Of a stretch of DNA of 64,000 nucleotides, positions 1 to 64,000 are shown piece after piece. A model generated the notes under the pieces. It worked only from the letters and a program-made list of their open reading frames with translations, was not told the DNA's origin and made no database searches. Every line of letters starts with the position of its first letter. Within the stretch, counting starts at the first letter, position 1. This DNA is from Porphyromonas pasteri (GTDB lineage Bacteria; Bacteroidota; Bacteroidia; Bacteroidales; Porphyromonadaceae). Where the stretch lies: the NCBI RefSeq assembly GCF_014647755.1, contig NZ_BMPU01000003.1, forward strand, positions 1-64,000. The letters are read 5' to 3'. A program made the position numbers and the translations under genes.

Positions 1-32
1 TCATCCTGAGCCAGGATCAAACTCTTCATTGT
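1..32 (-). rRNA. 16S rRNA, 5' end only (partial)
   Basis: Read on the minus strand, the first 32 bases end in the universal 16S start, AGAGTTTGATCCTGGCTCAG followed by GATGA. Aligning this to E. coli numbering puts nucleotide 1 near position 32. The rest of the gene lies left of the window. Two tandem promoters sit about 230 and 340 bases upstream. Confidence 0.97.
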
Positions 33-259
33 CAATATTTTTATTGTACTTTGTTCTGTTTGTCTTGCTCTAAAAATGATTCTTGCTTCAGATTTATTAG
101 TGTATCTCTACCTAAGTAAAGGTCGTAATTGACGGTTAGGTCTTCATTTCCCTAAACGTTTGTTACTACACTTCTGTTTGTCAATATCAATTATCTCAAA
201 GATCTCTCAAAGTCAAACTACCCGCGTCACCGCTAGGCCGTTCGTTTCTTTTGCGAGTG

Positions 260-291
260 CAAAGATAAAGCAAAGTTTTCACTCCACCAAA
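260..291 (-). promoter_or_regulatory. rRNA operon promoter P1
   Basis: Minus strand: TTTG (291-288), a 20-base spacer, then TATCTTTG (267-260). This fits the Bacteroidetes -33/-7 consensus exactly. Transcription would start near 253, leaving a leader of about 220 nt before 16S. Confidence 0.85.
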
Positions 292-368
292 TCTTGAGTG
301 AAACTTTTTCGTTACCACTCTCGATCTAAACCCTGTCATTCGCTGCTCGTCCGCCTGACTTGCGACTG

Positions 369-401
369 CAAAGATACAGCAATAATCCCCGTACTTCCAA
401 A
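369..401 (-). promoter_or_regulatory. rRNA operon promoter P2
   Basis: Minus strand: TTTG (401-398), a 21-base spacer, then TATCTTTG (376-369), a second good -33/-7 pair about 109 bases upstream of P1. The -33 box lies on the border of the dispersed element at about 401-720. Confidence 0.75.
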
Positions 402-720
402 TAGAGACGGTTGCCGAAAGTCCTGCCCTCTATTTAGAGTGCTAAGGCATCGCACGCCCAGCTCCCCGATATACCCCTCCGAAGTGATACGCAAGCCCTT
501 CGCCTTATCGCAAATACTCCTCTTATTCAGCGGAGGGAAAAGTATCGTTCTCGTGAAGAAAAAAGCGCCTTCCCGTAGTGGTATTCTTCTATCTATGCAC
601 GTAGTCTTAAAGACTAGGCACGTAAACCCAAATATCCACGTACGTAGATTTATCGTCCACGTACGTAGTCCAAACATTTCTGCCACTCGTCCACAACTTT
701 TATCCCTACGCAGAACAACA
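401..720 (-). repeat. Dispersed ~320-bp element, copy A
   Basis: This is a non-coding stretch that, read on the minus strand, matches 18689-19005 and 53789-54112 almost throughout. Shared landmarks are GCGTAGGGA at one end, four TACGTACGTGG-like palindromes spaced 21-22 bases, a run of T next to CTTC, ATATCGGGGAGCTGGG, and a GATGCCTTAG segment at the other end. Open frames across it on both strands are not conserved in the other copies. It lies between the rRNA promoters and a 22-bp array. Confidence 0.85.
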
Positions 721-800
721 ACCTAAATAGAGGTCGCTTCACAAAGCTATATAGCTTTCTTCACCGTCCTATATAGCTCTACCCACGCACCCATATATCT
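721..800 (+). repeat. 22-bp palindrome array, about 4 units
   Basis: Degenerate palindromic cores such as AGCTATATAGCT (745-756) and TCCTATATAGCT (767-778) recur every 22 bases, with weaker units at about 721 and 789. The array directly touches copy A of the dispersed element, as also seen for copies B and C. Positions 800-970 hold nothing recognisable. Confidence 0.75.
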
Positions 801-970
801 ACATAGGAACTCCGCACACTTACTTCTCCCCGCGAGCACTCCACTTCTCGCGCGCGTACATTATATAATTGGGAGCAGAGCTGAAGATTAGCTACTCCCA
901 CACCGTCCGCATGCGACAGAAGCTCTGACTGCGACACCATCCCAAAGCCCTATAGAAGGACATAATATCA

Positions 971-1072
971 ACCTATATTGGTCAGTGAGTCGACCTATAT
1001 TGGTCGTCGTGCGAACCTATATAGGTTGTTGATGCGACCTATATAGGTCAACCCAGCGACCAATATAGGTTC
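971..1072 (+). repeat. 22-bp array, ACCTATATAGGTC type, 5 units
   Basis: Units begin at 971, 993, 1015, 1037 and 1059, an exact 22-base period. Each is a 13-base near-palindrome (consensus ACCTATATWGGTC) plus a 9-base variable spacer that often ends in GCG or TCG. The sequence is non-coding. Positions 1073-1190 hold nothing else I can name. Confidence 0.9.
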
Positions 1073-1190
1073 ACATCACCCTCTATGCGAAGGTCTCGAA
1101 AACACCCCTGTAAGAGACGACTTCCCCACCCCACTAATGCGCCTCGTCATTATGGGGCCTCACAGATGAAGCTCAAGAGATCCAGTCACA

Positions 1191-1316
1191 AACAACTATT
1201 GGTCTGCATATGAACGACTATTGGTTTGAGGGGCAAACAACTATTCGTTTCGTATGCGAATAACTATTCGTTTGTACCCCAAACAACTATTGAACCAGAC
1301 GCAAACAACTATTGCT
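1191..1316 (+). repeat. 22-23-bp array, AACAACTATT type, 6 units
   Basis: Units start at 1191, 1213, 1236, 1259, 1282 and 1304 (steps 22, 23, 23, 23, 22). The core is AACAACTATTSGTTT, an imperfect inverted repeat (AAAC...GTTT). The core sequence differs completely from the neighbouring array, but the repeat length is the same. Confidence 0.88.
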
Positions 1317-1433
1317 TCACCCCACCTCCTCGCGAAGTATGATTTATACGCCTTCACTTAAGCAGGGAAAGCCCTGCGAAAAAGCAGTAGCGCATACACC
1401 TGCTCCTCACACTCCGATGCAGTCTTCCTACCA

Positions 1434-1464
1434 TTGCGGAGGTATCCGATTATCCATACCTTTG
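1434..1464 (+). promoter_or_regulatory. Promoter of the methyltransferase/DUF262-HNH unit
   Basis: TTG at 1434-1436, a 20-base spacer and TACCTTTG at 1457-1464 form a good -33/-7 pair. The predicted start near 1471 puts the whole structured region 1471-1752 into the transcript, ahead of the methyltransferase start at 1753. Confidence 0.75.
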
Positions 1465-1470
1465 CACTTG

Positions 1471-1752
1471 GAGTCGGGCAGAAGCGTCTGCCAATAGCAC
1501 TCCATCTTTAGTACTAACATAGCGTTTGCTATTTATTCGGAAAGTACCTTCGAACCTAGGAAATTCTAAGCTACGTCGCTCGAATAAGTCAGTGAACGCC
1601 TGCGCATAGCGTAGGCGTGACTTATCTCTTGTGACGTGGGCTATTCCTAGGGCCTGAAGGTACGGAGAGAGGCGCGTCTACGCTTCTCTTTGTACCCAAG
1701 CCCTGAGTAGCCCACCCGAGAGATAGCCAGCGCCCAATTATGCTATGCGCTT
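1471..1752 (+). ncRNA. Highly structured leader or small RNA with possible pseudoknot
   Basis: Between the promoter and the methyltransferase start I find many exact pairings. 1477-1482 pairs with 1487-1492. 1519-1523 pairs with 1528-1532. 1544-1551 and 1555-1562 pair with 1656-1663 and 1644-1651. A long hairpin 1584-1625 has CGC-ATA-GCG at its tip. 1666-1674 pairs with 1681-1689. 1636-1643 pairs exactly with 1708-1715, and 1623-1629 with 1719-1725. The last two helices cross the 1544-1663 helix, so either a pseudoknot or two alternative folds are possible. AGCGC 1729-1733 pairs with GCGCT 1747-1751 just before the start codon. No Rfam family was recognised by eye. Confidence 0.6.
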
Positions 1753-2751
1753 ATGGCAAACAACCAACTCTCTCAAGCCAAGAAGGGGAAGAAGGATGAA
1801 TTCTACACCCAGCTGGCGGACATCGACGCTGAGCTCAAGCACTATCGAGGACACTTCGCAGGCAAGACGGTGCTCTGCAACTGTGACGATCCTAGGATGA
1901 GCAACTTCTTCTACTACTTCGTCCTAAACTTCCATCACCTCGGTCTCAAGAAGCTCATCACGACCTGCTACAAGAATCAAAATCCAGATCTCTTCTCTGT
2001 CAGTGCGACCGAGCAGGCGGTCTACCTCGTCTACGAGGGAGAAGATATCGGCATACCACCTAACCCGAATATCGCTGGACTCGTGCATCCGCTGAAAGGG
2101 GATGGGGACTTCCGCAGTGAAGAGTGTATCGAGTTCCTCAAAGAAGCAGATATCGTCGTCACCAATCCTCCCTTCTCTCTCTTCCGTGAATACATCGCTC
2201 AGCTGATCGAATACCAGAAGAAGTTTATCATCATCGGTAATATAAATGCCGTCACCTATAAGGAGATCTTCCCTTTCGTACAGAGTGAGCAGATCTGGCT
2301 AGGGCCAAGCATTCATAGCGGAGACCGTGAGTTTGAGATACCAAGCAGTTACCCCCTGGAAGCTGCGAGTTCCCGCATAGATGGTGACGGGCGAAAATTC
2401 ATACGCATGAAGGGTGTACGTTGGTTTACCAACTTAGACTTTCCCCAACGTCACCAGGCACTTATCCTTCACAAGAAGTATAGGCCAGAGGAATACCCCC
2501 ACTACGATAACTACGATGCAATCAACGTAAATAAGACCGCTGATATTCCCTGTGACTATGACGGAGTAATGGGAGTACCCATTACCTACCTGGATAAGCA
2601 CAACCCCGATCAGTTCGAGATACTCGACGCGAATGACTTTATCATCGGGAATAGAGCTCCCCAAAAGCCCCATGGCCTAATTAAAGATAAGGATGGGAGT
2701 GTAGAAGGGCGAATCGTATACGCACGCATACTTATCCGTAAACGCAAATAG
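1753..2751 (+). CDS. EcoRI-family adenine-specific DNA methyltransferase
   Basis: Predicted SAM-dependent N6-adenine methyltransferase of the EcoRI methylase family (332 aa). Visible motifs: a CNCDDPRMSNFF segment at residues 42-53, typical of this family's N-terminal region, and the catalytic motif IV NPPF at 138-141. The DEFYTQ segment near residue 15 is also common in the family. The length matches EcoRI-type enzymes, and there is no signal peptide, so it is cytoplasmic. The next gene, a DUF262-HNH protein, starts 9 bases after the stop, which suggests co-transcription. The methylase may mark self DNA for that nuclease, although the recognition sequence cannot be read from the protein. The start codon directly follows a small hairpin (1729-1751) that could mask ribosome binding. 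Function is confident; the role as a restriction partner is inferred. Confidence 0.88.
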   Translation: MANNQLSQAKKGKKDEFYTQLADIDAELKHYRGHFAGKTVLCNCDDPRMSNFFYYFVLNFHHLGLKKLITTCYKNQNPDLFSVSATEQAVYLVYEGEDIGIPPNPNIAGLVHPLKGDGDFRSEECIEFLKEADIVVTNPPFSLFREYIAQLIEYQKKFIIIGNINAVTYKEIFPFVQSEQIWLGPSIHSGDREFEIPSSYPLEAASSRIDGDGRKFIRMKGVRWFTNLDFPQRHQALILHKKYRPEEYPHYDNYDAINVNKTADIPCDYDGVMGVPITYLDKHNPDQFEILDANDFIIGNRAPQKPHGLIKDKDGSVEGRIVYARILIRKRK

Positions 2752-2760
2752 CAAGAGCTT

Positions 2761-3894
2761 ATGAACATTCAACTCGTACACATTAAAGTCCGTGATCTAT
2801 TCAACGGATATCAAGACAACGGCGACAATGGTGTCGTCGCCTATGGAGGCAAGCTGGATGTACGCCCTGCCTACCAGCGCGAATTCGTCTACAAACCCGA
2901 GCAACAGCAAGCGGTCATCGATACCCTTAGCAAAGGCTACCCGCTAAACGTCATGTACTGGGCTGATCATGGGAATGGGCGCTATGAGCTCATCGATGGT
3001 CAGCAAAGAACGCTATCTATCTGCACCTTCCTCGATGGGGACTTCTCCTGTGCTGGACTCTTTGGCATCAAGCAGCCTCAGGCATTCCACACGCTTCCAG
3101 AGGACCTAAGGGTGCAACTTCTTGACTACGAACTCACCGTCTATATCTGCGATGGGACAGAGAGTGAGAAGCTCGAGTGGTTCAAGACCATCAATATCGC
3201 AGGCGAAGAGCTTACCGACCAAGAGCTACGCAATGCGGTCTATATAGGCCCCTGGGTATCAGATGCGAAGCGCTACTTCAGCAAGACGGGCTGTGCCGCT
3301 TACGGGCTTGGGAGCAAGTACCTCAAGGGAACAGCTAACCGACAGGACTACCTGGAGACCGTGATCTATTGGTATGGTGACCGAGAGAACCCCAAACAGA
3401 GCATCGAGGAGTGCATGATGAAGCACCAGCAGGATCCGAATGCCCAAGACCTTTGGGATTATTTCCGACGTGTCATCGAATGGGTCGAGCTGCTCTTCCC
3501 CACCTATCGCAAGGAGATGAAAGGGCTTCCCTGGGGGATCTATTACAACAGATACCACAAGAACACCTACGACCCAATAGCACTGGAGAAGGAGGTTGCC
3601 ACCCTGATGGCTGATGATGATGTGACTAAGAAGAGTGGCATCTATAAGTACGTCTTGGAGAAGGCGATCGGGAACGATGACCCGAGCCTGCTCGGCATCC
3701 GAGCCTTCAGCGACAGCCAAAAGCGCACCGTCTACGAGCAGCAGGGCGGGATCTGCACCTGCTGTGGGAAGAAGTACAAGTACGAGGAGATGGAGGGCGA
3801 CCACATCAAGCCTTGGAGCAAGGGCGGGAAGACCGAGATAGAGAATCTACAGATGCTTTGCCGAGACTGCAACCGCCGCAAGAGCAATAAGTAG
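2761..3894 (+). CDS. DUF262 and HNH nuclease (GmrSD-like), likely restriction partner
   Basis: This 377-aa protein has an N-terminal DUF262 domain (about residues 8-250) with the hallmark DGQQRT at 79-84 and an upstream RPAYQREFVY stretch. Its C-terminal zinc-type HNH nuclease (about 325-377) shows C332xxC335, the DHIKPW metal-binding segment at 347-352, and C367xxC370 followed by NRRKSNK. DUF262 proteins of the GmrS class are nucleotide-dependent, and fused DUF262-HNH proteins act in type IV restriction of modified phage DNA. Here the gene is coupled to an adenine methyltransferase rather than standing alone, which would suit either a methylation-protected restriction system or a nuclease that senses methyl marks. 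It starts 9 bases after the methylase stop, and strong hairpins follow it (3923-3947, 3979-4029). Confidence 0.85.
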   Translation: MNIQLVHIKVRDLFNGYQDNGDNGVVAYGGKLDVRPAYQREFVYKPEQQQAVIDTLSKGYPLNVMYWADHGNGRYELIDGQQRTLSICTFLDGDFSCAGLFGIKQPQAFHTLPEDLRVQLLDYELTVYICDGTESEKLEWFKTINIAGEELTDQELRNAVYIGPWVSDAKRYFSKTGCAAYGLGSKYLKGTANRQDYLETVIYWYGDRENPKQSIEECMMKHQQDPNAQDLWDYFRRVIEWVELLFPTYRKEMKGLPWGIYYNRYHKNTYDPIALEKEVATLMADDDVTKKSGIYKYVLEKAIGNDDPSLLGIRAFSDSQKRTVYEQQGGICTCCGKKYKYEEMEGDHIKPWSKGGKTEIENLQMLCRDCNRRKSNK

Positions 3895-3922
3895 CTACGG
3901 ATAGAGGTAGACAGCACACGGC

Positions 3923-3947
3923 CTCCTTGCCTTATTAGGCAAAGGAG
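3923..3947 (+). terminator. Hairpin after DUF262-HNH gene
   Basis: CTCCTTGCCT (3923-3932) pairs with AGGCAAAGGAG (3937-3947) with one bulged base and a TATT loop, 29 bases after the stop codon. There is no T tract, so it may be a processing or pausing hairpin ahead of the longer one at 3979. Confidence 0.5.
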
Positions 3948-3978
3948 TAGTCGCCACCTCTACACCATAATATATAAG

Positions 3979-4029
3979 GGAGAGCCCCAGCCGAATGATC
4001 TGACAGCAGACATTCGGCTGGGGCTCTCC
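3979..4029 (+). terminator. 19-bp perfect stem-loop
   Basis: GGAGAGCCCCAGCCGAATG (3979-3997) pairs perfectly with 4011-4029 around a 13-base loop. It closes the methyltransferase/nuclease unit; the following bases are only weakly T-rich. Positions 4030-4228 show nothing further. Confidence 0.7.
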
Positions 4030-4228
4030 TCCTACTTATCCTCGGTACCACTCAACACAAAGACTTCTCATACACGAGCCCGAAGTAGCGCAACGTGCGG
4101 TAGCATATACGCACCCTACATAAAGAAATTAAATAAGTATCCGCATGGGAACACACCATCTTTCAGATAATTAAAAAGCTATACAAGAGAAGTATAGCGC
4201 CCCTGAAGGGAGGTATTTACCAGCGGAC

Positions 4229-4258
4229 TTGCATAGGAAAGAAAGATTGCTACCTTTG
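4229..4258 (+). promoter_or_regulatory. Promoter of the RagAB-like operon
   Basis: TTG at 4229-4231, a 19-base spacer and TACCTTTG at 4251-4258. The predicted start near 4265 leaves an untranslated leader of about 278 nt before the SusC start at 4543. The leader opens with a hairpin (AGTCTG 4266-4271 with CAGACT 4282-4287). Confidence 0.75.
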
Positions 4259-4542
4259 CTCATAGAGTCTGATATAGCACACAGACTGCCATGGAGCGAG
4301 GGAGATCCGAGTACCACCTCCCCTCACATCGACAGACTGCACTACCACCAGACCGCAGGAATGCTTGTGGCAAGCGGCCGCATGCTCCTCAACAGAGCTC
4401 CTCATCTCGCAGTGGCACACACATCAAATATCACACGTCACATCTTTACCACAGCGAGATGACGACCGAGGAATCATCACCCAAGGGTCACACTCCCCCA
4501 CAGCAGTCTAACATCCGTTTCACCCTAATCACCACAAGTCTA

Positions 4543-7500
4543 ATGAGAAAGAGTTTACTCTTCGTCCTACTCCTCTGCATCTCTATAGGAGTAGCGTGGG
4601 CTCAGAAAAAGCAAGTCACCGTCACCGGTGTCGTCATCGCTGCAGATGACAAGGAGCCCGTGGTCGCCGCATCCGTGACCTGCGTCGAGTTCCCCTCCCA
4701 CGGGGTCTTGACCGACGTCAACGGGAAGTTCACACTCCGTCTCCCTGCCGAGGCTAAGACACTCAAGGTCTCCAGCATTGGCTACCTCACCCAGACCGTA
4801 GCCATCACGGGGCAAGAGCTCAAGATCACCCTAAAGAATGAGGAAAAGTCGATCGATAAGGTCGTCGTCGTCGCCTATGGTACGCAGACTAAGAACTCCT
4901 TCACGGGGTCAGCTGCTCGTATCGACGTCGCCAGCCTAACGAAGAAGACGGGATCTAATATCACCTCGGCTCTCGAAGGGGCTTCTCCTGGGGTCCAGGT
5001 CTTCACGACCAGCGGCCAGCCTGGTGCAGCCGCTACGGTACAGATCCGTGGTATCGGCTCTGTGAACTCCAGCACGTCACCTCTCTACGTCATCGACGGG
5101 GTACCCTACACCAGCCTCCTCAGCGGCTTCAACATGGCCGACGTCGAGAACCTCACGGTCCTCAAGGACGCTTCGGCTACCGCACTCTACGGGGCACGCG
5201 CTGCTAACGGGGTCGTCCTCATCACCACCAAGCAGGGTAAGGCTGGTCGTCTCTCCTTCGACGCCGAGATCAAGAGTGGGATCAATGTCCGCTACCTTCC
5301 CCAGTACGATGTCATCGACTCCCCTGAAGAATACATGGAGGTAGCCTATGAGGCCATGAAGAACACCTACGAACGCTTCGGCCTTAAGGACAAGCTTAAC
5401 CAGCTCTATACCAACCCCAACGCCAAGTTCGCCGCTGGCAAGACTATCGCTGATGCTCCTAAGAACGCAGCCGACCTGCTCTTCTTCCCTGGGATCCTCG
5501 CAGGTGGCGAAGATGCTACCGGTATCTGGGATCACTACAATCTCTGGAAGGCTGGCTCAGGTCAGATGATCGATGTGAACACGGGTAAGTTCAACAACAG
5601 CTACAAGCGCCTCTATACGCCTGAGTCTTGGCGTGATCACATCTTCCGCACCGGTCGCATCACGGAAACGAATGTACGCGTATCAGGTGGCTCTGAGAAG
5701 GTCAACTTCTCCTCCTCGCTGGGGTATCAGGACAACATCGGGTACTACATCAGCTCCGAATTCAATCGCCTGAACCTACGTAACAACGTCACCGTCCGCC
5801 CCACTAAGGACTTCAAGGTAAGCCTCGGCCTCGCCTACTCTCGCTCACTCGCTAAGAGCCCAGGCCAGGGGAGCAACTCCAACAACGGCTTCCAGTTCGT
5901 CAACCAGATCCCTGCGATCTACCCTGTCTTCGAGCATGACGCGAACGGGAACCTCGTCAATGACCCCAAGATCCCTGGCGGTAAGAGCTACGACTACGGT
6001 CAGACCTCCGAAGGTAGCCGTGCCTATGCTGGTGGTATCAACCCTGCTGGTGCTGTCCGCCTCGACCGCGACGAAGACCTCACGAACCTCACTACGGGGA
6101 ACCTCAACCTCGAGTATCGCTTCCTCAAGGACTTCAAGCTCGCCGTCACCTACGGCTTCCAGTCTACGGCCTCCAAGAACGAAACGCTGGCCAACCCCTA
6201 CTACGGGGATGCTGCGAAGATCGGCCGTATCTCCAATACGAATGAAAACGACTTCAGCTGGACGCTCAACGAGATCCTCTCTTGGGGCAAGACCTTCGGT
6301 GACCACACCGTGGATGCCTTCATCGCTCACGAAGCCACAAAGAACGAGCTCGACTTCCACTACTCGGGCAAGAAGAAGCTCATCCTCGGGAACGTAACCA
6401 CCCTCGATGACGGTCTCATCCGTGGTGATATCTCTGGCTACCGCCTGACCTACGCTATCGAGAGCTACTTCGGTCAAGCTCGCTACGACTATCAGAACAA
6501 GTACTACCTGAGCACCTCGGTTCGCCGAGATGGCTCTTCTCGCTTCGCTCCCGACTACCGTTGGGGTACCTTCGGCTCGGTAGGTGCCGCTTGGATCATC
6601 AGTAAGGAAAAGTTCCTCTCCTCGGTCAAGTGGATCAACAACCTCAAGCTCAAGGCCAGCTATGGTGTCCTGGGGAACCAGTCCCTGAACCTCGCCTATG
6701 GTAGTACTACTCCTAACTACTACCTCTACCACGACTTCTACGAAGTAGACAACTTCAATAACTCTCCCTCGTTCTCCTTCTACGCCAAGGGTAACAGTGC
6801 CCTGCAGTGGGAGCGCTCTGGCACCTTCAACGTGGGCTTCGAGTCTCGCCTCTTCAACGCTCTCGAGCTCAACGTCGACTACTTCGTCAAGACGACGGAC
6901 AACATGCTCTTCAAGAAGCAAGTCGCTCCTTCACTTGGCTATGCCTACTACCCTGTGAGCGAAGGTCGCCTGCGCAACAACGGGCTTGAAGTCGAGCTTA
7001 ACTGGGAGGCCTACAAGAGCAAGGACATCTCTGTGAACGTCCGCGCTAATGGTGGCTACTACAAGAACAAGATGCTCATCATGCCCGTCGACCCCTTCGG
7101 CGTACCCAAGCACTACGAGCTCCATGGCAACTATGCTTACAAGAAGGGTCACTCCGTACTCGACTACTATATGCCTATCTGGAAGGGTGTCAGCAATGAA
7201 GGGCTGCCTATGTGGAAGGCCTACACCTACAAGGATGCCAGTGGCAATGATGCCTACGTCACCGACTACGAAAAGTACATCAGCACGGGTGGTGACGCTA
7301 AGGCACTCACCGAGACGACGACTTCGGACTACAACAAGGCTGTCAACGAATTCGTCGGCAAGAGCGCTATCCCCGACTTCGTCGGTGGCTTCGGCTTCGA
7401 CGTGCAGATCAAGAACGTCAGCATCTCGACGAACTTCAGCTACGGCCTCGGCGGTTGGGGCTATGACGGTGTCTACGCTGAGCTGATGAGCAGCGGTAGC

Positions 7501-7866
7501 GTCATCGGTACCCGCAACTGGCACAAGGATATCCGCAACTACTGGAGCGCCGACAAGCACACCGATCTGCCTATCCTCACGCACAACGTGGAAGCAGTTA
7601 AGTTCGCTAACTCGACCTCTACGCGCTTCCTCACGAGCCGCTCCTTCCTCACGCTTAGCAATGCTCGTATCAGCTACGACCTGCCCAAGAGTCTGATGAA
7701 GCACCTCGGCCTCAACAGCGCCTCCGTCTACGTCAGCGGTGACAACCTCTTCCTCATCTCCGCTCGTAAGGGCTACGCTGCTATGACCAGCCTCAATGGG
7801 GGCTCAGGTACGAACCGCTACCTGCCTGTATCGACCTTCGTCGCAGGGGCACGCATCAGCTTCTAA
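4543..7866 (+). CDS. SusC/RagA-family TonB-linked outer membrane transporter
   Basis: A 1107-aa outer-membrane barrel transporter that would import a ligand handed over by its SusD partner, using TonB energy. An in-frame Met exists at 4291, but the start at 4543 gives a textbook signal peptide (MRKSLLFVLLL...GVAWAQ) and is preferred. Next come a carboxypeptidase-regulatory-like domain (about 25-110) and a TonB box/plug (about 110-230) with LYVIDGVPY and the ALYGARAANGVVLITTK segment, then the barrel, ending in aromatic ISF. The SusD-like gene starts 30 bases later. The pair resembles RagAB of P. gingivalis, which imports peptides; without glycosidase neighbours, a peptide-type substrate is plausible but unproven. 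Confidence 0.93.
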   Translation: MRKSLLFVLLLCISIGVAWAQKKQVTVTGVVIAADDKEPVVAASVTCVEFPSHGVLTDVNGKFTLRLPAEAKTLKVSSIGYLTQTVAITGQELKITLKNEEKSIDKVVVVAYGTQTKNSFTGSAARIDVASLTKKTGSNITSALEGASPGVQVFTTSGQPGAAATVQIRGIGSVNSSTSPLYVIDGVPYTSLLSGFNMADVENLTVLKDASATALYGARAANGVVLITTKQGKAGRLSFDAEIKSGINVRYLPQYDVIDSPEEYMEVAYEAMKNTYERFGLKDKLNQLYTNPNAKFAAGKTIADAPKNAADLLFFPGILAGGEDATGIWDHYNLWKAGSGQMIDVNTGKFNNSYKRLYTPESWRDHIFRTGRITETNVRVSGGSEKVNFSSSLGYQDNIGYYISSEFNRLNLRNNVTVRPTKDFKVSLGLAYSRSLAKSPGQGSNSNNGFQFVNQIPAIYPVFEHDANGNLVNDPKIPGGKSYDYGQTSEGSRAYAGGINPAGAVRLDRDEDLTNLTTGNLNLEYRFLKDFKLAVTYGFQSTASKNETLANPYYGDAAKIGRISNTNENDFSWTLNEILSWGKTFGDHTVDAFIAHEATKNELDFHYSGKKKLILGNVTTLDDGLIRGDISGYRLTYAIESYFGQARYDYQNKYYLSTSVRRDGSSRFAPDYRWGTFGSVGAAWIISKEKFLSSVKWINNLKLKASYGVLGNQSLNLAYGSTTPNYYLYHDFYEVDNFNNSPSFSFYAKGNSALQWERSGTFNVGFESRLFNALELNVDYFVKTTDNMLFKKQVAPSLGYAYYPVSEGRLRNNGLEVELNWEAYKSKDISVNVRANGGYYKNKMLIMPVDPFGVPKHYELHGNYAYKKGHSVLDYYMPIWKGVSNEGLPMWKAYTYKDASGNDAYVTDYEKYISTGGDAKALTETTTSDYNKAVNEFVGKSAIPDFVGGFGFDVQIKNVSISTNFSYGLGGWGYDGVYAELMSSGSVIGTRNWHKDIRNYWSADKHTDLPILTHNVEAVKFANSTSTRFLTSRSFLTLSNARISYDLPKSLMKHLGLNSASVYVSGDNLFLISARKGYAAMTSLNGGSGTNRYLPVSTFVAGARISF

Positions 7867-7896
7867 TTCGTCTCACCTCTTATACACCTATATACT

Positions 7897-9435
7897 ATGC
7901 GTACAAGTATAAGAACCTTCGTAGGGGCTGCACTCGCCCTGGTCGCTCTCTCGGCTTGTAAGAAGGACTTCCTCGAGCAAGATCCCTCCCAGCTATTCAC
8001 GGCCGATCAGCTCAAGAAGGCCAGCCAGTGGAATGATGGTATCAATGAGGGATACATCAATGGTATCCTCAGTACCTTCTTCAAGAATGGGCAATCCTCC
8101 AGCCGTCACGATGACTTCGCACAGAAGGCCTTTGATATCAGCTCTGACCTCATGTCTGGCGATATGGAGCTGCAAGGGGGGCTGGGCTATGGATGGTTCC
8201 AAGAGGCAGCACGCCTACTCTCGTATAAGCGAGATGGGAGCCTCAACTATGCCGTCTGGCGTATCAGCTACCGCACGATATCAATGGCCAATAGCTTCTT
8301 CCGCTCAAGCACGGGTGACACGACGCCTCCCGAAGTGACGACGGAGCCGAATCTGAAGGCCAAGAGAATGAAGGACATCTTTGACTGGGGGCAGGTGAAG
8401 ACGCTTCGCGCCTTAGCCTATCTCAACCTGGTGCACTTCTACGGCAAGCCCTATGCAACCGATACAAAGAGCCTCACTGTAGTACCCATCTATGCTGCTA
8501 CCGACGATGCCAGCAAGCCACAGAAGCTCGCTACCATCGAAGAGCTCTATACCCAGATCGTCAAGGATCTCACCGAGGGTATCGCTGCTATGGACGTCTC
8601 TGGCATGCAGCGAGCTGACCGCCAGTACATAGACCAGACAGTAGCTAAGGGCGCTCTGGCTCGTGCCTACATGGATCTGGGGAAGTGGAGCGAAGCTTAC
8701 ACGGTAGCCAATGACGTGATCACGAATCAAGCCACCAACTACCCCCTCATCCCTGCCAGCGAACTGACGACCAACGGCTTCAACAACTATAAGACTCCTG
8801 AATTCATCTGGGCTATTGATATCACTGAGGATATCACAGGCTCACTGAGAAGCTTCTGGGGGCATATGGATATCTACACCTATAGCTATGCTGCCGTCGG
8901 TGCCCGCAAGGGTATCAACAAGTACCTTCAGGATCAGATCCCTGAGTACGACCTGCGTAAGGATTGGTTCCACCCCAAGAGTGGGATACCCTGGAACAAA
9001 TTCTTCTCCGCTACGGGTAAGCCCATCGGCACTATGGCTGACCGCACTTGGCTAAGCGACATCGTCTTCATGCGTATGGCTGAGATCTACCTCATCGCCT
9101 CCGAAGCTGCCGCTCGTAATGGTGATGATGCCTCTGCAAAGACCATCCTGCTGAAGCTCCTCAAGGAGCGTACCGCTGCTGATAAGTACTCCACTGTAGA
9201 GACAGACATCACGGCTCTCGGCCACGATGAGCTGCTGGAAAAGATCTTCTACAACTGGCGTGTCGAAATGTGGGGTGAAGGTCTTGCCCTGACGGTGATC
9301 AAGCGCTTCAAGTACGACAACAAGCGCTCAGCTCGTAGTCTCTTCTTCAAGGAAGAGGCCATCAAGTGGAATGACTCTCGTCTCGTGTATGAAATTCCTC
9401 AGAACGAAACGACCAATAACCCGCTGATCAAGTAG
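7897..9435 (+). CDS. SusD/RagB-family surface lipoprotein
   Basis: The 512-aa substrate-binding partner of the preceding SusC. The N-terminus MRTSIRTFVGAALALVAL-SAC is a lipoprotein signal with the lipidated Cys near residue 20. The rest has the helical TPR-like SusD pattern (repeated Tyr/Leu/Ala helices, a YLIASEAAARNGD segment near residue 400, and a C-terminal MWGEGLALTVIKRFK stretch typical of the family). It follows SusC by 30 bases and is closed by the hairpin at 9475-9512, so the two form one operon driven from 4229. Confidence 0.92.
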   Translation: MRTSIRTFVGAALALVALSACKKDFLEQDPSQLFTADQLKKASQWNDGINEGYINGILSTFFKNGQSSSRHDDFAQKAFDISSDLMSGDMELQGGLGYGWFQEAARLLSYKRDGSLNYAVWRISYRTISMANSFFRSSTGDTTPPEVTTEPNLKAKRMKDIFDWGQVKTLRALAYLNLVHFYGKPYATDTKSLTVVPIYAATDDASKPQKLATIEELYTQIVKDLTEGIAAMDVSGMQRADRQYIDQTVAKGALARAYMDLGKWSEAYTVANDVITNQATNYPLIPASELTTNGFNNYKTPEFIWAIDITEDITGSLRSFWGHMDIYTYSYAAVGARKGINKYLQDQIPEYDLRKDWFHPKSGIPWNKFFSATGKPIGTMADRTWLSDIVFMRMAEIYLIASEAAARNGDDASAKTILLKLLKERTAADKYSTVETDITALGHDELLEKIFYNWRVEMWGEGLALTVIKRFKYDNKRSARSLFFKEEAIKWNDSRLVYEIPQNETTNNPLIK

Positions 9436-9474
9436 CTGAATCCCATAGGCTCTCATCGAGCCATCCTCTAAGCG

Positions 9475-9512
9475 ATAGCGCCCCCGTAGCTCTCTTGCTA
9501 CGGGGGCGCTAT
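9475..9512 (+). terminator. Terminator hairpin after SusD
   Basis: ATAGCGCCCCCGTAGC (9475-9490) pairs perfectly with 9497-9512 around TCTCTT. It is a 16-bp GC-rich stem 39 bases after the stop, followed by an A/T-rich stretch. Confidence 0.8.
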
Positions 9513-9611
9513 ACCTATATAAAATAGGGGTGCTTATCCCTCCTCTACGAGCAATCATCCCTCCTCATGCGAAGCTCGCGGATAAATCTTTTGCCTACAT
9601 ATAGTATGTAG

Positions 9612-9632
9612 ACGAATATATTCGTATATTTG
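9612..9632 (+). promoter_or_regulatory. tonB promoter -7 box overlapped by a palindrome
   Basis: TATATTTG at 9625-9632 fits the -7 box TAnnTTTG. A perfect 14-base palindrome ACGAATATATTCGT (9612-9625) overlaps its first base. No -33 box is found at normal spacing, so expression may need an activator, or the palindrome may be an operator. Positions 9513-9611 show nothing else. Confidence 0.5.
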
Positions 9633-9701
9633 TGGTCAAGAAAACAAGTGTACGCAACGTACAGGATCAACATCAACCACTAAAGATACAGTGTAAACGG
9701 T

Positions 9702-10421
9702 ATGGAAATCAAGAAGTCACCAGAAGCTGACCTCGAGAAGGGCAAGGGGCTCTCGCTCCTACTGGGTCTCGTCGTAGCACTCTCCCTGACCTTCGTAAGC
9801 TTGGAGTGGCGTAGCTCTGTTGCCCAAGCAGGCAACCTTGATGGAGCTGGCCACAAGACCGAAATGGAAGAAGCGCTCCTCGTCAAGGAAGAGCAACCTG
9901 AGGATAAGCCTGAAGAGCCTAAGCCACAGGAGCAGCCCCAGCAGACCGAGATCCAGCTGCCTCAGGAATTCAAGGTCGTAGACAACAACGTCAAGGTCGA
10001 TAAGCCCACCTTCGTCTCTGCCGATGAAGGCAAGGATCTTCCTCCCGTCAACATCCCCTTCGGCCCCAAGGATGTACCAGGCACGCCTACCGAAGAGCTC
10101 TCTGACGAGCCCTTCGAAGTCGTAGAAGAGCAGCCAGAGTTCCCCGGTGGTATGAACGCCTTCCGTAAGTATCTGCAGGATCACCTCCGCTACCCAGAGA
10201 GCGCACAGGATGCAGGTATCCAGGGTAAGGTCATCGTCCGCTTCGTCGTAGAGCGTGACGGCTCAGCTACCGCTGTAGAAGTCTACAAGGGCGTAGACCC
10301 CGCACTTGACAAGGAAGCTGTCCGCGTGGTCAAGTCCATCCCAAAGTGGAAGCCTGGTAAGCAGCAGGGTAAGGCTGTACGTACGCGCTACGTCATCCCT
10401 ATCGTCTTCTCTCTGCAGTAA
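9702..10421 (+). CDS. tonB: TonB energy-transducing protein
   Basis: A 239-aa inner-membrane-anchored protein that passes proton-motive energy to TonB-dependent outer-membrane transporters such as the three SusC proteins in this window. A single N-terminal membrane helix lies at about residues 17-38 (LSLLLGLVVALSLTF). It is followed by an acidic, proline-rich periplasmic spacer (about 60-125, repeated EE/PK/PQ) and a C-terminal TonB domain (about 145-239) with FPGG, RYPESAQDAGIQGKV and the closing YVIPIVF strand. No exbB/exbD are adjacent. It is monocistronic by layout: a terminator lies just before its -7 box and another just after the stop. Several TonB paralogues are usual in this group, so a specific partner cannot be assigned. 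Confidence 0.9.
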   Translation: MEIKKSPEADLEKGKGLSLLLGLVVALSLTFVSLEWRSSVAQAGNLDGAGHKTEMEEALLVKEEQPEDKPEEPKPQEQPQQTEIQLPQEFKVVDNNVKVDKPTFVSADEGKDLPPVNIPFGPKDVPGTPTEELSDEPFEVVEEQPEFPGGMNAFRKYLQDHLRYPESAQDAGIQGKVIVRFVVERDGSATAVEVYKGVDPALDKEAVRVVKSIPKWKPGKQQGKAVRTRYVIPIVFSLQ

Positions 10422-10461
10422 GACCTCTTCACGCACTCCCCACGGAGGCGACACATACAGC

Positions 10462-10507
10462 TCGGGCAGATGCTCTCCACAGTGGAGCATCTGCCCGAAC
10501 CTCTTTT
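10462..10507 (+). terminator. Terminator after tonB
   Basis: TCGGGCAGATGCTC (10462-10475) pairs with GAGCATCTGCCCGA (10485-10498), a 14-bp stem followed by ACCTCTTTT. Confidence 0.85.
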
Positions 10508-10549
10508 ATCCCCAGACTCAGCGATGGGGCTTATTCGCTGGCTAAGTCG

Positions 10550-10557
10550 TATCTTTG
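10550..10557 (+). promoter_or_regulatory. -7 box before prenyl synthase
   Basis: TATCTTTG, 30 bases before the start codon at 10588. No convincing -33 box at 19-21 bases upstream. Confidence 0.5.
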
Positions 10558-10587
10558 TAAAAGGCACATCGCCGACAATAGCGTCTT

Positions 10588-11586
10588 ATGACAATGCACC
10601 CAGACCAACAGAAGCTCAAGCTCATCCGTGAGGCCGTAGAGGAGCAGCTCACAGCCCGCTCCCTTGGCACTCGCTCTCCCAAAGGGCTCTTTGCCCCCAT
10701 CGACTACACCCTGCGCCTCGGAGGCAAGCGCATCCGCCCACTCTTGGCCTGCGCTGCAGCTGTCGCCTTCACCGAAGCCTGGCAGCGTGCCCTCCCCGTA
10801 GCCGTAGCCCTTGAGATCTTCCACAACTTCACGCTCCTTCATGACGACCTTATGGACCGCTCTCCACTTCGCCGTGGGCAAGAGACGGTCTATCGTCGAT
10901 GGGGTGACAACACCGCAATCTTATCAGGTGATGCCATGAGTATCGAGGCCTATGCATCCCTTGCAGAGGTCGCAGACAAGTCCCTACTTGCCGAGCTCCT
11001 TCCTCGCTTCAGCCAGATGGCCCTCGAGGTATGCGTCGGGCAGCAGTATGACATGGAGTTTGAGACTCGCTCCGAGGTCCGCGTCGAGGAGTATATGGAG
11101 ATGATCCGCCTGAAGACCTCCGTACTGCTCGGCTCATCACTGGAGCTGGGAGCACTCGTCGGCGGTGCCACGGCAGAGCAAGCCCGCGCACTCTACGCTG
11201 TGGGGATCCAGCTGGGGCTGGCCTTCCAGATCCAAGATGACCTACTGGACGTCTATGGCGATGAGAAGACCTTTGGTAAGCCTATCGGTGGCGACATTGT
11301 CAATGCCAAGAAGACCCTCCTTCTCCTATATACATTAGAGCAGCTACAGGGCGAGGATCTCAAGCGCCTGCAAGAGATCTTGACCTACACACCCGAGGAG
11401 CGCCGAGCCTACATCGATGAGGTACGCGCACTCTACGATAAGGCGGGCACACGCCTCTATGCCGAGGCAGAGATCGAGCGCCTCACGGCCGAAGCCTACC
11501 ACGGAGTGGAGCAGCTTCCTCTCAGAGAAGAAGGGCGCGAGCTCCTTCTCTCTCTATTCCACACCCTCTCCGGTCGTACGAAGTAG
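10588..11586 (+). CDS. Polyprenyl (FPP/GGPP-type) diphosphate synthase
   Basis: A trans-isoprenyl diphosphate synthase of 332 aa that condenses IPP with allylic diphosphates. Visible motifs: GGKRIRP at 45-51, the first aspartate-rich motif DDLMD at 86-90 preceded by LLH, and the second DDLLD at 217-221 in the segment QIQDDLLDVYGDEKTFGK. Phe81 lies five residues before the first motif, an aromatic position that in this family usually limits product length. A farnesyl or geranylgeranyl product is therefore more likely than a long quinone tail, though this is inference from one position. tatD begins one base after the stop, so the two are probably co-transcribed. Confidence 0.9.
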   Translation: MTMHPDQQKLKLIREAVEEQLTARSLGTRSPKGLFAPIDYTLRLGGKRIRPLLACAAAVAFTEAWQRALPVAVALEIFHNFTLLHDDLMDRSPLRRGQETVYRRWGDNTAILSGDAMSIEAYASLAEVADKSLLAELLPRFSQMALEVCVGQQYDMEFETRSEVRVEEYMEMIRLKTSVLLGSSLELGALVGGATAEQARALYAVGIQLGLAFQIQDDLLDVYGDEKTFGKPIGGDIVNAKKTLLLLYTLEQLQGEDLKRLQEILTYTPEERRAYIDEVRALYDKAGTRLYAEAEIERLTAEAYHGVEQLPLREEGRELLLSLFHTLSGRTK

Positions 11587-11587
11587 C

Positions 11588-12367
11588 ATGCAGCTCATCG
11601 ACAGCCACACACATATATACGGAGAGGAGTTCGACGAGGACCGTGACGAGATGCTCGCACGCGCCACTGCGGCTGGTGTTGGGCAGATGGTCCTGCCCAA
11701 TGTCGATGCAGAGAGCTATCCTCGCGTCCTTGATCTTTGCGCCGCACATCCCGATCGACTTTTCCCCACCATCGGCCTGCACCCGACCTATGTTAAGGAG
11801 GACTACACCTCCCAGCTCAACTATATGGAGCGGGAGCTCTCGCAGCGCCCTCATGTAGCTATCGGCGAGATCGGGCTGGATTACTATTGGGATACAACTT
11901 ATCAGCGGGAGCAGATCGAAGCCTTCGAGCGCCAGCTCCACTGGGCGGTTAAGCTTGATATCCCCGTGATCCTCCATATCCGCGAGGCCTTTGCTGATGC
12001 CTTCGATACGCTGCGTCGAGTCAATCTCCCACAGCTTCGCGGAGTCTTCCACAGCTTCACTGGCACACGCGAGGAGCTTGAGGAGGCACTGTCCTTCCCC
12101 TCCTTCTACGTCGGGATCAATGGCGTCGTGACGTTTAAGAACAGCTCGCTCAAGGAGTACGTCGCCTCCATCCCCCTGGAGCGGCTCTTGCTGGAGACTG
12201 ACGCTCCCTATCTTGCGCCCGTCCCCAAGCGAGGCAAGCGCAATGAACCAGCCTTCCTCCCCCACACGGCGAGCTTCGTAGCCAGTTGCTACGAGCTGAC
12301 TAACGATGCACTGATCACGAAGACCAGCGAGAATGCACGCCGGCTCTTCGCACTACCCGAATACTAA
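11588..12367 (+). CDS. tatD: TatD family metal-dependent deoxyribonuclease
   Basis: A 259-aa cytoplasmic metal hydrolase with the TatD TIM barrel. Metal ligands are visible: DSHTH at residues 5-9, the Glu in GEIGLDYY, the His in ILHIREA, the His in VFHSFTG, and the Asp of LLLETDAPYLAP. The family removes nucleotides from 3' DNA ends and acts in DNA repair or degradation. The start ATG lies one base after the stop of the prenyl synthase gene; an upstream in-frame Met at 11417 would only add sequence overlapping that gene and is not used. Confidence 0.93.
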   Translation: MQLIDSHTHIYGEEFDEDRDEMLARATAAGVGQMVLPNVDAESYPRVLDLCAAHPDRLFPTIGLHPTYVKEDYTSQLNYMERELSQRPHVAIGEIGLDYYWDTTYQREQIEAFERQLHWAVKLDIPVILHIREAFADAFDTLRRVNLPQLRGVFHSFTGTREELEEALSFPSFYVGINGVVTFKNSSLKEYVASIPLERLLLETDAPYLAPVPKRGKRNEPAFLPHTASFVASCYELTNDALITKTSENARRLFALPEY

Positions 12368-12380
12368 ATCTCCACTATCT

Positions 12381-12980
12381 ATGTCTTCGCTCATCGAGAC
12401 TCTTATCAAGAAGGATCGCACCTACCGCCGCTTTGACGAATCGGTAGCCATTGACCGCCTGCAGATCCTCCGCTGGCTGGACGTCGTCCGCCAGACGCCA
12501 TCATCACGCAATGTCCAGCCACTGAAGTATATCATCATCACGGACGAAGCCCTCTGTCACGAGATCACAGAGCTCCAGCACTGGGCTGCTATGCTCCCCG
12601 AGTGGGATGGTCCCGCAGTGGGTGAGCGCCCTCGTGCCTACCTTCTCCAGCTCATCGACACCGATATCGCTCCCGCAGCTCGCTTTGACGAAGGCATCCA
12701 GCTCCAGACGCTGGGCCTGCTGGCTACAGATGCGGGCTATGGCGTCTGTATCTTCTCTGGCCACGGCAAGGGTGAGATCACACGTCGCCTAGATCTGCCC
12801 ACGCACCTATCTATCAATGCGATCGTCGCTATCGGCAAGCCAGCCGAAGAGGTCATCCTCGAGGAAGCACGTAGCCCCGAAGACGTCCGCTACTGGCGCG
12901 ACGAAGAAGGGCGTCATCACGTACCCAAGCGTCCCTTGAGCGAAATCATCATCGAGCCCAACAAGCCCTCGATCTTCTAA
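12381..12980 (+). CDS. Nitroreductase family FMN protein
   Basis: A 199-aa nitroreductase-fold protein. The N-terminal stretch YRRFDES...QTPSSRNVQPLKYIII carries the Ser/Arg/Asn residues that bind FMN in the family. A hydrophobic dimerisation helix follows (GIQLQTLGLLATDAGYGVCIF), then a C-terminal I/VAIGKPAEEV segment. These enzymes use NAD(P)H to reduce quinones or nitro compounds; the natural substrate cannot be told. The start at 12381 is chosen because an in-frame Met upstream overlaps tatD. Spacing to tatD is 13 bases, within a run of same-strand genes to 16785. Confidence 0.85.
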   Translation: MSSLIETLIKKDRTYRRFDESVAIDRLQILRWLDVVRQTPSSRNVQPLKYIIITDEALCHEITELQHWAAMLPEWDGPAVGERPRAYLLQLIDTDIAPAARFDEGIQLQTLGLLATDAGYGVCIFSGHGKGEITRRLDLPTHLSINAIVAIGKPAEEVILEEARSPEDVRYWRDEEGRHHVPKRPLSEIIIEPNKPSIF

Positions 12981-13026
12981 GGTCATCTCATATCCCTCCT
13001 CATCCAAGAGCAAGAATAAGAAGATT

Positions 13027-14019
13027 ATGCCTAAGTCCCCCCTTCTCTATCTCCTCAGTGTAGGCCTCAGCGCAGTTCTCATCAGCTGCGGTGGCACGAA
13101 GAGCCAAGCACAGAGTACCGACAGCACGGACAGCGAAAGCGCCGAGAGACGCACTGCGGCCCCCTTCAGCGCTGACTCTGCCTACCAGTACATACAGCAG
13201 CAAGTAGCTTTTGGTGTGCGCACTCCTGGCAGTGAAGGACATCGTGCGACTGCCGCCTGGATAGAGCAGAAGCTACGTCAGTGGGGCTACGAGGTGACCC
13301 TACAGCGCTTCGAGGGGAAGGACCACTTCGGCAAGCAGGCGGCAGGAACGAATATCATCGCCACCCGCACTCCCGAGGGTACGGACCGCATCCTTCTGAT
13401 GGCTCACTGGGATACCCGCCAAGTAGCTGACCACGACCCTGTCGTACAGCGTCAGGGTGAGCCCATCCAGGGGGCAGATGACGGTGCCAGCGGTGTCGCC
13501 GTCTTGCTTGAGCTTGCTCGTCAAGAGAGCCTAAACCCCTCGGGGAAGGCTCTGGACTTCGTCTTCTTTGACCTCGAAGATGGTGGTCAGAGCGAAGACG
13601 AAGACAGCTGGTGCCTCGGCTCACAATACTGGGCACAGCACCCCCACCAGAGTGACTACAAGGCTAAGTGGGGTATCCTCCTCGACATGGTCGGCTCCCA
13701 AGGTGCCCGCTTCTACTGGGAGGGTCTCTCACGAGAATATGCCCGCCCCCTACTCTCCGCCCTCTGGCAGACCGCTGCTCAGCTTGGCTGGGGCGACTAC
13801 TTCGTCCAGGCTAATGGCGGACAGATGACCGATGACCACGGCCCCGTGATCCGCTATCGTGGTATCCCTTGCGTGGACATCATCAACTTCGACCCCAATA
13901 GAGCCACGGGCTTTGGGGCTCACTGGCACACCTCAGCAGACAACATGAACGTCATCCACATAGAGACCCTGCGTGCTGTCGGCGAGACCGTAGCCACCAC
14001 GATCCGAGAGGACATCTAA
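13027..14019 (+). CDS. Glutaminyl-peptide cyclotransferase (PgQC-like), M28-fold lipoprotein
   Basis: A 330-aa secreted lipoprotein (signal LLSVGLSAVLISC, lipid Cys near 21) with the zinc-peptidase M28 fold used by type II glutaminyl cyclases. The architecture matches the mammalian-type cyclase known from Porphyromonas, Prevotella and Tannerella. Visible catalytic segments: LMAHWDTR, GADDGASGVA, the DLEDGGQ loop, DDHGPV and GAHWHTSADN. These enzymes turn N-terminal glutamine of exported proteins into pyroglutamate after signal peptidase I cleavage. Many SusC signal peptides here end just before Gln (for example AWA-Q and AMA-Q), which makes such proteins likely substrates. Confidence 0.85.
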   Translation: MPKSPLLYLLSVGLSAVLISCGGTKSQAQSTDSTDSESAERRTAAPFSADSAYQYIQQQVAFGVRTPGSEGHRATAAWIEQKLRQWGYEVTLQRFEGKDHFGKQAAGTNIIATRTPEGTDRILLMAHWDTRQVADHDPVVQRQGEPIQGADDGASGVAVLLELARQESLNPSGKALDFVFFDLEDGGQSEDEDSWCLGSQYWAQHPHQSDYKAKWGILLDMVGSQGARFYWEGLSREYARPLLSALWQTAAQLGWGDYFVQANGGQMTDDHGPVIRYRGIPCVDIINFDPNRATGFGAHWHTSADNMNVIHIETLRAVGETVATTIREDI

Positions 14020-14037
14020 TCACTTCACCCACACTCC

Positions 14038-14460
14038 ATGCCTACAATCAACGAACTACAAGACGAGATCATAGAAGAATTCTCTGCCTTGGACGATTGG
14101 ATGGACCGCTATGCGCTCATCATCGACCTCGGCAATACCTTAGAGCCACTCCCCGAGAGCGACAAGACCCCGACCAATATCATCGAGGGGTGCCAGAGTC
14201 GCGTGTGGATCACCGCCCACTTTGACGGTGAGCGCGTGCACTTCCAGGGAGAGAGCGACGCGATCATCGTTAAGGGTATCGTCAGCCTTCTGCTACGTGT
14301 CCTCAATGATCAGAAGCCACAGGACATCCTCGACTCCGACTTGTACTTCATCAAGGAGATAGGTCTCTCCGAGCACCTCTCCCCTACACGCTCCAACGGG
14401 CTCGTCTCGATGCTCCGTCAGATGCGTCTCTTCGCTGCAGCCTTCGCCAGCCAAAGCTAA
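14038..14460 (+). CDS. sufE: SufE-like sulfur acceptor protein
   Basis: A 140-aa cytoplasmic protein of the SufE family, which accepts sulfur from the cysteine desulfurase SufS and hands it to the SufBCD scaffold for Fe-S cluster assembly. The acceptor Cys52 sits in the expected EGCQSRVW loop. The N-terminal helix (IIEEFSALDDWMDRYALII) and the C-terminal LSEHLSPTRSNGLVSML segment are typical. The length fits the family. No other suf genes are nearby. It begins 18 bases after the cyclase gene, in the same-strand run. Confidence 0.92.
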   Translation: MPTINELQDEIIEEFSALDDWMDRYALIIDLGNTLEPLPESDKTPTNIIEGCQSRVWITAHFDGERVHFQGESDAIIVKGIVSLLLRVLNDQKPQDILDSDLYFIKEIGLSEHLSPTRSNGLVSMLRQMRLFAAAFASQS

Positions 14461-14481
14461 GTATCTATCTCACCCTATCTC

Positions 14482-16785
14482 ATGCATCTATTACCCCATT
14501 CACTGAGGTCGCTTGCCGCGTCCTCAGCAGCCCTCCTTGCGGCCACCTTCTTCCTGCCGGCCTGCTCCTCGAAGACTACGGGCAGTAGTTCCAGCGAGGA
14601 TCTTCTGAGTTTCGTCGATCCGTTCATCGGTACGGGTGAGCACGGACACACCTTCCCAGGGGCTACACGCCCAAATGCGATGGTGCAGTTCAGCCCTGAC
14701 ACCCACCTCATCGGATGGGATGCCAGCAGTGGCTACCATGAGTCCGACAGCGTCATCTATGCCTTCAGCCTCACCCACCTCTCAGGGACGGGTATTGGTG
14801 ACCTCGGTGATGTGGCGATCCTTCCCTATAGCGGAGCTGACACGCTGCGCCCCATAGCTCAGTTCGACAAGGCAGAGGAAGCTGCTTCCCCTGGCTACTA
14901 CTCGGTACGTCTGAAGAACTTCGGTATCCAGACTGAACTGACCTCCACCGACCGCGTCGGACTCCTACGAGCTACCTATGCTGACAGCACAGACCGCAAG
15001 CTCCTCCTTGACCTCGGTCATATCCTCCAGCCCAACTGGGGGCATAAGGTCGTGGGGAATGACTTCCGCCTCGTCAATGACTCGACTATCGTCGGCACCT
15101 ACTACACCAAGGGCTGGGCAGAGCATCATCAGATGAGCTACATCCTCCGCCTCTCCACGCCTGCCGATAGCATCGCCCTCTATCGTGATGGTGAGCGTCA
15201 GCGACTCAGCGCAGGCTTCGCCGTCGAGCGTGACACGGCTGACCTGAAGCTCCACCTCTATCTCCCCAAGGGGAGCACGCCCTATCTCGTTAAGGTCGGT
15301 CTCTCGGCTGTCTCTCCCGAGGGTGCTGAGCGCAATATGCAGGCAGAGCTCCCCGACTGGGACTTCGAGGCTGTACGCACCGAGAGCCGCCGTATCTGGG
15401 CTGATCTCCTCGGCAAGATCCGCATCGAGACCTCTGACACAGCAGTGCTAAAGAACTTCTATACCGCACTCTACCACTCGCATATCGCCCCCTTCAACTA
15501 TCAGGATGTCGATGGTAGCTTCCGTGGCATGGACAAGGCTATCCATAAGAATCCCCGCCCCGAAGAAGGTCACTACACCGTCTTCTCTATCTGGGATACC
15601 TATCGTGCGCTGCATCCTCTGCTCACGATCATCGACCCCGATCAGGCACTGCGCTATGGCAAGAGCCTCGTCAGCGACTATGACGAAGGGACGATCCTCC
15701 CACGCTGGCCACTCGCCTCGAACTATACGGGCTGTATGCCTGCCTACCACTCGGTGAGCATCCTTGCCGACCTCGTTGCTAAGGGTCTGGCTACAAGTGA
15801 AGATCTGCGTCACTGGACGGAGGCTGCGCAGCGTAGCTCGATCTATCGCGCTGATCTGGCGGAGAAGTTCGCCGGTACGCGTGAGCTCGACCTCATCACG
15901 CGCCATCCTTACTACAAGGAGCGCTACGGCTTCGTGCCCTGCGACTCCGTCCCCGAGAGCGTCAGCTGGGGTGTAGAGATGGCTTACGATGACTGGTGTA
16001 TCGCCCGGATCGCTGAGGCTGCAGGCCTCGACTCCGTAGCTAAGGCTTACGACCAGCGCGGGCTCTACTACCGCCGCTACTGGGATCGTGAGACAAACCT
16101 CATGCGCCCTGTCAAGGGTGATGGCTCGTTCCTCACACCCTTCAACCCCCGCTTCTCCGCTCACGAGAAGAGCGACTATACCGAGGGCAATGCCTATCAG
16201 TGGAGCTTCTACGCGCCCCACGACATGGAGGGCTTCCTCAAGCTCATGGGTGGTCGTGAGGTGCTGGAGCGTAACCTCGATACGCTCTTCACCACGTCCT
16301 CACGTATTGATGGGGCTGAGCAGTCGGGTGACATCACGGGCCTCATCGGGCAGTATGCACACGGCAACGAGCCCAGCCATCACATCGCCTACCTCTACAA
16401 CTACACCGCTGCACCACACAAGGGTCAGGCAATCCTCGACACCGTCCTGCGACACTTCTACAAGCCTACGCCTGCGGGTATCATTGGCAACGAGGACTGC
16501 GGTCAGATGTCTGCTTGGTACGTCCTCAGTGCGCTGGGCTTCTATCAGGTCTGCCCAGGGAAAGCCGAGTACACCATCGGCCGTCCGCTCGTAGATATGG
16601 CGAAGATCCAGCTCCCCAAGGGCATCTTCACTATCGAGGTGCGTAACAATAGTAAGGAGAATAAGTACGTGCAGCAGGCCTCCATCAACGGACGTGACAT
16701 CACGGAAAGCCTCACCTTCACGCACAAGGATATCCATCCCAATAGCAAGCTCACCATCGTCATGGGTCCCAAGCCCCGACGCTAA
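14482..16785 (+). CDS. GH92 alpha-mannosidase, lipoprotein
   Basis: A 767-aa putative alpha-1,2- or alpha-1,3-mannosidase of glycoside hydrolase family 92, a calcium-dependent inverting family that trims N-glycan mannose. The N-terminal signal ends in LPAC, so it is lipid-anchored. Family landmarks: VDPFIGTGEHGHTFPGA near residue 45, WDTYRALHPL near 370, the GNEPSHHIAYLYNY catalytic region near 630, and GNEDCGQMSAWYVLSALGFY near 670. Linkage specificity cannot be read. It is not inside the GH18 locus at 24818-33237, but the two activities are complementary: GH18 releases the glycan and GH92 removes mannoses. Confidence 0.92.
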   Translation: MHLLPHSLRSLAASSAALLAATFFLPACSSKTTGSSSSEDLLSFVDPFIGTGEHGHTFPGATRPNAMVQFSPDTHLIGWDASSGYHESDSVIYAFSLTHLSGTGIGDLGDVAILPYSGADTLRPIAQFDKAEEAASPGYYSVRLKNFGIQTELTSTDRVGLLRATYADSTDRKLLLDLGHILQPNWGHKVVGNDFRLVNDSTIVGTYYTKGWAEHHQMSYILRLSTPADSIALYRDGERQRLSAGFAVERDTADLKLHLYLPKGSTPYLVKVGLSAVSPEGAERNMQAELPDWDFEAVRTESRRIWADLLGKIRIETSDTAVLKNFYTALYHSHIAPFNYQDVDGSFRGMDKAIHKNPRPEEGHYTVFSIWDTYRALHPLLTIIDPDQALRYGKSLVSDYDEGTILPRWPLASNYTGCMPAYHSVSILADLVAKGLATSEDLRHWTEAAQRSSIYRADLAEKFAGTRELDLITRHPYYKERYGFVPCDSVPESVSWGVEMAYDDWCIARIAEAAGLDSVAKAYDQRGLYYRRYWDRETNLMRPVKGDGSFLTPFNPRFSAHEKSDYTEGNAYQWSFYAPHDMEGFLKLMGGREVLERNLDTLFTTSSRIDGAEQSGDITGLIGQYAHGNEPSHHIAYLYNYTAAPHKGQAILDTVLRHFYKPTPAGIIGNEDCGQMSAWYVLSALGFYQVCPGKAEYTIGRPLVDMAKIQLPKGIFTIEVRNNSKENKYVQQASINGRDITESLTFTHKDIHPNSKLTIVMGPKPRR

Positions 16786-16808
16786 GGAGCACCAGCTCTC
16801 CTAAGCAT

Positions 16809-16864
16809 GTAGCGCCAGCGTCTCCGACAGCAATCCCATTGCTCCACGTAGAAGCTGGCGCTAC
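16809..16864 (+). terminator. Hairpin after GH92 gene
   Basis: GTAGCGCCAGC (16809-16819) pairs with GCTGGCGCTAC (16854-16864), with a smaller AGCAAT...ATTGCT stem inside the loop. Confidence 0.65.
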
Positions 16865-16884
16865 GCTTTCATCCCCCCTCATCT

Positions 16885-17466
16885 ATGCGTATACGCCATT
16901 TCCTATACGCCCTCATCGGGCTCATCCTCTGCTCACTCCCCCTACAAGGGCAGAGCCGTCAAAACATCAGCCTGAAGTTCATGGGCCTCAGCTTCCACCC
17001 TCTGAGCGGGAGGCCCAATGCCAAGCTGATGCCGAACCGCCTGGACCCCGAGGCTTACTTCGTAGTTGATCTGGGCGCCCTACTCTCCTACGAGTACTTC
17101 ATTATCCCCGAGATCCTCTCCGTCAAGGGTATCCAAGGGCTTTATGCTGACTGCACAGCCCAGCTTGCTGGTGTGACGAGTATCGGCCTACGTGCTCGTA
17201 TCTTCCACATCGGGCGGCATCGCCTCTACGGTGGTATCGGACCGACATGGATCTACCGACGCAACTGGTACCGCCTGCCTGGGTACGTCGACACGAAGTA
17301 CTTCGAGGGTAGCCCCACGGACAAGTGGCAGCGTAAGTTCCTCTGGTACGGAGGCGAGCTGGAGTATAAGTTCGCTCTCAGCTCCAAGCTCGACATAGCG
17401 ACGACCTTCGTCCCAGGCTACCCCGACCTCATGGCCTTCGCTGTCGGTCTCAGCTACAATCTTTAG
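16885..17466 (+). CDS. Exported protein, probable small outer-membrane beta-barrel
   Basis: This 193-aa protein has a clear signal peptide (MRIRHFLYALIGLILCSLPLQG-Q) and then alternating hydrophobic/polar stretches rich in Tyr, Gly and Trp (for example ARIFHIGRHRLYGGIGPTWIYRR). It ends FAVGLSYNL, a pattern common in small outer-membrane barrels. I do not recognise a named family. It is flanked by terminators on both sides, so it is probably transcribed alone. Function unknown. Confidence 0.75.
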   Translation: MRIRHFLYALIGLILCSLPLQGQSRQNISLKFMGLSFHPLSGRPNAKLMPNRLDPEAYFVVDLGALLSYEYFIIPEILSVKGIQGLYADCTAQLAGVTSIGLRARIFHIGRHRLYGGIGPTWIYRRNWYRLPGYVDTKYFEGSPTDKWQRKFLWYGGELEYKFALSSKLDIATTFVPGYPDLMAFAVGLSYNL

Positions 17467-17491
17467 CCCGCACAAGCACACCTCATCAAAG

Positions 17492-17538
17492 AGCTCCGCC
17501 CCGACCGCCCACATAGAATGGACGATCGGGGCGGAGCT
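17492..17538. terminator. Bidirectional terminator between convergent genes
   Basis: AGCTCCGCCCCGA (17492-17504) pairs with TCGGGGCGGAGCT (17526-17538). It lies between the barrel gene (plus) and the hydrolase gene (minus) and has GTTTCT on its plus-strand side. Confidence 0.75.
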
Positions 17539-17565
17539 GTTTCTATCAAGGAGGGTTCTCCGTAG

Positions 17566-18429
17566 CTATCGCTTCATGAAAGTCTGGATGTAGCGCTTGA
17601 CCTGCTGAAGGGCCTCTCCAGAGAAGCCATGCTCACCACCTGGGATCACGTGGTACTCGGCATTCTTGTAGATGGTGGCCGCACGATCCGATACGGACTG
17701 CTCTACGATACGATCCTTATCCCCATGAAGGATCAGCACAGGGCCTTGGAAGCGCCCGATGACGGCATAGGGGTCGATATTCCACACATCTTTGTAGTAC
17801 TTCTCCCCGAGACGCATTCCCCAGAGGGTGTTTGCCAGAGGGATTTTCGAATACTCGCCCCACTGCTTACGCACCATCTCAGGGATGCTGAAGGCGGGAT
17901 AAATCAAGATGAGCGAAGCGATATCATCGGGGCGCGATGCCGCAGTGAGGGCGGAGACGAGCCCGCCTTGGCTCAAGCCCAAGAGGGTGATATGTCGGGG
18001 ATCGACGTCGGAGCGACGCTTGAGCTGATCGATGACCGCATTGAGGTCTGCCTGCTCGGTGAGGACAGACATATCTGTCGTCGCACCAGCACTCAGGCTC
18101 TCACGTCCACCACCGTTGAAGTCGAAGGTATAGCAGAGGTAGCCCATACGCGTCAGGAGCTCGGCATAGCCCTCACCGTCACGGTGCGTCACGCCGAAGC
18201 CGTGACTGAGGATGACCAGCGGTAGGCGCCCCTTGACTCCAACCGGGCGGTACAGGCGACCATAGATACCGAGGTGATCGCGCGAGCTATACACCTCCTC
18301 GATACTAATACGCTGCTCGGGTAGCACGTGGCGACGGCTCTGCATCCCAGCGGAGCGGAAGAAGGAGCAGGAGCTCAAGGCCAAGGTCAGCGTCATAAGC
18401 GCCAAGAGTAGGCTGAATGTTCTCTTCAT
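17566..18429 (-). CDS. Alpha/beta-hydrolase lipoprotein (esterase/peptidase-like)
   Basis: A 287-aa exported lipoprotein (signal ends LALSSC) with an alpha/beta-hydrolase fold. Visible parts: the oxyanion-side LVILSHGFG, the nucleophile elbow GLSQGG, the acid in LILHGDKDRIV, and the His in PGGEHGFS, in the correct order. The closest general class is the dienelactone hydrolase/BAAT-type S9-related esterase group. The substrate is unknown. It is a single gene with a -7 box at 18508-18515 and a terminator at 17492-17538. Confidence 0.85.
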   Translation of the reverse strand: MKRTFSLLLALMTLTLALSSCSFFRSAGMQSRRHVLPEQRISIEEVYSSRDHLGIYGRLYRPVGVKGRLPLVILSHGFGVTHRDGEGYAELLTRMGYLCYTFDFNGGGRESLSAGATTDMSVLTEQADLNAVIDQLKRRSDVDPRHITLLGLSQGGLVSALTAASRPDDIASLILIYPAFSIPEMVRKQWGEYSKIPLANTLWGMRLGEKYYKDVWNIDPYAVIGRFQGPVLILHGDKDRIVEQSVSDRAATIYKNAEYHVIPGGEHGFSGEALQQVKRYIQTFMKR

Positions 18430-18507
18430 GATAGTCTATCTAAATAAGAGTGAAGTCAGGAGATACGATAGTAGTGGTATGGGGAAGCCCCCCCCAATCC
18501 ACCTTAG

Positions 18508-18515
18508 CAAAGATA
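18508..18515 (-). promoter_or_regulatory. -7 box for the hydrolase gene
   Basis: TATCTTTG on the minus strand, 79 bases before the start codon. No clear -33 box. Confidence 0.45.
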
Positions 18516-18586
18516 AGGGCTTCACAGGATATCTCCCACTTCACTCATACCTATGGATAAGCTCCCACTACCCCCCCCTTGAGTGA

Positions 18587-18688
18587 ACCTATGTTGGTCG
18601 CGGGGTGAACCTATACAGGATGGCGAAGAAAGCTATATAGCTTTGGACTGATTCCTATATAGCTTTGTGAAGTGACCTATATCAGGCC
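18587..18688 (+). repeat. 22-bp array, 5 units, left of element copy B
   Basis: Units at 18587, 18609, 18631, 18653 and 18675, an exact 22-base period, with cores ACCTATGTTGGTC, ACCTATACAGGAT, AGCTATATAGCTT, TCCTATATAGCTT and ACCTATATCAGGC. The AGCTATATAGCT variant also occurs beside copy A. Confidence 0.87.
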
Positions 18689-19000
18689 GTTGCTCCGCGT
18701 AGGGAGAAAAGTTATGGACGAGTGGTAGATAAGTTTGGGCTACGTACGTGGCTCTAATATCTACGTACGTGGATATTTGGATTTACGTGCCTGGTCTTTA
18801 AGACTACGTGCATAGATAGAAGAATTCCACTACGGGAAGGTGCTTTTTTCTTCGCGAGAAGGACACTTTTTCCTCCACAGGATAAGAGGAATACTCGCAA
18901 TAAAGCGAAGAGCTTGTGTATCTCTTCGGGGAGGGATATCGGGGAGCTGGGCATGCAATGCCTTAGCACAATAAATAGAGGGCAGGACTCGCGGCAACAG
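18689..19000 (+). repeat. Dispersed ~320-bp element, copy B
   Basis: Runs in opposite orientation to copy A and in the same orientation as copy C (53789-54112). Landmarks: GCGTAGGGAG near 18697; the TACGTACGTGG-type palindromes from about 18740 to 18810; TTTTTTCTTC near 18843; ATATCGGGGAGCTGGG at about 18938; GCAATGCCTTAGCAC near 18955. It is flanked on both sides by 22-bp arrays. No conserved reading frame. Confidence 0.85.
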
Positions 19001-19123
19001 TCTCATATTGGTCACTGAGCGAACCTATATAGGTCACGAAGCGAAGCAGTATTGGTCAGCTCGGCGACCTATATAGGTCAGCCCAGCGACCCATATAGGT
19101 TGTCTTTCCCTCCTATATGGGTG
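19001..19123 (+). repeat. 22-bp array, 6 units, right of element copy B
   Basis: Units at 19001, 19023, 19045, 19067, 19089 and 19111, an exact 22-base period, consensus ACCTATATAGGTC. They end about 130 bases before the aldo/keto reductase start. Positions 19124-19253 hold no other recognisable signal. Confidence 0.88.
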
Positions 19124-19253
19124 GGTATTCTCTCTCCGTACTCGCACATGGGGAAACCTTGCAAGAAGACGAGTTGTTATCGCCATAGTGCGGGGACACT
19201 CATCGCCCATAAACTCTCATTCTTATCCCGAACAATCAACCCTTCCCAACAGT

Positions 19254-20117
19254 ATGGAACAGAAGACAATCACACTAAACAACGGCGTCGAGATGCCCCT
19301 CTTGGGCTACGGCGTGTATCAGGTCTCTCCCGACGAAGCTGAGCGCTGTGTAGCCGATGCCCTGAGCGTAGGCTATCGCATGATCGACACGGCACAGATC
19401 TATCAGAATGAGGCAGGTGTCGGTAGCGCAGTCAAAAAGAGTGGTCTAAGCCGTGATGAAGTCTTCATCGTGGACAAGATCTGGATATCCAACTTCGAGG
19501 GTGACGCCCCGAAGCGTAGCCTGGATGAGAGCCTGCGTCTGCTCGGCACCGACTATATCGATCTCATGCTGATTCACCAGCCCTTTGGCGATCGCTACAA
19601 TGCCTATCGCGCCCTCGAAGATGCCCTCAAGGAGGGTAAGGTAAGGGCTATCGGCGTGAGCAACTTCTACCCCGACCACCTCATTGACCTCTGTCACTTC
19701 ACGGATATCGTACCCGCTGTGAACCAAGTCGAGACCCACGTCCTCACCCAGCGTATCGAGGAGCGTCGCTATATGGATGAGCTGGGTGTGAAGCTAATGT
19801 CGTGGGGCCCCCTTGCCGAAGCAAGTAGCGAACTCCTCAACAATGAGACCCTGCTCACGATCGGCGCCGCTCATGGCAAGACGGTAGCACAGGTAGCTAT
19901 GCGCTATCTCCTGCAGCGTGGTATCATCATCATACCGAAGTCTACCCGCAAGGAGCGCATGGAGCAGAACTTCCAGCTCTTTGACTTCACGCTGACAGAG
20001 AGCGAGATGCAGGAGATCCTGAAGCTGGACACGGGGCACTCCTTCGTCATGCCCAGCCATCATGACCCCGAGGTCACGAAGATGTTCATGGGCTTTGCCC
20101 CACGCAAGGGGAAGTAA
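19254..20117 (+). CDS. Aldo/keto reductase
   Basis: A 287-aa NADPH-dependent aldo/keto reductase of the 2,5-diketo-gluconate reductase-like group. The catalytic tetrad is visible: Asp45 and Tyr50 in MIDTAQIYQNE, Lys75 in FIVDKIW, and His108 in LMLIHQP. Further cofactor-binding marks are GVSNFYPDHL and IPKSTRKERMEQN. The start at 19254 gives the normal N-terminus (GVEMPLLGYGVYQV); an in-frame Met at 19188 only adds a non-conserved extension. The physiological aldehyde is unknown. A hairpin at 20165-20197 follows. Confidence 0.92.
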   Translation: MEQKTITLNNGVEMPLLGYGVYQVSPDEAERCVADALSVGYRMIDTAQIYQNEAGVGSAVKKSGLSRDEVFIVDKIWISNFEGDAPKRSLDESLRLLGTDYIDLMLIHQPFGDRYNAYRALEDALKEGKVRAIGVSNFYPDHLIDLCHFTDIVPAVNQVETHVLTQRIEERRYMDELGVKLMSWGPLAEASSELLNNETLLTIGAAHGKTVAQVAMRYLLQRGIIIIPKSTRKERMEQNFQLFDFTLTESEMQEILKLDTGHSFVMPSHHDPEVTKMFMGFAPRKGK

Positions 20118-20164
20118 AGGCCTCGACTTCTGAGAAGATAAAAACCGCCTAAGAGCGAATAAGG

Positions 20165-20197
20165 GGAGCCGATTCTACTGAGTAGAGTCGGCTCTCC
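20165..20197 (+). terminator. Hairpin after aldo/keto reductase
   Basis: GGGAGCCGATTCTACT pairs with AGTAGAGTCGGCTCTCC apart from one mismatch. The region 20198-20399 contains no gene or repeat that I can identify. Confidence 0.65.
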
Positions 20198-20399
20198 GTG
20201 CTTTATACACCCTCACATTTCGATACCCACAACCCCATAAAAGTGAGACGAATATGGGGTGAGAGCAGAGGGTAAATCAGGAGATGAATACCCCAATAGT
20301 CAGCACCATTCCCGAGATACAAGCTTTATGAGGGGAGAGGAGTAGCCTCAACTTCCTGAAAAATTTAAGTATATCGAACCGTTTTACATATATTTCCCT

Positions 20400-20407
20400 T
20401 ATCTTTG
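20400..20407 (+). promoter_or_regulatory. -7 box for fructose-bisphosphate aldolase
   Basis: TATCTTTG at 20400-20407, 43 bases before the start; the region upstream is very A/T-rich. No -33 box at canonical spacing. An A-rich stretch just before the ATG fits the Shine-Dalgarno-poor translation starts of Bacteroidetes. Confidence 0.55.
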
Positions 20408-20450
20408 TTGCATAGAACGATAAACGTATCAACTATAAATAGGAACAGTA

Positions 20451-21446
20451 ATGGTTAGTTACAAAGAACTGGGTCTTGTGAACACCCGCGATATGTTCGC
20501 AAAGGCTATCAAGGGTGGCTACGCTATCCCCGCTTTCAACTTCAATAACATGGAGCAGCTGCAGGCTATCATCAGCGCTGCAGTAGAGACCAAGTCTCCC
20601 GTCATCCTTCAGGTATCCAGCGGCGCACGTAAGTACGCTAACCAGACGCTCCTGCGCTACATGGCTCAGGGTGCTGTAGAATACGCTAAGGAGCTGGGCT
20701 GCCCCAATCCTCAGATCGCCCTTCACCTCGACCACGGTGATAGCCTCGAGCTCTGCAAGAGCTGTATCGAAATGGGCTTCTCCTCTGTGATGATCGACGG
20801 TTCGCACCTCCCCTACGACGAGAACGTCGCTCTGACACGCTCTGTCGTTGAGTACGCTCACCAGTTCGACGTGACGGTCGAAGGTGAACTCGGTGTCCTC
20901 GCTGGTATCGAAGACGATGTCGTAGCTGAGCACCACACCTACACCGAGCCCGAAGAAGTTGTTGACTTCGTCAGCAAGACGGGTGTTGACTCACTCGCTA
21001 TCTCTATCGGTACGTCACACGGTGCTAACAAGTTCACGCCTGAGCAGTGCCACCGCGACGCTAACGGCATCCTCGTACCTCCCCCCCTCCGCTTCGATAT
21101 CCTCGCTGAGATCGAAAAGCAGATCCCTGGCTTCCCCATCGTACTCCACGGTTCTTCCAGCGTACCCCAGGACGAAGTCGCTACGATCAACAAGTTCGGT
21201 GGTGCCCTCAAGGATGCTGTCGGTATCCCCGAAGAGCAGCTCCGTCAGGCTTCTAAGAGCGCTGTCTGCAAGATCAACATCGACTCTGACGGCCGTCTCG
21301 CTATGACCGCTGCTGTACGTAAGGTCTTCGCAGAAAACCCTGCTGAATTCGACCCACGTAAGTACCTCGGTCCAGCTCGTGAGTCTCTCAAGAAGCTCTA
21401 CGAACACAAGATCATCAACGTCCTCGGCTCTAACGACCGCCTCTAA
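20451..21446 (+). CDS. fba: Class II fructose-bisphosphate aldolase
   Basis: A 331-aa cytoplasmic zinc enzyme that splits fructose-1,6-bisphosphate in glycolysis and makes it in gluconeogenesis. The zinc and catalytic residues are evident: HLDHGDS at 92-98 (Asp94, His95), the Glu in EGELGVLAG, the His in SIGTSHG, and the His in VLHGSSSVP. The length is typical of type B class II aldolases. It has its own -7 box and a strong terminator at 21506-21563, so it is monocistronic. Codon choice is noticeably uniform, as expected for a highly expressed gene. Confidence 0.95.
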   Translation: MVSYKELGLVNTRDMFAKAIKGGYAIPAFNFNNMEQLQAIISAAVETKSPVILQVSSGARKYANQTLLRYMAQGAVEYAKELGCPNPQIALHLDHGDSLELCKSCIEMGFSSVMIDGSHLPYDENVALTRSVVEYAHQFDVTVEGELGVLAGIEDDVVAEHHTYTEPEEVVDFVSKTGVDSLAISIGTSHGANKFTPEQCHRDANGILVPPPLRFDILAEIEKQIPGFPIVLHGSSSVPQDEVATINKFGGALKDAVGIPEEQLRQASKSAVCKINIDSDGRLAMTAAVRKVFAENPAEFDPRKYLGPARESLKKLYEHKIINVLGSNDRL

Positions 21447-21505
21447 GACGTCGATCCCTACGTATCCTACCCCTGCGGCCTTCCGCTGGAGGGATACACC
21501 ATACG

Positions 21506-21563
21506 GCTACCTGCCTTCGCCTGCCCCTTCGCGTGGCTGCGACGAAGGCAGGTAGCTTTCTTT
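21506..21563 (+). terminator. Intrinsic terminator after fba
   Basis: GCTACCTGCCTTCG (21506-21519) pairs perfectly with CGAAGGCAGGTAGC (21543-21556) and is followed by TTTCTTTT. Confidence 0.9.
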
Positions 21564-21591
21564 TCACCCCCTCCCGTGTATCACTGACGAC

Positions 21592-23637
21592 ATGAATAGT
21601 ATTTGTCAGCCCAGCCAGCTCCCCCGCGGAGCCTATGCCTTTGACCAATTCAAGACAGAGGACTTCCGCGAGGCCTTCCGTCTGGCTATCGAAGAGAAGC
21701 GCCGTGAGGTAGAGGTCATCATCGCCTCGCCCGAAGCCCCCACCTTCGCCAATACCATCCTTGCTCTCGAGCGCTCCGGTGCCCTCCTCGAGTGGGTATC
21801 AGGTAGCTTCTACAACCTCCTACATGCTGAGGCTACGGACGAACTGATGCAGATCAGTCAGGAGGTTAGCCCTGAGCTCTCGGCACTCTCCTCCTTCATC
21901 ACCCTCTCCGAGCCCCTTTTTGAGCGGATACGCCAGGTATGGGAGACACGTGAGAGCCTCCAGCTCGATGCCGAAGACCTTCGCCTCCTCGAGCGCTGCT
22001 ATGAAGGCTTCAGCGAGAGCGGTGCCCAGCTCCCTGCCGAGGAGAAGGAGCGACTGCGCGAAGTCAAGCGTGAGCTGAGCGAGCTGAGCCTCACCTTCGG
22101 ACAAAACAACCTCAAGGACCAGCAGCGCTTCCGCCTCTTCGTCGATGATTCTGCTGCGGTCGAAGGGCTTCCCCACTCGACACTCGCCGTAGCACGCGAG
22201 CTGGCAGAGAAGGAGGGTAAGGGCGAAGGCTGGCTCTTCACCCTCTCAGCCCCCAGCTACTTCCCCTTCATGCAGCACTGCCCCTCGAGCACCCTACGCC
22301 AAAAGATGTATCTGGCAAAGATGGCTGTCGGGGCTGCTGGAGACGCATATGACAATAGAGAGCTCATCCGTCGCCTCGCGAACCTGCGTCTGGAGCTTGC
22401 CCAGCTCTTAGGCTCCAAGAGCTTTGCTGAGAAGGTCCTCGCCCGCCGTATGGCAGGTAGCACGACGGCAGTCTATGGGCTGCTCGACGAGCTCCTCGAG
22501 GCTTACAAGCCTGTGGCAGAGAAGGAGCTTGCAGCAGTGGCTAACTTCGCACGCGAGGCAGGAGCTGCGCTCCCCCTCCAGCCCTGGGACTGGAGCTACT
22601 GGGCAGAGCGCTACAAGCAGGCCTTCTATGAGCTGGACGAAGAAGAGCTACGCCCCTACTTCGAGCTATCGCGCGTCTCGGATGCTATCTTCTCGCTGGC
22701 AACACGCCTCTACGGCATCCGCTTCACCGAGCGTACGGATCTGCCCGTCTACCACAGCGACGTACATACCTACGAGGTGCACGATGCCGATGGGAGCTAT
22801 CTTGGACTTCTCTACACCGACTTCTTCCCTCGTGAGGGCAAGCAGAGCGGTGCCTGGATGAACAACCTCCAGGAGCAGTATCACACTGCCGAGGGTGAAG
22901 ACCATCGTCCCCACATCGTGCTGGTGATGAACTTCACCCAGCCCACGGCCGATCGTCCCGCCCTGCTCACGCCAGGTGAGGTACGCACCTTCCTACATGA
23001 GTTCGGTCACTCCCTGCATGGTATGCTCTCCACATGCCGTCACGGCTCGCTCAGCGGGACCAATGTCGTCCGTGACTTCGTCGAGCTACCCAGCCAGCTG
23101 ATGGAGAACTGGCTGGACGAGCGTGAGTGGCTCCAGAGCTTCGCCGTACACTATCAGACGGGCGAAGCACTACCCGAGGTCCTTATGGAGCGTATGGAGC
23201 GTGCCCGCCACTTCCTCGTAGGCTACGCTGCCTGTCGTCAGCTGAGCTTCGGCTACCTCGATATGGCTTGGCACACGATCACCGAGCCACTCGCCGAGGG
23301 CCTTGACACAAAGACCTTCGAAGATACGGCTTGGCAGAAGGCCCAGCTCCTGCCCGCCACGCCTGCACCTTGCCAGATGAGCACCTCCTTCGGGCACATC
23401 TTCTCGGGTGGCTATGCAGCTGGCTACTACGGCTACAAGTGGGCCGAAGTGCTGGATGCCGATGCCTTCGCTGCCTTCCAAGAAGAGGGGATCTTCTCTA
23501 CGGCTACAGCTGAGCGCTTCCGCCGTGAGGTACTGAGTCAAGGTGACCGCCGTGATGCCGAGGATCTCTATCAGAGCTTCCGTGGCAAGAAGGCCACCAT
23601 TGATGCCCTCCTTCGTCGTGACGGCATCGAGCGCTAA
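21592..23637 (+). CDS. M3 family zinc oligopeptidase (dipeptidyl carboxypeptidase-like)
   Basis: A 681-aa soluble metallopeptidase of family M3A (Dcp/oligopeptidase A group). The zinc motif HEFGHSLHG starts at His469 (H469, E470, H473). Other family marks are the long helical N-terminal half, the SGTNVVRDFVELPSQLMENW segment after the zinc site, and the C-terminal FGHIFSGGYAAGYYGYKWAE channel motif. No signal peptide is seen, so it probably degrades imported peptides in the cytoplasm, which suits a peptide-fermenting lifestyle and the RagAB-like importer. A terminator follows at 23668-23711. Confidence 0.93.
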   Translation: MNSICQPSQLPRGAYAFDQFKTEDFREAFRLAIEEKRREVEVIIASPEAPTFANTILALERSGALLEWVSGSFYNLLHAEATDELMQISQEVSPELSALSSFITLSEPLFERIRQVWETRESLQLDAEDLRLLERCYEGFSESGAQLPAEEKERLREVKRELSELSLTFGQNNLKDQQRFRLFVDDSAAVEGLPHSTLAVARELAEKEGKGEGWLFTLSAPSYFPFMQHCPSSTLRQKMYLAKMAVGAAGDAYDNRELIRRLANLRLELAQLLGSKSFAEKVLARRMAGSTTAVYGLLDELLEAYKPVAEKELAAVANFAREAGAALPLQPWDWSYWAERYKQAFYELDEEELRPYFELSRVSDAIFSLATRLYGIRFTERTDLPVYHSDVHTYEVHDADGSYLGLLYTDFFPREGKQSGAWMNNLQEQYHTAEGEDHRPHIVLVMNFTQPTADRPALLTPGEVRTFLHEFGHSLHGMLSTCRHGSLSGTNVVRDFVELPSQLMENWLDEREWLQSFAVHYQTGEALPEVLMERMERARHFLVGYAACRQLSFGYLDMAWHTITEPLAEGLDTKTFEDTAWQKAQLLPATPAPCQMSTSFGHIFSGGYAAGYYGYKWAEVLDADAFAAFQEEGIFSTATAERFRREVLSQGDRRDAEDLYQSFRGKKATIDALLRRDGIER

Positions 23638-23667
23638 GAGTACGCCTTCCACTCCAATAAAGCAGTA

Positions 23668-23711
23668 CCGCCCCACAGCCTCTCCGCGAGGTCTGTGGGG
23701 CGGGGCTTTTT
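23668..23711 (+). terminator. Intrinsic terminator after M3 peptidase gene
   Basis: CCGCCCCACAG (23668-23678) pairs with CTGTGGGGCGG (23693-23703), with a small inner stem, followed by GGCTTTTT. Confidence 0.88.
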
Positions 23712-23748
23712 CATAAGTAGATCTACCTCATAGGCGCTAAACTTTGCC

Positions 23749-23756
23749 TATCTTTG
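23749..23756 (+). promoter_or_regulatory. -7 box for folD
   Basis: TATCTTTG at 23749-23756, 62 bases before the start codon; TTTG at 23743-23746 is too close to be its -33 box. Confidence 0.5.
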
Positions 23757-23818
23757 ATAAGCCTTAGGGCTCAGAGCGGAGTCTATCCGCCCACCTACTC
23801 ATTCATCGTACTACCCCA

Positions 23819-24712
23819 ATGAAAGAACAAACCTACAAGCTCCTCGATGGTAAAGCAACCTCCGCTCAGATCAAGCAGGAGATCGCAGCCGAAGTAGCAG
23901 CCCGCGTCGCAGCTGGCAAAAAAGCCCCTCACCTGGTAGCTATCCTCGTCGGCCATGACGGCGGCAGCGAGACCTATGTAGCAGCTAAGATCAAGACCTG
24001 TGCCGAGGTGGGCTTCCGCTCCTCACTCATCCGCTTTGAGGACGACGTCACCGAAGAGCGTCTGCTCAGCGAGATCGAGCGTCTGAATAACGACCCCGAG
24101 GTGCATGGCTTCATCGTACAGCTCCCCCTGCCGAAGCACATCAACGAGCAGCGTATCATCGAAGCTGTCAACCCCAGCAAGGACGTCGACGGCTTCCACC
24201 CCATCAATGTAGGGCGCATGAGCATCGGCCTTCCCTGCTTCGTGTCAGCGACCCCTCAGGGGATCATTGAGCTCCTTCGCCGCTACGACATCGAGACACG
24301 TGGTAAGCACTGCGTCGTCCTCGGCCGTAGCAATATCGTCGGCAAGCCCATGGCACAGCTCCTCCTGCACAAGGGTACTCCTGGCGACTGCACCGTCACG
24401 GTCTGCCACAGCCGCACCCCCAACATCAAGGAGCTCTGTCTGCAGGCAGACATCATCGTCGCAGCTCTCGGCGTGCCTGAGTTCCTCAAGGCCGATATGG
24501 TGCGCCCTGGTGCCGTCATCGTCGACGTAGGCACGACGCGTGTACCCGATGCTTCGCGTAAGAGTGGCTTCAAGCTCACCGGTGACGTAGCCTTCGATGA
24601 AGTAGCACCCCTCGCCTCCTACATCACGCCCGTCCCTGGTGGCGTCGGCCCGATGACCATCATCTCCCTCATGCTGAATACCCTCGCAGCAGCTAAGCAA
24701 GCTGAGGACTAA
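23819..24712 (+). CDS. folD: Bifunctional methylenetetrahydrofolate dehydrogenase/cyclohydrolase FolD
   Basis: A 297-aa cytoplasmic enzyme that interconverts 5,10-methylene-THF and 10-formyl-THF for purine and formyl-Met synthesis. Signature segments: YVAAKIK with Tyr53 and Lys57, GFIVQLPLP, the nucleotide-binding [16 protein letters not shown], and the C-terminal [12 protein letters not shown]. The length is typical. It is single-gene in layout, with a -7 box upstream and the bidirectional terminator at 24754-24795 downstream. Confidence 0.96.
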
Positions 24713-24753
24713 TTCGCACACACCGTCCCCTCCTTTGCGAAGGGAATAAAAAG

Positions 24754-24795
24754 CCTCAGGGGCTGTATCTCACGATGGAGATACAGCCCCTGAGG
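24754..24795. terminator. Bidirectional terminator between folD and the N-glycan locus
   Basis: An 18-bp perfect stem (24754-24771 with 24778-24795, loop ACGATG), flanked by AAAAA on the left and TCTTTT on the right, which suits termination from both sides. Confidence 0.92.
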
Positions 24796-24817
24796 TCTTT
24801 TAGTAGGAGGGAGAAGC

Positions 24818-25849
24818 TTAGTTCTCTGCGTAGAAGGTCAGCTCACCGATACCGAAGTATCCAAATGAATAATTAATACCCAGGATCTTCACGCCCTTTG
24901 CCTCAATAGGATTAAGGAAGCGAACGGTAGCAGAGCTTTCTTGATTGAGGTAGGATGCGGAGAGTACTCCCTGAGAAGTCCAGGTCGTGCCGTCCTGCGT
25001 CGTGAAGATCTCAATCTGCTCAGCATTCATAGAACCATTCGTTCCCTGAAAGTGAATAGCTGTAAACTTCTTCGTACCGCTAGTAAGGATACCTGATACC
25101 CATGGAGAGCTATCTGCAAACTGAGCATACCATGCAGAAGAGGCGTCACCATCATAGAGATTGCCCTTGCCATAGCTACTAGAGTATGCTGTAGAAACTT
25201 CATAGGTAACATCCGTAGAAGCAAGCGCCGTACCCTGAGGGCCACGCGTATAGTAACCGATATTCTGGAAGCTCTTCTTCACAGGGATGAAGTAGGTACC
25301 ATAGTCCTGGCTGACACCGACAGTGGATGAGCCCGAGACAGCAGATACCTGGACAGGGATAACATAGTACTCCGTAGCAGCATTAGCCGTAGAGATCTCG
25401 GCATACTTATCACCCACACTGATGGTGATAGCTGAAGAGCTCTTCGTCTGCCCCTTAGGGATGGTTACGGTCGTGGTAGAAAGCTTAGCATAGCCTTCGG
25501 GAGCGACCTTATAGCCAGGGTTGGTTGAGAGGGTGCTGGTGAAGGAAGCGATAGAAGCTTCCGACGTAGCGAGAGCTACAGTCACCGTCACATCCTGATC
25601 AACGGGCTTGGAGAGGTAGACATAGCGCTCCTGAGCAGTGAACTCAGAAATGGTCGTTCCCTCTAGCGTAACCGTAAGAGGTTTGATAGACTTAGCGAGG
25701 TCGAATTCACCCGTCTTGATATACGCTACGGATGCAGCAGTCTGTGTCTCGGTCTTATCAAAGAGAGGAGTATCCAGATCAAAGCTCTTGCTACAAGACG
25801 TGAGGCCAAGGAAGAGCGCTGCGCAAGCTATAGATAGAGTCTTTTGCAT
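24818..25849 (-). CDS. DUF1735-type surface lipoprotein with F5/8 type C (discoidin) domain
   Basis: A 343-aa lipoprotein (signal LFLGLTSC). Residues about 40-190 resemble the DUF1735/BT_3987-like beta-sandwich domain found in N-glycan loci (segments LDQDVTV-like and TVTIPKGQTKS). Residues about 200-343 form an F5/8 type C carbohydrate-binding domain (NLYDGDASSAWYAQF, ending GIGELTFYAEN). It is the last gene of the GH18 locus and probably binds glycan at the cell surface; no catalytic residues are expected. A perfect 30-bp palindrome at 25876-25905 separates it from the preceding gene. Confidence 0.82.
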   Translation of the reverse strand: MQKTLSIACAALFLGLTSCSKSFDLDTPLFDKTETQTAASVAYIKTGEFDLAKSIKPLTVTLEGTTISEFTAQERYVYLSKPVDQDVTVTVALATSEASIASFTSTLSTNPGYKVAPEGYAKLSTTTVTIPKGQTKSSSAITISVGDKYAEISTANAATEYYVIPVQVSAVSGSSTVGVSQDYGTYFIPVKKSFQNIGYYTRGPQGTALASTDVTYEVSTAYSSSYGKGNLYDGDASSAWYAQFADSSPWVSGILTSGTKKFTAIHFQGTNGSMNAEQIEIFTTQDGTTWTSQGVLSASYLNQESSATVRFLNPIEAKGVKILGINYSFGYFGIGELTFYAEN

Positions 25850-25875
25850 ATTAAACTTCTATTAGAGGGGTCGTA

Positions 25876-25905
25876 CACGCCCCTCCCAGCGCTGGGAGGG
25901 GCGTG
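25876..25905. repeat. Perfect 30-bp palindrome inside the N-glycan operon
   Basis: CACGCCCCTCCCAGC (25876-25890) is directly followed by its exact reverse complement (25891-25905), with no loop. It has no T tract on the minus strand, so it is probably an intra-operon attenuation or mRNA-stabilising hairpin rather than a full terminator. Confidence 0.85.
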
Positions 25906-25925
25906 CCGTACCACCAATATTACGA

Positions 25926-27143
25926 TTAGGGTACCTTAACCGTACCAGTACCGTCAGAGCGAACGTTGGAAACCCAAACTGGAGTCAGAATCTGGCTGTT
26001 ACCAGGGTTGTTCTCATCGTATGACACACCATAGACGTTGAGAGCAGGACCACCAGAGATCGAATTAGCAAACGTGCCACCCTGACCTTCGTTCATCTTC
26101 CAGTAGTGGAGGAGACCTGGGGTCGTAGGATCTACGGTGTACTCGTTATCCTTCAGCTGCTCAGGCGTACGAGTCGTATTCCAGATACGGAGTTCGCTGA
26201 AGATACAAGCATTGACAAACCATGCAGCACCCGAGCCAGCGACGTGGATAGCATCGTTGAGCTTGAAGGTACGACCAGCAGGCTTGTCCGTGCTGACGAC
26301 CTTGCTACCATTGACGTAGAGCGTAGCCTGTGCCCCATCGTAAACGAGGGCAATGTGATACCACGTATCCGTCTTAGCACCTTCGAAGGTACGGTCGATC
26401 TGCCCACCATTACCGAACTTGATGTTCAGGTAGTTGTATGGGGGGTTAGCATCACCGAAACGCATGTAGATCTCTGAGCCTTGAGCCCAAGCACCAAAGA
26501 TCGCCTGGTTATTCTTATTCAGCCCATTGATATTGACACGCATTTCGATAGTGAAGCGTTCAAGGCTCGTTTCAGGAATACCACGAGCAATGGCACGATA
26601 GTATCTTCCCTTATACGTACCGAGGATAGGAGCACTTGCTGAGGTGATCGTCTTGATAGCATAGACGTAGGTATCTGCCCCATTAAGGATAGGGGTAGAG
26701 GCATCTACGCTCTTGAGCTTGAAGGCGACAGCATACTTCTTACCGAGGTTCATCTGCTCCTGCGTCAGAGGCTGGAGAGTTACCTTAACCGCTTCGGAGA
26801 AGACAGCACCAGCCTTGACGACAACCTGCGAGGAGGAGAGAGCCACCTGACTTGCGGGGAGCATCGTGAAGGCAGTCCCATTGATCTTGTTGTACTCATT
26901 GAGAGCCTCCTGACTCAGCTCGAGTGCATAGGTTTGGTCCTTGCTCTGAGGCGAAGAGATACGGATATTGATATCCGTAGAGACTTCGCTGTCTCCGAGC
27001 TGGAGTGACCCGAGACGCCCAGCCTGTGTACCCGTCTGAGCGATGTAGGCTTGATTCGTGAGCTCCTTGAGTTCTCTGTCGTTACAGGAGCTGAGGAGTG
27101 CAGCAGCAGCTACGACTCCGAGGAGATATTTATTGATCTTCAT
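25926..27143 (-). CDS. DUF1735-type surface lipoprotein with LamG/concanavalin-like domain
   Basis: A 405-aa lipoprotein (signal AAAALLSSC). The N-terminal region (about 25-170) is a DUF1735-like domain. The C-terminal region (about 180-380) is a LamG/concanavalin-type jelly roll with the hallmark order FTIEMRVNI, then DTWYHIALVYDG, LYVNGS, and ELRIWNTTRTPEQLKDN. Such proteins accompany GH18 endoglycosidases and are thought to bind released or target N-glycans at the surface. It starts 9 bases after the GH18 stop in the same operon. Confidence 0.85.
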   Translation of the reverse strand: MKINKYLLGVVAAAALLSSCNDRELKELTNQAYIAQTGTQAGRLGSLQLGDSEVSTDINIRISSPQSKDQTYALELSQEALNEYNKINGTAFTMLPASQVALSSSQVVVKAGAVFSEAVKVTLQPLTQEQMNLGKKYAVAFKLKSVDASTPILNGADTYVYAIKTITSASAPILGTYKGRYYRAIARGIPETSLERFTIEMRVNINGLNKNNQAIFGAWAQGSEIYMRFGDANPPYNYLNIKFGNGGQIDRTFEGAKTDTWYHIALVYDGAQATLYVNGSKVVSTDKPAGRTFKLNDAIHVAGSGAAWFVNACIFSELRIWNTTRTPEQLKDNEYTVDPTTPGLLHYWKMNEGQGGTFANSISGGPALNVYGVSYDENNPGNSQILTPVWVSNVRSDGTGTVKVP

Positions 27144-27152
27144 TGGATTCGT

Positions 27153-28310
27153 CTACTTGATCTGGGGGTTCATAAGCTGGATAGCACGACGCCACCAGGG
27201 ATAAGAGAGGCCCTTGACAGGCTTCATGTCGATCCCGTTCACGACGTCAGGCGTATTGACGGCATACTCAAGGTCTACACGGAAGGCTCCGACACCACCC
27301 TTACGGTAGGTGACACCATCGACGACGGGGTTCTGAAGGGCGAAGTTGAGGATCTGTCCGAGTTCGGCTTCACCACCACGAGTAGCGCCCGATTCGAAGT
27401 TTACCACGAAGATGCTCTTCTTACAGATTTCTTCCACAGAGAGTACATCCTTAAAGACTCGAAGGGCTCCCTGGAAGTGTGGATTCTGATAGCATACTCT
27501 GTTGCTATAAGCCTGGATGATGAAGTAGTTGAAATACTTGGCATGCGTTGGGGGGAGAGCATCGGGCTGACCGTCAACAGCAAGGACCTTCTTACGACCA
27601 GCTTCCGTCTCAGCCATAGGGCCAATACGCTTACCGAGCGTTTCGATGAAGAGCGTCATGAGCGTAGGCACACCATTCTCCACATCGGTACGCCACATTT
27701 CATAGTCCGTATGGAAGGGATGAATATAGCTTGGCTCAGCATCGATATCGAATCCATCATAGCCATACTTGTCGATAAGGTCGCAGATAGCATTAGCGTA
27801 CTTGACGACAGCAGCACGGCGAGCAGCCTTACCTTCTTCCGTCTGCTCAGTGCTCCAGCCCCAATACTTATGCGTCCACTTTTCGCCACTCTTAAGAGTA
27901 GCCTTTTCTGCATCCGTAGGATCTGGGGTGATACCAGCGCCCATATCGAGGACGAGGAAGCAGATCATCGCCTTCAGGCCCTTCTTCTGCTGTGCAGCGC
28001 GAAGGTCCTTAAGCTGAGCTTCAGTTGGATTCTTCCACCCGCCCCAGAGAGAGACGAGGTCTACAGAGTCGGGCAGGCCCATCAGTGAGCTCTGCATATT
28101 CGTACCAACACCCGTCCAAGCGCTGTAGTAAGAGAATGCGATCTGGTGATCAGAGTTCTTGTAGTCGCGCAGAGCCTTGTAGTAGGCCTCTGAGTGGTTG
28201 GGCTGGGTGAGGTCTTCGGGATGCTGGATCTCCATGTCCGTCCACTTGCTGCACGAAGCCAGCGTGGTCAGAGCGAGAGCCGATACCGCGAGGATATTCT
28301 TGATCTTCAT
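27153..28310 (-). CDS. GH18 endo-beta-N-acetylglucosaminidase, lipoprotein
   Basis: A 385-aa surface lipoprotein (signal ALTTLASC) of glycoside hydrolase family 18. The catalytic DxxDxDxE motif is intact in YDGFDIDAEP: Asp185, Asp188, Asp190 and acid/base Glu192. Its setting (SusC, SusD and DUF1735 lipoproteins) is that of Bacteroidetes EndoH/EndoS-like enzymes, which cut between the two core GlcNAc residues of N-glycans, rather than of chitinases. High-mannose versus complex specificity cannot be decided from sequence alone, though a GH92 mannosidase at 14482 would suit high-mannose glycans. It follows the SusD gene by about 20 bases. Confidence 0.9.
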   Translation of the reverse strand: MKIKNILAVSALALTTLASCSKWTDMEIQHPEDLTQPNHSEAYYKALRDYKNSDHQIAFSYYSAWTGVGTNMQSSLMGLPDSVDLVSLWGGWKNPTEAQLKDLRAAQQKKGLKAMICFLVLDMGAGITPDPTDAEKATLKSGEKWTHKYWGWSTEQTEEGKAARRAAVVKYANAICDLIDKYGYDGFDIDAEPSYIHPFHTDYEMWRTDVENGVPTLMTLFIETLGKRIGPMAETEAGRKKVLAVDGQPDALPPTHAKYFNYFIIQAYSNRVCYQNPHFQGALRVFKDVLSVEEICKKSIFVVNFESGATRGGEAELGQILNFALQNPVVDGVTYRKGGVGAFRVDLEYAVNTPDVVNGIDMKPVKGLSYPWWRRAIQLMNPQIK

Positions 28311-28331
28311 TTCTTGATTCGTTAGCTATAG

Positions 28332-29876
28332 TTACTTCTTCTGCCACCAGAGCTTCGTAGCGTAGTCATCAGCACCACCGAGGGTGACGAGAGCTGCGTT
28401 GTAGTTAGCCTGGTTACGGGTACGCTCGTTGACGTCGTAGGGAATACGGTTAGCCACGTGAATGGTGTAGCCGTTGGTGGAGACGGGGAGCGCGAAGACC
28501 TTAGGATAGCCAGTACGGCGAATTTCCGACCAGCCTTCCTGACCATTGGGGAAGAGAGCGATCCACTTCTGGACGATCAGACGCTCGAGCTTAGCTTCTT
28601 CAGAAGCTGAGTCATCCCACTTAGGCGTGATGGTGCTGGTAGCGGACATATCCTTACCATAGCCACCATCGGCATCCTTGTAGTCAGCAGGAGTCTTGTT
28701 GCTCTGCAGGTAGGCATCAGCGCCAGAGACATTCCACTGGATGAAGGATTCCTTCACCCCGCGCTCATAGAGGTCCTTAGCAGTACCACCCATGCCCGAC
28801 CAACCGGCCAGAGCACCTTCAGCACGGCAGAACCACATTTCAGCAGCAGAGAGCCATACGCTGGGGGAGTTCTTCGTGACAGCAGCAGCCGAATAAAGTT
28901 CGTCAGCAGTGTTCTTATTCTTCACGTCAGCACCAGCGAGACAGCCGATGAGCTTACGGTCACCAGCCTTAGCAGGAGCCGCGAAGTAAGCAGGGATACG
29001 AGGGTCTTCGTAGCCGTTCATGTAGGAGTCGATGTCGGCGCAAGCACGAGAGTCACCCCACTCGACCGAAGTCTTGTAAAGACCGCGAGGGATATAGGTG
29101 ATAGCGCAGTTGTCAGCCGAAGACTCGATGACACCAGCCTGCACGGCCTCAGTAGCGTACTGCTGAGCCAGAGCGGGAGCAGCATAGCGCATACGGATAG
29201 CGATACGAAGCTTGAGTGAGTGAGCGAGCTTGACCCACTTGGAGAAGTCTCCAGAGTAGATCTTGTCTGCAGCCTCATTGACCGTACGACCTGGGTTAGC
29301 CAGGACGAAGGCGTTGATATTGCTTGCAGCAGCATCGAGGTCAGCTACGAGAGCCTTATAGATAGCTTCCTGAGAGTTGTAACCTTCGAGGTTGGTCGCA
29401 TCAAGGCCGAAGGGCATAGGACCATACTTGTCGGTCAGAGCGAGGAAGGTGTGAGCACGCATGATGAGTGCCCAGTTGTAGTTGAGGTCTTCCTTACCAG
29501 CGAGGCTTGCGATTTCAGCGAACGCGCTCTTTGCAGGGACGAGGATCTGAGAGTTTGACCACCCGAGCCAGCCACTTGGAGCGCTGAAGGTGGCGAAGTT
29601 CTTAGAGCTCCAGCCGTTGTTAGCGTAGGTGAAGTAGCGACCGAGGTAGTTACCCACGAGGTCGAAGTTACACTGGTATGCGTTCTCCTGCTCGGGGAAA
29701 GCTACATTCTGCAGCTGAACGAGGAAGGAGGAGATATTGTAGTTATCACGCTGCAGGACCTCCTTGCTCTGGCTACCGCCAGGGCGGTTGGCTTCTTCAA
29801 AGCCACTGGTGCAGGAGGCCAAGGCGAGTGACAGGGCAGCGATGCCGAGCCCCTTGGCGATATGATTCTTCTTCAT
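28332..29876 (-). CDS. SusD-like surface glycan-binding lipoprotein (N-glycan locus)
   Basis: A 514-aa partner of the upstream SusC, of the SusD/RagB-like group 2. The start MKKNHIAKG at 29876 is preferred over a Met three codons earlier because it gives a compact lipoprotein signal ending in LALASC. SusD-like marks include the RAHTFLALTDKYGPMPF helix region and WLSAAEMWFCRAEGALAGW near residue 350. It would hold the glycan released by the GH18 enzyme and pass it to SusC. The gap to the SusC stop is 36 bases. Confidence 0.9.
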   Translation of the reverse strand: MKKNHIAKGLGIAALSLALASCTSGFEEANRPGGSQSKEVLQRDNYNISSFLVQLQNVAFPEQENAYQCNFDLVGNYLGRYFTYANNGWSSKNFATFSAPSGWLGWSNSQILVPAKSAFAEIASLAGKEDLNYNWALIMRAHTFLALTDKYGPMPFGLDATNLEGYNSQEAIYKALVADLDAAASNINAFVLANPGRTVNEAADKIYSGDFSKWVKLAHSLKLRIAIRMRYAAPALAQQYATEAVQAGVIESSADNCAITYIPRGLYKTSVEWGDSRACADIDSYMNGYEDPRIPAYFAAPAKAGDRKLIGCLAGADVKNKNTADELYSAAAVTKNSPSVWLSAAEMWFCRAEGALAGWSGMGGTAKDLYERGVKESFIQWNVSGADAYLQSNKTPADYKDADGGYGKDMSATSTITPKWDDSASEEAKLERLIVQKWIALFPNGQEGWSEIRRTGYPKVFALPVSTNGYTIHVANRIPYDVNERTRNQANYNAALVTLGGADDYATKLWWQKK

Positions 29877-29912
29877 AAGATACATTCTTAATAAACGTCT
29901 CTAAGAATACGC

Positions 29913-32900
29913 TTAGAACTGGAGCTTCACCGTGAAGCCGAGGTTACGCAGGCTGGGCTGCATGAAGTAGTCGAAGCCCTGGTAGTAGGTACCAGTAGAA
30001 GCGGTGAGCTCGGGGTCGAATGGAGCCTTGTTATAGATCATCAGCAGGTTACGTGCCGTCAGACCGAGCGAGAGGCGGACCTTATCGCCGAGGAGCTTCT
30101 TAGGGATGAGATAGGAGACGTGAGCTTCCTGGAGGCGGACGTTCGTACCATCATAGATGTACTCTGACCAGACGGGGCTTGCACCACCGACTACAGAGTA
30201 GTAGCCCTGAGCATCGATGCGGCCGTTACCGACAGCGATACCACCAGCCTTACGAGCATCAGCAGAAGCCTGAGATACACCGTACTCATCGAGGATCGCC
30301 TGCGTCTGAGAGAGGACGATACCACCGAGACGAGCTGAGAACATGAAGCCCACGTTCAGACCCTTCCAGTTGAATTCGTTGCTCCAGCCGAGGTTAGCAT
30401 CAGGCAGTACAGAGCCCTTATAGATGGGGTTGTCAAGCGTCTCGGGAATGATCTTGCCATCAGTAGAGAGGACAGGATAACCTTCGGGAGTGCGCTTGAT
30501 ACCGGTGTTGATGTAGATATCACCCATCGTACCACCTTCGCGGAGGTAGACGTCAGCACCCTTCAGACCACCCTTAGAGATAGGATCCTTGCGACCAGGG
30601 ATCAGCTCAACGATGCGGTTCTGGTTAGCGCTGAAGGTACCCGTCGTGGTCCACTCCAGCTCGCCGAACTGGCTCGTCCAGCCGAGAGAAAGCTCGATAC
30701 CACGGTTACGAACATTACCTGCCTGGATGTACTCGCTGTTATAGCCGTTGGAGGCCGACGAGAGAGGCATGAGGAAGGTCTGATTCTTCGTATTGGACTG
30801 GTAGATCGTAGCTTCGAGGCTCAGGCGGTTGCGGAAGAACTTACCCGTTACCCCAGCTTCCCATGAATAGGTCAGCTCAGGCTTGAAGTCATCCGGGAAC
30901 TTATACGTGACCGTAGCATAGCTCTGCGATGCGGGGTCGTAGGTATAGCGGTAGGGAGAAGAGATCTGAGCAGGAATAGGCGAACCTACCTTAGCCCAAG
31001 AGAGGCGCGTCTTGAGGTAGTTGACCCACTTAGGCATCTTAGCCATCTGTGAGATGACACCAGAGAGACCGACAGAGGGATAGAAGAAGGGGTTAGCCGT
31101 GGTGTGAGCCAGAGCAGAGTCCCAGTCTTCACGACCCGTAAGCGTGAGGAAGACCATGTTCTTCCAGCCCGTTTCTACGCTTGCAAAAGCAGAGTTCGTG
31201 ATGTGCGAGCTATTAGTGTATATAGGAGCATTACCTGCAGTAGGCTGACCGTAGTCGATCTGGTTAGGATCGAAGACGTTAGAGATAGAGCGGAGACCGC
31301 CGCGGAAGCCGCGAGCGTCGTTGTAAGAGCGGTTGGTAGACACCCCGACGTTAGCAGCGATAGAGAAGTCGTCGATACGCTTGTTGATGTTGGCCATCAC
31401 GTCACCATAGAGTGAGGTGTTGTTACCCTTGCTGTAAGAGTAGTAGCCATACGGTGACCCCGTGAAGAGGGTAGCTGTAGAAGCGTAGCGCTTGCTTTCG
31501 TCGAAGCTATTGATGACGTCAGCACGAGCACGACCCGTGATGTCGATCCATTCGTTGATCTTCCACTTGAGCGAGCCGTTGATCATGTAGCGATCCTTGC
31601 TGCCCGTGGTGAGCATGCGGTTAGCGACCCAGTAGGGGTTCTGCTGTGAGTAAGCATCACCGTAGTTCCAGTTCTGGACGTAGATCTTACGGACAGGGTC
31701 ATAGACTTCATAGGTACGTACACCATCGAAGTTCTCACCGCGGGGGAAGAGATACAGAGGTACGATGGGGTTGAGGTATTCACCCTGAGCGATGAGGTTC
31801 TGGTCGCCCTGACGGATGTAGTTGAAGCCGAAGTCAAGCGTCAGCTTATCTTCGAGGAACTTCGTCGTGTTGCGGAAGTTGAAGTTGTAGCGGTCGTACT
31901 TGCTGTTGGGGATGATACCAGCAGCATTAGTTGATCCGAGAGAGAGGTACGTCTGATTCTTCGCGTTACCGATAGTCAGCGAAGCCGTGTTCTGGATGTT
32001 AGAACCCGTGTTGAAGAAGTCAGCGGGATCGAACTTCCCATAGGGAGAAGCCGTCTGTGCACCCCAGCTCTTCACGTCACCAGGAGCGCTGATGAATTCG
32101 TTCTGGAAGCGAGGCATGACGAAGGGACGAGAGAAGGAGGTGCTGTTGGAGAGCATGACCTGCACGCGACCATCCTTACCCTTCTTCGTGGTGATCATGA
32201 TGACCCCCTGAGCAGCGCTTGCACCATAGAGTGCAGCAGCAGCAGGACCACTGAGGACGCTGATCGACTCGATATCGTCAGGGTTGATATCAGAGATACC
32301 TTCACCCTTAGGCTGCGAAGAGTAGCGACCGTTCGTCTCACCACCGTTAGTGTTGATGATGGGTATCCCGTCGATGACGTAGAGAGCCTGGTTACTCTGG
32401 TTCATCGACTTAGGACCACGCATGACGACACGCGTAGCACCACCGAGACCCGAGGAAGAGGCGTTGATGTTTACCCCAGCCACCTTACCATTGAGGCTGT
32501 TCATAAAGTTGGCATCCTTCACCGTCGTGAGAGCGTCGCTCTTGACTTCCTGGACATTATAGCTCAGGGCCTTCTGCGAGCGCTTGATACCGAGAGCGGT
32601 GACGACAACGGCTTCCACCTGATTGTCTTCACTGGGGAGCTCGATCTTGAGCTCGGTCTGGTTACCGACAGGGACTTCGATCTTCTTGTAGCCGATGGAC
32701 GATACTACGAGGACCGCACCTGCCTTCACGTTCTTCAGGCTGAACTTCCCGTTGATGTCCGTGGAAGCACCTTGGCCTTGTACGCCCTTGACCAGGACAG
32801 AAGCCCCGATCACAGGCTCATGATTAGCGGCGTCGAGGACGACCCCGCTGATACTCTTACCCTGCGCCATCGCGGTAGCGAACGTAAAGAAGAGGATCAT

Positions 32901-32924
32901 GAGGATAGATAGTACTTTCTTCAT
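29913..32924 (-). CDS. SusC-family TonB-dependent transporter (N-glycan locus)
   Basis: A 1003-aa outer-membrane transporter. The start at 32924 gives the signal peptide MKKVLSILMILFFTFATAMA-Q; an earlier in-frame Met lacks one. It has a carboxypeptidase-regulatory-like domain (about 24-100) and a plug with SLNGKVAGVNIN, QALYVIDGIPI and ALYGASAAQGVIMITTKKG, then a barrel ending GFTVKLQF. It heads the operon SusC, SusD, GH18, DUF1735-LamG, DUF1735-F5/8. No sigma/anti-sigma pair, hybrid two-component system or SusR-like gene lies next to it, so the regulator must be elsewhere or control is by another route. Confidence 0.93.
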   Translation of the reverse strand: MKKVLSILMILFFTFATAMAQGKSISGVVLDAANHEPVIGASVLVKGVQGQGASTDINGKFSLKNVKAGAVLVVSSIGYKKIEVPVGNQTELKIELPSEDNQVEAVVVTALGIKRSQKALSYNVQEVKSDALTTVKDANFMNSLNGKVAGVNINASSSGLGGATRVVMRGPKSMNQSNQALYVIDGIPIINTNGGETNGRYSSQPKGEGISDINPDDIESISVLSGPAAAALYGASAAQGVIMITTKKGKDGRVQVMLSNSTSFSRPFVMPRFQNEFISAPGDVKSWGAQTASPYGKFDPADFFNTGSNIQNTASLTIGNAKNQTYLSLGSTNAAGIIPNSKYDRYNFNFRNTTKFLEDKLTLDFGFNYIRQGDQNLIAQGEYLNPIVPLYLFPRGENFDGVRTYEVYDPVRKIYVQNWNYGDAYSQQNPYWVANRMLTTGSKDRYMINGSLKWKINEWIDITGRARADVINSFDESKRYASTATLFTGSPYGYYSYSKGNNTSLYGDVMANINKRIDDFSIAANVGVSTNRSYNDARGFRGGLRSISNVFDPNQIDYGQPTAGNAPIYTNSSHITNSAFASVETGWKNMVFLTLTGREDWDSALAHTTANPFFYPSVGLSGVISQMAKMPKWVNYLKTRLSWAKVGSPIPAQISSPYRYTYDPASQSYATVTYKFPDDFKPELTYSWEAGVTGKFFRNRLSLEATIYQSNTKNQTFLMPLSSASNGYNSEYIQAGNVRNRGIELSLGWTSQFGELEWTTTGTFSANQNRIVELIPGRKDPISKGGLKGADVYLREGGTMGDIYINTGIKRTPEGYPVLSTDGKIIPETLDNPIYKGSVLPDANLGWSNEFNWKGLNVGFMFSARLGGIVLSQTQAILDEYGVSQASADARKAGGIAVGNGRIDAQGYYSVVGGASPVWSEYIYDGTNVRLQEAHVSYLIPKKLLGDKVRLSLGLTARNLLMIYNKAPFDPELTASTGTYYQGFDYFMQPSLRNLGFTVKLQF

Positions 32925-32967
32925 ATCTGAAACATTAAAAAATAGGCAACACACAGGTGTCCCTCAT

Positions 32968-33237
32968 CTATGCTCGTGGAGCACGGAGCTGAGGGGCACA
33001 CAAAAGAAAAGCCCCGAAGAGCTGACGGCCATAGCCGAGCATCTTCTGGGCTCTATTATTATATCGGTAGGAGGTATAGGTCTGACGCGTCGACCAAATG
33101 GAGCTGTCCATCTGTGTCGCCATCTCCTCAATGAGGGGCATAGCCACCGACCACTCGCGCATATCGCAAGCCATGCGACACACATATGCAGAGTCATTTG
33201 AGAGTAAAAGGGGCATCACGCCCGAATGCTTATCCAT
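32968..33237 (-). CDS. Possible small leader protein upstream of SusC (hypothetical)
   Basis: This 89-aa frame (MDKHSGVMPLLLS...) begins about 26 bases downstream of the TATCTTTG box at 33263-33270 and ends 43 bases before the SusC start, so it would sit in the leader of the N-glycan operon. It has no recognised domain, no signal peptide and an Arg/Gln-rich C-terminus. A real small protein, an upstream regulatory frame, or a chance frame in an untranslated leader are all possible; no homologue is known to me. Confidence 0.3.
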   Translation of the reverse strand: MDKHSGVMPLLLSNDSAYVCRMACDMREWSVAMPLIEEMATQMDSSIWSTRQTYTSYRYNNRAQKMLGYGRQLFGAFLLCAPQLRAPRA

Positions 33238-33262
33238 GTACCTTCCGTTACAATCTGGGGGA

Positions 33263-33270
33263 CAAAGATA
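33263..33270 (-). promoter_or_regulatory. -7 box for the N-glycan locus
   Basis: TATCTTTG on the minus strand, about 340 bases upstream of the SusC start. No -33 box at 19-21 bases, which suits a positively controlled promoter. Positions 33271-33567 contain no other gene that I can support. Confidence 0.5.
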
Positions 33271-33567
33271 GGGATAAATAACATGCAGAGTATAAGGCTT
33301 TTCAATCCTCCACTTAATAAAAAATTTAAGGAAGTATAGTGGTTTGCGTCCCCTCTTCCGCAAGTCAGATAGAAGGCGCAAGGGAAGGGCGAGGCACAAA
33401 GGTGAGCAAATCATACCATACACCTATATAATAGCATACCCTCCCCCTATACAATAATATGCCATACACCTAACAACAATAGGTAGGGAAAGGACGGAGG
33501 TAGCTACTCTTCACAGCAGTCCCCGAGATGAATCCCAGCCTATCTACGCGGTATTGAGGCTATGTAG

Positions 33568-33575
33568 TACCTTTG
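33568..33575 (+). promoter_or_regulatory. -7 box for murF
   Basis: TACCTTTG at 33568-33575, 59 bases before the first possible murF start; no good -33 box. Confidence 0.45.
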
Positions 33576-33633
33576 TGTCACCATATATAATAGTAGTGTC
33601 ACCGTAGGGCGCTTCCCACTCCCCTACTCCCTT

Positions 33634-34968
33634 ATGACCCGACTTATGATCACGATAGAAGACCTCTACTCCATCTACCTCGCCCACCCCGTGGTGAGCA
33701 CCGATACCCGCCAGCTACCCGAGGGCTGCATCTTCTTCGCCCTGCGCGGAGCGCGCTTCGACGGCAATCAGTATGCCCGTACCGCACTGGAGGCTGGTGC
33801 TGCCTACGCTATCATCGACGACCCCACCGCACAGATCGACGAGCGCACGATCCTCGTCGAAGACAGCTTGAAGGCTCTGCAGCAGCTCGCCTGCCACCAC
33901 CGTCAGCAGCTGGACATCCCCGTCATCGCGATCACTGGGACGAATGGTAAGACGACGACGAAGGAGCTGACCGCAGCCGTCCTCTCGACGACCTACCGCC
34001 TCCTCTATACCGAGGGCAACCTCAATAATCATATCGGTGTCCCCCTAACCCTCCTGCGCCTCACCCCTGAGCATCAGCTTGCTCTCATCGAGATGGGAGC
34101 CAGCAAGCCTGGGGACATCGATGAGCTCTGCGGCATCGCCGAGCCCAACTACGGACTCATCACCAACATCGGTCGGGCGCACCTCGAGGGCTTCGGCTCC
34201 ATCGAAGGGGTACGCCGCACTAAGGGCGAGCTCTATGATAGCCTCCGCGCACGCAAGGGTATCGTCTTCTTCCGTGCCGAAGACAAGACGCTCGAGGAGA
34301 TGAGCGAAGGTATCGATCGCATCGACTACGGCACCGACCCCGAGGCACGTATCGTCGGGCAAGCTACCCCCAGCACTGGCGACCAGCTCTTCCTCCACTT
34401 CTCTTGGGCCTGCCCCACCCTCGGCATCGAGCAGCGTAGCGTACAGACTCACCTCGTCGGGGACTACAACCTCGCCAACGCTCTCGCAGCGATCACCATC
34501 GGTCTCTACTTCGACGTAGCTCCCGAGCGCATCGACGAAGCCCTCACCAGCTACACCCCCAGCAACAGCCGCTCTCAGCTCATCACCTCCGCCCGTGGCA
34601 ACCAAATCATCGCAGATGCGTACAATGCCAACCCATCGAGTATGCACACGGCGCTGGACAACTTCCTCCACATTGAGCCTCTGGATCGTCCACGCACCGT
34701 CATCCTCGGCGATATGAACGAGCTGGGCGAGTCGAGCCACGAAGCCCATCAGGAACTGTATGCCCGTCTCAAGGCGCACACCGCCTCGCCGCTGACGATC
34801 TACCTCTGCGGTCCGCATTGGGTAGAGGAGCTCGGAGCTTCGGACCACGTTCTCTCCTCGGTCGAGGAGCTCATCGCACGCATCGAGGCAAAGCCCATCA
34901 CGGACAGCCTCATCCTCGTCAAGGGCTCCAACGGCATCCACCTCGGCCGTCTCCTCCCCTCACTATAA
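33634..34968 (+). CDS. murF: UDP-N-acetylmuramoyl-tripeptide--D-alanyl-D-alanine ligase MurF
   Basis: A 444-aa cytoplasmic Mur ligase that adds D-Ala-D-Ala to the peptidoglycan precursor. It shows the MurF-type N-terminal segment VSTDTRQLPEGCIFFALRG (about 21-39), the ATP loop GTNGKTT at 102-108, EMGASKPGDIDELC, NIGRAHLEGFGS and the DAYNANPSSM segment of the C-terminal domain, followed by VILGDMNELGE. The start is either 33634 or the in-frame Met at 33646; both leave the domain intact. It lies outside a dcw cluster here and appears to be transcribed alone. Confidence 0.95.
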   Translation: MTRLMITIEDLYSIYLAHPVVSTDTRQLPEGCIFFALRGARFDGNQYARTALEAGAAYAIIDDPTAQIDERTILVEDSLKALQQLACHHRQQLDIPVIAITGTNGKTTTKELTAAVLSTTYRLLYTEGNLNNHIGVPLTLLRLTPEHQLALIEMGASKPGDIDELCGIAEPNYGLITNIGRAHLEGFGSIEGVRRTKGELYDSLRARKGIVFFRAEDKTLEEMSEGIDRIDYGTDPEARIVGQATPSTGDQLFLHFSWACPTLGIEQRSVQTHLVGDYNLANALAAITIGLYFDVAPERIDEALTSYTPSNSRSQLITSARGNQIIADAYNANPSSMHTALDNFLHIEPLDRPRTVILGDMNELGESSHEAHQELYARLKAHTASPLTIYLCGPHWVEELGASDHVLSSVEELIARIEAKPITDSLILVKGSNGIHLGRLLPSL

Positions 34969-34993
34969 GCAAAGAGCGCATAGATCTACCGTA

Positions 34994-35024
34994 TTGACGA
35001 GATCCGAACAAATGCTTATCTTTG
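34994..35024 (+). promoter_or_regulatory. Promoter of the RNA gene
   Basis: TTG at 34994-34996, a 20-base spacer and TATCTTTG at 35017-35024: one of the best promoter matches in the window, with no reading frame behind it. Confidence 0.8.
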
Positions 35025-35029
35025 TAGTA

Positions 35030-35286
35030 GAACAAAAGAAAAGAGCCACGTTGTCGATTGGGAAACTCATCGTACTAAGTTGAAAACCGAGGCAACCCTC
35101 TCCTCCAATGGCGGGCTACCGAGACCTTCGGGTCTCCTCGCCTATGGCGAGCAGAGTAGATTACAAAGGGGGCGGGGATCTCAAATCCTGTTTTTCGGAG
35201 TTTTCACTTAATCTGCTCGTGGCTCCCCCAAGCGTAGGTCACTCACCGATACTCACCGAGTATCATGTGAGTGACCTACTTCTTTT
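35030..35286 (+). ncRNA. Free-standing structured small RNA, ~200 nt (6S-like or Bacteroidales-1-like candidate)
   Basis: A strong promoter, a closed fold and a clear terminator define the unit. GAGCCACG (35043-35050) pairs exactly with CGTGGCTC (35218-35225) as closing helix. An inner helix pairs the AAGTTGAAAACCGA region (near 35080-35093) with TCGGAGTTTTCACTT (near 35195-35209). At the apex are two hairpins: GAGACC-TTCG-GGTCTC and CTCGCC-TAT-GGCGAG. No protein frame is convincing. The size and rod-like shape resemble 6S RNA; the order-specific Bacteroidales-1 RNA is another option. I cannot decide between these by eye; it is clearly not a tRNA. Confidence 0.7.
35234..35286 (+). terminator. 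Intrinsic terminator of the RNA gene
   Basis: GTAGGTCACTCAC (35234-35246) pairs perfectly with GTGAGTGACCTAC (35267-35279), an inner GATACTC/GAGTATC stem sits in the loop, and TTCTTTT follows at 35280-35286. Confidence 0.92.
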
Positions 35287-35467
35287 ATCGTCACCCTCCC
35301 ATTTCAGTCGCGACGCACTTCGTAGAGGGGCTTCTACATCCTGAGTACTCCTGCACCGACAGACCACCACACCTGTTTCATGCACGTTATTTGAAAATAA
35401 TCGTCGATCACTGGTATTATTCGCTCGTGCTTAGGGGGCTATTTCTCCGAAGTCATACAGCTATACC

Positions 35468-35640
35468 TTCGTCTACGTACGTGGACATAAGGACTACGCA
35501 CGTAAAACCTAAAGTCTACGCACGTAGATTTTAGGACTACGTGCGTGGTCGGAAGTTTTGCTCTACGGGATGATGGCTTTTAGTCGCGGAGGAACGAATT
35601 TTTCTTCCGCGAAGCGTAAGTTTTCCGTGTATTGATTTAG
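35468..35640 (+). repeat. Diverged, partial relative of the dispersed element
   Basis: Four TACGTACGTGG/TACGCACGTAG palindromes begin at 35473, 35494, 35516 and 35537 (steps 21, 22, 21), the same spacing as inside copies A, B and C. They are followed by a TTTTTCTTCCGCG stretch like that element's T run. The rest cannot be aligned by eye. Positions 35287-35467 and 35641-35721 show nothing else. Confidence 0.55.
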
Positions 35641-35721
35641 ACCTCAAAGCACTACAAAGATCGAGCTCTCGGGAGGGAAATTTTTCTCCTCTCGGGGCAC
35701 AGAATTCTGAGCTATTTGCGG

Positions 35722-35729
35722 TAACTTTG
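35722..35729 (+). promoter_or_regulatory. -7 box for dnaE
   Basis: TAACTTTG, 51 bases before the chosen dnaE start; no canonical -33 box. Confidence 0.45.
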
Positions 35730-35780
35730 CACCACACTGCAGAGGAAGCCGCCCTCGCAATCCATTCATTTTCAGTCATT

Positions 35781-38700
35781 ATGCAGCCTTTCGTACACCT
35801 CCACGTACACTCACAGTTCTCCCTCCTTGACGGCCAGGCCTCGATCAAAGGCCTTGTCGACAAAGCTATGGCCGACGGTATGCCAGGCATCGCCCTCACG
35901 GACCACGGTGCTATGTTCGGCATCAAGGAGTTCTTTGACTACGTCAATAAGAAGAACGGCCCCCTGCTTCGCGAGCGCAAGGATCTTAAGAAGCAGATCA
36001 AGGCCCTTGAGGAGCAGGAGGAGCGTAGTGCTGAGGACGAAGCTAAGCTGAGCGAGCTGCGAGAACAGCTGCAGGCGGCCGAAGCTAAGCCTCTCTTCAA
36101 GCCCATCCTCGGCTGCGAAGTCTATTGCGCTCGTCGCTCGCGCTTCAAGAAGGATGCTAACGTCCCCAACCCCTATCGTCCCAATCAATCCGTGGACAAT
36201 AGTGGCTGGCACTTAGTCCTCTTAGCGAAGGACCTCACGGGCTACAAGAACCTCATCAAGATGGTCTCACGCTCGTGGATCGACGGCTATTACTACCGCC
36301 CACGTATCGACAAGGAGCTGCTGGAGGCACACCACGAAGGCATCATCGCCTCCTCGGCCTGCCTCGGTGGGGAGATCCCCCAGCACATCATGTACGGCAA
36401 TATTGACGAGGCGGAGAAGAGCATCGAGTGGTTCAAGGGGCTCTTCGGTGATGACTTCTACCTCGAGCTACAGCGTCACAAGACCGACAACCCGCTCGGT
36501 AACCAAGAGACCTACGAAAAGCAGCAGCAGGTCAATGCTGTCCTCCTCGAGCTGGGGAAGAAGCATGGTGTGAAGGTCATCGCTACCAACGACGTTCACT
36601 TCCTCAACGAAGAGGATGCCGAGGCGCACGACCGCCTCATCTGTCTCAGCACGGGTAAGGACCTCAACGACCCCCGACGCATGCGCTACAGCAAGCAGGA
36701 GTGGCTGAAGACGACGGCAGAGATGAACGAGCTCTTCGCCGACCTACCCGAGGTGCTCGCCACGACGCAGGAGATCTGCGACAAGGTCGAGCTCTATAGC
36801 ATCGAGAACGATCCTCTCATGCCAGACTTCCCCATCCCCGAGCAGTTCGCCAATGCCGACGAATACCTCCGTCATCTGACCTATGAGGGTGCCCGCCGCA
36901 AGTACGGCGAAGAGGGCATCACCGACGAGGTACGTGAGCGTATCGACTTCGAGCTGGGCGTCATCTCTGGCATGGGCTTCCCTGGCTACTTCCTCATCGT
37001 GCAGGACTTCATCGCTGCCGCCCGTGATATGGGCGTCTTCGTAGGCCCTGGGCGTGGATCGGCTGCAGGGTCAGCCGTAGCCTACTGCCTCGGTATCACG
37101 GATATCGACCCCATCCGCTATGACCTCCTCTTCGAGCGCTTCCTCAATCCCGACCGTATCTCCATGCCTGATATCGACGTGGACTTCGACGATGACGGGC
37201 GTGCGGATGTGCTCCACTGGGTCACGGAGAAGTACGGCTACGAGCGTGTAGCCCATATCGTCACCTATGGCACGATGGCCGCCAAGAGTGCCATCAAGGA
37301 CGTCGCACGCGTGCAGCGCCTCCCTCTCTCGGAGAGTGACCGCCTCACGAAGCTCATCCCTGACAAGATCCCCGATGTCAAGAACATCTCTATCAAGGCA
37401 GCCATTGAGCACGTCCCCGAGTTGAAGCAGGCTTCTCTTAGCCCCGATCCCCTACTTCACGATACGCTGAAGTACGCTCAGATGCTCGAGGGCAACATCC
37501 GCAGTACGGGCGTGCATGCCTGCGGTATCATCATCGGGAAGATGGATATCAGCGACGTAGTCCCCTTGAGCACCGCCGAGGACAAGGCCACGGGCGAGAG
37601 CATGCTCGTGACGCAGTACGAAGGCTCGGTCATCGAGTCTACGGGCCTGATCAAGATGGACTTCCTCGGGCTCAAGACCCTCTCGGTCATCAAGGAAGCC
37701 CTGCTGAACATCAAGAAGAGCCGCGGTATCGAGATCGACATCGACAAGATCCCCATTGATGATGCCAAGACCTACGAGCTCTACACCGAGGGGAAGACCG
37801 TCGGGACCTTCCAGTTCGAATCCGCTGGGATGCAGAAGTACCTGCGCGAGCTGAAGCCCTCGACCTTCGAGGACCTCATCGCGATGAACGCCCTCTATCG
37901 CCCAGGGCCTATGGACTACATCCCCGACTTCATCGACCGCAAGCACGGCCGTAAGCCCATCACTTACGACTTGCCATGTATGGAGCGCTACCTCAAGGAC
38001 ACCTATGGTATCACCGTCTATCAGGAGCAGGTAATGCTACTCTCCCGTGAGATCGCCGACTTCACGCGTGGGGAGTCCGACGGGTTGCGTAAGGCGATGG
38101 GTAAGAAGCTTGCCGACAAGATGGCCGAGCTGAAGGTGAAGTTCCTCGCTGGTGGCACGAAGAAGGGCTACAAGGAGGACACGCTAGAGAAGATCTGGGC
38201 CGACTGGGCGAAGTTCGCCAGCTACGCCTTCAACAAGAGCCATGCTACCTGCTACAGCTGGGTCGCCTATCAGACAGCGTACCTCAAGGCGAACTACCCC
38301 GCGGAGTACATGGCTGGTGCGCTGAGCCGCAACCTCAACAACATCTCCGAAATCATCAAGCTCATGGACGAGTGCCGTACTATGGGCATCCGCGTACTCA
38401 CGCCAGATATCAATGAGTCCGACTTCAAGTTCTCCGTGAACCAAGACGGCAACATCCGCTTCGGGCTTAACGCCATCAAGGGCGTAGGTAGCTCAGCGGT
38501 CGAGATGATCATCCGTGAGCGCGAGGAGAATGGGCCCTTCGAGAATGTCTATGACTTCTTCGAGCGCGTGCCCATGAGCATCGTCAATAAGAAGACGCTT
38601 GAGAGCCTCATCTTCTCCGGTGCCTTCGATAGCTTCGGCCTGCAGCGTGAGATCTATAGCGCACCGATGGAGACGGGGAATGATGACTCCTTCCTCTCCG

Positions 38701-39470
38701 CCCTCGTGCGCTTCGGTCAGGTCAGCCAGGCAGAGCAGAGCCTCAATGAGTCTTCCCTCTTCGGAGGCGATGACGATGCCCTACAGATCCCACGCCCCAC
38801 ACCTCCGACGCACTTCGTCGAGCTCTCGGATATGGAGCGTCTCAATAAGGAGCGTGAGCTCGTCGGGCTCTACCTCTCAGGCAATCCGCTTGACCCCTAC
38901 CGCGTACTCCTCGAGTGCTACTGCCCCGTCAATGCACAGATGATGAATGACCCAGAGGCTCTCGGCGAAGGCCGTCAAGTCTCCTTCGGCGGTATGGTGT
39001 CGAACGTCTTTATCGGAACGACCAAGCGTGGCGACCCCTATGCTCGCATCACGATCGAGGATACACAAGGCTCGTGTACGATTCCGCTGTTTAGTGGGAA
39101 CTATGTGAGCTACTCGCAGTACTGCCAGAAGGGGCTCTTCGTCTTCGTCGAAGGGGTCATCCAGAAGCGCCGCTACGGCGAAGAGCTGGAGCTGAATATC
39201 CAGCGCGTGAGCCTGCTGAGTGATGTCATCGACCGAATCATCTCCAGCATCCACCTGAATATCGATGTACGCATCGTCAATCAGAGCATCATCAGCGAGC
39301 TCGGAGAGATCATATCGAACAATAGCGGCTCTGCTATGTTATCAATAAGACTCTCGGATGGTACGGGGCGCAATGATGTCGAGCTCACCTATGACCAAGG
39401 TATGATAGCTCCGACACCTATCCTCCTCGACTTCTGCCGTCAGTACGGCATCGAGATGACAGCTAAGTAG
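35781..39470 (+). CDS. dnaE: DNA polymerase III alpha subunit
   Basis: The 1229-aa replicative polymerase catalytic subunit. The start at 35781 puts the PHP domain right at the N-terminus (FVHLHVHSQFSLLDG, then ALTDHGAMFG); an earlier in-frame Met at 35727 adds 18 non-conserved residues. The polymerase core shows GPGRGSAAGS near residue 420, the catalytic PDIDVDFDDDGR near 465, and FNKSHATCYSWVAYQTAYLKA near 815. A C-terminal OB-fold (about 1070-1150) and tail follow. The family length is normal. An insertion rich in Glu/Lys after residue 55 lies inside the PHP domain, as seen in many Bacteroidetes DnaE proteins. Thioredoxin follows 42 bases later. Confidence 0.96.
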   Translation: MQPFVHLHVHSQFSLLDGQASIKGLVDKAMADGMPGIALTDHGAMFGIKEFFDYVNKKNGPLLRERKDLKKQIKALEEQEERSAEDEAKLSELREQLQAAEAKPLFKPILGCEVYCARRSRFKKDANVPNPYRPNQSVDNSGWHLVLLAKDLTGYKNLIKMVSRSWIDGYYYRPRIDKELLEAHHEGIIASSACLGGEIPQHIMYGNIDEAEKSIEWFKGLFGDDFYLELQRHKTDNPLGNQETYEKQQQVNAVLLELGKKHGVKVIATNDVHFLNEEDAEAHDRLICLSTGKDLNDPRRMRYSKQEWLKTTAEMNELFADLPEVLATTQEICDKVELYSIENDPLMPDFPIPEQFANADEYLRHLTYEGARRKYGEEGITDEVRERIDFELGVISGMGFPGYFLIVQDFIAAARDMGVFVGPGRGSAAGSAVAYCLGITDIDPIRYDLLFERFLNPDRISMPDIDVDFDDDGRADVLHWVTEKYGYERVAHIVTYGTMAAKSAIKDVARVQRLPLSESDRLTKLIPDKIPDVKNISIKAAIEHVPELKQASLSPDPLLHDTLKYAQMLEGNIRSTGVHACGIIIGKMDISDVVPLSTAEDKATGESMLVTQYEGSVIESTGLIKMDFLGLKTLSVIKEALLNIKKSRGIEIDIDKIPIDDAKTYELYTEGKTVGTFQFESAGMQKYLRELKPSTFEDLIAMNALYRPGPMDYIPDFIDRKHGRKPITYDLPCMERYLKDTYGITVYQEQVMLLSREIADFTRGESDGLRKAMGKKLADKMAELKVKFLAGGTKKGYKEDTLEKIWADWAKFASYAFNKSHATCYSWVAYQTAYLKANYPAEYMAGALSRNLNNISEIIKLMDECRTMGIRVLTPDINESDFKFSVNQDGNIRFGLNAIKGVGSSAVEMIIREREENGPFENVYDFFERVPMSIVNKKTLESLIFSGAFDSFGLQREIYSAPMETGNDDSFLSALVRFGQVSQAEQSLNESSLFGGDDDALQIPRPTPPTHFVELSDMERLNKERELVGLYLSGNPLDPYRVLLECYCPVNAQMMNDPEALGEGRQVSFGGMVSNVFIGTTKRGDPYARITIEDTQGSCTIPLFSGNYVSYSQYCQKGLFVFVEGVIQKRRYGEELELNIQRVSLLSDVIDRIISSIHLNIDVRIVNQSIISELGEIISNNSGSAMLSIRLSDGTGRNDVELTYDQGMIAPTPILLDFCRQYGIEMTAK

Positions 39471-39512
39471 TAAGTAATAATATTAGTCTCACCTATAAGA
39501 AAGGAAACAATT

Positions 39513-39827
39513 ATGGCATTAGAAATCAACAGCCAGAACTTCGACACGCTCATCGCCGGCGACCAGCCCGTAGTCCTCGACTTCAGTGCTACTTGGTGCG
39601 GCCCCTGCCAGATGGTGGCTCCCATCATCGAAGAGCTCGCAAAGGAATACGAAGGTAAGGTCGTCATCGGTAAGTGCGACGTCGACCAGGATCCCGAGCT
39701 TCCCAACCGCTTCGGTGTACGCAACATCCCTACGATCATCTTCGTCAAGGGCGGTGAAGTCGTAGAGAAGAAGGTCGGCGCTCAGAGCAAGGACGCTCTG
39801 AAGAAGTCTATCGAAGGGCTGCTCTAA
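39513..39827 (+). CDS. trxA: Thioredoxin
   Basis: A 104-aa cytoplasmic thioredoxin that keeps protein disulfides reduced. The active site WCGPC spans residues 28-32, and the cis-proline is in NIPTIIF. The size is classical, with no signal peptide. It lies 42 bases after dnaE and may be read from the dnaE promoter or its own; the 5' gap is A/T-rich. A terminator follows at 39855-39900. Confidence 0.97.
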   Translation: MALEINSQNFDTLIAGDQPVVLDFSATWCGPCQMVAPIIEELAKEYEGKVVIGKCDVDQDPELPNRFGVRNIPTIIFVKGGEVVEKKVGAQSKDALKKSIEGLL

Positions 39828-39854
39828 GCTCCATATCCGATAGCCGGAAATAGC

Positions 39855-39900
39855 ATAAGGGCTGTATCACCTGCTGGGTGGTACAGCCCTTATCTCTTTT
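39855..39900. terminator. Terminator after trxA
   Basis: ATAAGGGCTGTA (39855-39866) pairs with TACAGCCCTTAT (39882-39893), with an inner ACC/GGT stem, followed by CTCTTTT. It lies between convergent genes and may act from both sides. Confidence 0.88.
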
Positions 39901-39909
39901 ATAGCCGAA

Positions 39910-40953
39910 TTATACCGCCTCGAAGAAGAGGCGTAGCGAGTAGCTCAGCTCCTCGCCAAGGGACTTCCCAAGCTGAGCAAATAGCTCTGCCGTCGTGCGG
40001 CACTTAGGATAGGCATCCGAAGTAGGGTAAGCCGTGCGACGCACTACCCCACCCTCGACTGTATATAGCCCATCGAGCGCAGGGAACAGCTCGTCACTAT
40101 AAGCCCAAGCACCTCTAAGGTCGGGATGAAGCGTAGCGAGATGCTGTAGGAAGCGTAGAGGATCGAGGAGGCGAATCATTCCCCGTCGCTCCTCCCCTAC
40201 CCCTCGTCCTCCCTCGGGACGAAGATAATAGCTCACCTTCTTCGCCGAATCGGATAGCTCTTGAAGCAAGACTTCTCGCACTGCTGAGCTTCCGTAGATA
40301 GCTTGTACAACGACTTCGTCCTCCCGCTCTACGTAGAAGAGCGCGCCATTGATCTTGCCCTCTGCCGTGCGATGCTCACGAAGCACATAGCCCTCAGTTG
40401 TCGGGTAGTCTTCGGTCACTACACGCCAAAGTGCAGGAGTATGCAGGAGCTGTGACGCCTTGCTTGCACACTCCACGGTAGTGAGGTATTGGACGAGCGT
40501 CGCCCCTTCACATTCGGGGTCAGACTCAGAGAGCACGGCGTCAAGGGAGGTTGTCGTCACGGCGACAGGAATGGGAGCATAGCCCACAGCCTTCGTATAG
40601 TAATCGAAGAGCCAATCTTCGGCAGGCAAGAGAAGTGAAGCGACATCGCCACGCTCTTGCGATAGGCTGAGGGCAGTCTTCAGCTCTTCCTTCATCAAGC
40701 CACGTCCAGCGTAGTCGGGATGCGTACATACTGCCACGACATAGCTCACGGGCAAGCGTTCGCCACCCGAAGAAAGTTCCACGGGGAGATACTGCAGGTG
40801 CGTCGTCGCTACTCCTTCGGTATAGCCGATGAGCGTGCTATCGTCGCGGTAGACCTCACTAAAGTACGATGAGAGGAAGGCATCCGTATCCCCGAAGCAG
40901 AGCTGCCAAAGGCGATAGGCATCCCGTGCCTTAGGGCTCAGTGGGGCATTCAT
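39910..40953 (-). CDS. GNAT acetyltransferase, Eis-like
   Basis: A 347-aa protein with an N-terminal GNAT fold. The acetyl-CoA loop is in CTHPDYAGRGLMKEEL (about residues 90-106), in the usual V-x-P-x-x-[RK]-G-x-[GA] arrangement. After it comes a longer C-terminal half of the Eis/sterol-carrier-like type (LDPLRFLQHLATLHPDL). Eis-type enzymes acetylate amines, but no substrate can be given. Its start overlaps the end of the upstream DUF2156 gene by 23 bases in another frame, which indicates translational coupling. Confidence 0.8.
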   Translation of the reverse strand: MNAPLSPKARDAYRLWQLCFGDTDAFLSSYFSEVYRDDSTLIGYTEGVATTHLQYLPVELSSGGERLPVSYVVAVCTHPDYAGRGLMKEELKTALSLSQERGDVASLLLPAEDWLFDYYTKAVGYAPIPVAVTTTSLDAVLSESDPECEGATLVQYLTTVECASKASQLLHTPALWRVVTEDYPTTEGYVLREHRTAEGKINGALFYVEREDEVVVQAIYGSSAVREVLLQELSDSAKKVSYYLRPEGGRGVGEERRGMIRLLDPLRFLQHLATLHPDLRGAWAYSDELFPALDGLYTVEGGVVRRTAYPTSDAYPKCRTTAELFAQLGKSLGEELSYSLRLFFEAV

Positions 40954-41857
40954 GGCGCAGGACTGCAGCGATCTTCTGCAGGATGATATCAGGCTTGTAG
41001 GAGAGCTTGGCCTTGCGGAGCCCCTCGATACCTAAGTCCTCCTCGCGATTCACATAGGTGTAGCGCTCGGGGATGGTCTCGGCGAAGAGCTTATTGATCA
41101 CAGTGAAGGCGCCATCATAGTCACGGTTGGCCTTCTCGATGTGCACACCGAAGGTCGTCTCATTGATGGGCGAACCGATAGTGAAGGCGACGATCTGCCC
41201 GCCGACACGCAGGATGCCACCCGAGAGCTGCAGTTCGTCGAAGGAAGAGAGGAGACGCAGGATGACCTCCTGCTCCTTGTCCTCGCCTTGGTCTTCGCTG
41301 CCGTGCTGCTGTAGCCAGGCTTTCTCGACCTCAAGGCACTCCAGCGCGTTGGCTCCTGTGATGGGTTCGTAGCTGAAATCAGGGTAGAGCTTCTCGAACT
41401 TATTGACGTGATTGCGCTTCGACTGCAGCGCCTTCCCCGAGAGACTGACCAGACGCTCTCGGAGATAAATGTAGTCCGCCGCTCCTTCGTCTTCGAGGAA
41501 GGTGAAGGCGCCAGGGCAAAGCTCCTCGAGATGCTCCCGACAATGCGGCGTGATCCCCATCATGACGAGCGGATAACCACCTGCATCGGCCTCGTGACGT
41601 AGCCGATCCAGCGCATCCGAGCCACAGCCCCCACCCCGACGAATAGGGATAAGGTACGCTGGATGTGGACGTGCGGACGAGGTGAAGCGAATGAAGAGCG
41701 TATCGTCAGCTATGGCGTAGCTCGTCTCATACTTCACAGCCCAGCCAAAGAGGTTAGCGAACGCCAGATCGCAGATACGGGACTGGTTGGTGAGCGTATA
41801 AGCCGTTATCTCCTCTCTCGAGGCCGCTGTGATGGGGGTAAAGTGCAATAAATCCAT
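40931..41857 (-). CDS. DUF2156 protein (phosphatidylglycerol lysyltransferase C-terminal-like)
   Basis: A 308-aa cytoplasmic protein related to the GNAT-like C-terminal domain of MprF/LPG synthases (DUF2156), without the membrane part. Typical segments are ICDLAFANLFGWAVKY, LSGKALQSKRNHVNKFEKLYPDFSYEPI and YVNREEDLGIEGLRKAKLSYKP. The stand-alone form may transfer aminoacyl or acyl groups, but its substrate is unknown. The start at 41857 (MDLLHFTPI) is chosen over Mets two and eight codons upstream. It overlaps the Eis-like gene by 23 bases, and a 22-bp palindrome array lies about 70 bases upstream. Confidence 0.85.
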   Translation of the reverse strand: MDLLHFTPITAASREEITAYTLTNQSRICDLAFANLFGWAVKYETSYAIADDTLFIRFTSSARPHPAYLIPIRRGGGCGSDALDRLRHEADAGGYPLVMMGITPHCREHLEELCPGAFTFLEDEGAADYIYLRERLVSLSGKALQSKRNHVNKFEKLYPDFSYEPITGANALECLEVEKAWLQQHGSEDQGEDKEQEVILRLLSSFDELQLSGGILRVGGQIVAFTIGSPINETTFGVHIEKANRDYDGAFTVINKLFAETIPERYTYVNREEDLGIEGLRKAKLSYKPDIILQKIAAVLRHECPTEP

Positions 41858-41926
41858 ATACATCGAATAGCTTGGGACCACCGATTAGCATGCCCTCGGG
41901 CGCGCTTCCAGACGATGATCCCAATT

Positions 41927-42094
41927 GTTATATTACTTTCAGCCGAATGTTATATTACTTTCACTCAAAAGTAATATTACTTTTCGGCAAAAGTTATATT
42001 ACTTTTCCTCGGAAGTTATATAACTTCTGACCCGAGGTTATATTACTTTCGGCAGAAGGGTATATACCTTTCTCTCTGTACTTATATAGGTGAG
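41927..42094 (+). repeat. 22-bp array, GTTATATTACTTT type, 8 units
   Basis: Units at 41927, 41949, 41971, 41993, 42015, 42037, 42059 and 42081, an exact 22-base period over eight units. The core is GTTATATTACTTTT or its palindromic variants (GTTATATAAC, GGTATATACC), drifting at the end towards CTTATATAGG, the core of the other arrays. It lies between the DUF2156 and ThrE genes, with no 320-bp element beside it. Confidence 0.93.
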
Positions 42095-42128
42095 CGAAGA
42101 AGGCCTTCGGAGAAGCCGTGCCTTCTCA

Positions 42129-42620
42129 CTACTTCGCCTCGCCTCGCGTCATGCGGAAGGAGGCCTGGTAGCACATGAATAGCGGGATGGCGACGCCCAC
42201 TCCGAGGGCAAACATCGTCAGCAGTGCCGTGATCGTATTCGAGATGATGCCCGGAAGATACTGCTCCTGCGCCACCTCCTGCGTCGACTCCATGAAGCGA
42301 ATCGTGCCCAAGATAGAGCGGTAGGCGAACTGACCTGGGATCATAGGCAGAAGAGCGGGGAAGGCAAAGACTTCGATCGGGTAGCGGGCATGATAGGCAA
42401 AGCCCACAGCGATGAAGCCAGCGAAGACCGCTGCGAAGAATGTGGCGATGGCGATATTCATGCCCGCATACGTCATCAGCGTGAAGCGCAGGGCATTCCC
42501 ACAGAAAGCGATGATCGGAACATATCGGAAGGCCGCCTTAGAAGGATTACCAACGGCGGCGAAGCCCAAGGCAGCGATAGCGGCAAAGAAGCCTTTCTCT
42601 AAGATAAGGAGGAAGTCCAT
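42129..42620 (-). CDS. Threonine/serine exporter, ThrE C-terminal-type subunit
   Basis: A 163-aa inner-membrane protein with about five hydrophobic helices (for example GFFAAIAALGFAAVG and IIAFCGNALRFTLM), the DUF3815/ThrE_2 type. It carries the FPALLPMIPGQFAYRS loop typical of this half. It pairs with the next upstream gene (42660-43487), which encodes the other half of ThrE; together they form a split amino-acid exporter. The gap between the two genes is 39 bases, and this one is translated second. Confidence 0.85.
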   Translation of the reverse strand: MDFLLILEKGFFAAIAALGFAAVGNPSKAAFRYVPIIAFCGNALRFTLMTYAGMNIAIATFFAAVFAGFIAVGFAYHARYPIEVFAFPALLPMIPGQFAYRSILGTIRFMESTQEVAQEQYLPGIISNTITALLTMFALGVGVAIPLFMCYQASFRMTRGEAK

Positions 42621-42659
42621 AGTAGCGTAGTCCTATACGATTGCGATGGTGATAAGAGG

Positions 42660-43487
42660 TTAGAGAAGCGAGAGACCAAGGGACATCAGCGTGACAGAGA
42701 GGCCTACGGTGATGCTCACGACGATCATCACCGCTGTCAGAAGACGCGAGATGCCGTTGAGGATATAGCCATCGAGGATATCCATCATACCATTGATGAA
42801 GGGGACGCCAGGGATAAGGTAAAGCACACTGGCGCTTAGGGCAATCTTAGGAAACTCTTCGTAGCCGAACTTCGCACCGAGACCGACGACGAAGGAAGCG
42901 ACGAAGGCCGAGAGGACTACCGTCAGATAGTGATAGACGTGACGGCGATTCAGCTCCTGACGCAGGAGGAAGCCGCAGAACGTACCAAGGAAGACGAAGA
43001 GCCCCGACATCAGATCGCCACCGAAGAGCAGGCAGAAGGCCATGTTCGCCTGGCTGATCAGATAGAGCACAAGCCAGCGATTCATCGGAGGTGTATTGAG
43101 GATCTTCTCGAAGCGCTCTTCGAGTTCGTCGAGACTTGGGTGATTATCGTAGGTGTACCAAGACAGACGGCTCAGCTCTGCATTGAAGAAGAAGTTCAGG
43201 GGGCCATGTCTATGCTGCAGCATCCCAGATACAGGATGCGCATCCAGCGGACGATAGGAGTGACGACCATCGCCTAAGACAGGGCTAAGTGTCATCGTCA
43301 TATTGCGCTGGAAGGTCATGATCGTCGGCTCGTAGCCATAGGCATGGGCGATACGCGTCGTATTGACTACGATACGATTGGTCTGCACGCCGACGCTTGT
43401 CTGCGTCGTGGCATAGCGCAATAAGAAGTCCAAGAGACGCTCCTTGTCAATATCCTCACGCAGAGGACAAGGTTTCGATTGGGCCAT
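42660..43487 (-). CDS. Threonine/serine exporter, ThrE N-terminal-type subunit
   Basis: A 275-aa protein of the ThrE/DUF1212 type. A soluble N-terminal part (about 1-125) with the LLRYATTQTSVGVQTNRI stretch is followed by about five membrane helices, including ALSASVLYLIPGVPFINGMMDILDGY, the family hallmark. In Corynebacterium ThrE both halves are one protein that exports threonine and serine; here they are separate genes in one operon. It is upstream of the C-terminal half at 42129-42620. Confidence 0.87.
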   Translation of the reverse strand: MAQSKPCPLREDIDKERLLDFLLRYATTQTSVGVQTNRIVVNTTRIAHAYGYEPTIMTFQRNMTMTLSPVLGDGRHSYRPLDAHPVSGMLQHRHGPLNFFFNAELSRLSWYTYDNHPSLDELEERFEKILNTPPMNRWLVLYLISQANMAFCLLFGGDLMSGLFVFLGTFCGFLLRQELNRRHVYHYLTVVLSAFVASFVVGLGAKFGYEEFPKIALSASVLYLIPGVPFINGMMDILDGYILNGISRLLTAVMIVVSITVGLSVTLMSLGLSLL

Positions 43488-43533
43488 AATTACCGTGAGA
43501 GGTGAAGAAAATAGTAAGTGTAGTATGAATAAG

Positions 43534-43565
43534 AAGAGCCTCCACTGGAATTCAGGGGAGGCTCT
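43534..43565 (-). terminator. Terminator after the initiator tRNA
   Basis: AGAGCCTCC pairs with GGAGGCTCT around a 13-14-base loop. On the minus strand, T-rich TTCTTATT follows, so it suits termination of the tRNA transcript. Confidence 0.75.
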
Positions 43566-43592
43566 GGTATCAGCTTTGACTGATCATCTTTG

Positions 43593-43664
<72 letters not shown>

Positions 43665-43680
43665 CTATCTTTTTGCACTG

Positions 43681-43711
43681 CAAAGGTACTACATTTTTCT
43701 TAATAACCAAA
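43681..43711 (-). promoter_or_regulatory. Promoter of the initiator tRNA gene
   Basis: Minus strand TTTG (43711-43708), a 19-base spacer, TACCTTTG (43688-43681); start about 10 bases before the tRNA. Confidence 0.8.
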
Positions 43712-43911
43712 ACAACGTAAAAATCCCGTTGCACGACAGCATCCTTTCATCCAGTTTTTATCTCCATCTTCCCCACGCTCCCCCTGCTTCAGAAACTACT
43801 TTGCAGTAGTGAAATAAGGATGACCAGTGAGCAATCCTAATGGCAAATCAATATCAACCTGCGAAGGGATACGATCACATCTCGGAGGGAGTAAAAAGAA
43901 CCGCTATCTCA

Positions 43912-45201
43912 TCATTCTCCGATCTCACTCAGGAACGTCTTTGCCTCCTCACTTCCTTGGGCACTTGCCTTCCTCAGCCAAACGAGAGCTTCCTTGTGAT
44001 CAGGCTTCACGCCAAGTCCTTTATACATAAAGTACCCTAAGTTGAATTGTGCATCAACATCACCTTGCTCAGCAGCCAGACGATACCAGTGGACGGCTTC
44101 TACATAGTCCTGGGGGACACCCCGACCCGAGCCATAGCACGTGCCTAAATTATTCTGAGCAGCAGCCTCCCCCTGATCGGCAGCCAAACGATACCAGCGG
44201 ACAGCTTCGGCATAGTCCTGAGGGACACCCTTACCCGAGTCATAGCAAACACCTAAATTATACTGAGCGAAGGGATGTCCCTGATCGGCAGCGAGACGAT
44301 ATCTGCGGACGGCCTCTACATAGTCCTGAGGGACACCCTTACCAGAGGCATAGCAAGTGCCTAAATTATTCTGAGCTTCAGCACTCTCTTGATCGGCGGC
44401 CAGACGATACCAGCGGACGGCTTCTTTATAGTCCAATGGGACACCCACCCCGGCTTCATAGCAAGTACCTAAATTATTCTGAGCATCAACATTTCCCTGA
44501 TCGGCGGCCAGACGATACCAGCGGACGGCCTCTGCATAGTCCTGAGGAACACCCCGACCCAACTCATAGCAAAGGCCTAAATTATACTGCCCAGAAGACA
44601 GCCCCTGATCAGCAGCAAGACGATACCAGCGAGCTGCTGCTACATAGTCCTGAGGAACACCGACCCCTCCATCATAGCAACTGCCCAAATTATTCTGTGC
44701 CGCAGCATATCCTTGATTGGCAGCCAGACGATACCAGCGGACGGCTTCTGCATAGTCCTGAGGGACACCACCACCTTCTTCATAGCAAACGCCTAAAGCA
44801 TTCTGCGCTATAGCACTTCCTTGATCTGCAGCCCGACGAAACCATCGGACAGCCTCTACATAATCCTGAGGGACACCCGTTCCTTGAGAGTAGCAAACGC
44901 CCAAATTATGCTGTGCGGAGGCATTTCCTTGATCAGCAGCCCGACGATACCAACGGACAGCTTCTGCTTGGTCTAAAGCAACGCCCTTACCCTCATCATA
45001 ACAAAGAGCTAAATTAAACTGCGCTTCAGCATCCCCCCGATTTGCTCTATAATGGTACCAGTAGAACTCAAGCTCATTGGAGAATATAAACATCAGAAGG
45101 ATGAGAGCTACCCCAAGAATGAGCGCCACCGGTTTCCACCACTTCAGCTTATTTGCAGTTGGGAAAGAAGGCTGTTCTGTAGAAGTATCGAGATTAGACA
45201 T
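43912..45201 (-). CDS. Membrane-anchored Sel1-repeat protein
   Basis: A 429-aa protein with one N-terminal membrane helix (about residues 21-42, PVALILGVALILLMFIF) and then ten consecutive 36-residue Sel1-like repeats. The consensus is AQNNLGxCYxxGxGVPQDYxEAVRWYRLAADQG, ending in a short eleventh part. The start at 45201 is chosen because an earlier in-frame Met at 45288 lies downstream of the likely transcription start and adds a non-helical tail. Sel1 proteins are adaptor scaffolds for protein-protein contacts; no partner can be named. The underlying DNA repeats every 108 bases and is similar enough for unequal recombination. Confidence 0.9.
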   Translation of the reverse strand: MSNLDTSTEQPSFPTANKLKWWKPVALILGVALILLMFIFSNELEFYWYHYRANRGDAEAQFNLALCYDEGKGVALDQAEAVRWYRRAADQGNASAQHNLGVCYSQGTGVPQDYVEAVRWFRRAADQGSAIAQNALGVCYEEGGGVPQDYAEAVRWYRLAANQGYAAAQNNLGSCYDGGVGVPQDYVAAARWYRLAADQGLSSGQYNLGLCYELGRGVPQDYAEAVRWYRLAADQGNVDAQNNLGTCYEAGVGVPLDYKEAVRWYRLAADQESAEAQNNLGTCYASGKGVPQDYVEAVRRYRLAADQGHPFAQYNLGVCYDSGKGVPQDYAEAVRWYRLAADQGEAAAQNNLGTCYGSGRGVPQDYVEAVHWYRLAAEQGDVDAQFNLGYFMYKGLGVKPDHKEALVWLRKASAQGSEEAKTFLSEIGE

Positions 45202-45297
45202 AGTGCGAATTATGTGTGAGATAAGGGGACGTGAATGATGGAGCGTGACACGCTCCTTTTGTGAGACAAGATTGGTAGCACATCTCAACGACCTCTA

Positions 45298-45305
45298 CAA
45301 AGATA
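45298..45305 (-). promoter_or_regulatory. -7 box for the Sel1-repeat gene
   Basis: TATCTTTG on the minus strand, about 97 bases before the start. A GGAGCG/CGCTCC hairpin (45239-45255) lies in the leader. No -33 box at canonical spacing. Confidence 0.45.
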
Positions 45306-45413
45306 CACACTTTAGTATACCAGCATTTTTGGCGTAGATGCTACCCCAATAGAGTCGCTCTACTCACTCTCTACTCCTATCCCTACAGCGTAACAGGAGC
45401 CTTATGGATGGCA

Positions 45414-45464
45414 TAAAAAAAGCCATGTGGCTGCACACCTCGAGCGAGGAGTGCAGCCACATGG
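45414..45464 (-). terminator. Terminator of the FKBP operon
   Basis: GTGCAGCCACATGG (45451-45464) pairs with CCATGTGGCTGCAC (45423-45436). A plus-strand A7 run at 45414-45421 gives the T tract on the minus strand. Confidence 0.92.
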
Positions 45465-45500
45465 GGAGATAAGTGATTAGCGCGGGGACGCGCCGATAGC

Positions 45501-46397
45501 TTAGAGAGAGTCGGGCTGTGCAGCGCTAGCAGCAGAGATCTTCAGCAGCTCGATTTCGAAGACCAGCGTGCTGAAAGGAGGGATCTTTTCGCCAGCGAAG
45601 CGAGCACCATAAGCCAGCTCCTGAGGGATGACGACCTTGACCTTCTCACCGACCTTCATCAGCTGAAGCATTTCCGTCCAGCCCTTGATGACCTGGTCAA
45701 CACGGAACTCAGCAGGCGTACCCTTTGATTCGTCGAAGACCGTTCCATCGATGAGCTTACCGACATAGTTCACCTGGACCATATCCGTAGCCTTAGGCGT
45801 AGCACCGTTACCTTCCTTGAGGACCTGGTAAGCCAGACCAGAAGCAGTCGTCTTCACGCCAGCTTCCTTCTTGTAGTTAGCGATGAATTCAGCACCCTTC
45901 TTCTTGTTCTCACCGTACTGCTCTTCCATCTGCTTTTCCATTTCAGCTTCGTACTTAGCGCGCTCTACTTCCTGCTTCTTTTCGTAGTAGGACTGAGCGA
46001 TAGCGCCGAGGCTGTCAGCCTGCTTAGCACGAGCAGCAGAGTCAAGGCCGAGCGCCTTCTTGAAGCCAGCCATGAAGGCAGCCTTCTTCAGCGTAGAGTC
46101 GTCCTTGAAGCGCATAGCAGCCTGGACGCCCTGCATCTGACCGACGTAGTACCACAGCTTAGTCGTGTCGCTGTTGAAGCCTTCTTCGAAGCCCTTGAAG
46201 AAGAGTGCAGAGTCTACGTTTTCACCCTGAGCCTTTGCGCCCTGGATAGCGTTGACGAGCTCGGTAGCATTACCGAAACCGACAGCGAAAGATACGCTAT
46301 CAGCACCATCCTTAAGGTCAGCAGAGCCACTCTTAGAGCAAGAGAAGATACCGAGAGCCATGGCCGAAGCAGCCAGGAGCATTGAGATCTTTTTCAT
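45501..46397 (-). CDS. FKBP-type peptidyl-prolyl isomerase, lipoprotein (third of three)
   Basis: A 298-aa exported lipoprotein (signal AMALGIFSC) of the FkpA/Mip type. A long N-terminal helical dimerisation region (about 25-170), rich in Lys/Glu, includes the coiled stretch YEKKQEVERAKYEAEMEKQ. A C-terminal FKBP domain (about 190-290) contains VQVNYVGKLIDGTVFD, VIKGWTEMLQLMKVGEKV, IPQELAYGARF and the closing LVFEIELLKI. It helps fold exported proteins at proline bonds. It is the last gene of an operon with two other FKBPs, 36 bases after the second. Confidence 0.93.
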   Translation of the reverse strand: MKKISMLLAASAMALGIFSCSKSGSADLKDGADSVSFAVGFGNATELVNAIQGAKAQGENVDSALFFKGFEEGFNSDTTKLWYYVGQMQGVQAAMRFKDDSTLKKAAFMAGFKKALGLDSAARAKQADSLGAIAQSYYEKKQEVERAKYEAEMEKQMEEQYGENKKKGAEFIANYKKEAGVKTTASGLAYQVLKEGNGATPKATDMVQVNYVGKLIDGTVFDESKGTPAEFRVDQVIKGWTEMLQLMKVGEKVKVVIPQELAYGARFAGEKIPPFSTLVFEIELLKISAASAAQPDSL

Positions 46398-46433
46398 TTT
46401 TCTTTTGATAGATATTGGATTGATATTCTGTTG

Positions 46434-47240
46434 TTACTTCTTACGCTTGACTGCCTTGCGGGGCTTAGCAGCCTTGGGGGTAGTAGAGGAGGAAGCCTCT
46501 GAGACGTGCTCTTCGCTCGAGGGAGCAGCCTTGAAGGGACGCACGTCGATCAGCTCGACCTCGAAGAAGAGGGGCGAGCCAGCTGGGATGACACCGCTGA
46601 CACCACGATCGCCATAGGCGAGGGAGGCAGGGATGAGGAACTCATACTTCGAGCCCTTCGTCATCAGACAGATACCTTCCGTCCAGCCAGCGATGACCTG
46701 AGAGAGGGGGAAGACGGCAGGCTCACCACGCTTGTAGGAGCTGTCGAACTCCTTCCCCGAGGGGAGCGTCCCCTTGTAGTGGACGACGACCGTATCCTGT
46801 GCCATGGGGCGCGTGCCCTGTGCGGCACGGAGCACGCGGTACTGCAAGCCGCTCTCAGTGACCTTCACACCCTCCTTAGCCTTGTTGGCTGCGAGGACGG
46901 AGTCAGCCGAAGCTGCCGTGCGACGCGTCTCAGCCTGCTGCAGATCCGCAGCATACTCGTCGAAGATCGCCTTAGCTGCAGATGCCGAGACCTTCGTCGA
47001 GCGCCCGAGGAGGACATCACCGAAGGCAGCAAGGATCTGCTGACGGCTCAGCGTGTCGCCAGGCATACGGGAGAGGACTTCGGAGAAGGCCTGCCCATTG
47101 AGGACGCCGAAGGCATAGGCGACACTATCCTGACGAGTAGTGAGAGCAGCACTCTTCTGCTTGCTCAGCTTGGGCGAGCAGGAGGCGAGTGCGACGAGAA
47201 GGCCTGCCGACAGGGCGAGGTGCTTGGTAAGCTGCTTCAT
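46434..47240 (-). CDS. FKBP-type peptidyl-prolyl isomerase, lipoprotein (second of three)
   Basis: A 268-aa exported lipoprotein (signal LLVALASC). The N-terminal helical part is shorter than in its neighbour. The FKBP domain spans about residues 140-235 (VVVHYKGTLPSGKEFDSS, VIAGWTEGICLMTKGSKYEF, IPASLAYGDRG, LFFEVELIDV). An unusual C-terminal tail after residue 240 is rich in Ser/Thr and then strongly basic (PKAAKPRKAVKRKK) and could bind nucleic acid or an acidic surface. It starts 3 bases after the stop of the first FKBP gene. Confidence 0.92.
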   Translation of the reverse strand: MKQLTKHLALSAGLLVALASCSPKLSKQKSAALTTRQDSVAYAFGVLNGQAFSEVLSRMPGDTLSRQQILAAFGDVLLGRSTKVSASAAKAIFDEYAADLQQAETRRTAASADSVLAANKAKEGVKVTESGLQYRVLRAAQGTRPMAQDTVVVHYKGTLPSGKEFDSSYKRGEPAVFPLSQVIAGWTEGICLMTKGSKYEFLIPASLAYGDRGVSGVIPAGSPLFFEVELIDVRPFKAAPSSEEHVSEASSSTTPKAAKPRKAVKRKK

Positions 47241-47243
47241 CCC

Positions 47244-47834
47244 TTACTTACCGACGATAGCGATGAGCTCGATGATGAAGATGAGCGTGCTACCGGGCTG
47301 GATCATCTCACCAGCACCGCGGTCGCCGTAAGCAAGATCCGAGGGGATCGTAACCTTCCACTTCGAGCCTACGGGCATGAGCTGGAGGATCTCCGTCCAC
47401 CCCTTGATGACGCCCTGTAGGGGGAACTTAGCCGTCTGGCCACGGTCCATCGAGCTATCAAAGACCTGACCATTGATCAGCGTGCCGTGGTAGTGGCACT
47501 CGACCGTATCGGTGAGCTCGGGCTTGGGGCCGTCACCCATCTTGATGACCTCATACTGCAGGCCGCTGGGCAGGGTGACGACACCCGTCTTGTGGCCGTT
47601 GATCTTGAGGAATTCTTCGCCTGCTTCCTTGTTCTGCTCGACGGCCTTACGACGTACTTCCTGGAAGTAGTCGTTGATGACGACCTTAGCTTCGTCGTAG
47701 GTCATCTGAGGCTCAGCGCCTTCGAGTACGTCACGTACACCAGCAAGGAAGTCATCCAGATTGATCTCATCGAAGCCAGAGGCGCGGAAGTTCTGGCCGA
47801 TGCTCAGCCCGAGGGCATAGCTTACTTTATTCAT
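47244..47834 (-). CDS. FKBP-type peptidyl-prolyl isomerase, cytoplasmic (first of three)
   Basis: A 196-aa protein without a signal peptide, of the FklB/Mip type. The N-terminal domain has the MNKVSYALGLSIGQNF start typical of the family; the FKBP domain spans about 100-194 (VECHYHGTLINGQVFDSS, VIKGWTEILQLMPVGSKWK, IPSDLAYGDRGAG, LIFIIELI). The start at 47834 is chosen over a Met 12 codons upstream because it gives the conserved N-terminus. It is the first gene of the three-FKBP operon. Confidence 0.92.
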   Translation of the reverse strand: MNKVSYALGLSIGQNFRASGFDEINLDDFLAGVRDVLEGAEPQMTYDEAKVVINDYFQEVRRKAVEQNKEAGEEFLKINGHKTGVVTLPSGLQYEVIKMGDGPKPELTDTVECHYHGTLINGQVFDSSMDRGQTAKFPLQGVIKGWTEILQLMPVGSKWKVTIPSDLAYGDRGAGEMIQPGSTLIFIIELIAIVGK

Positions 47835-47902
47835 TGTACTTATATATTGTCTGTGATGTGGGGAGTGCATCTCGTAGCGAGATACAAATGCATATCAGAG
47901 GA

Positions 47903-47932
47903 CAAAGTTAGTCATTTTTACCTCGTTGCAAA
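47903..47932 (-). promoter_or_regulatory. Promoter of the FKBP operon
   Basis: Minus strand TTTG (47932-47929), an 18-base spacer, TAACTTTG (47910-47903), about 70 bases before the first FKBP start. Confidence 0.6.
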
Positions 47933-48040
47933 GCCCGCACGGAGCAGGAGGAAATAGTGGTATAAGCAAAGACCTACGGCGACCTCTGGCACTTGGTCAT
48001 ACGGCACGCTCCCGAGCGACTACATGAGGAGGGCAAATCA

Positions 48041-48147
48041 ACCTATATAGGTCACTGCTCGGACCAATATAGGTCTCTCTATGTAACCTATACTGCTTCG
48101 CATCGGGACCTATATATATTGGTCACCCCATCGACCTATATAGGTCG
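48041..48147 (+). repeat. 22-bp array, ACCTATATAGGTC type, 5 units
   Basis: Units at 48041, 48063, 48086, 48108 and 48134. The fourth core carries an extra ATAT, which explains the 26-base step after it. There is no 320-bp element next to it; it lies in the gap between the FKBP operon and the SemiSWEET gene. Confidence 0.87.
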
Positions 48148-48196
48148 TCGCACCTCCCTATACTCCCCCACTCTACTCCGTCCTATACAGAAGCAC

Positions 48197-48250
48197 TTCG
48201 GCCCCGCCACATACTACGCCATAGGGCGGTAGATATGTGGCGGGGCCGAA
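48197..48250 (-). terminator. 17-bp hairpin after SemiSWEET
   Basis: TTCGGCCCCGCCACATA (48197-48213) pairs perfectly with 48234-48250, 37 bases downstream of the SemiSWEET stop. Confidence 0.8.
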
Positions 48251-48287
48251 AGCTATATCGGGGAAGTCTTTACCAGAAGGAGTCGGA

Positions 48288-48554
48288 CTACATCAGCGCC
48301 GTGATGGCAGCTGCCAGACCGAAGACAATACCGGGAGCGTTAGCGATCACGATAGGCCAGTCGCGCTTAGGCTGCTGGAGCAGGCCGTAGAAGACCCAGA
48401 GGGTACAGTTGATCGCTGCGACGAGAGGCTGGATCCAGTCCCCCTTTTGACCATTGAGGTTGCCCTGGATCGTGCTGATATAAGAGACATACATGAGGAT
48501 AGCAGTCACCGAAGCGACGGTACCCAAGATGGTGAGGAACTTAGTCTTTGCCAT
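48288..48554 (-). CDS. SemiSWEET-family sugar transporter
   Basis: An 88-aa inner-membrane protein with three helices (about 5-25, 40-58, 66-86), the bacterial half-size form of SWEET sugar transporters, which works as a dimer. Family traits include the YVSYISTIQGNLNGQKGDW segment between helices 1 and 2 and the AAINCTLWVFYGLL helix with its conserved Asn/Trp. The start at 48554 gives the normal length; an upstream in-frame Met adds 29 non-conserved residues. The sugar carried is unknown. Confidence 0.88.
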   Translation of the reverse strand: MAKTKFLTILGTVASVTAILMYVSYISTIQGNLNGQKGDWIQPLVAAINCTLWVFYGLLQQPKRDWPIVIANAPGIVFGLAAAITALM

Positions 48555-48592
48555 ATACTTCTTAGGATTAATGAATACAATCTTATCGGGCG

Positions 48593-48600
48593 CAAAGGTA
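48593..48600 (-). promoter_or_regulatory. -7 box for SemiSWEET
   Basis: TACCTTTG on the minus strand, 38 bases before the start; no -33 box at 19-21 bases. Confidence 0.45.
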
Positions 48601-48687
48601 TAAAAACCATACAAACTCGTCCCCCCCACCCGCTCTACCAAGCCGCTTCTTCAGCAAGATCACCGACCACGACAGGGCACAAAAGAG

Positions 48688-48732
48688 CAGGGGCTACGCC
48701 TGCACAGCTTGCGCTGTAGGCATAGCCCCTGA
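48688..48732 (-). terminator. Hairpin after the NlpE-like gene
   Basis: CAGGGGCTACGCCTGCACAG pairs with the CTGTAGGCATAGCCCCTG side apart from small mismatches; loop CTTGCG. Confidence 0.7.
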
Positions 48733-48771
48733 GGGTTATTCCCGCACAAGAGGCGGGTATCGGTTGGTGAC

Positions 48772-49224
48772 TTACTTCTTTGCGAGGTCGTACTGGGCAG
48801 CGAGCTCACCTTCGGGGAGCTGCTTAGTCGTCTGGTCGAGCAGCGTGATCTTGCCTTCACCTACCTTGTAGTAGGTCTCGAGGTTGGACGAAGGCGTGAT
48901 GAGCGTCAGCAGACCATCAGCACCGAGCTTGTAGGTCCCGTTCTCATCGATGGGCTCAGCGCCTGCCTTAGAGAACTCTTCGTGCTTGCTGTACGTGCCG
49001 TCTGCGTTGAGGACGATGGTCGTCTTCACCGAGCCGTCAGCACCTGGGATCGTACCTTCGTAGGTACCCAGTGCAGCTTCGTTAGCTACGTTAGCGGTAG
49101 AGTCTACTACTGCAGCAGCTACAGAGTCCTGATTCAGGCTATCGCTCTGCGAAGCCTCCGTGTTACCTTGGCAAGAGGCCAGTGCCAGTGCCAGTACTGC
49201 GAATGAAACAAATACTTTCTTCAT
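48772..49224 (-). CDS. NlpE-like lipoprotein
   Basis: A 150-aa lipoprotein (signal LALALASC, lipid Cys at 18). After a Ser/Asp/Ala-rich linker, the domain from about residue 52 reads GTYEGTIPGADGSVKTTIVLNADGTYS, the N-terminal NlpE/copper-resistance pattern. The CxxC of E. coli NlpE is absent, so envelope-stress signalling as in E. coli cannot be assumed. It is a single gene. Confidence 0.82.
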   Translation of the reverse strand: MKKVFVSFAVLALALASCQGNTEASQSDSLNQDSVAAAVVDSTANVANEAALGTYEGTIPGADGSVKTTIVLNADGTYSKHEEFSKAGAEPIDENGTYKLGADGLLTLITPSSNLETYYKVGEGKITLLDQTTKQLPEGELAAQYDLAKK

Positions 49225-49342
49225 AATCGTACTATGTGTGTTGTTTAGTCAAGCTCCCCGCCAGCACCATGCTGACATATCAGGAACTCGAACTGGCTAC
49301 AAACGTACAAAAAAATACTATTCAATGTACAATGCCCTCTGA

Positions 49343-51286
49343 CTACTCTTCGGACAAAGCATCAACCTCAGCGAGCCAAGCATTCGAAGACACGTCACTG
49401 GGCATACGCCAGTAGCCACGTGGCGAGAGGCTCACAGCCGTCACCTTAGGCCCATCAGGCAGGCAGTTGCGCTTGTACTGCTGGGCGAAGAAGCGGCGAT
49501 AGAACTCGCGTAGCCAGCGCTTAATGGACTTCGCATCGTACTTATCCTTGAAGGCCACCTTCGCCATATAGAAGATCTTCTGAGGTGGATAGCCGTAGCC
49601 GAGGAAGTTGTAGAGGAAGAAGTCATGTAGCTCATAGGGGCCGACGACATCCTCGGTCTTCTGATCAATATCACCCTTAGCATTGGTAGGCTTCAGCTCG
49701 GGAGAGATAGGCGTATCGACGACGGAGCGCAGGACCTTCGAGAGCTCAGCACCAAACTTCCCGATCTCAGCCATACGCGAGACGATGATCTGGATAGCTG
49801 TCTTGGGGATACCCGCATTCACCGAGTACATCGACATGTGGTCGCCGTTGAAGGTACACCAGCCGAGAGCCAGCTCGGAGAGGTCACCCGTACCGATGAC
49901 GGGAGCGTTATACTTATTCGCCAGGTCCATAAGGATCTGCGTGCGCTCACGAGCCTGCGTATTCTCGAAGACGACGTCCTGCACCTCGGGATCGTGCCCG
50001 ATAGCAGCGAAGTGCTGCATACAAGCCTCCGTGATATCGATGGTGCGTGACGTGACGCCAAGCCCCTGCATCAGTTCGATGGCATTGTTCTTCGTGTGGT
50101 CGCTCGTACCCAGCCCAGGCATCGTCACAGCGATGATGCCCTCACGTGGGAGACCCAGTGCATCGAAGGCTGCCACGGTGACCAGAAGTGCTAGCGTCGA
50201 GTCAAGGCCACCCGAGATACCGAGGACGGCATGACGCGCCCCGATGAAGCGCAGGCGCTGTGAGAGACCACAGACCTGAATGTCGAACATCTCTTCGGCG
50301 CGCTCGTCACGCTTGCGGCTCTCGGGGAGGAAGGGATTCTGCTCGATCTGACGGTCTACATCGTGCGACTCCTCGTGGGTGCGCAGACGGAAGGGGATCT
50401 CCATCAGGAGGCCACGCTCGGTGTGGTCGACGATCGAGTCATTGAAGCTATTGGTCATCATACGGTCGTTGTCGATGCGCATCACATCGATATCGCTGAT
50501 GATCAGGCGCTCTTCGTAGGTGAAGCGCGGAGTCTCGATGAGGAGCTTACCGACCTCGGCGATGAAGCCCTTACCCGTGAAGACGGTATCCGTAGAGCTC
50601 TCACCATAGCCAGCGGAGGCATAGACATAGCCGCAGAGGTTCTGCGAGGAGAGCCCGCTGATGAGGCTACGCAGGTAGGTATTCTTCCCAGCCAGCTCGT
50701 TGCTCGCCGAGAGGTTGAAGATGATCTGTGCCCCGTAGAGAGCCAGGCGTGTCCCTGGGGTGTAGGGCGTCCACATATCTTCGCAGATCTCTATACCGAT
50801 GGTGAGCTTGCCTGAGCGGAAGAGGACGTTGTGCCCGATAGGCACTTGGAAGCGGCCGATCTGTACGTGAGCCAGCTTGAGGTCACGCGCAGCAGCGAAC
50901 CAACGTGCTTCCTGAAACTCACGGTAGTTCGGCAGATAAGTCTTGGGGATAGCCCCGAGGATCTGCCCCGACTGAAGGGCGACAGCCGCATTGAAGAGCT
51001 GTGACTGGATGCGAATAGGCATACCGACGATGATGAGCACCGAGGTATGTGCCGTACGCTCTGCAAGGCGAAGCAGTGCAGCCTCAGCCTGATCGTTGAG
51101 GAAAGGGCGGAGGAAAAGGTCTCCACACGTATAGCCCGTGATGGAGAGCTCTGGGAAGGTGATGATCTCTACGCCCTTGGCGTCAGCCTCCAGTACCAGA
51201 GCCTCTATTCGCTCGACATTATACTCACAGTCAGCGACCCGCACGAAGGGGACAGCGGCTGCGACCTTGACAAATCCATGCTTCAT
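49343..51286 (-). CDS. nadE: Glutamine-dependent NAD+ synthetase
   Basis: A 647-aa cytoplasmic enzyme that amidates deamido-NAD+ in the last step of NAD synthesis. The N-terminal glutaminase domain is of the nitrilase type (about 1-280), with the Glu of FPELSITGY, the Lys of PKTYLPNYREF and the Cys of GIEICEDMW. The C-terminal synthetase domain (about 330-620) has the ATP loop GISGGLDST and the GTGDLSELALGW segment. The length fits the long, glutamine-dependent form. marC lies 99 bases upstream on the same strand. Confidence 0.96.
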   Translation of the reverse strand: MKHGFVKVAAAVPFVRVADCEYNVERIEALVLEADAKGVEIITFPELSITGYTCGDLFLRPFLNDQAEAALLRLAERTAHTSVLIIVGMPIRIQSQLFNAAVALQSGQILGAIPKTYLPNYREFQEARWFAAARDLKLAHVQIGRFQVPIGHNVLFRSGKLTIGIEICEDMWTPYTPGTRLALYGAQIIFNLSASNELAGKNTYLRSLISGLSSQNLCGYVYASAGYGESSTDTVFTGKGFIAEVGKLLIETPRFTYEERLIISDIDVMRIDNDRMMTNSFNDSIVDHTERGLLMEIPFRLRTHEESHDVDRQIEQNPFLPESRKRDERAEEMFDIQVCGLSQRLRFIGARHAVLGISGGLDSTLALLVTVAAFDALGLPREGIIAVTMPGLGTSDHTKNNAIELMQGLGVTSRTIDITEACMQHFAAIGHDPEVQDVVFENTQARERTQILMDLANKYNAPVIGTGDLSELALGWCTFNGDHMSMYSVNAGIPKTAIQIIVSRMAEIGKFGAELSKVLRSVVDTPISPELKPTNAKGDIDQKTEDVVGPYELHDFFLYNFLGYGYPPQKIFYMAKVAFKDKYDAKSIKRWLREFYRRFFAQQYKRNCLPDGPKVTAVSLSPRGYWRMPSDVSSNAWLAEVDALSEE

Positions 51287-51385
51287 ATTACATTGCTTTT
51301 ATAGAGGCGATATGCGTGCAGCCCCTGCCGAGGATACACGCATGCCGTCTATGAGGCCTCCCCACGCACGCAAGGAGGATGGTGA

Positions 51386-52072
51386 TTACGATTGTCCGAG
51401 AGCGGCCACCCCATGCTGTACCATGGCGATGACTTCGATCAGATTCTTTGTGATGAACTTCACCGAGATCGCCAGGAGGACCACCCCGAAGAACTTACGT
51501 AGGATGTAGACCCCGTTCTTACCGAGGATACGGTCGAGGAGCGAGACATAGCGCAGGACGAGGTAGACGAGGACCATGTTCAGCACGATACTCAGTGCCA
51601 GATTGATCATCGCGATACCAGCCGAGCGGAGCGTCAGGAGCGTCGTGAACGAGGCAGCCCCCGCAAAGAGCGGGAAGACCAGCGGCACGAAGGTCGTATT
51701 GCCGCTCGAGTCGTCCTCAGACTTGAAGATCTCGATACCGAAGATCATCTCGACGGCCATCACAAAGAGCACGATCCCCCCAGCGACCCCGAAGGTCGAG
51801 ATATCCGCGCCGAAAGACCCTAAGAGCGGCTCCCCTACGAGCAGGAAGGCGATCAGGATAATCCCCGAATAGATGCCGACCTGTGCGGAGTGATAGGTCT
51901 TCCCCTTGGACTTAAGTGAGAGGATAATGGGGATAGCTCCGATGATATCGATGGTGACGAAGAGCGTGAAGAACGCTTTGTAGAGCTCGTCGAGGCTGAA
52001 GAGGGTAAACTCATGCCCTATCGCTGAGGCGATCTGACCGAGGTCTACCCCGAGAAGTGGAGTAGTCATCAT
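51386..52072 (-). CDS. MarC-family integral membrane protein
   Basis: A 228-aa inner-membrane protein with about six helices (for example AFFTLFVTIDIIGAIPIILSL, IILIAFLLVGEPLLGSFG, GIVLFVMAVEMIFGI). The FVTIDIIGAIPI and FPLFAGAASFTTLL segments are characteristic of MarC/UPF0056 proteins, whose function is still uncertain. The start at 52072 (MMTTPLLG) is chosen; a Met 12 codons upstream is possible. Confidence 0.88.
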   Translation of the reverse strand: MMTTPLLGVDLGQIASAIGHEFTLFSLDELYKAFFTLFVTIDIIGAIPIILSLKSKGKTYHSAQVGIYSGIILIAFLLVGEPLLGSFGADISTFGVAGGIVLFVMAVEMIFGIEIFKSEDDSSGNTTFVPLVFPLFAGAASFTTLLTLRSAGIAMINLALSIVLNMVLVYLVLRYVSLLDRILGKNGVYILRKFFGVVLLAISVKFITKNLIEVIAMVQHGVAALGQS

Positions 52073-52160
52073 TACGTGAATGAGCTTAGAGAGTAGTGTA
52101 TGTAGCAAATAGCGAGGGGATATCCCTCCTCTGGAAAGAAGGATACCCCCTCACATAGTG

Positions 52161-52233
52161 AGCGGTAGGCGAGGCTCGAACTCGTGACCCTCAGCTTGGG
52201 AAGCTGATGCTCTACCAACTGAGCTACTACCGC
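52161..52233 (-). tRNA. tRNA-Gly, anticodon CCC
   Basis: A 73-nt cloverleaf on the minus strand. Acceptor GCGGTAG pairs with CTACCGC, the anticodon stem is TCAGC/GCTGA with loop TTCCCAA, and the T arm contains TTCGAGC. No CCA is encoded. The loop reads GGG codons. Confidence 0.95.
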
Positions 52234-52267
52234 AGGGTTAAGACCCCTCAAGGGGTTTTCTTGTCCG

Positions 52268-52297
52268 CAAAGATAGGAAGAACTTTTGATTCTGCAA
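52268..52297 (-). promoter_or_regulatory. Promoter of the tRNA-Gly gene
   Basis: Minus strand TTG (52297-52295), a 19-base spacer, TATCTTTG (52275-52268). Positions 52300-52537 hold nothing else that I can identify. Confidence 0.78.
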
Positions 52298-52537
52298 GAG
52301 GATTTCACCTGTGCTTCCGCCTCCAAATCCGAGGCTCAGACTGAGGCTACATCCACCCTCCTTCTGTAAGACTCCCCCAGTAAGAAGCCCTTGTAGCCTT
52401 ACCTCTGCACCCTACAGCGCGCGACTTCATAATTAGAGTGCGTCATAGGTGAAGCTCAGAGAGTCCGACTACTCGTTATTATCCTTGTCTTCTACCGCTT
52501 TGCTCCGTACCCTCAGAGAGAGGCAGAATAGAGATCG

Positions 52538-53500
52538 CTATTCGCGCTCCAGTGGATTGTATGAGCGAGGCTTCATCCGACGAAGGGTCTCCTTGGAGTA
52601 AATCACCCCAGGGATTTGTCGCATATAAGCAGCTGGATCACGGGCATAGGCTGCCTTGCCCTTGAGATAATCCAGTCGGCTCACCCGCTGCTCGCTGGAG
52701 CGGGGACTGAGGTAAATCAGTTCGCCCGCCTTAGCATACTCCAGCCCCACGGCTTCGTACACATAGTGACGCTGCGTATCATAGACACAGAGGATCAGTC
52801 CCGGAAGACCCGAGAACTTCCAAGGCCCGACACTAAAGGGTAACTCATCGGTATACCAAGCGATGAAGTCACGGCCTCGAAAGTGGGTCTTTGCTCGGCG
52901 ACAAGGGTAGTCGAGGAGGGTCGTATCTCCAGGAAGCGACTCCCACCTTTGTGTAGGAATAGGCTCCTCGTAGAGGTACTCATCTACGACTATGTTGTTC
53001 TGCTCCGTAAGCACACCGCTCCTCATATCCGCAAGGATCATCTGATTGTCCCCCGCCTGCTGAGAGAGTGCGCCCATATAGAGCGGTAAGATCTCCATCC
53101 AAGTCCGCCCTTGAGCAGCCGAGGCATCACGCAGTGAATCGATGCGCGCTGCCCCCATCGTCCACTCTTTCGTCGCATGCGACCCCACCTGCAGAAGACG
53201 CCAAGCCTCACCCTCCCGCTTCAGGTTGGCCGTGTCGGGGCGGTAGGTACACTTATATAGTAGTCGAAGTTTCGCGGTATCGACGACCATCTTCTTCACG
53301 GAGTCGACTCGCTCCGTACCAAGCTTACCCAGCGAGGACACTTCCTGAGCAAAGGCCGTAGGGCAAGAGATAAGGACAAATAAAATGCTTGCCAATAGGA
53401 TACTGGCTTCAGCACATTTATGACGAAGGGACGTACAGGTGCGTGGGGGTACTGCCAAGTCTCGTGGACGAGGGAGCAAAGAAAAGAGGAGTTTCTTCAT
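52538..53500 (-). CDS. GLPGLI family exported protein
   Basis: A 320-aa protein that carries the family-defining GLPGLI motif in FSGLPGLILCVYD (about residue 245). It has an N-terminal hydrophobic export signal (ASILLASILFVLISCPTAFA-Q), preceded by a long basic region of about 30 residues. The start at 53500 (MKKLLFSLL) is one of three possible Mets and shifts only this leader. GLPGLI proteins are common in Bacteroidetes, often next to TonB-dependent receptors, but their role is not established. Here the gene stands alone, between tRNA-Gly and element copy C. Confidence 0.85.
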   Translation of the reverse strand: MKKLLFSLLPRPRDLAVPPRTCTSLRHKCAEASILLASILFVLISCPTAFAQEVSSLGKLGTERVDSVKKMVVDTAKLRLLYKCTYRPDTANLKREGEAWRLLQVGSHATKEWTMGAARIDSLRDASAAQGRTWMEILPLYMGALSQQAGDNQMILADMRSGVLTEQNNIVVDEYLYEEPIPTQRWESLPGDTTLLDYPCRRAKTHFRGRDFIAWYTDELPFSVGPWKFSGLPGLILCVYDTQRHYVYEAVGLEYAKAGELIYLSPRSSEQRVSRLDYLKGKAAYARDPAAYMRQIPGVIYSKETLRRMKPRSYNPLERE

Positions 53501-53709
53501 ACGATGATTTAGATTCTGCGGCTGCATAGTATGTATCTTAATGGAGATTGCGTACTCCACTACAAGTATAGAAAAAAAAACTAACACCCACACCAACAAC
53601 ATAAGGATAACCCTTCAAGCCCCGAGGTTCAGATGGAGGGGTACGTGGGAGTATTGCGAAGCCACGCTGATGGAGGAACTCAACACGTCACACAAACTCA
53701 AGAAAACGA

Positions 53710-53788
53710 ACCAGTACTGGTCCGCGATGTGACCAGTACTGGTCACCTATACCAACCAATACGGGTCGAAAACATCTACCCGTAGGAG
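53710..53788 (+). repeat. 22-bp array, ACCAGTACTGGTC type, about 4 units
   Basis: Two perfect 13-base palindromes ACCAGTACTGGTC begin at 53710 and 53732, followed by degenerate units at about 53755 and 53778. The array directly borders element copy C. The core differs by a few bases from the ACCTATATAGGTC type. Confidence 0.85.
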
Positions 53789-54112
53789 ACTATTGCTCCG
53801 CGTAGGGATAAAAGTTGTAGACGAGTGGCTGATGAGTTTGGACTACGCACGTAGCTCTAATATCTACGTACGTGGATATTTGGATTTACGTACCTGGTCT
53901 TTAAGACTACGTACATAGATAGAAGAATACCACTACATGAAGGTGCTTTTTTCTTCACGAGAACAGCACTTTTCCCACCGCTGGATAAGAGAAATACTCG
54001 CGATAAGGCGAAGGGAAAAGCGTATCTCTTCGGAGAGGCATATCGGGGAGCTGGGTGTGCGATGCCTTAGTACAATAAGTAGGGGTAGGACTCTGCCGCA
54101 ACAGTCTCCGTA
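53789..54112 (+). repeat. Dispersed ~320-bp element, copy C
   Basis: Same orientation as copy B and very similar to it throughout (GCGTAGGGATAAAAGTT near 53800; palindromes at 53843, 53864, 53886 and 53907; TTTTTTCTTC near 53946; ATATCGGGGAGCTGGG near 54041; GCGATGCCTTAG near 54058; CAACAGTCTC end). A 22-bp array borders only its left side; the right side runs into the terminator of the next operon. Confidence 0.85.
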
Positions 54113-54164
54113 GAGGCTCATTCCCACCGCCTTTGCGGGAGCATCTCCCCTACCCAACAAAAGA

Positions 54165-54214
54165 CCGCCCCCGAGGCCGCTGACTACGGAACAGTCAGAC
54201 GGCCTCGGGGGCGG
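54165..54214 (-). terminator. Terminator of the hmuSTUV-SusCD operon
   Basis: CCGCCCCCGAGGCCG (54165-54179) pairs perfectly with 54200-54214, with an inner CTGACT/AGTCAG stem. The minus strand continues TCTTTTG. Confidence 0.9.
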
Positions 54215-54241
54215 GTATTTAGAGTGGCAATGTGTGGGGAG

Positions 54242-55507
54242 TTACTTGCGCTGCTGCGAAGTCACCTTCACCACCGAATAGTAATCCGAGTTGTAGCCGT
54301 GGAAGGGGAACGTGAAGGAAAGCGTACCCTTCTTGAGATCAATCTTCCCTTCGGGCTTCACGTAATGGCCTTCGGTTACGTCGAGTTCAGCCGAACGATC
54401 TTCGTCGATACCCGTGTTGGAGAGGACGCTGTACAGCTCCATCAGCCCATCGGCCGACTCGACCGTCTTCTTGAAGGTAGGCTCAGCAGCGATCTTCGCC
54501 ATCACACGCGTCCATACCGAGGACTCGTAGGTGAAGGGTACGACGATGGGGCTGTCCGACTCGTCTTCACGGAGCGGATAAGTCGCAGGCATACCCGAGA
54601 GACGCTTGCCCGTGAAGGCGAGCGTACCCGTGGAAGCATTCACACGGACGTTGTCCAGCACGACATTGAAGGTCTCAGCCGAGGTCTGCGTCCAGTTGAT
54701 GGCCTTCATCACCTCCAGACCTGATGCCCCTTCGGTATAGAAGTAGTTAAGGTTATTGACCGTGTAGCCGTCCCAGAGCTTCTTATAGATATCGTTCAGA
54801 CCAAGGGCATTGTATGAGAACTTCAGTACGGGCTGGTCGGCCGTAGCACGGTCACTCAGCTCGACGAGCATCGTGGCACCGCTGATGCGCCAGGTGGCCT
54901 GCGAGTGGATGTCCGTACCATAGTCATACTCGGTAAAGCCCGCCCAATCGACAGTACCCTCGACCGTATGATAGCCGAGGATCGTGGATAGGTCGATACC
55001 CTTGGCGCGATAGCCGTCGATGAGCGCCTGCTGAGCTGCTGTAGGCGTCCACACGGGTAAGGGCGAGATCGTGATGGTCAGATCGCCCTCGACCATCAGA
55101 CCCGAGGCAGCGGACGTGACGGAGAGCTTGGCCTGCTGCTGGGTCGTCACTTCTTTAGCCGAAGGCGTGATGACGACCTCTCCCTCGAGGTGACCTGCGG
55201 GGATCGTAAGCGTCTTCGAGGAGAGCGTGAGGGATGAGGCAGCTTCGCCCGTGAGATTGAGCTGCAGCGTGACCGCATCCGTGCGACGAGAGGTCAGGCG
55301 TACGGTCACCTTAATAGGAGAGGTAGAGGTCGCAGCTATGAGGACCGAGCGAGAGCCGTCAGGCAGGCGCAGCTGGATCTTATTCTCCCCACGATACTTA
55401 TTGTCGGGGGTATCCTTCGCACACGAGGGAAGGAGCGAGAGGAGGAGCAGGGAGAAGAGCCCGATGGCCCCGATGCTCCGTAAGCGATGATAAAGGGAAG
55501 TCTTCAT
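54242..55507 (-). CDS. DUF4929-type surface lipoprotein (accessory to SusCD)
   Basis: A 421-aa lipoprotein (signal LLLSLLPSC). It has an N-terminal beta-sandwich region (about 30-150) of the type used in surface glycan- or ligand-binding proteins, then a domain with repeated Tyr/Trp-rich strands (WDGYTVNNLNYFYTEG, GTLSFTFPFHGYNSDYYSV). By eye it matches DUF4929-type proteins seen behind SusC/SusD pairs, but the family call is moderate. The start at 55507 (MKTSLYHRL) gives a proper lipoprotein signal. It lies 29 bases after the SusD stop, last in the operon. Confidence 0.75.
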   Translation of the reverse strand: MKTSLYHRLRSIGAIGLFSLLLLSLLPSCAKDTPDNKYRGENKIQLRLPDGSRSVLIAATSTSPIKVTVRLTSRRTDAVTLQLNLTGEAASSLTLSSKTLTIPAGHLEGEVVITPSAKEVTTQQQAKLSVTSAASGLMVEGDLTITISPLPVWTPTAAQQALIDGYRAKGIDLSTILGYHTVEGTVDWAGFTEYDYGTDIHSQATWRISGATMLVELSDRATADQPVLKFSYNALGLNDIYKKLWDGYTVNNLNYFYTEGASGLEVMKAINWTQTSAETFNVVLDNVRVNASTGTLAFTGKRLSGMPATYPLREDESDSPIVVPFTYESSVWTRVMAKIAAEPTFKKTVESADGLMELYSVLSNTGIDEDRSAELDVTEGHYVKPEGKIDLKKGTLSFTFPFHGYNSDYYSVVKVTSQQRK

Positions 55508-55536
55508 AATGGAGATACGATAGTAAAAGGATGAGA

Positions 55537-56976
55537 TCAATGGGTAAGCTCTAGCCACCCAGGGTTCTGTGCCCCGAGGTTCTTATTTGAGCGCTCGGAG
55601 GCGGGCAGTGGCAGGGTGCGCTTGTAGCTCCCTGCTGGCAGTGTGAGGGAGACACGCTCCTCATTGGGGGTATAGTGCTCGATAGGTAGTCTCAGACGCT
55701 TGAGGTCGAAGAAGCGTAGGCCTTCGCCGGCGAACTCTCGCGCCTTCTCGGCGATGATAGCATTGATAAGAGCAGTGCCCATCACGGTCGAAGCGACCTC
55801 ATCTGCACCGACCAGGCGGAGGTAGCTATTGAGGAGGTCGCGTGCAGCCGCCTCATCACCACTGCGAGCTAAGGCCTCGGCACGCAGGAAGATAGGCTCG
55901 GTTGTGCGGACGACACAGTTGTAAGAAGGGAGCCCTCCAGCGAAGAGGAGGGCGGCATACTTCCCGATGATCTGCAGCGAGCGGGTCGTGGTAGCATCGA
56001 CCTGCAGAGTGCTGTCGAGGGCATAGCTGCGATGACGGAGGTCTGTCGAGGCCAAGTAGCTTCGCTGGGGAAGCTGGTAGGTCGCATTAGTAGCCGACTT
56101 TGCCTGAGCGTAGATACTATTATAGTAGGTCACGGGCACCGAGCTGGCGAAGAGGGCTATAGTAGATGCACCCTGCGCCCAAGCAAGAGGTGTCGTGGGG
56201 ACCATCGACGTGGAGAGCATCGCGGGGACGAGTGTGCGAGTCACTTCCTCGGCCTTAGCCCAGTCACCAGCATAGAGATAGAGGCGAGCGAGGAGTGCGC
56301 GAGCCGTAGCGGCATTGACGAAGCCTGGGGCAGAGCCGTAGGGCGGGCGCGTCGTCGTGTCGAAAGCCGTGAGGGCTTCCTTCAGCAGGCGCTCAATAGC
56401 CTGCACCGTCTCGGCCTTCGTGCTACGTGGGAGTTCCTCACGCTCCACACGATCCTTGAGGATGATCCCGCCCGTATGCTCGGCATCATCATAGGGCGTA
56501 GCGAAGAGCTGGAGGAGCTGGAGGTAAGAGAGCGCCTTAAGGGTCTTCGCCTCTCCTGCGAGGTAATCGAGCTGGAGCTGCTCGGCAGAAGAGAGGCGTG
56601 AGCGGAGGTCAGGGAGTCGAACGAGCACAGCGTTCGCATCCTTGATCGTCTCGTAGTAGCCCGACCAGAGGTCAGAGGCCAGACTCTGCAGGGCATAGTC
56701 GGTATAGGCATAGAGCTGCGCCATCTGCGGGCTTTGGCTGGCACGATGCGTGGGCACCAGCTCGTCGGAGAGGAGACTAAGCTCAAGCTCTACCTTCGGA
56801 TAGGAGCTATAGGCGGAGGCAAGTGCCTCGTAAGCCGTCTGCACGGAGGAGATCGCCTTCGGGTCGGTCAACTCATTCTCCACGGGGATATCCAGCGAGC
56901 AGGCCGAGAGGAATGGCACTACCGCGAGGACGGAGCAGAGCGCCCGTAGCGCAGAGCGTCGGAGAAGCAAGGACAT
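55537..56976 (-). CDS. SusD/RagB-family surface lipoprotein (hmu-linked)
   Basis: A 479-aa lipoprotein (signal LAVVPFLSAC). SusD marks: the N-terminal VENELTDPKAISSVQTAYEALASAY segment, the LKALSYLQLLQLFATPYDD helix, TEPIFLRAEALARSGDEAAARDLLN near residue 365, and FAGEGLRFFDLKRL near the C-terminus. Its ATG shares one base with the SusC stop (TGATG), so the two are translationally coupled. It should present a ligand to that transporter. The neighbouring genes suggest a metal-tetrapyrrole or related compound rather than glycan, but this is inference. Confidence 0.9.
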   Translation of the reverse strand: MSLLLRRSALRALCSVLAVVPFLSACSLDIPVENELTDPKAISSVQTAYEALASAYSSYPKVELELSLLSDELVPTHRASQSPQMAQLYAYTDYALQSLASDLWSGYYETIKDANAVLVRLPDLRSRLSSAEQLQLDYLAGEAKTLKALSYLQLLQLFATPYDDAEHTGGIILKDRVEREELPRSTKAETVQAIERLLKEALTAFDTTTRPPYGSAPGFVNAATARALLARLYLYAGDWAKAEEVTRTLVPAMLSTSMVPTTPLAWAQGASTIALFASSVPVTYYNSIYAQAKSATNATYQLPQRSYLASTDLRHRSYALDSTLQVDATTTRSLQIIGKYAALLFAGGLPSYNCVVRTTEPIFLRAEALARSGDEAAARDLLNSYLRLVGADEVASTVMGTALINAIIAEKAREFAGEGLRFFDLKRLRLPIEHYTPNEERVSLTLPAGSYKRTLPLPASERSNKNLGAQNPGWLELTH

Positions 56977-59900
56977 CAGAAGTTGAGATTGAGGTGAAGG
57001 GTAAGGACGGGCTGCACGCCGAGGTCATAGGTACCCGATTCAGGGCTACCACCCTTATACGGCGTGAGCGTGAAGAGGTTCGAGCCCTGCAGGGCTATCG
57101 TAGCGTACTTCACGACATCGCCCATATGGCGCAGCAGTGATGAAGAGAGGCGGTAGCGCAGGCTCAGCATCGAGAGACGCAGGTAGTCACTGCGCGAGAT
57201 CATCCGTGTATTGGGATAGTGGGAGAGGTTATTGAAGGTCTGCGTCCCCGCTCGTGGGTTGGGATAGAGGCGATCTTCATCACCGAGGGCAAACCACGTG
57301 CGGGACACCTGCCCCGCGATGGCATTCTTATTCACATCGGAGACCCCACGCACGTAGGTCATCGAGTAGGCCTTGAAGCCCCCGAAGACATAGTAGAACT
57401 GCGCATCCAGCTCCAGCGCCTTGTACCCGAAGGTCAGGCCGAAGGTACCCGTATAGGGTGGCGTACGGAAGCCGATACCCACGAGGTCATCGCGCACGAT
57501 CGTCTTACCGAAGCTCTGCTCCGCACCCTGTCGGTCACGGAACATCAGGTCGCCCGAGAGTGGATTGACCCCAAGGGCATCCAGCCCATAGACATAGTCG
57601 TAGGAGCGACCCACCTCGTAGTCGGGGTAGACATTGTCGCCCGAATAGATGGCGGTCTTCCCATAGAGGTCGAGCACCTTACTACGATTATAGGCCAAGG
57701 CTGCACGGAGCGAGAGGCGCCAGTCTTCACCGCTAAGAAGGCGAGACGAAGCAGAGAGCTCCACCCCCTCATTACGCAGACTACCGACATTATCCAGCAT
57801 CGAGAGGAAGCCGTTGCTCGCTGGGATATCCGTCATGATGAGGGCATCCTTCGTATCGCGGCGGTAGAGGTTCACATCGAGCGTATGGGCATGAGCCAGC
57901 TGCACGGAGAGGCCGAGGTCCACACTCTTGAGTTGCTCGGGCTTCAAGCGGTCATTGTAGAGAGTGGAGAGGCGGATGAGGCGGTACTGATCTGCGTAGA
58001 AGGAGCTCTGCTGGTAGGAGAAGATGGGCACAGCTGAGGCCGAGGTAATCCCCCCGAGGCTTGCTGTCAGCCCCCACGAAGCCTTTAGTCCAAGCCCCGT
58101 CAGTAGACTTCCACCACGTAGGAAGGGCAGAAGCTCCTCAAGATGCAAGCCTCCACCAAGTGCCCACGCAGTATTCCAGCGCTTGTCTCGGGGCAGGAGG
58201 CTTGAGGCATCCGCCTTGTAAGCAGCGAAGAGGTCGAGCTTCTTATCATACGTATAGCCCGTAGCCAGCCCAAAGCCCAGCTGAGCGGATGTGGCGTTAG
58301 AGCCGGAGAAGTCGGGGCGTAGGTCTACTGACGTGAGTCCCTTGTTCACCCCCGCCAGATACTCCTGCAGGCCGATACCATGCCCCGTCACCGAGAGCAG
58401 ACGGCCTTCGCTGTAGTAGTAGTCGGTATTGGCAGAGATACTGAGATCGTGCTTCTCGGCGAAGAGACGCTGATAGGTCGCACGAAGGTTGGCCGAGTAG
58501 TTGAAGTCGGTATTCTTCCCCACGGAGATCATCCCTCGCTCGATGGGACGGCGACGCATCACCTCACTATAGGCCGTAGCGGGAGTGATCTGCTCACTCT
58601 CATTGAGCACGTAGTCAAGGCCGAGGACAGCATCCAGCTGCATCCCCTCGAAGGGACGGAGGTTAGCACTCAGGCTTGTACCGAAGCGAACCTCCTTCGT
58701 CCAGCGACGGAACTGCCCCGTGAGGTCGCTGTATTTGCGCCCAGGGTAGGAGAAGAGCTGCTGTGAGCTCTTCGTCTCATAGGGGTTAAGCTCATAGACC
58801 AGCTGCTCAGGGCTGAAGTCGCTGCTATTCGGGCTATTGGTCTTGGCATAGCCACCCGTGAGGCCGAGCGAGACGAAGCCGAGGCGACTCTGCCAGTCGA
58901 GGCTATTGGTCAGAGTGAAGCGCTTGGTATCATTGCCCTCCAGCTGCCCACCTTGGCGGGAGAAGTTGCCCGAGACGTAGTAGGTCACATCTTGGCTCCC
59001 ACCACGCAAGCTGAGGTTGTGGCTCTGATAGGAATTGGGGCGAATGAGGTCGTGCCACCAGTTCGTATGGATCTGACGCAGGGAATCAAGCTGTCTGCTC
59101 CCGTAAGCCAGATACTCCTCTCGCGTCCACGTCGGGGCGATACCGAGTGTCGACTGATAGCTCTGGCGGAGGTCGCTGAGCGTCGCTGACGAGATGAAGT
59201 CGGGAGAGAAGAGGTAGCCCGGCGCAGTGGTCACCTGCATACGTCGCTCCAGCTCGAGCTTCTCGTCAGTATCCATCATCGTCGTAGTCTGACGGCCACG
59301 TAGCGTGACACCCGCCTGCGTACTGAGACTAATCGACATAGGGCCCGAGACGCCACGACGTGAGGAGATCTCCAGCACGCCATTGGCAGCCTTCACCCCA
59401 TAGAGCGCTGTCGCTACAGCATCCTTGAGTACCTTGATCTCACGGATATCGAGCGGATTGAGCGTCATAAAGGCCTGCGGAGAGATGATCTTCCCGTCGA
59501 GCACATAGAGGGGCTCGTTGGCAGCATCGCCCTTGGTGAAGGAGTTGTTGCCACGGATACGTATCTCCGGCTTCATACCGAGCTCGCCACGATTGACGAC
59601 AGTGAGCCCAGGCACAGCACCCTGAAGCGCCAGCGAGAGGTCGATCATCGGCTTCTGCGCCAGGAGCTTCATATCGACCTGTGCCACGACACCCGAGCGG
59701 GCACGTAGGTCAAGGGCATTGATATTGGGGCGAGCACGGACGACGACCTCCTTGATCTCCCCGACAGCATCCTCGAGGACGACACGGAGCGGATGACCCT
59801 CGACGAAGGTCACTTGCTGGGTCTTCTTCCCCACAGCAGAGAGGGTGAGAGCTTGGCGTCCGCCCTCGGGCCGTGTGGCAAGGGTCAGCGTGAAGCGGCC

Positions 59901-60104
59901 GCCTGCGTTGGTCATCGTCTTAGCATTCCCAGCTCGGACGATCACCCCGTAGAGAGGACTACCATCCCGCTCGACGACAGCGCCCGTGATGGTGAAGGCC
60001 GTCGTCTGCTGAGTGATCTGTGCAGCAGCAAGAGGAGGAAGAGCGAGCCCAGCACTAAGTGTCAGGCTCGTCAAGAGGGTCAGCAGGAGCTTGGTCTGCG
60101 GCAT
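56976..60104 (-). CDS. SusC-family TonB-dependent transporter (hmu-linked)
   Basis: A 1042-aa outer-membrane transporter with signal peptide LTLLTSLTLSAGLALPPLAAA-Q, a carboxypeptidase-regulatory-like domain (about 35-115), and a plug with LSLALQGAVPGLTVVN, LYVLDGKIIS and ALYGVKAANGVLEISSRRG, then a barrel ending LTLHLNLNF. It starts 18 bases after the DUF2149 gene and ends in a TGATG overlap with SusD. It belongs to the SusC/RagA type, not to the HmuR type of haem receptor. Its place directly behind hmuS-T-U-V-like genes makes it a candidate importer for the substrate or product of that complex. Confidence 0.9.
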   Translation of the reverse strand: MPQTKLLLTLLTSLTLSAGLALPPLAAAQITQQTTAFTITGAVVERDGSPLYGVIVRAGNAKTMTNAGGRFTLTLATRPEGGRQALTLSAVGKKTQQVTFVEGHPLRVVLEDAVGEIKEVVVRARPNINALDLRARSGVVAQVDMKLLAQKPMIDLSLALQGAVPGLTVVNRGELGMKPEIRIRGNNSFTKGDAANEPLYVLDGKIISPQAFMTLNPLDIREIKVLKDAVATALYGVKAANGVLEISSRRGVSGPMSISLSTQAGVTLRGRQTTTMMDTDEKLELERRMQVTTAPGYLFSPDFISSATLSDLRQSYQSTLGIAPTWTREEYLAYGSRQLDSLRQIHTNWWHDLIRPNSYQSHNLSLRGGSQDVTYYVSGNFSRQGGQLEGNDTKRFTLTNSLDWQSRLGFVSLGLTGGYAKTNSPNSSDFSPEQLVYELNPYETKSSQQLFSYPGRKYSDLTGQFRRWTKEVRFGTSLSANLRPFEGMQLDAVLGLDYVLNESEQITPATAYSEVMRRRPIERGMISVGKNTDFNYSANLRATYQRLFAEKHDLSISANTDYYYSEGRLLSVTGHGIGLQEYLAGVNKGLTSVDLRPDFSGSNATSAQLGFGLATGYTYDKKLDLFAAYKADASSLLPRDKRWNTAWALGGGLHLEELLPFLRGGSLLTGLGLKASWGLTASLGGITSASAVPIFSYQQSSFYADQYRLIRLSTLYNDRLKPEQLKSVDLGLSVQLAHAHTLDVNLYRRDTKDALIMTDIPASNGFLSMLDNVGSLRNEGVELSASSRLLSGEDWRLSLRAALAYNRSKVLDLYGKTAIYSGDNVYPDYEVGRSYDYVYGLDALGVNPLSGDLMFRDRQGAEQSFGKTIVRDDLVGIGFRTPPYTGTFGLTFGYKALELDAQFYYVFGGFKAYSMTYVRGVSDVNKNAIAGQVSRTWFALGDEDRLYPNPRAGTQTFNNLSHYPNTRMISRSDYLRLSMLSLRYRLSSSLLRHMGDVVKYATIALQGSNLFTLTPYKGGSPESGTYDLGVQPVLTLHLNLNF

Positions 60105-60122
60105 ATATGAGGGTAAAGGGAA

Positions 60123-60488
60123 CTACTTTGACTCAGCAGGTAGGGCGTCCTCGGGGACATAATAGACTTGACCATCCTCCATCTCATAGGCGACACCGAC
60201 ACGGCGACCGCGGGAGCTGGACTTATCGGTCTTCTCATCAGAGGGGGTATAGCGCTCGATCTTACCACCCTTCTTCGTGATGATCTCCATATTCTCCTTC
60301 CCAGGATTCTTCACCACGGAGAAGTCCTCCTGCGTGAAGACCTCGGTCATATTCATGTTCATCACCATAGCGACCATGAGGGAGACAGCGAAGACCATGG
60401 ATACGTCGAAGAGGTTGACGACGACGGTCAGTGGGTCGGTATCTTCGCCCTGCATGAGCTTGCTCGGGCGGCGTGGCTTGCGTCCCAT
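60123..60488 (-). CDS. HmuV-like DUF2149 membrane protein
   Basis: A 121-aa protein with one membrane helix (about 24-48, VVVNLFDVSMVFAVSLMVAMVM) and a short soluble tail rich in Lys/Asp. The helix has the NLFDVSMVFAV pattern of DUF2149, which resembles the membrane anchor of ExbD/MotB-type proteins. In Porphyromonas the same order hmuS-hmuT-hmuU-hmuV is known in haem-uptake loci, and this is the hmuV position. It would pair with the ExbB-like protein next to it. It is separated from that gene by 2 bases. Confidence 0.85.
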   Translation of the reverse strand: MGRKPRRPSKLMQGEDTDPLTVVVNLFDVSMVFAVSLMVAMVMNMNMTEVFTQEDFSVVKNPGKENMEIITKKGGKIERYTPSDEKTDKSSSRGRRVGVAYEMEDGQVYYVPEDALPAESK

Positions 60489-60490
60489 AG

Positions 60491-61090
60491 TTACTTCGTA
60501 CGGCTATCAAGGAGAAGCGAAGAGATGTAGTCGAGGAGAGCGACATCCTTGGTGTACCAGCGCTGCTTGTACTGCAGGGTCACCAGACCCGCCAAGCTGA
60601 TCACCAGACCGACGACGGTGGTAGCAAAAACGACCTGCATGTTGTAGGCCATCGCACCGATATCCCCCGAGGAGAGACCGACAAGTGCTGGGCTCATAGC
60701 GATGAGCGTCCCGACCAGACCGAGCACGGGGCCGACCTTAGTCAGGAGCTTAGAGAGGGAGAGGTCCTTCTCGCAGACATTCTCGTAGCTGCTGATGACA
60801 TAGTTTGCATAGTCCTCCGTGAGGCCTTCGCGCGTGAGCAAGTCATCAAGGTGATCAATAAAGGGAGAGCGGTTGGACTTAGGCAGTCGGCCCGACAGCT
60901 CGGAGAGGTTCCCAGCATTCAGAGTACGCACATCGCCGAGGAGTGCATTCATGCGGCGGCGCTGCATGAAGCTATTATAGAAGCCCCCGACGAGGATGAG
61001 CGAACGGATAAAGAGGATGATGAGGAAGAGGATGTCGGGGATGAGGAGGCTATTCGATATGACGAAGAGTACCTTGGATATCTGATCCAT
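60491..61090 (-). CDS. HmuU-like MotA/TolQ/ExbB proton-channel protein
   Basis: A 199-aa inner-membrane protein with three helices (about 12-32, 110-135, 150-172) and the MotA/TolQ/ExbB signature LLTKVGPVLGLVGTLIAMSPALVGLSSGDIGAMA (about 111-144) followed by VVFATTVVGLVISLAGLV. Such proteins use the proton gradient to energise a partner. With the DUF2149 protein it forms an ExbB/ExbD-like unit that probably drives the CobN-like HmuS protein, as proposed for hmu loci. Confidence 0.9.
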   Translation of the reverse strand: MDQISKVLFVISNSLLIPDILFLIILFIRSLILVGGFYNSFMQRRRMNALLGDVRTLNAGNLSELSGRLPKSNRSPFIDHLDDLLTREGLTEDYANYVISSYENVCEKDLSLSKLLTKVGPVLGLVGTLIAMSPALVGLSSGDIGAMAYNMQVVFATTVVGLVISLAGLVTLQYKQRWYTKDVALLDYISSLLLDSRTK

Positions 61091-61105
61091 AAGTGCGGGT
61101 ATATA

Positions 61106-61789
61106 TTATTTGTGTTTTAGTGATCGACGGATGCGGGGAGCGAAGTAGCCCACGGCAAAGCACAGCAGTCCGATGCCAAGGGTCAGCACCAGCCCACTCC
61201 ACTGGATGGGGCTCTCGGTGGGTGCCATACGGATGGTCTCATCGACCGAAGCGATGATCCCGAGGATGAAGACAAAGAGCTCTACTAAGAAGAGCACCTC
61301 CAAGCGCTGCTCTTCCTCGGGCAGGAGGAAGCGCAAGAGGAAGGTAAGCCCCAGCAGGAGCACCACCGTCCCTGCGGCAAGGAGGAGGGAGACAACCCCG
61401 AAGTCCATCCCAGGCAGGGCGAAGATCAGCGTCGACTGCAGATAGAAGAGCACGGGGAAGATAAGCACCCCTGGATAGAGGCGCAGGAGGAAGGCTATCA
61501 CCCTACCCCTTCGACCACGTGGGTGACTCAGACGGGAGAAGCTGTAGGCCACGATGAGTGCCACATCCAGCGAGATGAAGATAGCTGCATACTCACGTAG
61601 CGAGCGGTTGGCGATATAGGCTGCGAGGCCGGTCTTCGTCTGCTCAATCGCATAGGGATAGGTCAAGTAGACGAAGACAGCTGCCACGACAGCAAAGAGT
61701 GTGGGGATGATCCAGCCCCGCTCAAAGGAGAGGCGTAGCACGGAGGCTACGATGATGAAGAGCAGGAGGATCTGGACGACGAGTTCCAT
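61106..61789 (-). CDS. HmuT-like integral membrane protein
   Basis: A 227-aa protein with about six or seven hydrophobic helices (ELVVQILLLFIIVASVLRL, WIIPTLFAVVAAVFVYLTYP, AAIFISLDVALIVAYSF, VLIFPVLFYLQSTLIFALP, VSLLLAAGTVVLLLGLTF, VLFLVELFVFILGIIASV, GLVLTLGIGLLCFAVGYF). It has no enzymatic motif. By position between the CobN-like and ExbB-like genes it matches HmuT of Porphyromonas hmu loci, whose role is not settled. It starts 37 bases after hmuS and ends 15 bases before hmuU. Confidence 0.8.
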   Translation of the reverse strand: MELVVQILLLFIIVASVLRLSFERGWIIPTLFAVVAAVFVYLTYPYAIEQTKTGLAAYIANRSLREYAAIFISLDVALIVAYSFSRLSHPRGRRGRVIAFLLRLYPGVLIFPVLFYLQSTLIFALPGMDFGVVSLLLAAGTVVLLLGLTFLLRFLLPEEEQRLEVLFLVELFVFILGIIASVDETIRMAPTESPIQWSGLVLTLGIGLLCFAVGYFAPRIRRSLKHK

Positions 61790-61826
61790 CAGCTACACCG
61801 AGAAGATAGAGGTTAGCATCAGGGGA

Positions 61827-64000
61827 CTACTCAGCATCACGACGGCGCTTGAGACGCAGGAGGACAAGGAGGCCAATGAAGAGGACAGCGACACCAGCTA
61901 CGATCCATAGGCCATTGAAGCTACGCGTCACGGCACCAGCCTGATCAGCGACCGTCTCCTTCTTCATCACCATACCATCCTGGCTGGGAGCATCGGCCGA
62001 AGAGCCTTCATCCATCTGCTTCATTTGAGACTGATACTGCTTAGCGGCCTCGGGAGAGAGCTGCTCGGAGATGAAGGCACGGAGCTTCTTATTATCCGCC
62101 GACATACCACCACCCGAGGGGCCGTACTTAGCGACGAGCTCCGAATGGCGCTGGGCGAGCGTAGAGAGCTGCTCGGGTGAAGCCTTCCACATCCCCTTAC
62201 GAGCCGTCTCGAGCATCACAGCGGTGATCTCCTCGAGAGCTGCGGGGCTCTTCCCTTCGAATGCCGAGGCAACACCGAGGTTATTGACGTCGCGGATATA
62301 CATATCGTAGAGCTGATCCCAGAGCTCCTTGTCGATGACCTCGGGCTTCATCACATTCCACCCGTAAGTGTTGGTGACGACCTCTGTGATGTTAGCCACG
62401 CTGTTCGCGCCACCGGCGAGGACTTCCTTCACGTACTCAGGGTTGAGGACGGTAGCACGGCTCTCGACGCCGATAGCCTCCTTGAGGTCCTGCATACGCA
62501 TGTTGCTGTGGTTGCGGTAGTCAGCGAGATAGGTATCGGGATCCTTCCCCGTGACATTACGTACCGAGAGCGTGAGGCCACCCATGAACTCATAGACGTG
62601 ATCGAGGCTCAGTGCACCCCAAGTATTATTCTGACGTGGCTGCACGACGACGTCGGTATTCTTGAGTGCAGCACGGAAGAGAGGCTTGACGAAGCGCCCC
62701 CAGTCCTCCTGCTTACCGGTGTAGGCGGCACCCATGTTGTTCAGATAGACATCAGCGATCTCCTTCTCTTGCTCCCACTTGTCTCCAGAGGTGACCATCT
62801 CCTGGATGCCGGTACCATACATACCATTGATACCACCGAAGATGCGGACATTCGCCAGCTCACGGGCTTCCTTAGGCGAAAGGCCCTGCTCGACGAGCTC
62901 CTTCTCCGTGGCGACGGAGCCTGCAGCGACGTAGTTCTCCTGATCTTCCTTGCCGAGAGAAGCGACCAGCTCGACGGCCTTCGTGATCAGCGCCAGGCGC
63001 GAAGCTGCGAGGTCACGGAACTGTCCCGAGGTCTGGATGACCACGTCGATACGTGGGCGCCCCAGCTCGGAGGTGGGGATCAAGCGAACATCCTCGACCG
63101 AGCCAAACTGCGAGCGCACGGGCTCGACCCCGAGCATATACAGCACCTGGGCGATAGTCACCCCTTCGGTCTCGACAAACTCACTGCTCCAGAAGGTATA
63201 GCTGACCTTCGTGGGATACTTGCCGTGCTGCTCCTTGTAGGCCTTCAGTGTAGCCTGAGCGAGCTGTACGCCCTGACTCCACGCACGCTGCGAAGGTGTG
63301 CTCTCGGCACGGACCGAATAAAGGTTACGCCCCGTGGGTACAGCCTGAGGGTTGGCGACGGCATCACCACCCGACGAGGGTGCGGTGAAGCCCCCGTTAA
63401 GGGCATTGATCGTAGCATCAAGCTCGAGGCGAGGGCTATTCTGCAGGGCATCACGATAGGTGATGACGTTGAGGATAGCGCGCTCCAGCTCGGTGACCGC
63501 CTCCATCTCATCCCGCTCCTTCTTTGATGGCTCGGGCGTGTCGGCAGCGTGTCCCTGAGGCTTACCCCCTGGATGACCGCCAGGATGACCAGCGGGCTTA
63601 TCCTTGAGGCTACCGCCACGGATCTGATCGAGGCGGGTAGGCTTACCGCCCGACTTACTGCTATCGCCCTTGGCAGCTGCCATAGCCGCCTTCATACCCA
63701 TGGGCTTCTTAGGTGCAGCGAGTGCATGGATACGCTCCAGCTGCTCCTTCGTGATGCCCCCATAGGAGAGGACGGTAGCTTCGCTCACCGAGCCCGAGGC
63801 GAGGATGCCACGGACGAGCTGCTGAGCGGGCTGGAGGTACTCCTTATAGAAGCGGTGCTTATTGCTTGTATTATCGATGGGCTGAGCGGCACGCAGGCGA
63901 TCCAGTCGCGCCTTGGCGTAAGCGATGGGATCAGCCGTCATCGCTAGCACAGTCGAGGTCGTCTTCGCTGGGGTGTAGGGCACGCCCGTGACATAGAGTT
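61827..64000 (-). CDS. HmuS-like CobN/magnesium-chelatase-H family protein (partial, N-terminus outside window)
   Basis: The C-terminal 724 residues of a CobN-type large chelatase subunit. The frame stays open to the window edge (LYVTGVPYTPAKTTS), so the start lies to the right. CobN/BchH marks are GGINGMYGTGIQEMVTSGDKWE, AYTGKQEDWGRFVKP, TWGALSLDHVYEFMGGL and the C-terminal region with VLNPEYVKEVLAGG. Unlike CobN, it ends in a membrane helix (about 28 residues, GLWIVAGVAVLFIGLLVLLRL) with a basic tail, as HmuS-type proteins do. A His/Gly-rich linker (63549-63602) lies in the middle. HmuS homologues are implicated in haem handling, by removing or exchanging the metal; cobalamin-like tetrapyrroles are an alternative. 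It heads the visible part of the operon that continues through hmuTUV and SusCD. Confidence 0.88.
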   Translation of the reverse strand, partial: LYVTGVPYTPAKTTSTVLAMTADPIAYAKARLDRLRAAQPIDNTSNKHRFYKEYLQPAQQLVRGILASGSVSEATVLSYGGITKEQLERIHALAAPKKPMGMKAAMAAAKGDSSKSGGKPTRLDQIRGGSLKDKPAGHPGGHPGGKPQGHAADTPEPSKKERDEMEAVTELERAILNVITYRDALQNSPRLELDATINALNGGFTAPSSGGDAVANPQAVPTGRNLYSVRAESTPSQRAWSQGVQLAQATLKAYKEQHGKYPTKVSYTFWSSEFVETEGVTIAQVLYMLGVEPVRSQFGSVEDVRLIPTSELGRPRIDVVIQTSGQFRDLAASRLALITKAVELVASLGKEDQENYVAAGSVATEKELVEQGLSPKEARELANVRIFGGINGMYGTGIQEMVTSGDKWEQEKEIADVYLNNMGAAYTGKQEDWGRFVKPLFRAALKNTDVVVQPRQNNTWGALSLDHVYEFMGGLTLSVRNVTGKDPDTYLADYRNHSNMRMQDLKEAIGVESRATVLNPEYVKEVLAGGANSVANITEVVTNTYGWNVMKPEVIDKELWDQLYDMYIRDVNNLGVASAFEGKSPAALEEITAVMLETARKGMWKASPEQLSTLAQRHSELVAKYGPSGGGMSADNKKLRAFISEQLSPEAAKQYQSQMKQMDEGSSADAPSQDGMVMKKETVADQAGAVTRSFNGLWIVAGVAVLFIGLLVLLRLKRRRDAE

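Follow-up and report, generated by a model that had tools for sequence, protein, structure and literature searches.

The window, a stretch of 64,000 nucleotides of Porphyromonas pasteri (contig NZ_BMPU01000003.1, positions 1 to 64,000), carries two genes that we call M and N; both open reading frames are intact and on the same strand, confirming the pair given in a preliminary description, and 9 bases separate the stop codon of M from the start of N, as stated there. The features of the locus, all on the plus strand, are as follows.

1450-1752, plus strand: leader of the M-N unit, with a promoter-like box and a very stable hairpin; homology to the relative G406 starts at about 1450.
1753-2751, plus strand: M, an EcoRI-family adenine (m6A) DNA methyltransferase (ORF of 332 aa).
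2308-2421, plus strand: module A of M, approximately residues 186-223, of the type SGDREF...KGVRW, delimited by hypervariability and module clustering.
2623-2721, plus strand: module B of M, approximately residues 291-323, in the same cluster as L003, L032, L053, L093 and L181.
2761-3894, plus strand: N, a DUF262 (GmrSD_N) plus zinc-HNH nuclease, the constant partner (ORF of 377 aa).
2875-3195, plus strand: DUF262 motifs of N (QR, residues 39-40; DGQQR, 79-83; FxxxN, 141-145), invariant in 67 aligned sequences.
3754-3891, plus strand: zinc-HNH nuclease domain of N (PF01844), with the codon of H348 at 3802-3804.
3978-4029, plus strand: near-perfect hairpin 3' of N; the region 3975-4040 folds at -48.4 kcal/mol.

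M matches the EcoRI_methylase family PF13651 over residues 6-330 (E 1.4e-137; 459.1 bits against a curated cut-off of 26.4) and the PADLOC model PDLC03297 MTase_II (E 8.2e-127), and its NPPF motif is intact at residues 138-141 and invariant across 48 sequences; the full-length match over the cut-off together with the intact NPPF places M among the EcoRI-family methylases, and solved structures include no convincing relative of it. N matches PF03235 GmrSD_N (E 7.7e-22) and, over residues 332-377, the HNH family PF01844 (E 1.8e-16), and is covered in full length by PADLOC PDLC03418 REase_II (E 9e-144). The motifs described earlier as intact, DGQQR and a complete zinc-HNH, are indeed there: Q39-R40, D79-GQQR-83, F141xxxN145, H348, N362 and the zinc ligands C332/C335/C367/C370 are all found (DUF262 motifs named as in the accessible part of PMC12137116), with H348 and N362 invariant in the 67 aligned sequences. 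The C-terminal domain is the PF01844 zinc HNH, and DUF1524 was not matched even at a threshold of E 0.1; solved structures match N through its HNH, together with a weak DUF262 match to 7p9k (E 0.022).

The hairpins claimed for the unit are real, with z of -10.4 for 3975-4040 and -9.8 for the leader hairpin at 1600-1735 (-80.4 kcal/mol), and the leader of G406 also folds (-76.4 kcal/mol) despite sequence changes; the 3' hairpin is followed by no T run and is absent from G406, and its Rfam matches, microRNA models far under their gathering scores, were taken as chance. The claim of one promoter is weaker than first put, since a sigma-70 scan of the sequence gave 2 sites against 2.7 expected, but a TACCTTTG box at 1456-1463, which by eye we take to be a Bacteroidales-type -7 box, is common to the window and G406. 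Likewise, the rRNA neighbour is recognisable by eye, positions 1-30 of the window being the reverse complement of the 16S 5' end, but is not listed by an Rfam search at gathering thresholds; the gap around the cassette does contain repeats. Looking for an empty site beside the rRNA, we obtained flank matches in 4 of 26 genomes from this genus, the window's among them; in the 3 others they fall on the large downstream ORF, which by eye is SusC-like.

The M-N pair recurs over many phyla and is also found on plasmids and in phages. Taking the 80 best relatives of N, we find an M sequence in the same locus for 76, a pairing far beyond chance, so that the two genes are not, as the preliminary description had allowed, rarely adjacent elsewhere; two of the four loci without M (L055, L099) meet a contig edge within 250 bp upstream, and L069 is a single N standing without M. 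An M-first search gave 45 M genes that pass the Pfam cut-off, 34 of them beside a DUF262-HNH gene and 4 beside an EcoRI-type gene, contrary to the view that methylases of this type normally go with a PD-(D/E)XK enzyme; leaving out the window's genome and three genomes that had been selected as centres for having the pair, the counts are 30 and 4 of 41. A second, viral set searched N-first comprises 79 new loci with N full in 78, M being intact in 65 and absent, with a short upstream, in 1; of the other M, a contig edge cuts 6, and 6 are "in pieces" by profile. A Pasteurellaceae N gene used as query gave no match in E. coli genomes. Although presented at first as little-studied, the pair is already catalogued, PADLOC-DB having full-length type II models for both proteins; what is new is its specificity logic, and the exchangeable modules of M, the constant nuclease, the inversions and repeat tracts in relatives and the proposed dependence of N on M had all been missed.

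M is strikingly modular: over 132 pairs we count 29 clusters of A and 59 of B, and N has no variable region matching them. Where N is 90% identical or more (16 locus pairs from 17 loci), unrelated B modules are seen in 15 pairs and unrelated A modules in 7, and DNA identity falls sharply at A and B in swapped pairs. L077 and L082 (N 99.7% identical) have identical A and unrelated B; L052 and L054 (N 98.9%) have the same A, again with unrelated B; and neither module is related between L052 and L070 (N 96.9%) or between L006 and L128, two copies in one genome (N 97.2%). Sharing A raises the identity of N windows by no more than 3.0% and sharing B by no more than 4.6%, compared with 47% and 65% inside M, but there are small signals in N (residues 71-85 with A, z 4.2; residues 296-310 with B, z 3.5). 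In the second viral set the swaps are less stark: ten pairs reach an N identity of 75%, and A and B are each shared in 4 of them. In an EcoRI control of five M only, A and B are kept in 10/10 pairs (scores 0.84-1.00), R.EcoRI identity among the control loci being 67-81% where measured. The hypervariability of A and B, and the fact that the N-paired L048 and L081 share both with M.EcoRI (scores 0.84-0.94), indicate that the two modules probably read the DNA target. On that assignment, the co-variation between the recognition parts of R and M of a classical type II system is missing here, the modules changing beside a constant N.

Some relatives, two of them from the window's genus, carry silent inverted B modules next to M together with a tyrosine recombinase gene (one split). 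Seven loci have a Phage_integrase-type gene 50-70 bp 3' of N, and inverted B modules are present in five of these. The same three B modules occur in both L152 and L162, silent and expressed ones being exchanged; in all, a scan of 190 M genes gave inverted copies of the B start in 7, probably by chance in one case. Repeat tracts are found in 13 of 180 M but 1 of 170 N sequences (Fisher p 0.0016), an enrichment not repeated in the second viral set (1/77 M, 1/72 N). The scans of M genes gave neither a repeat tract nor an inverted copy of the B start for the window's M (L001), and none of five (out of seven) inverted repeats in window positions 1-4300 lies at B; with no sign of switching found, we read this copy as a fixed, non-switching member.

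M is broken beside N in 9 of the 80 best N loci, for which assembly error or an inactive N are possible causes, and the same two caveats apply to L013, L126, L129, L237 and L263, where M is in pieces or truncated beside an open N. N of the M-broken loci keeps QR, DGQQR, DH and N362 in all 14 checked; the zinc ligands differ at L084 and L126 and the FxxxN pattern is unmatched at L086 and L126, so N may be inactive at some of them (L084, L086, L126), and several of the broken M genes, which come from metagenome assemblies, could be errors. In the second viral set, "in pieces" overstates the case, because two of the six loci, L306 and L346, are at the start of a contig and two more, L321 and L342, are free of stops; L313 M has three stops and L285 M is frameshifted. 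Lone M genes are present in phages: Mycobacteriophage Norz has M with no N nearby, and its M is 89.4% identical over aligned residues to that of a Gordonia plasmid, which has an N partner. Because of these lone M genes, methylation probably protects own DNA in M-N systems; of the methylation-protected pair with a nucleotide-type HNH effector proposed earlier, the recurrent system and its DUF262-HNH protein are real, and the protection is probable.

Conserved pairing, a modular M, a constant N, module swaps, silent inverted modules, broken M genes and lone phage M are the direct observations, and we consider it fairly probable that M both methylates and supplies the target through its two modules, N cutting only with M or when licensed by it. 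M would make m6A and recognise its target through the exchangeable A and B; N would by itself be without sequence specificity and would take its target from M in an M-N complex, cutting unmethylated M sites under the nucleotide control of DUF262, with methylation blocking the cut. Since the aim of N would be borrowed from M, swapping or inverting one module of M alone could change the target, and in part of the family inversion of silent B by the tyrosine recombinase would switch methylation and restriction specificity together. That all this amounts to an unrecognised restriction-modification type, in which a modular M guides a nucleotide-dependent N, a recombinase inverts B in part of the family and the EcoRI methylase is an offshoot that changed its nuclease partner, strikes us as an evenly balanced proposition. 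N could also be non-functional by analogy with phase-variable Type III systems, whose nuclease may be so according to the available text of PMC3874151.

The alternative raised in the preliminary description, a nuclease that senses methylation status, may still hold. Another reading, which we think unlikely, is that N uses DUF262 to sense self m6A whatever the sequence around it and cuts DNA lacking it, the sequence read by M being irrelevant. It accounts for an N that stays constant, for open N genes next to a broken M and for lone phage M, and it has an analogue in SspE, a DUF262-HNH nuclease that, in the accessible part of PMC11662687, needs its modification for activity and is harmless without it. 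It leaves unexplained, however, why the modules of M diversify so strongly and switch. Many hosts carry further m6A methylases, and these would blur self and non-self.

A conventional type II system, in which N would itself recognise a fixed site that M protects, fits the tight two-gene layout and the full-length PADLOC REase_II and MTase_II matches, but M modules change completely at N identities of 97-99.7%, and for this reason we dropped it as the leading view and now regard it as quite improbable; an open N beside a broken or frameshifted M should moreover kill, but this combination occurs, with the two caveats given above, in 9 of the 80 best loci, and EcoRI-like loci keep their modules fixed, R being fragmentary or split in 3/4. 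Most improbable is that N is modification-dependent, like type IV enzymes, and attacks hypermodified phage DNA, with M a separate regulatory or decoy methylase: its DUF262-HNH relatives GmrSD, BrxU and GrwAB do target modified phage DNA (PMC8565348 and PMC12137116, as far as their accessible text goes), but such relatives are typically single proteins (PMC12137116, same limit), whereas the near-constant presence of M disfavours an N acting alone, and N has a zinc-HNH C-terminus with no DUF1524 match.

If guidance of N by M is true, methylase-guided DUF262-HNH cutting would add a restriction logic that spans phyla and is now filed as ordinary type II, and it would explain how such systems change target without host death. 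The family would then offer a modular m6A specificity set decodable through A/B comparison, and the origin of the EcoRI methylase would become testable. New candidate phase-variable methylomes are flagged, some in the window's genus.

The logic proposed for M-N is that of Type III systems, where Mod recognises and Res cuts, with a GmrSD-like HNH nuclease replacing Res. Type III Res is an SF2 helicase plus PD-(D/E)XK protein, an architecture unlike the DUF262-HNH of N. The proposed likeness, drawn from genomic comparison, would be in methylase-directed recognition. In Type III systems Mod recognises the site and directs Res, and phase-variable mod genes occur (PMC3874151, in part). Phase-variable type I systems with several hsdS also exchange specificity modules next to a constant nuclease, but in M-N the modules lie inside a single-chain EcoRI-family methylase and the nuclease is not HsdR. 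With the type IV enzymes GmrSD and BrxU, N shares the N-terminal DUF262 with QR, DGQQR and FxxxN, and it differs in its zinc-HNH, the missing DUF1524 match and its near-constant methylase neighbour. SspABCD-SspE and Dnd-DndI likewise tie a DUF262-HNH nuclease to DNA modification (PMC11662687, in its accessible part), but theirs is phosphorothioate rather than m6A, with DUF1524 and a separate multi-gene modifier. EcoRI itself has an M of the same family (PF13651), with a nuclease, R.EcoRI (PF02963), of a different Pfam family from N and no module swapping among the five M compared. M.EcoRI groups with four EcoRI-like M in a single clade inside the DUF262-HNH-paired M in the full-length tree, and also in a core-only tree with L233 as sister. 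The target of M.EcoRI is GAATTC, and since L048 and L081 share both of its modules, we predict that these two N-paired methylases read GAATTC as well.

The preliminary description of an intact methylase and nuclease nine bases apart is borne out by the open reading frames and profile matches in the window, where both genes lie on one strand:

1753-2751, + strand: M, intact EcoRI-family m6A methylase (full-length match to PADLOC-DB MTase_II)
2761-3894, + strand: N, intact DUF262-HNH nuclease (full-length match to PADLOC-DB REase_II)
M residues about 186-223: module A, hypervariable in the M alignment
M residues about 291-323, C-terminus: module B, hypervariable in the M alignment

These PADLOC-DB models in effect already class the pair as type II. 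A single PF13651 gene is present in the window's genome, and its product is 88.8% identical to M of a relative (G406); DNA homology between the two genomes starts at about 1450 and ends at the N stop, which defines the unit as leader-M-N. Directly 5' of M, a leader hairpin (1600-1735; -80.4 kcal/mol, z -9.8) that is possibly an attenuator is also predicted in G406 (-76.4), with its stem sequence changed. The stretch that separates the cassette from the rRNA end holds inverted CCTATATAGG/CCAATATAGG-like units (965-1076 and 1196-1315) as well as CAAACAACTATTG-like direct repeats noted by eye. We found no published description of the pair in full-text searches of open-access papers; related literature comprises PMC12707154, PMC4619093, PMC7785942, PMC4978471, PMC4081073, PMC3874151, PMC8713573, PMC12137116, PMC8565348 and PMC11662687.

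The adjacency suspected from the window does recur elsewhere: a scan of genome contigs confirmed at least 580 relatives of N, and among the best 80 of these, which represent many phyla, M sequence is present at 76 loci. For the others, L055 and L099 have a contig edge less than 250 bp upstream, L103 has no M in 1.7 kb of upstream sequence and L069 none in 5 kb. In L096, M is placed downstream of N; with that locus excluded, the M stop falls -26 to +30 bases from the N start in 64 of 75 loci of this set, and the genes overlap by 4 bases in 25 of the 75. Beside the unpaired N of L069 (2421-6083) are an NgoFVII-type PLD nuclease (PF09565), what by eye is a C5 methylase, and a fragment that scores slightly under the ORF6N cut-off. 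A Bro-N-type gene (PF02498) lies between M and N in L161 (4097-4945), as do, by eye, Bro-N or ORF6N-like genes in L162, L044, L048 and L108; such genes also occur inside type I loci.

Starting from M instead, we counted PF13651 genes that pass the cut-off across genomes of the genus (26) and the class (395) and of sets centred on Bacillota (348), Neisseria (349) and Rothia (346), which gave 45 with the window's genome taken once. The partner is N for 34, an EcoRI-type nuclease (R) for 4 and a D12 methylase for 1, and the remaining 6, two of them at a contig edge, are without N or have an undetermined partner. Four of the 34 belong to the genome of the window and to three centre genomes, picked for holding the pair; without those genomes, 30 of 41 lie beside N. 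The D12-class methylase, which together with an AAA gene adjoins M in L233 (5479-9323), is a third partner type of EcoRI-family M. Among plasmid records, 50 have N (E 1e-20) and 77 have M (E 1e-10); among phage records, 6 have N (E 1e-10) and 12 have M (E 1e-8).

From 168 loci with both genes complete we took the 131 with distinct N, which with a Gordonia plasmid make 132 pairs (M alignment: 143 rows, one a repeat). M is hypervariable within a conserved core at A and B, and a hypervariability check of N found no comparable region. A falls into 29 clusters (15 single) and B into 59 (31 single), and the largest A cluster, of 30 members, is combined with 20 B clusters. Pairwise N identity follows that of the M core (r 0.82) rather than that of A (0.21) or B (0.09). 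In DNA plots of L006 against L128, identity is mostly 80-96%, with a drop at A (38-45%) and another at B (28-33%), and climbs back to 95-100% across most of N, with unrelated flanks; for L077 and L082 it falls at B only. At an N identity of 90% or more there are 16 pairs; drawn from 17 loci, they are not independent. A covariation test, with a permutation that ignores phylogeny, gave small positive N signals, with z no higher than 4.2 and effects of at most 4.6% identity. In the EcoRI control, both modules are kept in 10/10 pairs of five M. A viral contig (L342:1914-3758) has one N preceded by two M genes with different modules, the second M with a diverged N-terminus, and L086 (3900-5003) has alternative B modules in tandem 3' of the M core in differing frames.

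Some loci hold spare modules. L152, L161, L162 and L136, the last a locus from the window's genus, have inverted repeats where B starts (FEILG or a variant) and, in the M-N interval, a pair of inverted B modules. Among 190 M genes, 7 have an inverted copy of their B start, against 0/190 and 0/189 at two control sites; that of L171, 3.9 kb off, is probably chance. L322 is a further case, with a different repeat sequence and N preceding M. A silent module of L137 (also of the window's genus) is the one expressed by L136, and L152 and L162 share one set of three B modules in which the expressed module has traded places with a silent one; their N genes are 73% identical at the DNA level. A tyrosine recombinase gene lies 50-70 bp 3' of N in L136, L137 (split), L258, L152, L161, L162 and L165, with Pfam confirmation in all three submitted. 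Repeat tracts (poly-G, AG, CA, pentamers, also poly-A and poly-C) occur in 13/180 M versus 1/170 N sequences, an enrichment not repeated in a second viral set (1/77 M versus 1/72 N), and the frame of M changes at a G10 tract in L013 and L129. A 22-G run in the N gene of L330 (position 1004), near the N end and the contig end, is perhaps an artefact. Repeat-tract and inverted-B-start scans revealed no switching signs in the window's own copy.

If N recognised a site of its own, it could not remain constant when the methylase that protects against it switches target, and a change of M or its specificity at constant N can be viable only where N is inactive or does no harm in the absence of a matching M; N should therefore depend on M. 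The same is suggested by open N beside broken M: QR, DGQQR, DH and N362 are kept in 14/14 such loci checked, including a Chryseobacterium plasmid (L263), and FxxxN is matched in 12/14, with zinc ligands differing in some. Nine of the 14 are within the best 80, a list biased towards intact N; L008 and L017 have the opposite loss. We thus claim no more than that loss of M seems to be tolerated; of the four EcoRI-like loci, three have a broken partner, and there it is R. A constant N beside a target-changing methylase would also fit an SspE-like N that reads m6A alone, a reading we rate lower because it leaves module diversification without a reason. We favor instead a Type III-like logic in which A and B would read the target, and N, probably using nucleotides, would take its target from M in an M-N complex.

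If methylation stops the nuclease from cutting, a cognate M is an advantage to a phage, so phage M genes point to protective methylation. M is found in mycobacteriophages Norz, Hami1 and Marchy, all three absent from the 6 phage records with N; Norz, the one phage whose M neighborhood was read, has an M 89.4% identical to that located before N on a Gordonia KTR9 plasmid. On this comparison, methylation by M should protect against N. Two gut phages (L260:622-2745 and L261:609-2714) have an EcoRI-family m6A methylase fused to a C5 methylase.

In the EcoRI-type systems of L127, L234 and L235, M is open and R fragmentary or split:

R of L192: full (PF02963)
R of L127: fragment (PF02963)
R of L234: split by a stop (by alignment)
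R of L235: two ORFs (by alignment)

The tree of the complete M alignment nests the EcoRI clade within N-paired M, with support of 0.61 at its sister L048 and 0.926-0.958 at the next nodes. A tree without A and B gives the EcoRI clade L233 as its sister (0.897) inside an 85-taxon clade (0.981); the intervening nodes are weaker (0.778, 0.719). The N-paired M of L048 and L081 have both modules in common with M.EcoRI, on which basis GAATTC is the predicted target of both.
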